Positions 1 through 38,794 of a DNA stretch of 38,794 nt are shown piece after piece; position 1 is the first letter of the stretch; every line of letters begins with the position of its first letter. A model generated the notes under the pieces. It searched no databases, was not told the DNA's origin, and was given only the letters and a program-made list of their open reading frames with translations. A program made the translations under genes and the position numbers. The DNA comes from Calothrix sp. HK-06. GTDB lineage: Bacteria > Cyanobacteriota > Cyanobacteriia > Cyanobacteriales > Nostocaceae. Location: contig NZ_MRCD01000086.1 in the NCBI RefSeq assembly GCF_001904745.1, forward strand, positions 1-38,794. The letters run 5' to 3'.

Positions 1-189
1 AGTCAAAGCGTTGCAAGTAAAACTTATAAATCTTTATATATAGAGATTTTGACTTTTGGTATATCTATAGGTATGTTAAGTTTGCCATTTATTCTTGACA
101 AGACTTACTCCACACAATTACAGCAACTGCTCAAACAGTACGAAAATTTTCACACTTTAGTTAGTGGGCAAAGTAAGACTGAAGAATAA
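1..189 (+). CDS. C-terminal end of an unidentified protein (5' end outside window)
   Basis: Frame 1 is open from the first base to a TAA at 187-189, giving 62 residues. The translated tail has a hydrophobic stretch (ILTFGISIGMLSLPFIL), probably a membrane segment, followed by a polar, Gln- and Lys-containing end (LQQLLKQYENF). No family is recognisable from so short a piece. It could be the last transmembrane helix and cytoplasmic tail of a membrane protein. It is called a gene only because the frame stays open across the window edge, so confidence is modest. Confidence 0.4.
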   Translation, partial: SQSVASKTYKSLYIEILTFGISIGMLSLPFILDKTYSTQLQQLLKQYENFHTLVSGQSKTEE

Positions 190-421
190 CTTGACGAAGA
201 AATTAGTTTAGACTTGAGCAGAGTTTTGTTACATGGTCAAAATATTGCAGTTTATAAAGATTTATAAAATTTTTATATGTGTTGTGGCTTTCAATATTTA
301 ATACAGATAGAATAAGCATTTGCTGCATTTTGATACAAAACTTTATGCAGTACTTACGATACTATATATTTTACTTGCTCCCCAGTAAATATAGAGAGAG
401 CGATATATTTATTACACGAAT

Positions 422-1540
422 ATGACAAATAATATAAAAGTACAGGCAAGAGAAAATCTAAGTATAATTGCTGACCAATTTGCACTATTTGGACAGGTGG
501 AAAGTGTTCAAGCATTTGGCAGTGGTAATATAAATGATACTTTTTTGGTAACGCAAAATTGCTTAAACAAAAAGAATTTTATGCTACAACGCATTAACAC
601 ACAAGTATTTCACCAGCCTGAATTAGTCATGCAAAACATGCGTATTTTTACTGAGCATGTTAGCCAACGGCTAAAAAAGATGAGTTTAAATCGTCGTTGG
701 GAAGTACTTGAAGTTTTACTTACCAAAGATGGTCAAGACCATTACTGTGATACAAATGGTTCGTTTTGGCGTGCGATTAGTTTTATCGAAGCATCAGAAT
801 CTTTTGATATTATGCACTCTGGCGAGCAAGCTAGAGAAATTGGTTATGCGCTAGGTATGTTCCACAACCTCATAAGTGACCTGTCACCACAAAAGCTTGC
901 TAACACCCTCGAAGGGTTTCATATTACCCCACTTTATCTAAACCACTACAACAAAGTTTTAGCTACTGCAACTCCAACTTCTACTCCCGAAGTAAATTAT
1001 TGCCTAGAATTTGTAGAAAAACATTATTCACTGGCGCCTATATTAGAAAATGCCAAAGCTTCTGGTCAGCTACCACTACGTTTAATGCATGGCGACCCCA
1101 AGATAAATAATGTCATGTTCGATACTAGTACTAAAAAAGCAGTTAGTGTAATAGACTTAGATACAGTCAAGCCAGGATTAGTGCATTATGACATTGGCGA
1201 CTGTTTGCGGTCTGGCTGCAACCCTGCGGGTGAAGAAACCGAAAATTGGCAAAGCATAACTTTTGATACTGATATATGTAAAGAAATTCTCCAAGGGTAT
1301 CTATCTGTAGCCAAAGAATTTCTGACCGAGAATGACTATATATATATGTACGATGCCATCCGCTTGATAGCATTCGAGTTAGGGTTAAGATTCTTTGCCG
1401 ACTATTTAGCAGGCAATGTTTACTTCAAAGTCAAATATCCAGAACATAACTTAGCACGTGCGCTCGTACAATTTAAACTCACCGAAAGCATCGAAGCACA
1501 ACAAGCAACAATTCAGAAAATTATTAAGGATATCAAATAA
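422..1540 (+). CDS. Phosphotransferase (APH/choline-kinase fold), NahK-like sugar kinase
   Basis: 372 residues. The C-terminal half has the aminoglycoside-phosphotransferase-fold signature: the catalytic loop LMHGDPKINNVMFD (HGD about residues 223-225, Asp225 the presumed base) and the metal-binding VIDLDTVKPGLVHYDIGD (about 243-260). The IDLDTVxPGLxxYDxGD form and the following RSGCNPAGEE resemble N-acetylhexosamine 1-kinases (NahK) more than antibiotic kinases, so a sugar-1-kinase or related small-molecule kinase is the best guess; the substrate is inferred, not shown. An N-terminal Gly-rich strand (FGSGNINDTF, about 32-41) fits the nucleotide loop. The ATG at 422 is preceded only by a weak purine run. 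The DOMON-like gene follows 33 bp downstream on the same strand. Confidence 0.82.
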   Translation: MTNNIKVQARENLSIIADQFALFGQVESVQAFGSGNINDTFLVTQNCLNKKNFMLQRINTQVFHQPELVMQNMRIFTEHVSQRLKKMSLNRRWEVLEVLLTKDGQDHYCDTNGSFWRAISFIEASESFDIMHSGEQAREIGYALGMFHNLISDLSPQKLANTLEGFHITPLYLNHYNKVLATATPTSTPEVNYCLEFVEKHYSLAPILENAKASGQLPLRLMHGDPKINNVMFDTSTKKAVSVIDLDTVKPGLVHYDIGDCLRSGCNPAGEETENWQSITFDTDICKEILQGYLSVAKEFLTENDYIYMYDAIRLIAFELGLRFFADYLAGNVYFKVKYPEHNLARALVQFKLTESIEAQQATIQKIIKDIK

Positions 1541-1560
1541 TAGGCAGGCAGGGATGCCTA
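1541..1560. repeat. Small inverted repeat in the 33-bp intergenic gap
   Basis: TAGGCA at 1541-1546 pairs with TGCCTA at 1555-1560. It looks like a short relic of the dispersed hairpin repeats that are common between cyanobacterial genes. It lies immediately after the kinase stop codon and could weakly attenuate read-through. Confidence 0.4.
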
Positions 1561-1573
1561 CCCCACAAGATTT

Positions 1574-2104
1574 ATGCAAAATACTTTTACTCTACAACCA
1601 TTTCCTTCTACACAGGCACTTTTCAATCTGAAAATAACAGGTAACATTGCCAGACATGAGAACTTGCTCACTATAAGCTATACCCTCCTAGGTGATATTC
1701 AACAAGTACATATTGCACCACCAGAAACACCCCAACGTAAACACGAACTTTGGCAAGACACATGCTTCGAGTTTTTTATTGGCGCCGAAAACTCTCCTGG
1801 GTACTGGGAATTTAACTTATCCCCTGCTGGACACTGGAATATCTACCGCTTTGATAACTACCGTCAAGGAATGCAAGAAGAAACTGCTTTTACAACACTT
1901 CCATTTGACGTAAAGCATAATTCAGATTCTTTTACTTTAGCACTCGATGTCAACCTAGATAAAATCATTTCTATACACCAACCAATTGAAGTAGCAATTA
2001 CAACTGTAATTAAAAGCAAAAATGGTGATGTTAGTTACTGGGCATTGAGTCATAAAGGCGCCGAACCTGACTTTCACCTCCGAGAAAGTTTTATATTAAA
2101 GTAG
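1574..2104 (+). CDS. DOMON-like domain protein (cyanobacterial)
   Basis: 176 residues with no signal peptide. The sequence is a beta-rich single domain resembling the DOMON-like/CBM9-like family widespread in cyanobacteria. Visible landmarks are LWQDTCFEFFIG (about 56-67), YWEFNLSPAGHWNIYRFD (about 74-91) and a C-terminal SYWALSHKGAEPDFHLRESF. Related CBM9-like domains bind sugars or haem; here the ligand is unknown. It follows the NahK-like kinase closely on the same strand, so co-transcription and a carbohydrate link are plausible but inferred. The stop TAG runs straight into a 13-bp inverted repeat. Confidence 0.75.
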   Translation: MQNTFTLQPFPSTQALFNLKITGNIARHENLLTISYTLLGDIQQVHIAPPETPQRKHELWQDTCFEFFIGAENSPGYWEFNLSPAGHWNIYRFDNYRQGMQEETAFTTLPFDVKHNSDSFTLALDVNLDKIISIHQPIEVAITTVIKSKNGDVSYWALSHKGAEPDFHLRESFILK

Positions 2105-2416
2105 GGTGCGTCACTGCCTAAACAATCGCTCACTAAGCACGGAAATCAAGTGCAGTGACGCACCATTAACAACCATAAAATACGAACAATTAAGTAATCA
2201 TTGGTAAGTGCTGGGTTACGACGCATTGGAGATTGATAATTAAATTTACAAATTTTTGTGCATCTCTACCCAACCTACAAATCGATGCGATTCTACATTT
2301 ATATCGGACATATTAATATTTAAATCAGTTGTAAGATGTGCTGCGAGATGAATGATGAACGCTTTTCCAGATTGAATTAACTTGAGCTTCTTTTTGCTCT
2401 AAATTTGAGCCATGAA
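2105..2416. other. Intergenic region with a 13-bp inverted repeat and a degenerate repeat
   Basis: GGTGCGTCACTGC (2105-2117) is perfectly repeated in inverse at 2152-2164, with 34 bp between the arms. This is the form of a small dispersed cyanobacterial repeat and could terminate transcription from both flanking, convergent genes. Further on, around 2208-2280, ctgggttac and acccaacctac look like worn ends of another dispersed repeat (compare 10316-10365). No gene is seen in the remainder. Confidence 0.5.
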
Positions 2417-3652
2417 CTAATGGGTTCCTATCGCTTGTGGACATAACTGTAATTTTTCTTTGAGGTGAGATGCAATACATTGAGCAAGGAGAGGAGGAAT
2501 TGCGTTGCCAACCTGGTTATACTGGCAGAGAAATTTTTCATCTAGCCGTTCTTCTCTTTGTAGTAGCTTATGAGAAACTACTGTTTTTTTTCCCATAAAA
2601 CGGTAAGTGTCGGGAAATGACTGTACGCGCGCTCCTTCACGGGCAGTTAAGTTACGATGTTGGAAGGGATGAATAAAATTTGCATAAAATGAAGCGGCAA
2701 TTGTATGTGATGGTTTATATGGATGTAAACGCCGATTATTTTGGTCATAGTTTATTCCTGATAGATCTCCATTACCACTACGGCGCCTAGCTCCATGTTC
2801 TTCTGGAACATCTGAACTAGACTCGCCCCATTTGATATGTTTAAAACGCTCAACTAATCGTTCTGAATGCTCCATCGCTACATGATTGTAAAGGGTTTTG
2901 CTATAATTTTTTATCCAGTGTTGATATTCGTTTTGGGGTTCTGTTGTAAAAGCTTGCTCTTCTAAACCTTCACGTGCTTCAAGCAGTGGTAAATCAGATA
3001 TTGCATCCCACAAAGTAGTCGCAGGTAATAAATTTACAGTGTCAAATACGGATAATTGAATAGTTTTTTTATTAACCAACTCTAATGAATGGGTTTTACG
3101 AGGAGGTTTTAATTCTTTCCCTGTTTTATTGCCTACGATAAAAACACGCTCGCGAATTTGTGGTACTCCATACTCTGCGGCATTTAATAACCACACTTCT
3201 ACAAAATAACCTAGTTCAGTAAATGTTTTTTTAATAATGTCTATAACTTTTTCGCCTTCTGCACTTTTGCGTGTAAGTAAACCCTTGACGTTTTCCATTA
3301 CAAATGCTTTGGGTTCTAAAAAGGTAATCCATTGAGCAAAGTTTTGGAACAAACTATTTCTTGGGTCTTTTGGGTCTTTTACTGCTGGTCCAGCAATACT
3401 AAAACCTTGACACGGTGGACCGCCAATAATAATATCAGGCTTAGAAGAGTAAATATTTGTAACACTGCTTAAACTATTAAAATTGCGTATATCTTCTTGA
3501 ATAACTACCATATTTGGATGGTTATAACGCAATGTATCACAAGCCCAAGCGTCAACTTCCAGTGAAACCGGAACAGAAAACCCTGCCATCTTAAAGCCTA
3601 AACCGAAACCCCCCGCTCCAGCGAACAAATCGATTGCTACAGGTTGTGCCAT
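2417..3652 (-). CDS. DNA (cytosine-5-)-methyltransferase, solitary
   Basis: 411 residues with all the main C5-methyltransferase motifs in order: motif I DLFAGAGGFGLG (8-19), motif IV GGPPCQGFS with catalytic Cys81, motif VI ENVKGLL (120-126), motif VIII QIRERVFIVG (165-174) and motif X QVGNAIPPLLA (380-390). A long target-recognition region lies between VIII and IX (about 180-310). It transfers a methyl group from SAM to C5 of cytosine in a short recognition site. No restriction endonuclease is recognisable next to it, so it looks like an orphan (regulatory or genome-wide) methylase. The divergent gene begins 49 bp away. The target site cannot be read from the sequence; GGCGCC is a testable candidate because it is so frequent here. 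Confidence 0.93.
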   Translation of the reverse strand: MAQPVAIDLFAGAGGFGLGFKMAGFSVPVSLEVDAWACDTLRYNHPNMVVIQEDIRNFNSLSSVTNIYSSKPDIIIGGPPCQGFSIAGPAVKDPKDPRNSLFQNFAQWITFLEPKAFVMENVKGLLTRKSAEGEKVIDIIKKTFTELGYFVEVWLLNAAEYGVPQIRERVFIVGNKTGKELKPPRKTHSLELVNKKTIQLSVFDTVNLLPATTLWDAISDLPLLEAREGLEEQAFTTEPQNEYQHWIKNYSKTLYNHVAMEHSERLVERFKHIKWGESSSDVPEEHGARRRSGNGDLSGINYDQNNRRLHPYKPSHTIAASFYANFIHPFQHRNLTAREGARVQSFPDTYRFMGKKTVVSHKLLQREERLDEKFLCQYNQVGNAIPPLLAQCIASHLKEKLQLCPQAIGTH

Positions 3653-3701
3653 TAATACTTAAAATAGAAAGTGTGTGTAAATAATTATATTACAAAAAGT
3701 T

Positions 3702-4196
3702 ATGTTAGAGTCAAATCAACTTATCTTTAAAGCCAGCGTCACACAACTTAAAAAAATACATCATTGGCGCCAACAATTAGAAGAACGAATTGCCAAACAA
3801 CAACTAGAAACAGGAAGATTACGCAAATTTGCAACTAAAGCAATTAACTCAAGTTTAGAACGTGGTGAACCGTGTGCTTATTATGGAGCAATTGGTGGCG
3901 CCTACGATAACATATTTCAGCCAACACCTAATAGCTTAATATTTAAGGTTAAAAATAATGTGTCTGGTGATGAAATTGACCTTACAGATTTTGATGCTGT
4001 AGGTGATGTTATTGTTGGTGTAATTAGCGATACAGAGTACACAACTCTTTTAGAATGGCAGCAATCAATTGAGCAAAAACTAGGATGTATTGGAAGTTAC
4101 ATCTATAAATTTAGTGGCACAACTCTAGGAACGATTATTAAAGTTAGATGTGTGGAAACTTCGGAGGAAATTGATTGTACAGATTATGATTGGTAA
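3702..4196 (+). CDS. Hypothetical protein with an internal repeat
   Basis: 164 residues, soluble, no family recognised. Two halves look alike: KIHHWRQQLEERI (about 18-30) then SLIFKVKNN...GDEIDLTDFD, and LLEWQQSIEQKL then TIIKVRCVE...SEEIDCTDYDW at the C-terminus. Each unit is therefore a short amphipathic helix followed by a strand ending EID-x-TD-x-D. It is divergently transcribed from the C5 methyltransferase with only 49 bp between starts, so the two may share a promoter region. I see no endonuclease motif, so a role as a restriction partner is not supported. Confidence 0.6.
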   Translation: MLESNQLIFKASVTQLKKIHHWRQQLEERIAKQQLETGRLRKFATKAINSSLERGEPCAYYGAIGGAYDNIFQPTPNSLIFKVKNNVSGDEIDLTDFDAVGDVIVGVISDTEYTTLLEWQQSIEQKLGCIGSYIYKFSGTTLGTIIKVRCVETSEEIDCTDYDW

Positions 4197-4249
4197 AATG
4201 ATTAACTGCACATCTGAGAACAGACGGGGCACAAGATACGTGTGTTATA

Positions 4250-5017
4250 TTAATTTTGCACAACAAAATATACGCCCCAGGTATTACAACCTGGTTTATT
4301 GCCTGTCATCCATTCACCGCTTTCTATAGGCGCCAGTTGATTTACACGACATAAAAGTTCAATTTCTGGCTCAAATAAATAGCGCATTTTATGAGTTTCT
4401 TGCAATTCTTCAAAAGCTTCAGTAATTTTATCTTTAATAAAGACTTGGTAATTAACGTCTACTAAATTTTTATTTGGGTAAATTACTGGTTCTGCAAGTC
4501 GTGTTACTTGAATTTTGTCGTCTTCTACACGTTTAATTCTAGTTGTAGGACTTTCTGTTAGTACGGCAGGTCCATACCAAACATCAAAAATAAAAATTCC
4601 TCCTGGGTTTAAGTGTTTTTTCACTGTAGTAAAAGCTGCAAGTAAATCTTCATTTGTTGTCTGGTAGCTAATTACATGGAACAGTGAGAGGATTACGTCA
4701 AAAGTTTGATTAAGTCTGATTTCACGAATATCTCCATGTGAAAATTTCAACAGAGAAGCTAAATTATTATTTAGTGACGAGAGAGAATTATTAGCTTTTT
4801 GTAGCATTTCTTGACTTAAGTCTACACCGTGAATTTGATAGTTATTGGCAGCTAGAGCAAAAGCGTGTTTTCCTTGACCACATCCTAGTTCTAAGATACT
4901 CTTGGTATTTGGTGCATGAGTTTGAATTAGACTATGAATAAATTTACCTTCTCCAATATAGTCTTTATCACGGTAGATTAAGTCGTAATAGCGAGCATAG
5001 TTACTAAATATTGTCAT
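4250..5017 (-). CDS. Class I SAM-dependent methyltransferase
   Basis: 255 residues. Motif I is ILELGCGQGKHAF (about 41-53), followed by the acidic HGVDLSQEML at the end of strand 2 and HGDIREIRL, then the motif IV-like FDVILSLFHVISY and LNPGGIFIFDVW. This is a standard Rossmann-fold small-molecule methyltransferase. The substrate is unknown; its position as the last gene of a minus-strand polysaccharide cluster, 2 bp after the TIGR04325 gene, suggests methylation of a sugar or of a polymer end. The very tight spacing implies translational coupling. Confidence 0.85.
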   Translation of the reverse strand: MTIFSNYARYYDLIYRDKDYIGEGKFIHSLIQTHAPNTKSILELGCGQGKHAFALAANNYQIHGVDLSQEMLQKANNSLSSLNNNLASLLKFSHGDIREIRLNQTFDVILSLFHVISYQTTNEDLLAAFTTVKKHLNPGGIFIFDVWYGPAVLTESPTTRIKRVEDDKIQVTRLAEPVIYPNKNLVDVNYQVFIKDKITEAFEELQETHKMRYLFEPEIELLCRVNQLAPIESGEWMTGNKPGCNTWGVYFVVQN

Positions 5018-5019
5018 AA

Positions 5020-5832
5020 TTAATTCATCAACCTTAAGTATAATCCAGAGTAGCTATGAACTGATTTGTCTGGGTGGAAAGGAATGATACAACTACCAGT
5101 ACCTTCCCAAATATCAATTAGTTCGTAACCAATATTTATTAGTCCGTCAATAAACTCGGTTTTATTAAATATATACTGAGGATAAAAAACTTTACCACCG
5201 TTCTGTAAAGTTATAAATTGCTCACCATCATACAATGGTACACGATTGATTAATAAATGTTGCGGTTTGTAAGTAGTTGACAAGTTCTTTGCTAAATTGT
5301 CTATATATTGAATTACTCCAGCCGCAATCATAATATCTTTACTTTTAATATCCGCAAATTCACTAGTAAAGTCTAAATCTTTAATAGCGCGCTTTTCCGC
5401 AATTCTTTTTCCAGCTTTAATTATTTCTGGTAAATCGCACACTGTCCATTTTAAACTTGTGTTGCTTAGATATTTTGTATAGCTGTAATAATGAACTCCA
5501 ACATTGCCACCAAAATCAAAAATATTTGTTTTGCCCTGATTAATAATCGAACTGAGCCAAAACAACATTGGGTAATCATATAAGAAAATGCTACGTCCTT
5601 GATTTTCCCAATTATTATCTTCTAACATTTGTTGGTATTCTTGAGCTAGCTCCTCATTATTGTAGCCAACAGTTTTAACTTTAGGTGCCGCTTGTATAGC
5701 TTCATCAAATGTGTTAAAGACTCCCCAGAAACAACCGTAATAATCAGTTGCAAATCTGGATTTATATTGCTCTTCTTTGTAAAGCTGATAATAGCGCTTA
5801 ACGAATGGAATTTGCTTAATAATATTCTTCAT
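5020..5832 (-). CDS. TIGR04325-type putative methyltransferase
   Basis: 270 residues. It resembles the LIC12133/TIGR04325 family of putative methyltransferases found in surface-polysaccharide clusters: YGCFWGVFNTFDEAIQAAP (about 32-50), a glycine motif NIFDFGGNVGVHYYSY (about 103-118), VCDLPEII (SAM ribose-binding-like acidic turn) and the C-terminal HSYSGLYLRL. The substrate is inferred to be a sugar or glycan. The ATG overlaps the DegT stop by 4 bp (ATGA), and the next methyltransferase starts 2 bp after its stop, so these three genes form one translationally coupled unit. Confidence 0.78.
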   Translation of the reverse strand: MKNIIKQIPFVKRYYQLYKEEQYKSRFATDYYGCFWGVFNTFDEAIQAAPKVKTVGYNNEELAQEYQQMLEDNNWENQGRSIFLYDYPMLFWLSSIINQGKTNIFDFGGNVGVHYYSYTKYLSNTSLKWTVCDLPEIIKAGKRIAEKRAIKDLDFTSEFADIKSKDIMIAAGVIQYIDNLAKNLSTTYKPQHLLINRVPLYDGEQFITLQNGGKVFYPQYIFNKTEFIDGLINIGYELIDIWEGTGSCIIPFHPDKSVHSYSGLYLRLMN

Positions 5833-6944
5833 GAAAAAATTTCTCTAAGGCAAGAAGCTACTCGTTTGATTTGCTCCGGGGTAATTGCTAACCCACTGGG
5901 AATATAAAACCCGCGACGCGCGATTCTTTCGGCAATAGGACAAGATACGTTATTAAACAAACCCATTTTTTGAAATACGGGTTGCTCGTGCATACACCAA
6001 AAGAAAGGACGAGTCCCAATTTTATATTGAGCTAAACGTCGCATTGCTTCTTCTGCGTCAAAGGGAACTTTATCTTTTAAGACTACACCATATACCCAGT
6101 AAATATTTTCGGCATAATCAGTTTTTACAATGGGTAGCTCTAAGAAGGAAATATCTTTTAATAGTTCGGTGTACCGTTGACCAATATAACGTTTACGAGC
6201 AACAAATTCCTCTAATCGCTCTAATTGTGCAACTCCAACAGCAGCTTGCAAATTAGTCATCCTAAAATTCCAGCCCAGTTCTTCATGAAAAAAGCGTTTT
6301 TGTGGTTGAAAGCATAAATTGCGTAAGCTACGACAGCGAACTGCTAACTCTTCATCATCCGTTACCAGCATTCCCCCTTCGCCTGTTGTAACATGCTTGT
6401 TAGGATAGAAGCTGAAGGTACTTATGGCGCCAAAACTTCCGCACGAGAGACCATTATAGGTTTGACCATGCATTTCTGCTGCGTCTTCAATTATTTGTAA
6501 TCCATATTTAGAGGCTAAAGATAATATCGGTGCCATATCTACAGGTAGTCCATAAATATGAACGACCATAATGGCTTTTGTTCTGGATGTAATTTTTTCC
6601 TCTATTTGATTAATATTTATATTCCAAGTGTGAGGTTCACAGTCTACCACCACTGGAATGGCGCCAGCACGGACAATAGCAGCTGCACAGGAAATTATTG
6701 TAAATGTAGGAAGAATCACCTCGTCTCCCCTACCAATTCCCAAAGCGACAACTGCGGTATCAAGAGCAACAGAGCCATTACTAACAGCAATACCATATTG
6801 GCGCCCCACGCGCGCGGCAAACTGTTCTTCAAATTGTTTAACGAAAGGACCCTCTGAAGAAATCCAGCCAGTCTCAATACATTCAAGTAAGTATTTTTTT
6901 TCGTTACCGTCCAGCAGTATTTCATTTACCGGAATAGGATTCAT
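5829..6944 (-). CDS. DegT/DnrJ/EryC1/StrS-family aminotransferase (PLP-dependent)
   Basis: 371 residues, normal length for sugar aminotransferases. The PLP-binding lysine is Lys183 in FYPNKHVTTGEGGM; the upstream IIEDAAEMHGQTY (about 151-163) carries the Asp that contacts the pyridine nitrogen, and SNGSVALDTAVVALGI (about 55-70) is the phosphate-binding part. Such enzymes transaminate keto-sugar nucleotides, giving amino sugars for O-antigen or capsule. In the cluster it follows a cupin gene (4-bp ATGA overlap at 6941-6944) and precedes the TIGR04325 gene (another 4-bp overlap). The exact sugar cannot be told. Confidence 0.92.
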   Translation of the reverse strand: MNPIPVNEILLDGNEKKYLLECIETGWISSEGPFVKQFEEQFAARVGRQYGIAVSNGSVALDTAVVALGIGRGDEVILPTFTIISCAAAIVRAGAIPVVVDCEPHTWNININQIEEKITSRTKAIMVVHIYGLPVDMAPILSLASKYGLQIIEDAAEMHGQTYNGLSCGSFGAISTFSFYPNKHVTTGEGGMLVTDDEELAVRCRSLRNLCFQPQKRFFHEELGWNFRMTNLQAAVGVAQLERLEEFVARKRYIGQRYTELLKDISFLELPIVKTDYAENIYWVYGVVLKDKVPFDAEEAMRRLAQYKIGTRPFFWCMHEQPVFQKMGLFNNVSCPIAERIARRGFYIPSGLAITPEQIKRVASCLREIFS

Positions 6945-7402
6945 ACAGTACTGTACTCAACTAGTTTAGTTCCAGAAGGTTTGACACTCATAAATCGGGT
7001 TTTATCATCTTCGCCGATGTAGGGCCCTTGCTTAACCTCAAGCATTTCTACCTCTTCAATAACTTCAAACCCGTGTCCACCAGTAATTAAAAGAATTACA
7101 TCACCAGAAGACAAAACTCTACTTTCTAGATAATGCTGTTGGTTGTTGTAGAAGTCTACGCGCAGAATACCTTTTCTTATGAACAAAACTTCCTGAGTGT
7201 ATTGTACCTGACGCGGCACAAGATTATGAACATGAGGTTCAATTATTTTTCCAGTGGGATGATGCATGTAAGCTAGCTGCTGAGAAAGTTCATTTGGTGT
7301 AAAAAAATGAATTCCTGGCTTGCTAAATTGTCCAGAGACAATTATAGCTATTAATTGATTTTGGTAGAAAATTTCTTCAACCATTTCTTTTAAGTTAATC
7401 AT
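6941..7402 (-). CDS. Cupin-fold protein of the polysaccharide cluster
   Basis: About 153 residues from the ATG at 7402 (MINLKEMVEE). An upstream GTG at 7432 and a third candidate ATG at 7384 are in the same frame, and no clear Shine-Dalgarno decides between them. The single beta-barrel has the cupin pattern: HHPTGKIIEPHVHN (metal-ligand-like histidines), then FIRKGILRVDFY, SGDVILLITGGHGFEVIEE. Cupins in such clusters are often sugar isomerases or small-molecule-binding accessory proteins; function is inferred only. It overlaps the aminotransferase start by 4 bp and lies 104 bp downstream of the ABC ATPase. Confidence 0.72.
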   Translation of the reverse strand: MINLKEMVEEIFYQNQLIAIIVSGQFSKPGIHFFTPNELSQQLAYMHHPTGKIIEPHVHNLVPRQVQYTQEVLFIRKGILRVDFYNNQQHYLESRVLSSGDVILLITGGHGFEVIEEVEMLEVKQGPYIGEDDKTRFMSVKPSGTKLVEYSTV

Positions 7403-7506
7403 ACAGTTATTTAGGAATAATTTAATACGCACTAATACTCTATCTTTTTACATATTAAATTTTAAAAAACTTTATATAAATATTTTAAAAAGATTTTAAG
7501 TAATGA

Positions 7507-8757
7507 CTATTTTCTCTCTTCCCAAGGAAAATTTACAATTATAAAACCACATTCTGCACCTTGATATATAGCCAGAGGACTTCCTGTTTCTTCTATTTCA
7601 AAAACAGCTATTGATTTATGGTGTGCAAAAAATTCACCATTTGGTTTATATGCAGCAATATCGATACTATATGTCCTTGGCGCCAAAAATAAAGCAGGAA
7701 TTTCGATTCGTGCAATGCAGTTACCTGCTGCCACTTCACTGTTTATAGATGACGACCTAAGCAAGCTAAATATCAGAACTCCAGAAGAATCCCTTATGTC
7801 TACAGCAATTTCTGTATCTAGTAACTTATTTGCATAATACTCTAATTCAATCATTATTGGTTTGGTTACATCAAAAATTGATCTAATATTCTCTTGACTA
7901 TCAAGTAAAGACAGGCGTTTAAAGTAAAAATTTGAATCATAATTATTTTTAATTATAACTTCACCTGAGCGCTCGGCACCGTGAACTAAATAATGTTTTG
8001 TTATTTGTTCTGTTTTGCCTATCATGTTTACAGAACCATTAGACAACCAAACAACTTTTTCACATAAATTATTAATTGTTGCCATGTTGTGACTTACAAA
8101 CAATACAGTTCTTCCATCTTTTCCTACCTCTTCCATTTTACCCAAACACTTTTCTTGAAACTTAATATCGCCAACTGCCAACACTTCGTCTACTATCAAA
8201 ATTTCTGGTTCCAAATGTGCTGCTACAGAAAAAGCTAGCCGTACATACATACCTGATGAATAACGCTTTACAGGTGTATCTAAAAACTTCTCAACTTCTG
8301 AAAAAGCAACAATTTGGTCAAATTTACGCTTAATTTCTGCCTTGCTCATTCCCAAAATGGCGCCATTTAGAAAAATATTCTCTCTACCCGTCAACTCAGG
8401 ATGAAAACCTGTGCCAACTTCTAACAAACTAGCAACTCGTCCCTTAATACGAATACTTCCTTTCGTCGGTTCAGTAATTCGACTAATAATTTTGAGTAGT
8501 GTAGACTTTCCTGCACCATTACGTCCAATAATACCTACTTTTTCACCTTGCTTAATCTCAAACGAAACATCTTTTAGTGCCCAAAATTCTTCACGGTTAG
8601 AACTTAATTTATTACTTTCACCAGAGCTTTTGAATGTTTTTACTAACGATTTTGCAGCATTAGCTACCGTATCACGAAATGTTTTATAACCTTCGTCTTT
8701 ATGCGATAAAATATACTTTTTTCCTAGATTTTCAATTTGCACTACAGTATCTGACAT
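7507..8757 (-). CDS. Wzt-type ABC transporter ATP-binding protein (polysaccharide export)
   Basis: 416 residues. Walker A GRNGAGKST (78-86), signature YSSGMYVRLAF (about 166-176), Walker B ILIVDEVLAVGD (186-197) and the H-loop FVSHN are intact. After the ATPase domain (to about 270) there is a C-terminal extension of about 145 residues rich in beta-strands, as in Wzt, which binds the modified end of the polysaccharide before export. It energises a membrane partner (Wzm/TagG type), which is not encoded next to it in this window. The gene follows a glycosyltransferase by 47 bp and precedes the cupin gene. Confidence 0.9.
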   Translation of the reverse strand: MSDTVVQIENLGKKYILSHKDEGYKTFRDTVANAAKSLVKTFKSSGESNKLSSNREEFWALKDVSFEIKQGEKVGIIGRNGAGKSTLLKIISRITEPTKGSIRIKGRVASLLEVGTGFHPELTGRENIFLNGAILGMSKAEIKRKFDQIVAFSEVEKFLDTPVKRYSSGMYVRLAFSVAAHLEPEILIVDEVLAVGDIKFQEKCLGKMEEVGKDGRTVLFVSHNMATINNLCEKVVWLSNGSVNMIGKTEQITKHYLVHGAERSGEVIIKNNYDSNFYFKRLSLLDSQENIRSIFDVTKPIMIELEYYANKLLDTEIAVDIRDSSGVLIFSLLRSSSINSEVAAGNCIARIEIPALFLAPRTYSIDIAAYKPNGEFFAHHKSIAVFEIEETGSPLAIYQGAECGFIIVNFPWEERK

Positions 8758-8804
8758 AAATGTATAAACAAAATTAAATAAAATTAAACAAATATAAGCC
8801 TAAA

Positions 8805-10019
8805 TTATCCAGCATTGATAAACTTTAAAAATGGCTCAACTTTAGTATCCAACATAAACTCTTGTTCAAAACAAATCAGAGCATTTCTACTATAAAATTT
8901 ATAATTACTTAAAATATCTTTTAACGCTGTATTTATTTCTTTAGGGCAAGAAATATCTTGAATAACTTTCCCAAATTTATATTTAGTATTTAGCTCAACC
9001 AAAGATTTTAAGTTACTCATAATAACAGGTTTACCACATTGCAAGTAAGCAGATAATTTACCCGATGCCTTAGCAATATTGGCAAAGTTTTCATCAATTC
9101 CTTTATAAAAAGCTACACCAATAGTAGCTGCATTAAAAATCTTATATACTTCCTCATATGGTAATGGGTTTAGAGATAAAAAGAGGTTAGTTGAATTTAT
9201 ATCTTTTAATAACTGAATATAAGGTTCATCCAAGCTTCTTTGGCGCGCGTCATGATAAATTAATGCACATCCACTATTAACATGATTGAATACATTTGCT
9301 AATTCCTTAGAAAAAACAGCATCACATATCATTCCTGCGTGGGTAACTAAATATGGATAATCTTCTTGATTTAATTGAAGTACCTCTCTCAAATAATTTT
9401 TATTCTTGTCGTCATCTACACTTTTACTAAAAGTAACTGTGTTTGGTAAATAAAAAGCTTGATGATGTTTGTATTCATTTTGGCTACAAAGATATTCAAA
9501 TCTATCTTCATCTTGAATTAATACACAACACGATTTTTTAAAAGCTAAACGTTCTAAAAATAATCTAGCTTTATCAAATTTGTTAAATTGGTGCCCAATA
9601 GTCAATTCTAGCGAAAGATAAACTAGCTGACTTTTTAACAGCATAGATTCAATCCAAGCAATAATTGAACCATTTGTATCAATACCTATAGATACATAAC
9701 GATTTAAATACCCCTTATGTTTCAAATTCCAAAGTAAAATTTGAATCGCAAACGCAATTAAATCTAATAAATCAGTTGCCGTGCCACCTAATTGTATTTC
9801 TTTTAGTTTGCGACTAATAGAAGCTATAAAACTTGGCTTTTCCAAGTAAACTATTGTAATATCTTTACCTAAGTTACAACGAAGACTATAATCTGGATTG
9901 ATTCTTGTATAAATGGTAACCTGATTACCAATGTTTGCCAAAATTTTTGCTAAATTTATCACCGTAGGGGCAGCAGAAAGCCAACCTTCATAAAAGAAAA
10001 TAGAACAAGACTTATTCAT
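8805..10019 (-). CDS. Glycosyltransferase, GT4-like (GT-B fold)
   Basis: 404 residues. The N-terminus (FFYEGWLSAAPTVINLAKIL) and the C-terminal donor-binding region (IGVAFYKGIDENFANIAKASGKLSAYLQCGKPVIMSN) follow the layout of GT-B retaining glycosyltransferases, with a Glu/Asp-rich turn before an amphipathic helix and a GKPVI strand. The usual E-x7-E motif is not clean. It probably adds a sugar to a surface polysaccharide. It is the first gene seen of the minus-strand cluster; upstream is a 689-bp non-coding stretch. Base composition is low in GC, as for its neighbours. Confidence 0.78.
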   Translation of the reverse strand: MNKSCSIFFYEGWLSAAPTVINLAKILANIGNQVTIYTRINPDYSLRCNLGKDITIVYLEKPSFIASISRKLKEIQLGGTATDLLDLIAFAIQILLWNLKHKGYLNRYVSIGIDTNGSIIAWIESMLLKSQLVYLSLELTIGHQFNKFDKARLFLERLAFKKSCCVLIQDEDRFEYLCSQNEYKHHQAFYLPNTVTFSKSVDDDKNKNYLREVLQLNQEDYPYLVTHAGMICDAVFSKELANVFNHVNSGCALIYHDARQRSLDEPYIQLLKDINSTNLFLSLNPLPYEEVYKIFNAATIGVAFYKGIDENFANIAKASGKLSAYLQCGKPVIMSNLKSLVELNTKYKFGKVIQDISCPKEINTALKDILSNYKFYSRNALICFEQEFMLDTKVEPFLKFINAG

Positions 10020-10708
10020 ATAAGGTTAATTCCAATATTCGATTAAATCGAACTGATTGCAAAGTTTAAATATTGAGTAAACCTACCCAAATCTACGCAA
10101 CACCCAAGATAACACCTCAAGTCTCCAGCCTTACTAACTCTGGAGTTTTAGTCTAGATGCACTATTTATCAAATTTTGACAATTGTATCTTTGTATAAAT
10201 ATATGTAGCACAAAATAGTAAATATACGCAAACAATTTTATAGATAGGATACAATAGTAGTATTTATTACATTTAGCACTACTGAACTAGAATACCGTCG
10301 GCATTGAACACTAATGTTGGGTTTTCCCTTGGGGACAACTTTGTTAATACTACGTTCGACCCAACCTACGACCACAATAATAATGAAAAATGAAAAAGTT
10401 GTATTTAAAATAAGCGCTCCACAAGTTGAAAAAAGATAAAAATGGCGCCACCAAGTATAAGAACGAGTTCTTATGAAGGCACCGTAATTATAACTATTAC
10501 CTAGTGTGTGTTAGATAACAATAAATAGTAAAACCGCTCTGCTATGCTATAAAACGGCTCTGGTAAAGAACCAATAATTTTAGTTTTGTATCAACTCTAT
10601 AACAAATTGTTCCCTTGATTTATGGGTCGTTGGAAAAAATCGACTCCGAAGTTCAGGGTAAATTGTTGTGGAAATTAACTATCGCGCGCAGGTGCTACCA
10701 AAAAACCT
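10020..10708. other. 689-bp intergenic region with hairpins and repeats
   Basis: No convincing gene. Contents: a stem (CTCCAG 10123-10128 / CTGGAG 10140-10145) followed by TTTT, like a weak plus-strand terminator; a degenerate dispersed repeat whose arms are GTTGGGT 10316-10322 and ACCCAAC 10359-10365; and an 18-bp dyad ATAAGAAC-GA-GTTCTTAT at 10457-10474. The promoter of the polysaccharide cluster (minus strand) should lie near 10020-10150, but no strong -10/-35 pair stands out. Confidence 0.45.
10123..10149 (+). terminator. Possible weak rho-independent terminator (plus strand)
   Basis: A 6-bp stem (CTCCAG / CTGGAG) with an 11-nt loop is followed by TTTT. No gene is known upstream on this strand, so it may end an unseen small transcript or be chance. 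Confidence 0.3.
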
Positions 10709-11118
10709 ATGTCTAATTTGTATAAACATTCACAATTAATTCATCTACAGACCGAGCAACAAACCCAAAAATCTGGAGTGCAGGTAGCTGTTGATGTTGG
10801 AAATAGATTAATCAAATATTGTACAGGAGAAGGAATAGTAAAAGTTTTTTCATCGTGGCACAAAGATTTAGAACAATGGGATACACCCAAACCACATGAA
10901 AACTCAGTTATTATCACTTACTTACAAGGAGATAATTCAGAAAATACGGTAAAGAGCTAGAGTCATGGGTGGGTGTTCCTCTGCTTTCTTCTGTTTCTAT
11001 ACAAGAATTTAAAGAACCTACCCCGGTTTTACTACTTGCTCGTACTCAGCATTATTCTGAACCGACTATTAATTTACCTAAAGACCCAGGCAAAGGGTTA
11101 AAGCCCATTCAACTTTAA
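10709..11118 (+). pseudogene. ParM/StbA-like actin-family remnant, frameshifted and truncated
   Basis: The first frame gives 83 residues ending at a TAG at 10958. The N-terminus VAVDVGNRLIKYCTGEG (about 27-43) resembles the phosphate-1 motif of ParM/StbA-like plasmid-segregation actins of cyanobacteria, followed by LEQWDTPKP and SVIITYLQGDN. Adding one A to the AAAA run at 10941-10944 restores reading: SEKYGKELESWVGVPLL continues to a TAA at 11116-11118, about 136 residues in total. Even so the protein is less than half the length of a normal ParM, lacking the second actin subdomain. It is a decayed or shortened copy; a one-base sequencing error could account for the frameshift but not for the missing C-terminus. 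The family call is by eye. Confidence 0.55.
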
Positions 11119-11130
11119 CCCAACAACTTA

Positions 11131-11161
11131 TGTAGAAGACGTTACATGTAACGTCTCTACA
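11131..11161. repeat. Dispersed palindromic repeat around GACGTTACATGTAACGTC
   Basis: An 18-bp perfect palindrome (11138-11155) sits inside a nearly perfect longer one starting TGTAGA and ending TCTACA. A close relative is at 14003-14032 and a variant lies in the helicase gene at 36397-36446. Here it lies between the ParM-like remnant and cysH, which converge, so it could form a bidirectional terminator. Confidence 0.65.
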
Positions 11162-11221
11162 TTATCGGCGCCTAATTGCACGAACTAACCATCCGTTACA
11201 TACGTTGTATCCGTTGCAAAT

Positions 11222-11959
11222 TTAGGGGTTTTTGACGTTGGCTGAGTGTAAACCGCATTCTTTTTGCGTTGCTTCTTCCCACCACCAGCGACCTTCGCGT
11301 TCGTGTTGGTTGGGTAATACTGCTCTTGTGCAGGGCTCGCAACCAATACTAATGAACCCGCGTTCGTGGAGTTTATTATAAGGTACTCCTAGTGCGCGGA
11401 TATATTCCCATACTTGGGCTGATGACCAGTTTGCTAATGGGTTAAATTTGATTAACTCATGGTCTGGGGTTGAGAAGGCGCCATCTTTTTCAATAACAGG
11501 TATACCATTGCGAGTACCGGGACTTTGGTCTTTACGCTGACCTGTTATCCATGCATCAAGGGTGTTGAGTTTACGACGTAGTGGTCTAACTTTACGTATA
11601 CCACAGCATTCTTTGTGACCGTCTTGATAAAAGCTGAACATTCCCTTCTCTTCAACCATTGCTTGCACTTCGGCGGCATCTGGGAACATAACTTCTATTT
11701 TTATGCCGTAATGCTTCCGGACTTCCTCCAAAAATTGATAGGTTTCTGGATGTAGACGCGCGGTGTCTAAAGTAAATACACGGAAGTCTTTTGTGATTTT
11801 TGAAGCAATATCAATTAGTACCACATCCTCGGCGCCGCTGAAAGATATCGCGATATTATCGAAACTTTCAAGGGCAAATTTGAGTATTTCCCGTGGTGAT
11901 TTTTGACTGTACTCAGCTTCGAGTGCTGCAACATCAAATTTGGTCTGAGCGGCTACCAT
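11222..11959 (-). CDS. cysH: Phosphoadenylyl/adenylyl-sulfate reductase, iron-sulfur type
   Basis: 245 residues. It reduces APS or PAPS to sulfite with thioredoxin in assimilatory sulfate reduction. It has the SFSGAED phosphate loop (39-45), the [12 protein letters not shown] substrate loop (139-150) and the catalytic C-terminal ECGLH (Cys235). It also has Cys118-Cys119 ([12 protein letters not shown]) and Cys207-x-x-Cys210 (GCEPCTRAV), the two pairs that hold a [4Fe-4S] cluster in APS-reducing members. Enterobacterial PAPS reductases lack these pairs, so preference for APS is likely, though not proven. The start ATG at 11959 has a good GAGAGGA ribosome site about 10 nt upstream. Confidence 0.93.
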
Positions 11960-12316
11960 GCTTTAATTTTCCTCTCTCTAACCCTGATTTTACTAGTTAT
12001 TGGCAGCACTTGATAATAGCATAAACCGAATCGTGATACTACGTGCGTGATTGTGCCGCGCAATGGTATTTTAGATGTTGATTGTTTAAGGTTAAGACAA
12101 GGTTATGGCGACTCAAGGACGAATGCTGCTGTCACACAATTTTGACGTTTCTGAAGAGGTTATTCCCCTATTGAGTCGCGATGCATTTGTTTTTGGAAGG
12201 TATTGGGTGGGAGGCGGCGGTTGCGACGAAATTGTCTGGTAGTGTGTTTATGGTTAAGTACTCTCCGTGCTTATTACGAATGGGTTTGTTTCATGGCGCA
12301 TGTTTAGATAATAAAA
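11960..12316. other. 357-bp intergenic region with short unrecognised reading frames
   Basis: Two short plus-strand frames occur: 12105-12242 (45 codons) and 12181-12339 (52 codons, overlapping the start of the metK-like gene). Neither is recognisable. They overlap in different frames, which would fit a decayed gene, but nothing confirms this. No SAM riboswitch was recognised ahead of the metK-like gene. Confidence 0.3.
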
Positions 12317-13504
12317 ATGAAAAAAGATTTTATGTTTAGCTCCGAGTCTGTTACTGAAGGACACCCGGATAAGCTTTGTGACCAAATTAGTGATGCAATT
12401 GTTGATAAGTTTTTGCAACGCGACCCTTATTCAAGAGTTGTTGCTGAGTGTGCTGTAGCTACGGCTATTGTATTTATTGCTGCTCGATTTGAGTCGGATG
12501 CTGTTGTTGATTTTACTAAGATTGCTCGCCAAGTTATTAAACAAGTTGGTTACAATGACCCTGATTTTAATGCTAACACTTGCAGTATTATTACGAGTTT
12601 GAAGGAGTTACCTTATAGTGGTTATCGGTATTGGGACGCGCGACAATTATCTGATGAAGAGTTAGATCTAATACCTGTAAAAGACCAGGTTACGGTATTT
12701 GGGTTTGCTTGTAATCAAACTTTAACTTTTATGCCTTTACCGATTTGGTTGGCGCATAAATTAGCACATCGTTTAACAACGGTGCGTCAAGAAAAAATAT
12801 TATCTTATATTGCCCCTGATGGTAAAACTCAAGTGGGGGTTGAATATAGTAATCGTAAACCTCATCGCATTCACAGCATTTCTATTTTAGCTAGTCAAAA
12901 TCAGCGCTCTAGCTCACAAGTCGCACAGCAAGAGATTAAAGAAGCGGTCATTGATTACGTTTTTAAAGACGAAGTTATTAAACCTGATAATTATACTCGT
13001 ATTTTCATTGACTGTGATCAGTCTTTCGCTATTGGTGGGCCATCTGTACATTCTGGTTTAACAGGCCGCAAAAACGCTATTGACACTTATGGTGAATATT
13101 CACGCCATAGCGGCGCCGCATTAAGTGGTAAAGACCCCACTCGTATTGATAGAGTGGGTGCATATGCTGCCCGTTACGCTGCAAAAAATATCGTTGCTGC
13201 TCGACTCGCTTCGGAATGTGAGGTGCAAGTTACTTACTCGATGGGACTTGCACGTCCTGTTAGTATTCAAGTCGAAACCTTTGGAACAGGCGCCATCCCC
13301 GATGCTGATATTGCTGCTATTTTAGAAGAACACTTCGACTTTCGCTTGGGTGGCATTATTCGTAAATTTAATTTACGCGCACTACCTGCCATTACCGATG
13401 GAGGATTTTATCGTAAACTTGCTGCTTACGGTCACGTTGGTAGAGACGATTTAAAAAATTTACCTTGGGAAGAACTTGATATGGTTCCACTTCTTAAAAG
13501 GTAA
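12317..13504 (+). CDS. Divergent S-adenosylmethionine synthetase (MetK) paralogue
   Basis: 395 residues, full MetK length, with all three domains. Conserved: SESVTEGHPDKLCDQISDAIVD (HPDK 16-19), Glu44, PDGKTQV (168-173), LTGRK (248-252), SGKDP (270-274), Asp278 and AYAARYAAKNIVAA. Changed: the usual GAGDQG-x-MFGYA is PVKDQVTVFGFA (120-131); the loop normally carrying Gln98 is rewritten; GEI of domain 1 is ARF (56-58); and the Asp before GLTGRK (E. coli Asp238) is His245 in PSVHSGLTGRK. The ATP/phosphate side thus looks retained while several methionine-site residues differ. It is probably not the housekeeping SAM synthetase. It may be a paralogue with another substrate or reduced activity. 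DUF5132 and a P-type ATPase-like gene follow on the same strand. Confidence 0.8.
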   Translation: MKKDFMFSSESVTEGHPDKLCDQISDAIVDKFLQRDPYSRVVAECAVATAIVFIAARFESDAVVDFTKIARQVIKQVGYNDPDFNANTCSIITSLKELPYSGYRYWDARQLSDEELDLIPVKDQVTVFGFACNQTLTFMPLPIWLAHKLAHRLTTVRQEKILSYIAPDGKTQVGVEYSNRKPHRIHSISILASQNQRSSSQVAQQEIKEAVIDYVFKDEVIKPDNYTRIFIDCDQSFAIGGPSVHSGLTGRKNAIDTYGEYSRHSGAALSGKDPTRIDRVGAYAARYAAKNIVAARLASECEVQVTYSMGLARPVSIQVETFGTGAIPDADIAAILEEHFDFRLGGIIRKFNLRALPAITDGGFYRKLAAYGHVGRDDLKNLPWEELDMVPLLKR

Positions 13505-13618
13505 ACCTATAGCTCGCTCATGTTTTCAGCATCTGTAAAAAAGTTTATATAATTAAAAATCAGTTTTTTCTCTTATTGGTGTTAAACTAAAGTTTCACAC
13601 TTCAAGGGGGTAAAACTC

Positions 13619-13873
13619 ATGGCAATATTTAAAATTATGCCTAACCTTGAAAATATCACCAAGGGTCTTAGTGTTCTATCGGCTTCAGTTCCTTTGTTCG
13701 CACGTTTTGGTAAATCTTTAACCAAGACAGCTATTAAAAGTGGAATTATTGTCTACGCCGAAAGTAAAGGATTGATTACTGGAGCTAGTGACGCTCTTGA
13801 GGAAATTTTGTCGCAGAAGCTAGAGCCGAACTTTCCGAATCGAACGTCAAGCAGCGCGCGAAGTAGTAGATAA
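13619..13873 (+). pseudogene. DUF5132-family small membrane-associated protein, one-base frameshift
   Basis: As read, 84 residues. The core SLTKTAIKSGIIVYAESKGLITGASDALEEI (about 36-63) matches the DUF5132 pattern of a hydrophobic helix and an amphipathic helix. After codon 63 the frame breaks. Adding one T to the TTTT run at 13806-13809 gives EEIFVAEARAELSES...KQRAK with a TAG at 13864-13866, the expected family ending (VAEARAEL). The present frame instead ends in a Ser/Arg tail that looks unnatural. Genes of this type, as I recall, often sit beside P-type metal ATPases; here one follows 262 bp downstream. AAGGGGG at 13603-13609 is a good ribosome site. Either a real lesion or a homopolymer sequencing error. 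Confidence 0.65.
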
Positions 13874-14002
13874 AGTCTAATCCCATAGATAGCATCATGT
13901 CAGCAAATAAAAAGCTTCCAAAAATTTAATTCTCCATATTGTTGAATGGGCATCCTTGCCTGTTCTAAAGAATGGCCCTACAAGAAAAGGAAAATTACAA
14001 AA

Positions 14003-14032
14003 TGTATAGACGTTACATGTCACGTCTCTACA
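14003..14032. repeat. Dispersed palindromic repeat (second copy)
   Basis: TGTATAGACGTTACATGT followed by CACGTCTCTACA is a slightly mismatched copy of the palindrome at 11131-11161. It lies in the 262-bp gap between the DUF5132 gene and the ATPase-like gene. Confidence 0.65.
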
Positions 14033-14135
14033 ACAACGTGTTCATGATGTTATAAATCATGGGGTCATATTGACATGCCAAAAATAGTCATATTTGATAC
14101 CGCTAACTATTTTACTATAAAGGGGGGGGTGTGCT

Positions 14136-16112
14136 ATGAGCAATTTGTGCGAATTGGATACAACACAAATATTGCAAAAACTTCACAGTAATGCATTTGA
14201 TGGATTAACAACTAGTGAAGCAAACTTACGGCTCAAAAAATATGGAAACAATGAACAAGTTGAACAACTGCGTTCAATAAAGCAAATTCTTTGGGAGCAG
14301 ATTAGCGCAACGTTAGTAATTGTCCTTATTTTATCTGCTATAATTACCCCGATTTTTGGAGATTATAAAGAAGCGGTGGGAATCATCGCGATGATTGTGC
14401 TGATTTGTTGCTTGGGATTTACTCAAGAGTACCGCGCACAAAAAGCAATTATGACTCTCAAAAAATTATCAGTACCCAATGTTAAGGTACTTCGCGATGG
14501 TTATATTCAGGAAATCTCTGGCTTGTACTTGGTGCCAGGAGATATTATTTATCTTGAAACTGAGGATATTGTACCCGCTGACTGTCAAGTATTAGAAAGC
14601 CAAAATTTCCAAGTCGAAGAAAGTAGGAATGTTGTCTCCACAGGCTCGATTTATAAAAGTTCAGTAGTTAGATGTGGACAATCTAAAGCTATTGTCACCG
14701 AAACTGGAGTAAACACAAAATTTGGATGCATTACTAATCATACTGCCGCAACCAGCCCAACTTCGCTTCAACTTCGTTTAGAAAAACTCGGACGAACACT
14801 TACCATAGTTGTTTTTTCTATTGTGGGAATTATTCTCACTTTCGGATTGCTGCGAGGTGAAGACCCAAAATTAATGTTTCTGACTGCAATTACTTTAGTT
14901 GTCGCTGCTTTACCTGAAGGTTTACCTGCTGTCGTTGCAATTGCTCTTGCTCTCGGCGCCCGTTCTCTACTCAAAAGACGTATCCTAGTTCGTAACCTCT
15001 CTTGTGTTGAAACACTTGGTTTTGTGACAGTAATTGGTTCTGGTAAAACAGGAATGAACAACTCCGCACGTCCTGAAGTTCGGAGTGCTGTTGTAAATTG
15101 CAAGCGCGCGGGTATTCGTCCGATTATGATTACACCCGAACATCCCCTCAGAGCTATTCATATTGCGAAAGAAGTAAATATTAATACAAAAGCGCGCGTT
15201 GTTACTGGTAGTCAATTCAATAATCTATTAAAAAATAAATCAACGTATCGGCTCAAGAAGGTATCGGTTTATGCAAGTGTATCACCTACAGAAAAGCTGG
15301 CAATCGTTAAATCTTTAAAGCGGCGCCGACATGTTGTTGCTATAACAGGTAATGGAATTGATGATGTTCCAACATTCCATACAGCAGATATTGGGATAGC
15401 GATGGGATTACGCGGTACTGATGCTGCCAAAGAAGCTGCTGATATTGTGTTACTAGATGATAATTTCGCCAGTATTGTAGCAGCAGTGAAGCAAGGACGA
15501 GTAATATACGATAATATTCGTAAGTTTATCAAGTACTTGTTAAGTAGCAATATTGGTGAACTTTTGGTAATGTTGATTGCTCCTTTTTTGGGAATGCCAT
15601 TACCTTTACTACCAATGCAAATACTTTGGATTAACCTTGCTACTGATGGATTACCTGCTTTGGCTTTGAGTTTGGAACCACCCGAACGTAATATAATGAA
15701 TCGTTCCCCATACCCACATGATGAAAATATTTTTAGTCGGGGTATGGGCAAAGATATTCTTTGGATAGGATTATTGTTGGGAACTGTATCTTTAGCCACA
15801 GGTTATTTTTACTTTAAAAGTGGCGCTGCAAACTGGCAGACTATGTTACTTACAGTTCTCACTCTGTCTCAAATGGGGAATGCTTTAGCAACTCGTTCCG
15901 AACGTGAATCGCTGTTCAGAATTGGATTATTTTCAAACAAACTACTGTTAATGGCAGTTACACTCACGCTGTTTATGCAGCTAGTAATCATTTACGTTCC
16001 CGAATTCGCGCGAATCTTCTCAACTACACCACTCTCGGCTACCGATTTAATCGTATGCTTAGGCTTGAGCAGCATTGTTTTCTGGTCTACAGAACTTAAA
16101 AAATGCTTTTGA
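14136..16112 (+). CDS. P2-type cation ATPase-like protein with lost catalytic motifs (pseudo-pump)
   Basis: 658 residues; intact relatives have about 900. Present: cation-ATPase N-terminal domain (about 5-70), actuator domain, PEGLPAVV (260-267) of the ion-binding helix, LWINLATDGLPALALSLEPPE in helix 6, and C-terminal helices. Lost: the phosphorylation motif DKTGT reads GKTGM (303-307, Gly for Asp); TGES of the actuator has no Glu (VSTGS, 167-171); TGDxP reads TPEHP (333-337); GDGVND reads GNGIDD (405-410). About 200 residues of nucleotide-binding domain are missing between residue 310 and ARPEVRSAVV. The frame has no stops. It should not form the aspartyl phosphate, so it is either a dead gene decaying slowly or a non-enzymatic membrane protein. 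A GGGGGG ribosome site precedes the ATG at 14136. Confidence 0.85.
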   Translation: MSNLCELDTTQILQKLHSNAFDGLTTSEANLRLKKYGNNEQVEQLRSIKQILWEQISATLVIVLILSAIITPIFGDYKEAVGIIAMIVLICCLGFTQEYRAQKAIMTLKKLSVPNVKVLRDGYIQEISGLYLVPGDIIYLETEDIVPADCQVLESQNFQVEESRNVVSTGSIYKSSVVRCGQSKAIVTETGVNTKFGCITNHTAATSPTSLQLRLEKLGRTLTIVVFSIVGIILTFGLLRGEDPKLMFLTAITLVVAALPEGLPAVVAIALALGARSLLKRRILVRNLSCVETLGFVTVIGSGKTGMNNSARPEVRSAVVNCKRAGIRPIMITPEHPLRAIHIAKEVNINTKARVVTGSQFNNLLKNKSTYRLKKVSVYASVSPTEKLAIVKSLKRRRHVVAITGNGIDDVPTFHTADIGIAMGLRGTDAAKEAADIVLLDDNFASIVAAVKQGRVIYDNIRKFIKYLLSSNIGELLVMLIAPFLGMPLPLLPMQILWINLATDGLPALALSLEPPERNIMNRSPYPHDENIFSRGMGKDILWIGLLLGTVSLATGYFYFKSGAANWQTMLLTVLTLSQMGNALATRSERESLFRIGLFSNKLLLMAVTLTLFMQLVIIYVPEFARIFSTTPLSATDLIVCLGLSSIVFWSTELKKCF

Positions 16113-16427
16113 TACACAATAAAATGAAATTGCAGAAAGGCGTGCTAGGACGATAAATCGCTCTCCGCTGCTTTTCTGCATTTGTGCGTAAGTAAATAAA
16201 CCCATGAGTCTCATCATTATGGCACTATGTACAAGTGTTTTGATTTCGTCTCAAGCCAATTGTGCTGTTCACTTGCAATTTACGCATATAAATGATGCGA
16301 TAATCGCAATTGGATAAATATACTACCGTAGCAAAATCTAAATATTCTCAACGGTTAGTTGTTAATTGTTTCTCGTTAATGGTTAATTGTTATTTATCTG
16401 GCTGTTTATACTATTAATTTGTCACCG
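16113..16427. other. Intergenic region with hairpin and tandem GTTAATTGTT-like repeats
   Basis: TGCAGAAA (16131-16138) pairs with TTTCTGCA (16173-16180), a possible terminator or repeat after the ATPase-like gene. From about 16352 to 16393 there are short degenerate repeats of the ggttaattgtt type, the short-tandem-repeat style common in filamentous cyanobacteria. No gene is seen. Confidence 0.45.
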
Positions 16428-16955
16428 ATGAAAATTTCGACCGATAACCGAGTTCCCTTTCCACGCCAAATTGTATATACTACCTACCGGGACAAAATAA
16501 CGGAATTAGTTCGTTATGTGCCAGATATTCGCACTATTAACGTCAAGTCCCGACGTGAAGCAGATAACATTATATATATAGTCAACGAGTGGCATGGTGG
16601 TGGCGAAATTCCGTTGGCAGCAAGAGCATTACTTAGCGATGATATGCTGTCTTGGCTTGAACACGATGTCTGGGATGAATCAAAATTTACACTAGATTGG
16701 CGCCTGGAAACGCGCGCTTTTACTGAAGCTGTTTCTTGTATAGGTAAAAATACTTTTATAGAAGATGGTGATTCAACTATTATTCAAAGTCGAGGCGAAC
16801 TCAATATAGACCCCAATCAAATTCATGGGGCGCCTGCATTTATTACAGGTCAAATAGCCCGTGTCGTCGAAGATTTTCTCGCTGCCAAAATAAAACCAAG
16901 TTTAGTCCAAATGAGCGATGGTGTACGTAAGTACCTGGAAAGAGCAGGTAATTAA
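16428..16955 (+). CDS. SRPBCC (START-like) family protein
   Basis: About 175 residues from the ATG at 16428 (MKISTDNRV); the alternative TTG at 16419 adds only three residues. The start FPRQIVYTTYRDKITELVRYVPDIRTINVKSR, then IIYIVNEWHGGG, TLDWRLETRAFTEAVSC and a long C-terminal helix (AFITGQIARVVEDFLAAKIKPSLVQM) fit the SRPBCC helix-grip fold: strand, two helices, antiparallel sheet, long helix lining a hydrophobic pocket. Ligand unknown. It ends 46 bp before a strong hairpin that separates it from the RnfD-like gene. Confidence 0.72.
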   Translation: MKISTDNRVPFPRQIVYTTYRDKITELVRYVPDIRTINVKSRREADNIIYIVNEWHGGGEIPLAARALLSDDMLSWLEHDVWDESKFTLDWRLETRAFTEAVSCIGKNTFIEDGDSTIIQSRGELNIDPNQIHGAPAFITGQIARVVEDFLAAKIKPSLVQMSDGVRKYLERAGN

Positions 16956-17001
16956 ACAGCTAGTTGTAACAAAATCTGTAACGAATAAGTAATTTTGAAT
17001 G

Positions 17002-17035
17002 CAAGCCATGTAGATTAAAACAACTACATGGCTTG
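17002..17035 (+). terminator. 12-bp perfect hairpin between the SRPBCC and RnfD-like genes
   Basis: CAAGCCATGTAG (17002-17013) and CTACATGGCTTG (17024-17035) are perfect inverse copies with a 10-nt loop. A T-rich tail is nearly absent (tatattg), so termination is inferred. Because the 3' arm covers the TTG at 17033, that codon is unlikely to be the start of the next gene. Confidence 0.55.
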
Positions 17036-17041
17036 TATATT

Positions 17042-17860
17042 GTGAAGTGGCTAGCAATTTACTTTAAAGACCCTCGTGATTATCAAATTCTATTTCTGTG
17101 TTCATTTCTAATACTGGGAATAGGCGCCAGAGATTGGACATTAAAACCTGAAGTTATTTGTGTAGCTACTGGCACGTGCTTAGTTACACAATTCTTAATG
17201 TCTTTTTTTCTCAGTAAGGAATCACCCGTAGGAAAATCGCTAAAAAGTGCATTAATTACTTCTTTAGGACTTAGTTTGCTGCTGCGTGTAGACCATTGGA
17301 CAACGATGGCACTTGCAGCAAGTTGTGCTATTGCAAGTAAATTTGTATTTAAAGTTGGTGATAAACACTTTTTCAACCCGGCAAACTTTGGCATTATTAC
17401 AGCTTTAGTATTTACAAATGATGCTTGGGTGTCACCTGGACAGTGGGGTGAAGATTGGTGGTATGCAATAATTTTTGCTGGATGTGGAGGTATGGTTCTC
17501 AAGCGCGTTGGCCGTTGGGATACTAGTGCTGCATTTTTAGGCGCCTATAGTTTACTTGAAGCTGTTCGCAATTTTTGGCTTGAATGGACTTGGGATGTAT
17601 TTGGGCATCGTTTAATGAGTGGGTCTTTATTATTGTTTGCTTTATTTATGGTGACAGACCCTCGCTCAATACCCAATACCTCCATCGGCAGAGTTACTTG
17701 GGCATTATGTATTGCCGCACTTACTTTTATTTTACGTAACTACTTTTATTTATCTACCGCTGTTTTTTGGGCGTTATTTGCTCTTGCTCCCACCACAGTA
17801 TGGTTTGATACTTTGTTTCAAGGACACTCTTTTAAGTGGAAAGTGTTGAGTGCTGAGTAA
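17042..17860 (+). CDS. RnfD/NqrB-like integral membrane protein
   Basis: About 272 residues from the GTG at 17042; the upstream TTG at 17033 lies inside a hairpin arm and is less likely. There are some eight or nine hydrophobic segments. HFFNPANFGIITAL (about 113-126) and DPRSIPNT (about 206-213) are typical of RnfD/NqrB-type and related vitamin-K-epoxidase-neighbourhood membrane proteins. The SGAT-type motif where Rnf/Nqr subunits attach FMN covalently is not visible, so redox function is uncertain. The DUF2330 gene follows 21 bp downstream, and the two probably work together. Confidence 0.75.
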   Translation: MKWLAIYFKDPRDYQILFLCSFLILGIGARDWTLKPEVICVATGTCLVTQFLMSFFLSKESPVGKSLKSALITSLGLSLLLRVDHWTTMALAASCAIASKFVFKVGDKHFFNPANFGIITALVFTNDAWVSPGQWGEDWWYAIIFAGCGGMVLKRVGRWDTSAAFLGAYSLLEAVRNFWLEWTWDVFGHRLMSGSLLLFALFMVTDPRSIPNTSIGRVTWALCIAALTFILRNYFYLSTAVFWALFALAPTTVWFDTLFQGHSFKWKVLSAE

Positions 17861-17881
17861 AAAGTTAGGAGGCGCAGAGTT

Positions 17882-19156
17882 ATGAAATTAAAATTTTTGA
17901 TGACGCTATTTGTTTTGTGTATTGCACTATTATGCTTTACACCTGCTGCTTGGGCTTTTTGTGGTTTTTACGTAGCTAAAGCTGATACCAAACTATATAA
18001 CAAAGCATCACAGGTAGTCATTGCGAGAGACGATAAAAAAACTGTGTTAACAATGGCAAATGACTTTCAAGGTGAAGTCAAAGATTTTGCAATTGTTGTT
18101 CCTGTACCAACTGTGTTGCAAAAAGAACAAGTAATTGTTGGTAAGCCTAAGATTATCGAACGTTTAGATGCTTTTAGCGCTCCCCGTTTAGTTGAATATT
18201 TTGACCCTGACCCATGTGAGCAAAGGTATCCTAGAGAACGCGATGTACTAAGACCCCTACCAATGCCTTTACCACCATCTGCTCGTAGCGCACGCGGTGG
18301 AGATTTAGGTGTGACGGTGGAAGCACGGTATAGTGTCGGGGAGTATGATATTTTGATTCTTGGCGCCAAAGAATCAGGAGGTTTACAAACTTGGCTCAAC
18401 CGTAACGGTTATAAAATTCCACGAGAAGCTTCTTCATTACTCAAACCTTACATTCGCCAAAAAATGAAGTTCTTCGTGGCAAAGGTAAATATCGATAAGT
18501 TTGAAGAAAGTGGTTATCAATATTTACGTCCATTACAAATATCTTACACTTCTCCCAAATTCATGCTGCCAATTCGTTTGGGGATGATGAACGCTTTGAG
18601 TGAACAAGATTTGATAGTGTATATACTTTCTCCACAAGGACAAGCTGAAATTACTAACTATCGAACGGTCAAAGTTCCGAGTGATGTCAACATTCCAGTA
18701 TTTGTGAAAGAAGAATTTGCAGATTTTTACAAGTCGATGTTTCAAACCTCTTACACCAAAGAAGACCGTAAAGTCGCATTTCTTGAATATGCTTGGGACA
18801 TGGCAAGCTGTGATCCCTGTTCTGCTGAACCTTTGAGTAATTCTGAACTAAAAGACGCTGGTGTATTTTGGGGTGATAAAAGTAATAACGTTTTCATTAC
18901 CCGGTTGCATGTTCGCTACACACGCGATAAGTTTCCTGAAGACTTGATATTCCAAGAAACTTCAAATAAAGAAAATTTCCAAGGACGTTACATCCTTCAA
19001 CATTCCTTTACGGGTGAAGCGAAATGCGCTGCGGGTCGAAAATATAAGCGTAGTTTAAACGAACGCTATGAACTTGAAGCGCAAACCCTAGCAAAACTCA
19101 CTAATTGGAATATTCGGGATATTCGTCGAAAAATCAAGCAAAAAAACCAATCTTAA
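17882..19156 (+). CDS. DUF2330 secreted protein
   Basis: 424 residues. A clear signal peptide (hydrophobic core FLMTLFVLCIALLCFTPAAWA, cleavage probably after AWA near residue 25) is followed by FCGFYVAKAD, the start of mature DUF2330 proteins. Further landmarks are VVIARDDKKTVLTMANDFQG, FAIVVPVP and the cysteines in DPDPCEQ and ASCDPCSAEP, possible disulfides. Function in the family is unknown. A strong GGAGG ribosome site (about 17868) precedes the ATG. It is the middle gene of RnfD-like, DUF2330, sigma factor. The C-terminal end is rich in Lys and Arg. Confidence 0.88.
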   Translation: MKLKFLMTLFVLCIALLCFTPAAWAFCGFYVAKADTKLYNKASQVVIARDDKKTVLTMANDFQGEVKDFAIVVPVPTVLQKEQVIVGKPKIIERLDAFSAPRLVEYFDPDPCEQRYPRERDVLRPLPMPLPPSARSARGGDLGVTVEARYSVGEYDILILGAKESGGLQTWLNRNGYKIPREASSLLKPYIRQKMKFFVAKVNIDKFEESGYQYLRPLQISYTSPKFMLPIRLGMMNALSEQDLIVYILSPQGQAEITNYRTVKVPSDVNIPVFVKEEFADFYKSMFQTSYTKEDRKVAFLEYAWDMASCDPCSAEPLSNSELKDAGVFWGDKSNNVFITRLHVRYTRDKFPEDLIFQETSNKENFQGRYILQHSFTGEAKCAAGRKYKRSLNERYELEAQTLAKLTNWNIRDIRRKIKQKNQS

Positions 19157-19219
19157 GAACTAAAGCCTTCCCCTTTTCTCATCAAACAGGTAATATCACC
19201 ATCAAGGGTAACATTACTT

Positions 19220-19906
19220 ATGCAGACCATAAGCAATACTCAGATAGCATCGTTTGGCTTGAACTATTGCATGAGTGGATTGGAGGAACAATTACGTCGA
19301 TTAGTTGAAGAAGCTTGTGGACATCCACCCGGAAGTCCACAAAGAGCTAGAGTTTTGACGCAAATTATTCGTTTAGTTACCGTCAGACTGTGGAGAGAAA
19401 ATACTTCTTATTATCAAGACGCTTTACAGCAAACTTGGTTATATTTCTGCCGAAATATTTGTGAGGGTTATGACCCTGACCGGGGAACGGTTATAACGTG
19501 GTTGAATGCGTACTTAAAGCATAGGTTACAAGATTTGTACCTAAAAACACAAGAAGACAATATCAGAAAAGCATCTTTGGGCATACAGCAGTTAGCTTCG
19601 GGTGATAAGAGTGATATATATGACCCTGTTGACAATATTGCTGCACCTCCTGACGCTCCTCCTATTTTAGAAAATGTTCAGTTGTGGGCAGAAGCTGATA
19701 TATTAGGTGACTTGCGTCAAACTCATATTCAAGGACGACCCGATGTAAATTGTCAGGTGTTAATCTTGAAACGTTTACCACCAGAAGTTAGTTGGAAGCA
19801 ATTAGCGAACGAATACGGATTAACAGTTTCGACGTTAAGCAGTTTTTACCAGCGTCAGTGTATACCTAGGTTACGTCAATTTGCAGAAAGCGAAGGCTAT
19901 CTATGA
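19220..19906 (+). CDS. Sigma-70-family RNA polymerase sigma factor (ECF-like)
   Basis: 228 residues from ATG 19220; a second ATG at 19271 (MSGLEEQL) would give 211 residues and is equally possible. Region 2: YYQDALQQTWLYFCRNICEGYDPDRGTVITWLNAYLKHRLQDL (about 65-107). Region 4 helix-turn-helix: VSWKQLANEYGLTVSTLSSFYQRQCIPRLRQF at the C-terminus. The middle linker is acidic and proline-rich. It would direct RNA polymerase to a limited promoter set. No anti-sigma gene is adjacent, but the gene starts 63 bp after the DUF2330 gene, whose product or the RnfD-like membrane protein could carry the signal; this is inference. Confidence 0.82.
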   Translation: MQTISNTQIASFGLNYCMSGLEEQLRRLVEEACGHPPGSPQRARVLTQIIRLVTVRLWRENTSYYQDALQQTWLYFCRNICEGYDPDRGTVITWLNAYLKHRLQDLYLKTQEDNIRKASLGIQQLASGDKSDIYDPVDNIAAPPDAPPILENVQLWAEADILGDLRQTHIQGRPDVNCQVLILKRLPPEVSWKQLANEYGLTVSTLSSFYQRQCIPRLRQFAESEGYL

Positions 19907-20071
19907 ATTTGTGTTCATCATAGTGTCAATCCTGCCGCTACCTCTATCATCACTTAAAAACATTACTGCATCAACTCTACCGCTACCTCTTTCGCAGTCA
20001 AAAAATACCATCATTTTTCTTTCCTCGATTTTAATTAATAGTTTTACAATTCAAATATTCATTTCCCAGAA

Positions 20072-20365
20072 TCAAATAGATACAGGCATTAAGAGAGTAT
20101 GTAAACTGAATTTAGTTTCGAGTTTAAATACATCAAGTCCAATTACACCCTGCCTCTTGTGCAATCCGGATTTTTTTTGACTGTTTTTAAAAAATTTTCC
20201 GAACTGGTAGAATGTAGTCCACATCGCCGTCAATATCAAAGGCGCCCAATTCAGCCAATATATATATTCATATTTCAAATAATCAAGTATCCATTTAACA
20301 TTAAATATCTCTTTGATCAAAAAAAATGAATAATTTAAAGATTGTTTGGAACTATTTATTCTCAT
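20072..20365 (-). CDS. Doubtful small ORF, possible membrane protein
   Basis: 97 codons from an ATG at 20365 preceded by CAGGG. The middle (YIYWLNWAPLILTAMWTTFYQF) could be one membrane helix with basic residues after it. No family is recognised, and the composition is near that of the AT-rich surroundings, so it may be chance. Confidence 0.2.
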   Translation of the reverse strand: MRINSSKQSLNYSFFLIKEIFNVKWILDYLKYEYIYWLNWAPLILTAMWTTFYQFGKFFKNSQKKSGLHKRQGVIGLDVFKLETKFSLHTLLMPVSI

Positions 20366-20633
20366 TGGCCCTGATTAATGTTTGATAATGTTTGAACTTT
20401 TTCTCAGCTTTACATAGAGATTTTCCTTTCACCTGAGTATTTTTCCGTAAAGTAACAAAAAATAATTACTTAAATTTATTTTCTTAAGTATCTATTCGAT
20501 GTCGATTATGATTCTTAACAAAAAAGATTTTCTAAGTATTTCTTACTTAGATAAGTAGAATCATCAGTCAGTAAAAACCACAAATGTCACAGGTCTATAT
20601 ATTGATAATATTAAGAACACGTTAAGTAAATAT

Positions 20634-20663
20634 AAAAAAACTCGCTTCATCTGCGAGTTTTTT
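20634..20663. terminator. Rho-independent terminator
   Basis: AAAAAACTCGC, loop TTCATCT, GCGAGTTTTTT: a classic stem with A-tract and T-tract, so it can act on both strands. On the plus strand no gene precedes it closely. On the minus strand it could back up pyrC termination. Confidence 0.75.
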
Positions 20664-20730
20664 ACTAAATTAGAAATTGACTATTATTATTAATTAAGAG
20701 AATTTACGCATAGTTTGGCACTTACGTAAA

Positions 20731-20763
20731 AGAAACCGGGTTTCTTCAAAAAACCCGGTTTCT
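20731..20763 (-). terminator. 13-bp hairpin immediately after pyrC
   Basis: AGAAACCGGGTTT (20731-20743) and AAACCCGGTTTCT (20751-20763) are perfect inverse copies with a 7-nt loop, 3 bp from the pyrC stop. The same hairpin type recurs as a dispersed repeat in cyanobacteria; here it probably also ends the pyrC transcript. Confidence 0.6.
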
Positions 20764-20765
20764 AG

Positions 20766-22103
20766 TTAGCCAAACTGCAAAGCTTGACCACGCACGTAGG
20801 TACAGAGTTTACCTTGGTGATAAACGATTTGACCACCGACAATTGTCGTTTGTACCCATCCCGTCAAGTTCCAACCTTCAAAAGGACTCCATCCACACTT
20901 CGTAAATAGTTCTTCGCGCAGTACAGGACGATATGTTTTCAAGTCAACTAGTATTAAGTCAGCATCATAGCCTACAGCAATTGCCCCTTTGTTTGGTATT
21001 TTATAAGCTTTGGCTACAGCAGTAGACATCCAGTTAACAACTTGATGAACGCTACATTTACCCTGCATTGCTGCGGTTAGCATTAGCAAGAGCGAAGTCT
21101 CAACTCCAGGCATTCCAGAAGGACTATTAGGATACTGTTGAGCTTTTTCCTCCAAAGTATGAGGTGCGTGGTCAGTAGCAATAAAATCAATAACACCATC
21201 GTGTAGCGCTTGCCATAGTACTTCACAATCGTGAGATGTACGTAGGGGAGGATTCATTTGCGCTAAGGTTCCAATTTTTGCATAAGCGCTTGTATCTAAG
21301 AGCAAATGCTGTGGCGTCACTTCTGCCGTAACCCAACTTGGTTTATCCTCACGTAACAACTCTGCTTCATCTGCCGTAGACATATGCAGAATATGTAACC
21401 GTCGCTGATATTTTTTAGATAATTTTAATGCTAGTTTGGTTGCTAGAAGTGCAGCTTGGTTATCTTGAATTTGAGAATGAACTGCTGGGTCAGTAATACC
21501 AGCAAATTCTTGGCGCCGTTGGTTAATACGTGCTTGGTCCTCGGCATGAACCGCAATCAAGCGCGAACCCGAAGAAAATATTTTATCGAGTAAAGTTTCG
21601 TCATCTAGCAAAAGCTGACCGTGCATTGACCCCATAAAAATTTTGATTCCGCATGTGGGGTTACATGAAAGCAAATCAGGTAAATTTTCGGACGTTGCTC
21701 CAATAAAGAAGCCATAATTAACTAGGCACTTTTGTGACGCACGCTGTAACTTGTCGTCCAAGGTTTGCTGAGTAGTAGTTAGAGGTCGCGTATTCGGCAT
21801 CTCTAAAAACGAAGTGACTCCGCCTTTGGCACAAGCACAACTTGCAGTAAACAGGTTCTCCTTATGTTCGAGTCCCGGTTCACGAAAGTGTACCTGCGGG
21901 TCAATAACTCCGGGCAACAAAGTTAACCCTTCTGCGTCAATTTCCGTAGTCGCGCTCGTGGCTTCAATGTCGGATCCAACTTCGACGATCATTCCGCCGC
22001 GCGTTAGTACATCCCCAACCATGTACGTACCATCAGGTAAAATGATGCTTGCACGGCGAATTAGTAAACTAATTGGAGATGACGTAGAGGTAAATGCACT
22101 CAC
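20766..22103 (-). CDS. pyrC: Dihydroorotase
   Basis: 445 residues. It closes carbamoyl-aspartate to dihydroorotate in pyrimidine synthesis. Landmarks: DPQVHFREPGLEHKENLFTA (metal site 1), FLEMPNTRP, GIKIFMGSMHG (bridging carboxylated Lys), LIAVHAEDQ, LHILHMSTADEAELL, and FIATDHAPHTLEEKAQ with the catalytic Asp, then SGMPGVETSLLLM. The first His of the usual HxH is Gln (DPQVH), which I believe is common in cyanobacterial orthologues. The Lys, two later His and Asp remain, so activity is likely. The ATG at 22103 is near a preceding T-rich promoter region, and a hairpin follows the stop. Confidence 0.9.
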   Translation of the reverse strand: MSAFTSTSSPISLLIRRASIILPDGTYMVGDVLTRGGMIVEVGSDIEATSATTEIDAEGLTLLPGVIDPQVHFREPGLEHKENLFTASCACAKGGVTSFLEMPNTRPLTTTQQTLDDKLQRASQKCLVNYGFFIGATSENLPDLLSCNPTCGIKIFMGSMHGQLLLDDETLLDKIFSSGSRLIAVHAEDQARINQRRQEFAGITDPAVHSQIQDNQAALLATKLALKLSKKYQRRLHILHMSTADEAELLREDKPSWVTAEVTPQHLLLDTSAYAKIGTLAQMNPPLRTSHDCEVLWQALHDGVIDFIATDHAPHTLEEKAQQYPNSPSGMPGVETSLLLMLTAAMQGKCSVHQVVNWMSTAVAKAYKIPNKGAIAVGYDADLILVDLKTYRPVLREELFTKCGWSPFEGWNLTGWVQTTIVGGQIVYHQGKLCTYVRGQALQFG

Positions 22104-22339
22104 ACAACAGTTCCCTTAGAAATAACGATTATATTTTTAAGGTTAAACTTGGTTGTCTCAATCGCAATCACTTTTTGACCATCTGACAAAAAAGTTCATT
22201 TTTTCTTTACTCTCTAAGGGTAGGTCAAAATGATAACATCACTTGCATGTCCATCATCTATGGTTAAGATTAAAAAATATCACCTTATTTGTTTTACAGG
22301 TATGCCACCTGTGTATCAATCTACTATTTAAGTAACTAC

Positions 22340-22978
22340 ATGCAGAATCAAGTGTCTGAAAATAACTCTAACAAACAACCTGACCATTCTTGGATTGGCG
22401 AACTAGGTAGAACTGTAATACTAAGCGTCGTTCTTGCCCTAGGAATTAGGACTTTCGTCGCCGAAGCGCGTTGGATTCCTTCTGGTTCAATGGAACCTAC
22501 TCTTCACGGTACCCCCAACCAATGGGAAGCTGACAAAATTATAGTTGATAAATTAAAGTATAGATTTTCTGACCCACAACGAGGCGATATTGTAGTATTT
22601 TCGCCTACAGAAGAGTTACAAAGAGAAAAATATCAAGATGCATTTATTAAGCGTGTAATTGGTTTACCTGGAGAAAAAATAGAACTTAAAGACGGTAAAG
22701 TCTTGATTAATGGCAAGCCACTAGCAGAAAATTATCTCTCAGCCAATCAACAAACTTCAATTGATGTTTGTGTCTCTAGCCCAACTGCGCCATTTTTACA
22801 AAAACCTACTACAATACCCCCAGGTCAATATCTTGTACTTGGTGACAACCGCGCTCAAAGTTATGATGGACGCTGCTGGGGCTTAGTACCTCGCGGAAAT
22901 ATTATTGGTCGTGCAGTAGTCCGCTTTTGGCCTCTCAACAAGGTCGGTGGTATTGATAAAGCCCCTGCGTATCCATAA
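22340..22978 (+). CDS. lepB: Signal peptidase I
   Basis: About 212 residues from the ATG at 22340 (MQNQVSENNS). The frame is open for a further 17 codons upstream, but that extension (MFYRYATCVSIYYLSNY) lacks support and would sit before the usual polar cytoplasmic start. One membrane helix (TVILSVVLALGIRTFV, about 25-40) is followed by the catalytic Ser50 in PSGSMEPTL, Lys104 in FIKRVIGLPGE, and LGDNRAQSYDGR. It cleaves signal peptides from exported preproteins on the outer face of the cytoplasmic or thylakoid membrane. A terminator hairpin follows 20 bp after the stop. Confidence 0.94.
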   Translation: MQNQVSENNSNKQPDHSWIGELGRTVILSVVLALGIRTFVAEARWIPSGSMEPTLHGTPNQWEADKIIVDKLKYRFSDPQRGDIVVFSPTEELQREKYQDAFIKRVIGLPGEKIELKDGKVLINGKPLAENYLSANQQTSIDVCVSSPTAPFLQKPTTIPPGQYLVLGDNRAQSYDGRCWGLVPRGNIIGRAVVRFWPLNKVGGIDKAPAYP

Positions 22979-22998
22979 AAAAAATTGTTGTGAAGCAC

Positions 22999-23034
22999 AA
23001 AAAAGGAAGAAGTCTTGGATTTCTTCTTTTTTTT
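22999..23034 (+). terminator. Rho-independent terminator after lepB
   Basis: AAAAAAGGAAGAA, a loop, then TTCTTCTTTTTTTT. The stem is nearly perfect and ends in a run of eight T. On the minus strand the A-tract side also serves the convergent NADAR gene, whose stop is at 23039. Confidence 0.75.
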
Positions 23035-23038
23035 AAAT

Positions 23039-23530
23039 TTAGTTACAGGCGCCTCCAGAACGCTGACTTTGAACTTGGCTTCTTCGTGCATTGCTGAGTT
23101 CGTCACGTACACACATCAGAATTTTGCCAAGATGGTTCTGACCACTTTTATCGGCGCCACATCCCCAAAAATAATCACAGGGTGAATCTTCTACAAGTAA
23201 CTGTGTACCTGTACTCAAAAGAACTTCACGAATATCAATGTGGGTCAAAAATTTTTTGTGGACAGCTTTGTGCATTACTTGGGTTTTAACAATATCCCAA
23301 TCTGAACGAACACACTTAGTATCACAGCGTCCTAGTGCTGCTGCTTTCTCAGGTGTCTGTGCTATATAAATCTCTGGAATAATCGCCGCATCTGGACTAC
23401 CAACAAACTTTTGCGCTTGGTAGTAATGCTCTACTGTTGCCCAAACTGTCCCCTCAATTTCGATAGGGTGGGGAGAAAAGTTAGAAAAACAACCGTAAGG
23501 GTCACAAACCTTGTAAAAATATATCGTCAT
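23039..23530 (-). CDS. NADAR (YbiA-like) N-glycosidase family protein
   Basis: 163 residues. FYKVCDPYGCFSNFSPHPIEIEG (about 5-27), TVEHYYQAQKF (about 32-42), DWDIVKTQVMHKAVHKKF and YFWGCGADKSGQNHLGKILM are the standard NADAR landmarks, with Glu34 of EHYYQAQK the likely catalytic residue. Known members split the N-glycosidic bond of riboflavin intermediates, and others remove ADP-ribose from guanine in DNA, some beside DarT toxins. No DarT-like gene is adjacent, so the housekeeping role is more likely. Confidence 0.9.
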   Translation of the reverse strand: MTIYFYKVCDPYGCFSNFSPHPIEIEGTVWATVEHYYQAQKFVGSPDAAIIPEIYIAQTPEKAAALGRCDTKCVRSDWDIVKTQVMHKAVHKKFLTHIDIREVLLSTGTQLLVEDSPCDYFWGCGADKSGQNHLGKILMCVRDELSNARRSQVQSQRSGGACN

Positions 23531-23725
23531 TTTTATAAAAAGCTTTACATAAACTTTTTAACAGATTTTTATTTAATATTTAAGAAATATTTAAGAAAAT
23601 ATCCCATATACCAATAATAATCACCTCCTGTACGCAATTGCATAGACATTTACCTTCGGACAGAAGATTATCTATATAAATAAGGCTTATCGTTGGAAAA
23701 ACGAATCATATGAGACGAGGGATAT

Positions 23726-24199
23726 ATGGAGGCACAAGTCAGTAAGAGTTCCAAACCTCTAATTGCACCTGGAATTTTTCTAGGTGTGGGTTTTAGCGGG
23801 TTTTTTGATGGCATTGTACTCCATCAGATTTTGCAGTGGCATCATATGTTAAGCAATGTTAAACCATTGTTTACAGTCGCCAATATTGATTTAAACATGG
23901 TTTGGGACGGTTTATTTCATGCTTTTGATTTTGTCATGACTTTTACTGGGGTAATTTTACTGTGGCGTGCAGGCGAACGCGATGATGTAATTTGGGCGCC
24001 GAATACGTTTTTTGGTTCAATGTTGATAGGCGCCGGCATGTTCGATGTTATCGAAGGAATTATCGACCACCAAATTCTCGGTATCCACCACGTTAAACCG
24101 GGGCCTAACCAACTCGCATGGGATTTAGGATTTTTAGCTTTTGGCGCCACTTTAATTGTCATCGGCAGAATTATACAGACAAAAGAAAAAAAATCGTGA
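23726..24199 (+). CDS. DUF2243 membrane protein
   Basis: 157 residues with four hydrophobic segments (about 12-28, 66-80, 91-108, 130-147). Recurrent histidines are characteristic: GIVLHQILQWHHML (about 29-42), GLFHAFDFV (about 62-70) and IIDHQILGIHHVKPG (about 112-126), which could bind a metal, though this is not known. GAGGG at 23713-23717 is a fair ribosome site. Family function is unknown. The alpha/beta hydrolase follows 73 bp downstream on the same strand. Confidence 0.85.
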   Translation: MEAQVSKSSKPLIAPGIFLGVGFSGFFDGIVLHQILQWHHMLSNVKPLFTVANIDLNMVWDGLFHAFDFVMTFTGVILLWRAGERDDVIWAPNTFFGSMLIGAGMFDVIEGIIDHQILGIHHVKPGPNQLAWDLGFLAFGATLIVIGRIIQTKEKKS

Positions 24200-24272
24200 G
24201 TTGGGCAGATTTAATTTTTATGCAATAAAACTTAAAATATGAGGAGGCAGTTTAGAAAAATTAATAGTAACA

Positions 24273-25166
24273 GTGATTACGCAACAGCAAACAGTAACAA
24301 CCGCGCTTGAGAAACATTTTTGGACTTGGCGTTCGTTTAAAATTCAATACACAGTTATGGGTACGGGTAAACCTTTAGTACTCATTCATGGGTTCGGCGC
24401 CTCTATTGGTCACTGGCGAAAAAACATACCTGTTCTTGCGGAAGCTGGATATAGTGTGTTTGCTGTTGATTTATTAGGATTTGGTGGTTCAGATAAACCA
24501 CCACTCCAATACAACATAGAACTGTGGGTAGATTTACTTAAAGATTTTTGGACTGCCCATATTCAGCAACCAGCAGTATTTATTGGTAATTCCATCGGCG
24601 CCCTTATTGGTTTGACTGTATTGGCTGAACATCCAGAAATTGCCGCAGGTGGTGTATTAATAAACAGCGCAGGTGGGTTAAGTCACCGTCCACACGAGTT
24701 AAACCCACCGTTACGTATCGTCATGTCAACTTTTAATCGGTTAGTCAATCATCCAATTACAGGTTCATTTGTATTTAACCGTGTTCGTCAAAAGCCTCAA
24801 ATTCGTCGCACATTGTACCAAGTGTACCGTGACCGCAATGCTGTAACCGATGAATTAGTAGATTTATTATATGAACCATCGTGTGATCCAGGCGCCCAAA
24901 AAGTGTTCGCGTCAATTATAACGGCGCCTCCTGGTGCAAGTCCAAATGAACTATTACCCAAGGTGAATGTACCATTGTTGGTACTTTGGGGTGCAGATGA
25001 CCCTTGGACACCAATAACTGGGTCAAAAATTTACGAACAAGCACGTGCGGATGGGAAAGAAGTAAAAATAGTCGCTATTCCAGGTGCTGGTCATTGTCCC
25101 CACGATGAAGTTCCAGACAAAGTTAACCCAGAAATTACCAATTGGCTCATAGAGCAACTGCCGTAA
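24273..25166 (+). CDS. Alpha/beta-fold hydrolase
   Basis: 297 residues from a GTG at 24273. The oxyanion motif LIHGFGASIGHWRKN (about 37-51), nucleophile elbow FIGNSIGALIGL (Ser about 108), acid region LWGADDPWTP (about 245-254) and the histidine in GAGHCPHDEVPD (about 271-282) make a complete catalytic triad. It resembles cyanobacterial and plastid hydrolases of the pheophytinase/epoxide-hydrolase type; the substrate is not determinable. There is no better in-frame ATG upstream. Confidence 0.88.
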   Translation: MITQQQTVTTALEKHFWTWRSFKIQYTVMGTGKPLVLIHGFGASIGHWRKNIPVLAEAGYSVFAVDLLGFGGSDKPPLQYNIELWVDLLKDFWTAHIQQPAVFIGNSIGALIGLTVLAEHPEIAAGGVLINSAGGLSHRPHELNPPLRIVMSTFNRLVNHPITGSFVFNRVRQKPQIRRTLYQVYRDRNAVTDELVDLLYEPSCDPGAQKVFASIITAPPGASPNELLPKVNVPLLVLWGADDPWTPITGSKIYEQARADGKEVKIVAIPGAGHCPHDEVPDKVNPEITNWLIEQLP

Positions 25167-25280
25167 AAATCAGATTAGATGCGGCATAGTCAACACATAG
25201 TTGAACACGAATTAATATAAAGTTTGCTATAGGGCACTTGTAATACAAACCAAATTAACAATTGCCCTTAAGGACTTTTT

Positions 25281-25763
25281 ATGATTCATCGCATTCTGGC
25301 AAGCAGTAAGAAATTGATACTTTTAGCGGTCATCTGTTCTTTTATCGCTTCAGTTACAGTTTTGATTTACGGAGTCATCGAAACGGGTGACGCGGTTATA
25401 CACGTAATATTAGATGGCCCAGTCTCTAGTAAAGGTGCCAAAAAGCTTGTTGTCGCTTTTGTTGAGGTAATAGACTTATTTTTATTGTCAACGGTATTTT
25501 ATATTACTGCGTTGGGGTTATACGAGTTATTTATTGACGACAGGATAAAAGTACCTGAATGGCTTGAAATACACACATTAGATGATTTGAAAGGTAAGCT
25601 GATTAGTGTAATAGTAGTGCTGTTGAGTGTATTATTTTTAGGGCAAGCTGTTACATGGAATGGAGAAGCTAATCTTTTGCCTTTTGGCGCCAGTGTTGCA
25701 CTTGTTATTGCATCATTGACTTTGTTTTTAAATGGTCAGCATAAGAAATCGAGAATTGATTAA
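25281..25763 (+). CDS. YqhA/UPF0114 family membrane protein
   Basis: 160 residues with four membrane helices (about 10-32, 58-80, 106-124, 133-150). The sequence ILASSKKLILLAVICSF at the N-terminus, VIDLFLLSTVFYITALGLYELFID (about 63-86), and VPEWLEIHTLDDLKGKL are typical of the UPF0114 (YqhA) family, whose function is unknown. AAGGA lies 6 bp before the ATG. A perfect 10-bp hairpin follows the gene. Confidence 0.85.
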   Translation: MIHRILASSKKLILLAVICSFIASVTVLIYGVIETGDAVIHVILDGPVSSKGAKKLVVAFVEVIDLFLLSTVFYITALGLYELFIDDRIKVPEWLEIHTLDDLKGKLISVIVVLLSVLFLGQAVTWNGEANLLPFGASVALVIASLTLFLNGQHKKSRID

Positions 25764-25773
25764 GTATGGGTAA

Positions 25774-25797
25774 GACACAGGCATCATTGCCTGTGTC
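25774..25797. terminator. 10-bp perfect hairpin between convergent yqhA-like and hisB
   Basis: GACACAGGCA, loop TCAT, TGCCTGTGTC. There is no long T-tract, but it sits between two convergent genes, so a bidirectional terminator or dispersed repeat is the likely role. Confidence 0.55.
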
Positions 25798-25839
25798 ACA
25801 ATATTACGAAACCATGATAATTAAAATGTGAACCACGGT

Positions 25840-26451
25840 TCACAAAACTCCTTTGGAGCTGGGGATAATGCCCGCGCGACGTGGGTCTATTTCAGCGGCC
25901 ATTCGGGTAGCACGCGCAAAAGCTTTAAATGTAGCTTCGATGATATGGTGAGAATTAATACCATCTAATTGACGAATATGCAGTGTTGTAAAGCTATGGT
26001 TGACTAACGCTACAAAGAATTCACGTACTAATTGAGTGTCATATGTACCTACTCGTTGCGTAGGAATTTGTAACCCGTAGCTCAGGTGAGGGCGCCCAGA
26101 AAAGTCGAGAGCAACTTGAACCAAAGCTTCATCAAGGGGTGCAAGAAAATTACCAAAGCGCACAATTCCCTTTCTATCACCCAAAGCTTTATTTAATGCT
26201 TGTCCAAGGGTAATACCAACATCTTCGTTAGTATGATGGTCATCAATATGTAAATCACCTGTCGCGCGCACGTCTAAGTCAATAAGTCCATGCGAAGCAA
26301 TTTGGTGCAGCATATGGTCAAGAAAGGGAATACCAGTGGCAGCGTGACAAACACCAGTACCATCGAGGTTTATAGATACTTCTACATCTGTTTCGCCAGT
26401 GGTGCGGCAAACAGTAGCTGTACGTTGGTTTAAATTTGTGAGGGTTTGCAT
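25840..26451 (-). CDS. hisB: Imidazoleglycerol-phosphate dehydratase
   Basis: 203 residues, monofunctional length. It dehydrates imidazole glycerol phosphate in histidine synthesis. The metal-binding repeats are visible: [13 protein letters not shown] (about 43-55), [15 protein letters not shown] (about 66-80, HHTNE), [13 protein letters not shown] and [16 protein letters not shown]. It is followed upstream by fabI on the same strand after an 88-bp gap filled by tandem repeats. Confidence 0.96.
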
Positions 26452-26454
26452 TCT

Positions 26455-26532
26455 TTAGTTAAAAGTTAGGAGTTATGAGTTAGGAGTTGGGAGCTATTAA
26501 CTCATAACTCTTAACTCTTAACTCATAACTTT
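26455..26532. repeat. Short tandem heptamer-type repeats (AGTTAGG/AGTTATG)
   Basis: Repeats such as AGTTAGGAGTTATGAGTTAGG on one side face AACTCATAACTCTTAACTC on the other, so the array can also fold into a hairpin. This is the short-tandem-repeat type well known in heterocystous cyanobacteria. It lies between hisB and fabI. Confidence 0.7.
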
Positions 26533-26539
26533 AATATTA

Positions 26540-27316
26540 TTACATTCCCATAATTTCATAACCTGCATCGACATACAGGACTTGTCCGGTAATACCGCTT
26601 GATAAGTCGCTGCATAAGAAAGCAGCTGTGTTACCTACTTCTGTTTGTGTGACTGTACGACGTAACGGTGCCACTTGCTCGACGTGGTGAATCATGTCTA
26701 AAATGCCACCAACAGCGCTTGATGCAAGGGTGCGAATGGGACCTGCCGAAATGGCGTTGACGCGAATGTTTTGTTGCCCAAGTTCGCTGGCAAGGTAGCG
26801 AACGCTTGTTTCTAACCCAGCTTTGGCGACACCCATGACATTATAATTGGGAATAGCGCGTACACCTCCTAAATAAGTTAGGGTGACAATGCTCCCACCT
26901 TCTGTCATAAGGGGCTTTGCGGCACCTGCTAACTGAATAAGCGAGTAAGTGCTAATTTCTAAGGCAGTATTGAAACCGGAACGCGAAGTTTGACTGAAGT
27001 CACCGCTTAAATCATCTTTGTTGGCGAAAGCAAGACAGTGGATGAGTATATCCAACTTGTTCCATTTTGAGCTAATCTCAGCAAAAGTCGATTGAATCTC
27101 AGTTTCATTTTGGACGTTACAAGGCAGGAATAAGCTTGGATTAAGTGGTTCAACGAGTTCTTTAACCTTCTTCTCCATTTTGCCTTTGTCGTCGCTAAGG
27201 TACGTAATACCTAGATTGGCACCAGCTTTGTGTAATTGCTGGGCTATACCCCAAGCGATGGAACGGTTATTGGCGATACCTGTAACAAGGGCATTTTTTC
27301 CGGTTAAATCGAGCAT
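26540..27316 (-). CDS. fabI: Enoyl-[acyl-carrier-protein] reductase (NADH)
   Basis: 258 residues. It performs the last reduction of the fatty-acid elongation cycle. GKNALVTGIANNRSIAWGIAQQLH (about 5-28) is the NADH-binding start typical of FabI; the active site is YNVMGVAKAGLE (Tyr about 158, Lys about 165). The C-terminal SGITGQVLYVDAGYEIMGM is characteristic. It is divergent from ntcA, 439 bp away, as also seen in Nostoc-type genomes. Confidence 0.96.
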   Translation of the reverse strand: MLDLTGKNALVTGIANNRSIAWGIAQQLHKAGANLGITYLSDDKGKMEKKVKELVEPLNPSLFLPCNVQNETEIQSTFAEISSKWNKLDILIHCLAFANKDDLSGDFSQTSRSGFNTALEISTYSLIQLAGAAKPLMTEGGSIVTLTYLGGVRAIPNYNVMGVAKAGLETSVRYLASELGQQNIRVNAISAGPIRTLASSAVGGILDMIHHVEQVAPLRRTVTQTEVGNTAAFLCSDLSSGITGQVLYVDAGYEIMGM

Positions 27317-27755
27317 ATATATATTTCAAGACAGACGCATAACTAGGAGCATACTAGAATCTGATGTCTTTTGTACGAGCGTGTTCAAACGCAACAAGAC
27401 TGAACTTCTGATCAAAAGTTTTTGTATAAAGTGAGAGTGTTATTACCAAGGAATAATGTTATTTGTAAGCGTGTTATTACGAATGCCCTAGTTCTTTGTT
27501 AAGATTTTCTGAATTATATGTGAGTAATTTGCTCTTAAATTTCGTATGGGAGTGTTTTTGTAAATAGTTATCAAAAAGTAGTAGCCGAAGTCATCAAAAA
27601 TTATGTATCATACAGGACAAATAACTACGATAAACGTTGATAAAGCGAGGTTGGGTATAGGAAAGTACAAAAAGGTTGACAATGTATTCTTGAATTTTCG
27701 AGTGTATTCTTAGGTAATCTGTTTTTATTTTCTGGCATTGGGTAGGGGAAGGGAG
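27317..27755. promoter_or_regulatory. fabI-ntcA divergent intergenic region (promoter region)
   Basis: 439 bp without a gene. It contains two copies of GTGTTATTAC (27437-27446 and 27471-27480, 34 bp apart), an NtcA-type box at 27655-27668 and, after it, two TATTCT hexamers (27685-27690 and 27705-27710). An AGGGGAAGGGAG ribosome site lies directly before the ntcA ATG. Confidence 0.6.
27655..27668 (+). promoter_or_regulatory. NtcA-binding box upstream of ntcA (autoregulation)
   Basis: GTATAGGAAAGTAC fits GTA-N8-TAC exactly, 87 bp before the ntcA start codon. Known NtcA-activated promoters have such a box about 20-24 nt before TAN3T; here the nearest TATTCT (27685-27690) is 16 nt away and the second 36 nt, so the spacing is not ideal. 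Autoregulation of ntcA is known in Anabaena. Confidence 0.6.
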
Positions 27756-28427
27756 ATGATCGTGACACAAGATAAAGCCCTAGCAAATGTTTTTCGTCAG
27801 ATGGCAACCGGAGCGTTTCCACCTGTTGTGGAAACGTTTGAACGTAATAAAACCATATTTTTTCCCGGTGACCCTGCTGAACGAGTTTATTTTCTTCTTA
27901 AAGGTGCTGTGAAGCTCTCCAGGGTGTACGAAGCAGGAGAAGAAATAACGGTTGCGCTGCTGAGGGAAAATAGCGTTTTTGGCGTTTTGTCCTTACTGAC
28001 TGGAAACAAGTCGGACAGATTTTACCATGCGGTTGCGTTTACCCCTGTGGAATTGCTATCGGCGCCAATCGAGCAAGTCGAACAAGCGTTAAAGGAAAAT
28101 CCCGAATTGTCGATGTTAATGCTGCGCGGACTCTCCTCGCGGATATTGCAAACGGAGATGATGATTGAAACGCTCGCGCACCGTGACATGGGTTCGAGGT
28201 TAGTGAGCTTTCTACTTATTCTCTGTCGAGATTTTGGAGTTCCTTGTGCTGATGGCATCACAATTGATTTGAAGTTATCGCATCAAGCTATTGCTGAAGC
28301 TATTGGCTCGACTCGTGTAACCGTTACTAGGTTATTGGGCGATCTACGCGAGAAAAAGATGATTTCAATCCACAAGAAAAAAATCACTGTCCATAAACCT
28401 GTAACTCTGAGTCGTCAGTTCACTTAA
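27756..28427 (+). CDS. ntcA: Global nitrogen regulator NtcA (CRP family)
   Basis: 223 residues from the ATG at 27756 ([16 protein letters not shown]), the usual NtcA start; six further upstream codons are open but lack support. The cyclic-nucleotide-like effector domain (about 25-120, including [20 protein letters not shown] and [21 protein letters not shown]) binds 2-oxoglutarate. A long dimer helix follows, then the helix-turn-helix [21 protein letters not shown] (about 170-190). It activates or represses nitrogen-assimilation and, in heterocyst formers, differentiation genes. The sequence is that of a typical filamentous-cyanobacterial NtcA. Confidence 0.98.
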
Positions 28428-28817
28428 AACTTAGTGGAGGAATATTTCGGTGGCATAGAACTTATGTAGTCTATTGCTCAACACGTGTAATTAGTACTAC
28501 TGCTATACCAATAGCTCCAAGTGCGGAACGCCGTACTCTATTATTGCTCGCGCTTCCACTCACCAAGCGGATCCTGACTAAAATAATAATGGCAGGACTA
28601 GCGCGACCAATATTCATAGAGGGACGGCGTAAGCCGCTTTTAACGTGAAGTTGAAATTTACTAGAATTAAATTAGCTTGCAAATTACAAATCGCACGTGC
28701 GATTTGGTGAACTGATAATTGTCACATATTATATTTGGATACAAGTATCTTGAATTTTATATTTAACAAGGCTGTTCGTGGTATTCCCTATTACCAAGAG
28801 GTTACAGTAGCCATTAT
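28428..28817. other. 390-bp intergenic region with a 20-bp perfect palindrome
   Basis: No gene is seen. A short CGGC-GTAA-GCCG stem followed by CTTTT (about 28624-28640) may end ntcA transcription. CAAATCGCACGTGCGATTTG at 28687-28706 is a perfect 20-bp palindrome, about 110 bp before the DUF3084 start; it may be an operator or a small repeat. Confidence 0.5.
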
Positions 28818-30308
28818 ATGACCACCGCGTTCATCCTAATTACAGCTATTTTAATTTTGGGAGGCGTTATTGCTACCGTTGGTGACCGAATTGGTACACG
28901 AGTTGGTAAAAAACGACTCTCACTATTTAACCTACGTCCAAAAAATACAGCGGTAGTAGTAACAATACTAACGGGAATTGGCATTTCTGGTTCAACGTTA
29001 GGGATATTATTTCTCGCCGATGATGGATTGCGAAAAGGAGTATTTGAGTTAGAGAATATTCAGAAGGATTTACGACGTAAACGAGAACAGCTAAAAGGCG
29101 CCGAAACTCAAATTAGTCAAGTCACAAACGAACTGGGTCAAGCAAAGCAGCAGCAAGCAGAAGCACAACAGCGTTTAGAAGCGACGAATCAGAACCTGCA
29201 ACAGGCAAACAAAAAACAAAGAGAAACACAAACCCAACTCAACAAAACCCTGAGAGTCCAAGCACAAACTCAAAATCAACTCCAAGGAACGCAAACCCGT
29301 CTGACTAAGGTAGTCGCGCAATACCGACAAGCGATATCACAATTACAAAGCGTCTACGACGAACGTAAAAAGCTTCAGCAAGAAATTAGCTTACAAAAGG
29401 CAGAAAGTCAAAGACTATTTAACGATGCCAAAGCAGCAATTGACGAAGCCAAAAATGCCATTAGTAGACGTGACCGTGAGCTTGCCAAGCGTAAAGATGC
29501 CATTGAGTCACGTGACCGCAAAATTAATAACCTCGATACCGTAATCCAAAAGCGCAACATCGAAATTACAGCACGCGAGCAAATTATTGCCCAACGCGAA
29601 TCACGTCTTAAAGAACTTGAATCGCAGCAAAGTGATTTAGAGCAAGAAGTAGCAAGACTAGAAAAGTACTATCAATCATTCCGCGACTTGCGTTTGGGTA
29701 AATTAGCTTTGGTTCGCGGTCAAGTTATCGCATCAGCAGTAGTTAGCGTGCAACAACCAAGTGCAGCCAAGCAAGCAGTAAGACAACTTTTAGAAGAAGC
29801 TAATCGTAATGCGGTTTCAGAACTGACCGAACCTGGTACAAATCCACCAGCAGACGGTATTTTGCAAATTTCAAAAGAACAAGTACAGCAATTGAGCAAG
29901 CAAATTGAAAATGGACGCGAATATGTAGTGCGCGTGTTTTCGGCAGGTAACTATGTACGAGGAGAAAGACGAATTGAATTTTTCAGTGATGCCACTTTAA
30001 ATCAAATCGTATTTCGAGGGGGAGAGCTTTTGGCAACGACAACTGCTGACCCCAATACAATGACATCTTATCAAATGCGCCAAAGACTCGATTTGTTAAT
30101 TTCCGCTTCGCAATTCCGGGCGCGGAATGCTGGTATATTAAACGATATTCAAATTGATAGTACATTCTTGCGCTTCTTAGCACAGCTACGACAGTACCAG
30201 CAACCTGTTGAAATTCGAGCGATTGCATCTGAAGATACTTATACAGCAGGACCTTTGAGGGTTAAGCTAATAGCAATCCAAAACGGGCAAGTTATTTTTA
30301 GTACTTAA
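28818..30308 (+). CDS. DUF3084 membrane coiled-coil protein (cyanobacterial)
   Basis: 496 residues. Two N-terminal membrane segments (about 3-22 and 46-68, with RIGTRVGKKRLSLFNLRPKNTAV between them, a hallmark of the family) are followed by a coiled coil from about 78 to 290, very rich in Gln, Glu and Lys. A globular C-terminal half (LRLGKLALVRGQVIASAVV..., VRVFSAGNYVRGERRIEFF) follows. Function is unknown; it is conserved in cyanobacteria, in my recollection near ntcA and the YqgF-like gene, as here. Confidence 0.9.
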   Translation: MTTAFILITAILILGGVIATVGDRIGTRVGKKRLSLFNLRPKNTAVVVTILTGIGISGSTLGILFLADDGLRKGVFELENIQKDLRRKREQLKGAETQISQVTNELGQAKQQQAEAQQRLEATNQNLQQANKKQRETQTQLNKTLRVQAQTQNQLQGTQTRLTKVVAQYRQAISQLQSVYDERKKLQQEISLQKAESQRLFNDAKAAIDEAKNAISRRDRELAKRKDAIESRDRKINNLDTVIQKRNIEITAREQIIAQRESRLKELESQQSDLEQEVARLEKYYQSFRDLRLGKLALVRGQVIASAVVSVQQPSAAKQAVRQLLEEANRNAVSELTEPGTNPPADGILQISKEQVQQLSKQIENGREYVVRVFSAGNYVRGERRIEFFSDATLNQIVFRGGELLATTTADPNTMTSYQMRQRLDLLISASQFRARNAGILNDIQIDSTFLRFLAQLRQYQQPVEIRAIASEDTYTAGPLRVKLIAIQNGQVIFST

Positions 30309-30402
30309 TCAGGAGTTAGGAGGTAAGGGTCAGGAGGCGCAAACTTAAAATTATAAATTCTCTATTCTAAATTCTGTATTCTGAATTCTATATTCTGAAG
30401 TT
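30309..30402. repeat. Short tandem repeats (ATTCTGTATTCTGAATTCT type)
   Basis: From about 30350 to 30397 the unit attct-a/g-a/t-a recurs imperfectly, preceded by AGGAGTTAGGAGG. This is another short-tandem-repeat spacer between two co-directional genes. Confidence 0.6.
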
Positions 30403-30819
30403 ATGACACAACCAATGATTCTAGGTTTTGACCCTGGAAAAGATAAATGTGGTGTAGCGGTAATGGGACTAGACCGCCAGTTATACTACCATGAAGTTGT
30501 TCCGGCGCCTTCTGCGATTGTAGAAATCATCCAACTGCGGCAAAAATACCCCATAACATTACTAGTAATGGGCGACCAAACCACCGCCAAACAATGGAAA
30601 AAAAAGTTAAACGACGAATTGACGGAAACAATAAATATTATTTTGGTAGATGAACGTTATACAACTTTAGAAGCGCGTGACCGCTACTGGCAAATGTATC
30701 CACCCCAAGGATTAAATAAACTTTTACCACAAGGTATGCGTCAACCTCCACGACCAATCGACGATATCGTAGCGATTTTGCTCATCGAACGATATTTAAG
30801 CCGATTAACTCATAAATAG
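30403..30819 (+). CDS. YqgF/RuvC-like RNase H-fold nuclease
   Basis: 138 residues. MILGFDPGKDKCGVAVM (about 5-21) carries the first catalytic Asp, LVMGDQTTAK (about 55-64) the Gly-Asp strand and LVDERYTTLEARDRYW (about 86-101) the acidic DER motif; DDIVAILLIERYL carries the last Asp pair. This matches YqgF/RuvX-type nucleases, which process pre-16S rRNA or act as Holliday-junction-like resolvases. It is a shorter, cyanobacterial variant; which of these roles applies is not determinable. Confidence 0.8.
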   Translation: MTQPMILGFDPGKDKCGVAVMGLDRQLYYHEVVPAPSAIVEIIQLRQKYPITLLVMGDQTTAKQWKKKLNDELTETINIILVDERYTTLEARDRYWQMYPPQGLNKLLPQGMRQPPRPIDDIVAILLIERYLSRLTHK

Positions 30820-30893
30820 TGCTGAGTAGAAAGTGCTGAGTGCTGAGTAGAAGAGCTAGAAGAAACATACTCAGCACTCAGCACTCATTACTT
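30820..30893. repeat. GTGCTGAGT repeats forming a hairpin
   Basis: GTGCTGAGTA occurs repeatedly from about 30820 to 30850, and the inverse TACTCAGCACTCAGCACT lies at about 30870-30887. The array lies between the convergent YqgF-like and DUF3146 genes and may serve as terminator for both. Confidence 0.65.
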
Positions 30894-30895
30894 TT

Positions 30896-31159
30896 TCATA
30901 AATCGGCACGAATAGTAAACGCATAATCACCTCCTGGTTCAAGCTGATAGTCTTTTTGCTCTAAAAAGCGACCAAGCGGTTCCTTAATTAATGCTCGACC
31001 TTGAGAAGGTTTAACAGTCAGTTCCCCTTGGCGAAAATGCCATTGGAACTGCCACTCAAATTCGCCCGCGCGCACTTCGCCTTCAAGTAAGCCTTGCTGC
31101 CAAGACTGGCGTATAACCCTAACATGGGCAGTAGTTTCAGGTAGACGTTTGGCACTCAC
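30896..31159 (-). CDS. DUF3146 family protein
   Basis: 87 residues, one small beta-rich domain: TTAHVRVIRQSWQQGLLEGEVRAG, then FEWQFQWHFRQGELTVKPSQGRALIKEPLGRFL and YQLEPGGDYAFTIRADL. It matches the cyanobacteria-specific DUF3146 family of unknown function. Expressed convergently to the YqgF-like gene. The 294 bp upstream, to the PrsW gene, show nothing recognisable. Confidence 0.85.
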   Translation of the reverse strand: MSAKRLPETTAHVRVIRQSWQQGLLEGEVRAGEFEWQFQWHFRQGELTVKPSQGRALIKEPLGRFLEQKDYQLEPGGDYAFTIRADL

Positions 31160-31453
31160 AGCATTAATTAATTAGATTCTTTTACTTAGTTACGTAATTA
31201 TGACCGTACATCGCTGTACATTTAACTAACTTACATCAAATATTGTGATTTGACTTGTACAGTACCTAAGTCGTTTGTCATAAATTTATAAAATAAATAT
31301 AAATGGAACTAGTATTTAGACATAATACTCATGATACATATCAAGCAAAAATGCCTTTAAGTAGTTACGTATTTTTGCGGTTGTAGAAAAATACATAACA
31401 AAGCCATTTTGGGAGTAGCAAGTTCGCTTCTAATCTCCTCAATCTAATATGCT

Positions 31454-32989
31454 ATGACACCGCCAAACATAATCGAACAAGCAAAAAAAGGCGACCCTAA
31501 GGCAATAACGTCACTGTTGAATCGTTCTTTCCAAGCTCATGGCATTAGTGTGGAAGCGCTTCTTCAAGATAATTGCTTACAAGTTTGGCTGAAATCAAAT
31601 CAACCACCCGACCAAACAAGTTCGGTTGCATTTATCCAAAAGGGAATGACGAAATTAGGCGCCAGCGTTATCAAAACAGTTAAAATTTACGCATGGCAAG
31701 GAAGTGAAAATCAACCTTGTTGGAATGCTGAATTTAGTTTAGATAACTTAGATGCGTCTCAACAAGAACAAGAACTTAAGCAGCTTGCGAGTTCTGGAAA
31801 CGTTGAAGCAATAGCAAAAATTTTAAATACTGCTTTTGATAAACAAAATATTAAAACGGCAATAATTACTATTAAAGATAACTGTTTACAAATATTATTA
31901 GAATCTTCTCAAACACCTAATCAATCGTTATCAACAGCTATTCTTCGTAAAGAATTAGTGCGATTAAAAATTCAGTCAATCAAGACAATCAAAGTTTACG
32001 GTAGAGAATTAAAGCAAGAAATACCTGCTTGGTTTCAAGAGTTTAATGTGGGTGAAGGTAAGCTAACACCGATAATACCAACTTCTCAGGCGCCAGCAAA
32101 TCCAGAATTTTTAGCAATGTTGCGAACGTTCAAGTTTGACTCGGTAGTACCATTCAAAGATGTTCTTAGCGGTAAGTTATATAATAGTAATACAGTTAGA
32201 CTACTTTTATTCTTTGGTTTATTTCCTTTAGGGATAAGTTTAATCGCTAGAACATCCGGTCTTGGTTCAATAGCTTTTATATTAGGTATTTATTATTCAT
32301 CTATTTGGGGAGTAGTGCTGTATGATTTGCTCAAGCCAGCAGCATTCTCCTGGGGAAATACGCTGAGATGTAGCTTATTCACAGCGTTCATCGGTATTCC
32401 AATACTCTTATTTTTCCAAAGAGTACCCCCATTTACATTTCTTTACAGTGCAATCAACCAAGAAGCACTCATACCGCAACTAATTGGTTTTATTTTGGGA
32501 GTTGGTGTATTAGAAGAAGCGTGTAAAGCTTTACCAGTTTACTTATTTTTACTACGTCCAGGTAAATTACAAGACCCGTTTACTTCCGCATTTTATGGAG
32601 CAATGTCAGGTTTAGGATTTGCCGTTGCAGAAGGTGTTCAATATTCTTATAAATACGCAATTAGTCTTGCAACAGGGCAAAGCGATTTTGGTTTTTATGT
32701 ACTAATAAATACTATTAGATTCGTATCTTTACCTTTGTATCACGCTATCTGGGCAGGTATATTTGGATATTTTATTGGTTTGGCAGCAATTAACCCGTCC
32801 CGAAAAGGTTCAATATTATTTATCGGTCTAACGATTTCTGCCGTGTTACATGGAAGTTACAATACTTTTTCTAGCGGGCCAATTGGTTTTGGTATTCTTG
32901 GCTTCTCCATTTTACTATTTGTTACATACTTAAATCGCAGTCAACAAATAGTGTCAGAAATGGAGAAAGCTGAACTGGAAGGATTTTAG
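31454..32989 (+). CDS. PrsW-family intramembrane protease with duplicated N-terminal domain
   Basis: 511 residues. The C-terminal two thirds (about 245-500) has around eight membrane helices and the PrsW motifs: LEEACKALPVY (Glu354, Glu355, Lys358), GFAVAEGVQYS (Glu393), YHAIWAGIFGYFIG (His430) and VLHGSYNTF (His about 466). PrsW-type proteases cleave membrane anti-sigma factors. The cytoplasmic N-terminal part is a tandem repeat of about 80 residues: DNCLQVWLKSNQPPDQ (39-54) matches DNCLQILLESSQTPNQ (142-157), and VIKTVKIYAW matches SIKTIKVYGR. The role of this repeat is unknown. No substrate gene is adjacent. Confidence 0.88.
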   Translation: MTPPNIIEQAKKGDPKAITSLLNRSFQAHGISVEALLQDNCLQVWLKSNQPPDQTSSVAFIQKGMTKLGASVIKTVKIYAWQGSENQPCWNAEFSLDNLDASQQEQELKQLASSGNVEAIAKILNTAFDKQNIKTAIITIKDNCLQILLESSQTPNQSLSTAILRKELVRLKIQSIKTIKVYGRELKQEIPAWFQEFNVGEGKLTPIIPTSQAPANPEFLAMLRTFKFDSVVPFKDVLSGKLYNSNTVRLLLFFGLFPLGISLIARTSGLGSIAFILGIYYSSIWGVVLYDLLKPAAFSWGNTLRCSLFTAFIGIPILLFFQRVPPFTFLYSAINQEALIPQLIGFILGVGVLEEACKALPVYLFLLRPGKLQDPFTSAFYGAMSGLGFAVAEGVQYSYKYAISLATGQSDFGFYVLINTIRFVSLPLYHAIWAGIFGYFIGLAAINPSRKGSILFIGLTISAVLHGSYNTFSSGPIGFGILGFSILLFVTYLNRSQQIVSEMEKAELEGF

Positions 32990-33011
32990 CTCACCCCTAC
33001 TATAGCCCTAC

Positions 33012-33075
33012 TGTAAGGGCGGGTTAACACATATCCTACAACTACACTACTAGTATAGTAAAACCCGCCCTTACA
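33012..33075. repeat. MITE-like element with 14-bp inverted ends
   Basis: TGTAAGGGCGGGTT (33012-33025) and AACCCGCCCTTACA (33062-33075) are perfect inverse copies around 36 bp that include ACTAGT. The element fills the gap between the convergent PrsW and pnp genes and could act as a bidirectional terminator. Ends of this type are common in cyanobacterial small mobile repeats. Confidence 0.65.
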
Positions 33076-33085
33076 TTACCCGCGC

Positions 33086-35236
33086 CTACTTAGTAGCAGC
33101 TTCGCGTGCTGCTGCTGCTTGGTCAGGATGAATACCTAAGCGAGTGAGATTGATTCTACCTTTGTTATCAATCTCGCGTACTTTAATAATCACCTCATCA
33201 CCAACAGCTACCTCATCCTCAACTTTGCCAACGCGATAATCAGCAAGCTGGGAAATGTGAATCATGCCTTCTTTACCGGGCAAAAATTCTACAAACGCGC
33301 CAATTGGTATAATTCGAGTTACACGACCTACGTAAACATCACCTTCATTGAGTTTACGTGTCATGCCTTGAACAATATTGCGTGCTTTTTTGGCTTTATT
33401 TTCATCGATAGCGGAAATAGTAACGGTACCATCATCTTCGATATCGATTTTGGCGCCAGTTTCTTCGGTAATGCCTTTAATCGTTTTACCACCAGGTCCA
33501 ATGACCAGACCAATCATGTCTGGGTCAATCTTAATGGTAAGTAAACGTGGGGCAAACGGCGACATTTCCGTGCGTGGCTTATCAATAGCAGCCAGCATTT
33601 TACCGAGAATGTGTAAGCGCGCGTCTTTGGCTTGATGGACAGCTTGAGCAATTACTTCCATCGATAACCCAGAAATTTTCATGTCCATTTGCAGGGCAGT
33701 AATTCCTGAGTCGGTACCAGCGACTTTAAAGTCCATGTCACCCAAAAAATCTTCTATACCTTGGATATCCGTAAGTACACGCACCTCGTCGCCTTCTTTG
33801 ATTAAACCCATCGCGGCGCCGCTAACAGGTTTCGTAATTGGTACACCTGCATCCATTAAGGCTAAGGTAGAACCGCATACCGAACCCATTGAAGTAGAAC
33901 CGTTAGAAGATAAAACCTCAGAAACCACACGAATAACGTAAGGGAATTCGCTTTTAGGTGGTAGTACAGGTAACATAGCTCTTTCAGCTAAAGCACCGTG
34001 TCCAATTTCCCGCCGACCTGGCGCCCGCATGGGTTTGGTTTCTCCAACAGAGAAAGGAGGGAAATTATAATGATGCATGTAGCGTTTTTCTTGGTCTACC
34101 TGCAAATCATCGTTCAAATTTTGAGCATCACCAGGAGTACCAAGAGTACATGCAGACAAAACTTGGGTTAGTCCACGGTTGAATAAACCAGTACCATGAA
34201 CGCGCTTGGGAATAATGCTAGTTTGACAGGAAACAGGACGTACTTCGTCGAGTTTACGACCATCCACACGAACATTATCTTCAATAATTTGAAGCCGCAT
34301 AAAGTGTTTGGTAATTTCTTTGAAAGTATTACCAAGCGCTTTACCATCTGCTATAGCAGCTAAACGTATCGGATCTTCTTCCGACATTTCCTCTATAGCA
34401 TGTTTGATGGCATCCTTGACTTCATCTAAAGCAGCATCGCGTTCAGTTTTAGTAAATTCAAACTGTGCCAAGATTTTTTTGATGTCATTTGTAGCACGTT
34501 CGCGAATAAAGTTCGCTAACGTTTGGTCTACTTCTGGAGGTTCTTCTTGAATTATTTCAATTCCTAGTTCAGCTAATAAATCGCGCTGTGCTTGAATTAA
34601 ATCTTGCACCGCTTCATAGCCAAATTCGATTGCCTCAATAATATCGCGTTCGGGCAGCTGATTGGCGCCAGCTTCTACCATGATTACACCGTCAGGCGAA
34701 CCTGCAACAACTAAATCAAGGTCACCAGCTTCAATTTCTGCATAAGTAGGGTTGATGATAAAATCATCACCTACCAAGCCGACGCGCACGGCTGCCATTG
34801 GGCCATTAAATGGAATTTTTGCTAACAGCGTTGCAATTGAGGCGCCTGTAACTGCCAATACATCAGGTGGTACTAATTCATCCATCGAGAGCGTCAATGC
34901 TACCACTTGCAGGTCATCGCGCAACCAAGATGGAAAAAGAGGACGTAGTGGACGGTCAATTAAACGACTTGTCAGAATAGCTCTTTCTGGTGGTCGTCCT
35001 TCGCGCCGTAACATCCCTCCAGGAATTCTACCTGCTGCATACAGTCTTTCTTCGTAATCTACGGTCAAAGGTAGAAAATCGATGCCTTCTCTGGCTTGCG
35101 AGCGCGTCGCTGTCACTAAAACCGCCGTATCCCCAGATTGTAGCAAAACAGACCCACCAGCCTGGGGAGCAAGCAAGCCGACCTTCAGTCGAATATCCCG
35201 TCCATCAAAGGATATTGACTTCTCAAATTCTCCCAT
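33086..35236 (-). CDS. pnp: Polyribonucleotide nucleotidyltransferase (PNPase)
   Basis: 716 residues. Two RNase PH-type domains: the first about 1-220 ([25 protein letters not shown]), the second about 320-540 ([77 protein letters not shown] with the catalytic acids). Then KH ([23 protein letters not shown], about 567-590) and S1 ([32 protein letters not shown], about 628-660). It degrades RNA 3' to 5' with phosphate and can add tails in cyanobacteria. AAGGA lies 12 bp before the ATG. Confidence 0.98.
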
Positions 35237-35454
35237 TCAGTTTTTTTTCCTTCTACGATCTCTTTTCTCTAGTAAGGCAATCCTAACATTTATGTACTAT
35301 GGCTGGTAGTTATTATAGTTAAGACTTTTGAGTAAATATCTATAACTTTTTCCGCCGTTTGTTAGTTGTTTCAATGTTCAAGCATATTGTAGCCAATTTT
35401 GCTTCTACTTTACATGTAGAATTATTTTGTACCTCACAAAGGTTTTGGGTGCCT

Positions 35455-35601
35455 ATGTTTAAGCAGCGCGCCCGTTGTACAATTAAAGTAGTAGAACAGA
35501 TGCGCTTGTACTTAAAACTGGCAGCCGAGTCAGAAAATATTGGCTACCAACCCTACAAAGAGCCACAAGACATCGTTTTAACACAAGCACTACTTAATTG
35601 A
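35455..35601 (+). CDS. Possible small protein, unrecognised
   Basis: 48 codons from an ATG at 35455 (MFKQRARCTIKVVEQMRLYLKL), ending PYKEPQDIVLTQALLN. The frame is open further upstream (ATG at 35374), but that part (FKHIVANFASTLHVELF) looks untypical. The charged, helical C-terminal half looks more protein-like than noise. No family recognised. It lies 73 bp before the helicase gene on the same strand. Confidence 0.35.
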   Translation: MFKQRARCTIKVVEQMRLYLKLAAESENIGYQPYKEPQDIVLTQALLN

Positions 35602-35674
35602 TGACAAGCTATAATTAAAAATCTACGTCGCGCAGTGAACCAAATATTATTTAGTAATTATTAGTGTCTGGCAG

Positions 35675-38600
35675 ATGGCAATATTACACGGAACTTGGTT
35701 ATATAAAAGTCAAAATAGTTGTTTATTTATTTGGGGTGAAACTTGGCGAGTCCAAGAATCAATATCTACTCAAGTGGGAGATGATATATTATTGAATCCG
35801 CTCTTCATGGCGCCTGAAGAGCTATTGAAATGGATGCAAACTCTTGGAGTGACGCTGCCAAAATCATTATACCCAGTAAATATTGAGCAAAACAAAACTT
35901 CAGGGCGCCTACGAAGTAAAGCAACAGCGACAGTAGAAATAACCTTACCCAGTAGCGAGGAAATCATTGCCTTACCAACTCATATAACAGAAGGCTCAAA
36001 CAAATATACATTTGAAATATCGGTACTACACTCCTCTTCAATAGGTGATACGCTTGATACTCAAACAGTACAACTACAACCTTGGCGAATAGAAGGATTT
36101 TGCCTAGAACCAGCAGATACTATCAAATTTCTGGCATCCCTACCTTTACATGTTGAAACAGGCGCCTCTCTAAAAAGTTACTACTTAGGAGGAGACTTAC
36201 GATTTTGGTCACAAATCGCACGTTGGAGTTTAGATTTAATCTCACGGTGCAAATTTTTACCTAGTATAGACCAATCTAATAGTTCTTTTGTTTCTAGGTG
36301 GCAAGCACTTTTAGATAGCGCAATTGATACATCGCGATTAGAAAAATTTTCGCAACAAATGCCCCTCGCTTGTAGAACATACCAAGACGATGGCAATAGA
36401 GACGTGATTAATCCCTGCGGGAAAACCTCCGGTTTACACGTCTCTACAATTATTCCTATTGAACCGCAAAAAATATTACTGGACTTTCTAAATACGATTA
36501 TTGATACTCAAGTCCGAGGGATGGTAAGTCCTTTGGGTGCAGCAGAAGCTCGTTTAATAGCAGGTTTACCTTTACCAGTACGGCAATGGTTACAAGGATT
36601 AACACCTTTTCCCTCATCAAATCAAAATAGTGCAACTGCCTCAGAAATGGAGCGTGTACAAGCTGCACTCAAAGCCTGGAAAATGCCCTTAGAATATCAG
36701 TTAGCTGGCAAAACGCTATTTAGGACGTGTTTTGAACTGCGTTCTCCTGAATCTGGGGAAACAGAGTGGAGTTTAGCGTATTTTTTGCAAGCAACCGATG
36801 ATACTGGGTTTTTAATTGACGCAGCAACAATTTGGCAACATCCAGTTGAAAGCTTTACATATCAAAATCGTAATATTGAACAGCCGCAAGAAACATTTTT
36901 ACGCGGTTTAGGATTGGCTTCGCGGTTATATCCACATCTTGCCGAAAATCTTGATAACGAGGCACCCACATCTTGCCCTATCACCCCAATGCAAGCGTAT
37001 GAGTTTATTAAAGCTGTAGCTTGGCGTTTTGAAGATAGCGGTTTAGGAGTAATATTACCACCAAGTTTGGCAAACCGCGAAGGCTGGGCAAACCGCTTAG
37101 GATTAAAAATAACTGCCCAAACACTTCAACAGCCAGGGCGCCTCAACTTAAAATCATTATTAAATTTTGAATGGCAGTTAGCAATTGGTGGACAAACTAT
37201 TTCCAAAGCTGAATTCGATAAGCTAGTGGCATTAAATAGCCCATTGGTGGAAATTAACGGCGAATGGGTAGAGCTGCGTCCGAATGATATAAAAACAGCG
37301 CAAAACTTTTTTGCTTCTCGAAAAGAGCAAATGTCCTTATCACTAGAAGACGCACTGCGTTTAAGTAGTGGTGATACTCAGACAATAGAAAAACTACCAG
37401 TAGTCAGCTTTGAAGCTTCAGGCGCCTTACAAGAATTAGTAACAGCCTTAACTAATAATAAAGCTATTGCCCCATTACCTACACCCAAAGAGTTTAAAGG
37501 AGAATTACGTCCCTATCAAGAACGCGGTGTTGCTTGGTTAGCTTTTCTCGAACGTTGGGGTTTAGGCGCCTGTCTTGCAGACGACATGGGACTCGGTAAA
37601 ACCATAGAGTTCATTGCTTTTTTATTACATCTCAAAGAACAACAAACACTAGAAAAACCAACTCTACTTGTTTGCCCAACTTCAGTACTAGGAAACTGGG
37701 AGCGTGAATTTAAGAAATTTGCTCCAACTTTAAAGGTTTTACAATATCACGGTGATAAGCGTCCAAAAGGAAAACAATTTGAAACAGCAATTAAAAAGCA
37801 TGATGTGCTAATTACCAGCTACTCATTAATTCATCGCGATTTAAAATTACTACAAACCGTAGAGTGGCAAATTGTAGTATTAGACGAAGCACAAAATATT
37901 AAAAATTCCGATGCCAAACAATCACAGGTAGTACGACAACTAGAAACAACTTTCCGTATTGCTTTAACGGGAACACCTGTAGAAAACCGTTTGCAAGAGC
38001 TTTGGTCAATTTTAGATTTTCTCAACCCAGGATATTTAGGCAATAAACAATTTTTCCAGCGACGCTTTGCAGCACCCGTGGAAAAATACGGTGACACTTC
38101 ATCTCTGGGTCAATTGCGCTCTTTAGTACAACCGTTTATATTACGGCGCCTGAAAACAGACCGTGAAATCATCCAAGATTTGCCAGAAAAGCAAGAAATG
38201 ACCGTCTTCTGCGGACTATCTTCTGAACAAGCGAAGTTATATCAACAAGTAGTAGAAGAATCTTTAGCACAAATTGACGATGCCGAAGGTGTGCAGCGAC
38301 GCGGTATGATTTTGGCACTACTCGTCAAACTCAAACAAGTTTGTAATCACCCTGCTCAATACCTAAAGCAAAACTCAATAAATATTAAAGACTCAGGCAA
38401 ACTACAAAGATTAGACGAAATGTTAGATGTTGCCTTAGCAGAAGGAGATAGAGCATTAATATTTACGCAATTTGCCGAGTGGGGTAAATTACTTCAACCG
38501 CACTTAGAAAAAGAGCTAGGACGCGAAATATTCTTTTTGTACGGTAGTACTAGCACAAAACAGCGCGAAGAAATGATAGATCGTTTCCAAAACGATCCCC

Positions 38601-38746
38601 AAGGACCACCAGTAATGATTTTGTCTTTAAAAGCGGGAGGTGTTGGTTTGAACTTAACGCGCGCAAATCATGTATTCCACTTTGATAGATGGTGGAACCC
38701 TGCTGTAGAAAACCAAGCAACCGACCGCGTATTTAGAATTTATTAA
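35675..38746 (+). CDS. SNF2-family DEAD/DEAH helicase, truncated in motif VI
   Basis: 1023 residues to a TAA at 38744-38746. The N-terminal 600 residues include a DUF3670-type region; the SNF2 ATPase core begins near residue 605 (LRPYQERGVAWL) with Walker A DDMGLGKT (about 635-642), motif II DEAQN (about 735), LTGTPVENR, RRLKTDREI, and the second RecA domain (ALIFTQFAEW, LKAGGVGLNLTRANHVFHFDRWWNPAVENQATDRVFRI). The family continues RIGQ and about 60 more residues, but here RI is followed by Tyr and stop. Motif VI arginines are present, the C-terminal tail is lost, so an insertion or rearrangement at about 38740 is likely. Residues about 241-258 come from an in-frame dispersed repeat. It is an ATP-driven DNA translocase of unknown cellular role. 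Confidence 0.88.
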   Translation: MAILHGTWLYKSQNSCLFIWGETWRVQESISTQVGDDILLNPLFMAPEELLKWMQTLGVTLPKSLYPVNIEQNKTSGRLRSKATATVEITLPSSEEIIALPTHITEGSNKYTFEISVLHSSSIGDTLDTQTVQLQPWRIEGFCLEPADTIKFLASLPLHVETGASLKSYYLGGDLRFWSQIARWSLDLISRCKFLPSIDQSNSSFVSRWQALLDSAIDTSRLEKFSQQMPLACRTYQDDGNRDVINPCGKTSGLHVSTIIPIEPQKILLDFLNTIIDTQVRGMVSPLGAAEARLIAGLPLPVRQWLQGLTPFPSSNQNSATASEMERVQAALKAWKMPLEYQLAGKTLFRTCFELRSPESGETEWSLAYFLQATDDTGFLIDAATIWQHPVESFTYQNRNIEQPQETFLRGLGLASRLYPHLAENLDNEAPTSCPITPMQAYEFIKAVAWRFEDSGLGVILPPSLANREGWANRLGLKITAQTLQQPGRLNLKSLLNFEWQLAIGGQTISKAEFDKLVALNSPLVEINGEWVELRPNDIKTAQNFFASRKEQMSLSLEDALRLSSGDTQTIEKLPVVSFEASGALQELVTALTNNKAIAPLPTPKEFKGELRPYQERGVAWLAFLERWGLGACLADDMGLGKTIEFIAFLLHLKEQQTLEKPTLLVCPTSVLGNWEREFKKFAPTLKVLQYHGDKRPKGKQFETAIKKHDVLITSYSLIHRDLKLLQTVEWQIVVLDEAQNIKNSDAKQSQVVRQLETTFRIALTGTPVENRLQELWSILDFLNPGYLGNKQFFQRRFAAPVEKYGDTSSLGQLRSLVQPFILRRLKTDREIIQDLPEKQEMTVFCGLSSEQAKLYQQVVEESLAQIDDAEGVQRRGMILALLVKLKQVCNHPAQYLKQNSINIKDSGKLQRLDEMLDVALAEGDRALIFTQFAEWGKLLQPHLEKELGREIFFLYGSTSTKQREEMIDRFQNDPQGPPVMILSLKAGGVGLNLTRANHVFHFDRWWNPAVENQATDRVFRIY
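36397..36446. repeat. Dispersed palindromic repeat inserted in frame in the helicase gene
   Basis: TAGAGACGTG (36397-36406) and CACGTCTCTA (36437-36446) are perfect inverse copies around a 30-bp centre containing CCCTGCGGG. The arms match those of the intergenic repeats at 11131-11161 and 14003-14032. It adds about 17 codons without breaking the frame. Confidence 0.65.
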
Positions 38747-38794
38747 TTCATCAGGATGAGACATAAGACTAAACTTACTTGTATGATTTACCAA

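Follow-up and report, generated by a model that had tools for sequence, protein, structure and literature searches.

A headless relative of P2A ATPases in Calothrix belongs to a cyanobacterial clade with glycine at the phosphorylation site

We analysed a 38,794-nucleotide stretch of the 9.99 Mb Calothrix sp. HK-06 genome, referred to here as the window. It encodes a relative of the P2A ATPases that has lost its phosphorylation aspartate, its TGES loop and its nucleotide-binding (N) domain. We refer to this as the headless protein. It lies within a clade of cyanobacterial proteins, others of which are full length, with glycine in place of the aspartate. What is new is a putative clade of P2A-type pseudoenzymes that ends in a headless form. 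The overall best explanation for the headless protein, which we hold with moderate confidence, is a retained pseudo-pump that cannot pump. The protein is likely to be functional without acting as a pump. The assignment as a putative cation sensor or regulatory partner subunit is more tentative.

Features of the locus are listed in Table 1. The ORF has an ATG start and 658 codons with zero internal stops. Neither frame damage nor another genetic code is needed to explain it, because translation with table 11 gives an open frame. Motifs were read by aligning the ORF with 10 other sequences, of which L042 is the closest full-length one. Motif names and the numbering of membrane helices are those in general use. 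A sequence-only reading of this DNA had described altered catalytic motifs within an uninterrupted frame, and the alignment bears this out. The phosphorylation motif DKTGT has become GKTGM. That reading put the missing part of the nucleotide-binding domain at about 200 residues; 220 are absent between T305 and G306 compared with L042. It also noted that TGES lacked its Glu. The Glu is indeed gone, but the loss is larger, since 31 residues of the TGES-bearing loop are deleted relative to L042; the letters STGS in that stretch are not the motif. PEGLP and NLATDG (residues 500–505) are intact, as had been claimed.

Table 1. Features at and around the headless gene; positions are those of the window.
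Feature	Position	Strand	Basis
metK (methionine adenosyltransferase), upstream locus marker	12317..13504	+	NCBIfam model search; synteny
84-aa ORF, eroded DUF5132 (PF17195) relative	13619..13873	+	tblastn with intact DUF5132 query: 35% over 71 columns
Headless protein, putative pseudo-P2A-ATPase, 658 aa	14136..16112	+	ORF, Pfam, alignment, AF2 model
M1–M2, residues 48–110, including G82 and I90	14277..14465	+	AF2 model, clade comparison
A-domain remnant, residues 112–209	14469..14762	+	alignment
TGES loop deletion near residues 164–171	14625-14648	+	alignment
PEGLP ion-site motif in M4, residues 260–264, L259 just before	14913..14927	+	alignment
Former phosphorylation motif GSGKTGM, residues 301–307, Gly303 for Asp	15036..15056	+	alignment
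N-domain deletion, 220 residues, between residues 305/306	15050/15051	+	alignment with L042
TPE replacing TGD, residues 333–335	15132..15140	+	alignment
GNGIDD replacing GDGxND, residues 405–410	15348..15365	+	alignment
M5–M10, residues 444–657, with N472, E475, N500, T503, D504	15465..16106	+	AF2 model, alignment
178-aa gene of unknown function, downstream locus marker	16419..16955	+	locus comparison

Protein family models place the ORF among the P-type ATPases. Three Pfam domains score above cut-off (Cation_ATPase_C, E1-E2_ATPase and Cation_ATPase_N), and the HAD Hydrolase domain falls below its own (24.1 compared with 26.4 bits). The general P-type model TIGR01494 is passed with a score of 198.1 (cut-off 62.3). 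The best NCBIfam model is TIGR01522, which describes the PMR1-type Ca2+ pump equivalog; the ORF scores 486.7, below the cut-off of 798.3, and so does the intact relative L050 (753.4). AF2 predicts a P-type fold (pLDDT 77.3, pTM 0.71). The model has a beta-rich A domain, a P domain without an inserted N domain and, in our own reading of the secondary structure, ten membrane helices. In Foldseek, the nearest solved structure is SPCA1 in the E1-Ca-AMPPCP state (7yai, TMq 0.85). Hence, the protein is P-type by fold, according to the Pfam domains, TIGR01494, AF2 and Foldseek alike. It is not P-type by mechanism, because the Asp, the TGES Glu, the N domain and intact GDGxND and TGD motifs are all missing. 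The P2A Ca2+/Mn2+ ion ligands, PEGLP in M4 and the N and D of M6, are present. Predicted conformation was not used as evidence, because two AF2 models favour different states. The headless model fits E1 states best, with TMq reaching 0.86, and matches the majority of E2/E2P states less well (0.64–0.74), with 7bt2 (E2.ATP, 0.84) and 5zmw (E2(TG), 0.80) departing from this pattern. The model of a full-length member of the clade, L051 (pLDDT 77.8, pTM 0.68), is nearer to SPCA1 E2P states (8iws 0.80, 7yam 0.77) than to E1 states (0.60–0.66).

The same headless protein is found in Calothrix sp. PCC 7716, Dulcicalothrix desertica PCC 7102 and Calothrix sp. PCC 7103. Calothrix and Dulcicalothrix strains are also the nearest named relatives judged by the pump gene. 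Including that of the window, the four orthologues are 657–658 residues long, share 95% identity and carry identical deletions. Each gene sits between metK and the 178-aa gene. The closest full-length relative, L042 from a genome of the same genus (G001), occupies the same cysH-metK locus, is 73–74% identical and reads GSGKTGT. Gene order around metK is common to L042, L047–L049, L151 and L152. We rejected sequencing or assembly error, given the same motif state in four genomes. A decayed copy in an otherwise intact orthologue group was also rejected; the nearest full-length relatives already carry Gly. The same deletions in three other species, together with a simulation of stop codons described below, indicate that the deletions are more than chance.

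To place the headless protein among its relatives, we ran three surveys, covering the order (388 genomes), the family (217) and the class (388); these sets overlap and counts apply per survey. At most the best 30 loci were read in each. All 17 matches in the family survey were read (16 Gly, 1 Asp). In the order and class surveys, motifs were read for the best-ranking matches and for one locus from further down, L141, which is a second copy in genome G274 and has Asp. Together with loci collected before the surveys, and after dropping eight duplicates, there were 77 distinct homologues, 25 with Gly and 52 with Asp at the phosphorylation site. A fragment, L108, was removed before tree building, leaving 76 rows (25 Gly and 51 Asp). 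The Gly rows comprise the four headless proteins plus 21 more; one of the 21 represents a split gene by its longer half. The tree was built by a quick LG+G4 search on columns outside the motifs, and long branches were flagged in it. All 25 Gly rows form one clade (SH-aLRT 100), consistent with common descent, nested among the 51 Asp rows. Its nearest branch consists of seven Asp proteins. On this tree, the change from Asp to Gly is placed once, in one ancestral cyanobacterial P2A ATPase, and is older than the truncation of the headless gene. A Gly member was detected in 16 of the 217 family genomes at E <= 1e-260, with the four headless genomes additional to these. Beyond the family, Gly members among the matches listed come from G177, G274, G332 and G343 (same order) and G658 (same class). 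The clade may be wider than the surveyed rows, since motif reading in the order and class surveys covered the better-ranking matches.

Full-length Gly proteins (L051, L042, L053 and others) resemble the headless protein in their clade, their Asp to Gly change, their ion ligands and their M2 and M4 residues. They differ in having kept the N domain and most of the active site: GDGxND is present in 21/21 non-headless Gly rows, the ATP-site Lys in 20/21 and TGD in 19/21. KTGTLT is kept in all 21 save one, which has SGKKGT. The TGES Glu has fared differently, being lost in 19 of the 20 readable rows (V in 8, I in 6, A in 4 and T in 1). Elsewhere, 48 Asp rows share 199 conserved sites; at 25 of these, a fifth or more of the non-headless Gly rows differ. 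We found no published name for the full-length proteins in the open-licence literature searched.

Full-length Gly proteins without the Glu mostly retain the ATP-site Lys and the remainder of the active site. The loss of the motor was therefore probably stepwise, beginning with the Asp, continuing with the Glu and ending with the nucleotide domain. The order of the first two steps is read from L085, the sole Gly row to keep TGES, which branches first in the clade with a support of only 83. An active site kept for so long around a missing nucleophile hardly looks like decay; ATP binding without phosphorylation would explain it. Proteins of the Calothrix/Dulcicalothrix group have had both the TGES loop and the N domain deleted, and their remaining catalytic loops have changed. 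Meanwhile, the ion ligands, the frame and the membrane domain have stayed under purifying selection.

Selection on the headless gene was measured among the four orthologues. Pairwise dN/dS, computed by the Nei-Gojobori method, is 0.158–0.197. The mean of 0.187 (bootstrap 0.141–0.258) is the highest of seven genes at the locus, overlapping three neighbours at 0.141–0.173; the six neighbours span 0.034–0.173 and include cysH (0.034), the 178-aa gene (0.080) and metK (0.095). Despite this rank, the value is far from neutral. Codon likelihood gave an omega of 0.210, with lnL of -3499.86 compared with -3563.86 at omega 1, a comparison (64 log units) in which kappa was also fixed at 2. Intact, full-length relatives and a dN/dS near 1 would have told against a retained gene; the three nearest orthologues instead share the losses, and both estimates of selection are low. 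In 1000 runs of a neutral simulation with four tips and no events other than substitutions, in-frame stops averaged 16.9 and never numbered fewer than 6, compared with 0 observed in the four copies. By codon likelihood, omega is 0.188 for the cytosolic remnant and 0.212 for the membrane part. Selection on the membrane only was therefore rejected. The central proposal of the sequence-only reading, that selective loss suggests a retained pseudo-pump (channel, sensor or scaffold), is supported in part. Retention is supported by the shared losses and the low dN/dS, but the Asp to Gly change predates the truncation and the constraint reaches beyond the membrane.

The headless gene could nevertheless be a pseudogene in the making, its apparent constraint stemming from recent loss or from selection against misfolding. 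Several observations would fit such slow decay, beginning with the top rank of the gene in dN/dS at its locus. The A domain has a raised pairwise dN/dS in the window lineage (0.36–0.43, compared with 0.11–0.12 among the other three). The pump is lost or nearly lost in 2 of 7 same-genus genomes. In G003 there is no match at the locus, where the flanking genes lie 292 bases apart. In G006, all that is left between metK and the 178-aa gene is a stretch of 68 C-terminal codons (92.6% identical; L151:4788-4991). In G507, the gene for the Gly member is split in two, giving ORFs with 333 and 697 residues (L137:5107-8213), and the DUF5132 neighbour of the headless gene is itself decaying. Against this stand the dN/dS near 0.2 in the truncated group and the absence of stops and frameshifts from all four copies. 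Furthermore, the Asp to Gly change has persisted in several families, and omega is 0.138 in five full-length Gly members (L042–L046, codon likelihood). A P2-type gene of the same genome, L160 (L160:1356-4265, G000:C185), offers a comparison. It keeps DKTGT and reads TRES, TGE, GNSVND and PYSLP at other motifs. Its family has a dN/dS of 0.37–0.66 among the five closest copies, a soft contrast with the headless gene because dS is only 0.04–0.08 and the value against a sixth copy, from G001, is 0.25–0.27. Taken together, slow decay is an unlikely explanation for the headless gene. L160 itself may be relaxing; it was considered as a further pseudo-pump but set aside because it is possibly decaying.

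Among the 22 other P-type ATPase genes of the genome, 21 keep DKTGT. The exception, L166 (L166:1407-3344, G000:C100), encodes a headless protein of 645 residues and HMA2 type, from which KTGT, TGES, GDGxND and the N domain are lost. The family occurs in 5 of the 31 genomes searched, in two genera, with a dN/dS of 0.18–0.31. Like the headless pump, its members miss the N domain from the same point on and have no TGES or GDGxND. Unlike it, they belong to another P-type branch and have lost KTGT, while four of the five keep the Asp letter. Given the different branch, the headless form of L166 represents an independent loss.

Conservation in the membrane bears on what the Gly clade might do. E261 of PEGLP, N472, E475, N500, T503 and D504 are present in 25/25 Gly rows. 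E475 and T503 occur in 35 and 12, respectively, of the 51 Asp rows with a residue there. Each of the seven nearest Asp relatives has both, which were hence inherited and kept, not gained. Three further residues separate the groups. L259, adjoining PEGLP, is found in 25/25 Gly rows and 0/52 Asp rows. In M2, G82 and I90 occur in all 24 Gly rows having the position (of 25) and in 0/51 Asp rows. Fixed in one group and absent from the other, these residues argue for a changed job of the Gly clade and are the best sign of a new role that the alignment offers. One such role would be that of a passive cation conduit, in which the pump body now acts as a leak or channel with nothing enforcing alternating access. 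Clade-specific residues in M2 and directly before PEGLP would suit a conduit, as would a conserved membrane domain and ion ligands from which the coupling parts are gone. There is also a precedent. Human S1T, a truncated SERCA1 isoform that retains a Ca2+-ATPase body, is linked to endoplasmic reticulum Ca2+ leak instead of pumping in the accessible part of the source (PMC6953121). According to the same part, S1T differs from the headless pump in being one isoform encoded by the gene of an active pump, rather than the product of a gene that evolves on its own (PMC6953121). However, constraint on the cytosolic remnant matches that on the membrane part and exceeds what a bare pore would need, and the ATP site is largely kept in full-length relatives. 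We consider a conduit quite unlikely.

The retained pseudo-pump would instead act through its ion site. Without Asp, N domain and TGES, formation of a phosphoenzyme and uphill drive should be impossible. For this reason, we propose that the headless protein would bind Ca2+/Mn2+-like cations at its membrane site and change shape with occupancy. Its likeliest role would then be that of a cation sensor or of a regulatory subunit that partners with another membrane protein, perhaps an intact pump. Full-length Gly members, with the ATP-site Lys and GDGxND kept, could sense ATP as well, an ability that this site would no longer give the headless form.

Small neighbouring genes were noted at these loci. 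The 84-aa ORF upstream of the headless gene has no Pfam match. The eroded DUF5132 relative beside the headless gene recurs in PCC 7102 and PCC 7103, and PCC 7716 has a 19-aa match. DUF5132 lies near 12 of the 20 full-length Gly loci with wide context, some of whose contigs end close by. In five genomes chosen for carrying the Gly clade (G000, G010, G014, G023 and G332), DUF5132 had a P-type ATPase gene no more than 3 kb away in 8/15 cases compared with 0.21 expected, 2 of the 8 being Gly-clade loci. By eye, DUF5132 is a small protein with one hydrophobic stretch. It is a candidate small partner of P-type ATPases; the term DUF5132 was not found in the open-licence papers searched. Some Gly-clade members also have a gene for an MgtA-type Mg2+ ATPase nearby; this gene is whole in L131 and L133 (TDKTGT) and partial in L138 and L139. 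PstB is near members in L131, L133, L136 and L142. A functional link to either was set aside, as each is beside 4/20 Gly loci and 2 of the 4 MgtA genes are partial; one PstB adjoining a Gly locus sits in an apparently ordinary pst operon.

Known systems provide partial parallels. Like P2A ATPases of the SPCA1/PMR1 and SERCA type, the headless pump has the fold, ten membrane helices, PEGLP and N/D ion ligands. Unlike them, it has no phosphorylation Asp, TGES or N domain and scores under the TIGR01522 cut-off. Human ERMA/TMEM94 shares with it a P-type fold, altered catalytic motifs and the lack of TGES; ERMA is eukaryotic, keeps the Asp (DKQGIL) and the N domain and is reported as a Mg2+ transporter in the accessible part of the source (PMC13322241). 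Hence, one might suppose that the headless protein is still an active pump of unusual mechanism, powered by another residue or another ATPase, since ERMA without TGES and GDGVND is reported there to move Mg2+ (PMC13322241). However, ERMA retains its Asp, and its D427N variant shows no Mg2+ uptake in the same part of that paper (PMC13322241); in the headless protein, Asp and N domain are both gone. An active pump is very improbable. The phosphorylation Asp is termed invariant in the accessible part of one review (PMC10654040). In the open-licence literature searched, by titles and abstract openings, we found no bacterial P-type ATPase family without it.

In its widest form, our reading is that the Gly clade is a pseudo-P-type ATPase family. 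A P2A pump would have become a receptor or regulatory subunit sensing cations, and at first also ATP, with newly fixed M2 and M4 residues and a DUF5132 companion. The headless Calothrix form would be its ATP-independent end state, and the L166 family would have become headless independently. This wider scheme is speculative, and we offer it as possible at most. A conserved clade without the Asp would be the pump counterpart of the pseudokinases, with a pump body that is useful apart from pumping. The natural series, in which the Asp, the Glu and the N domain are lost, allows the roles of these parts to be separated. For annotation, general models may lead to genes without the Asp being labelled pumps, since the headless ORF itself passes TIGR01494.
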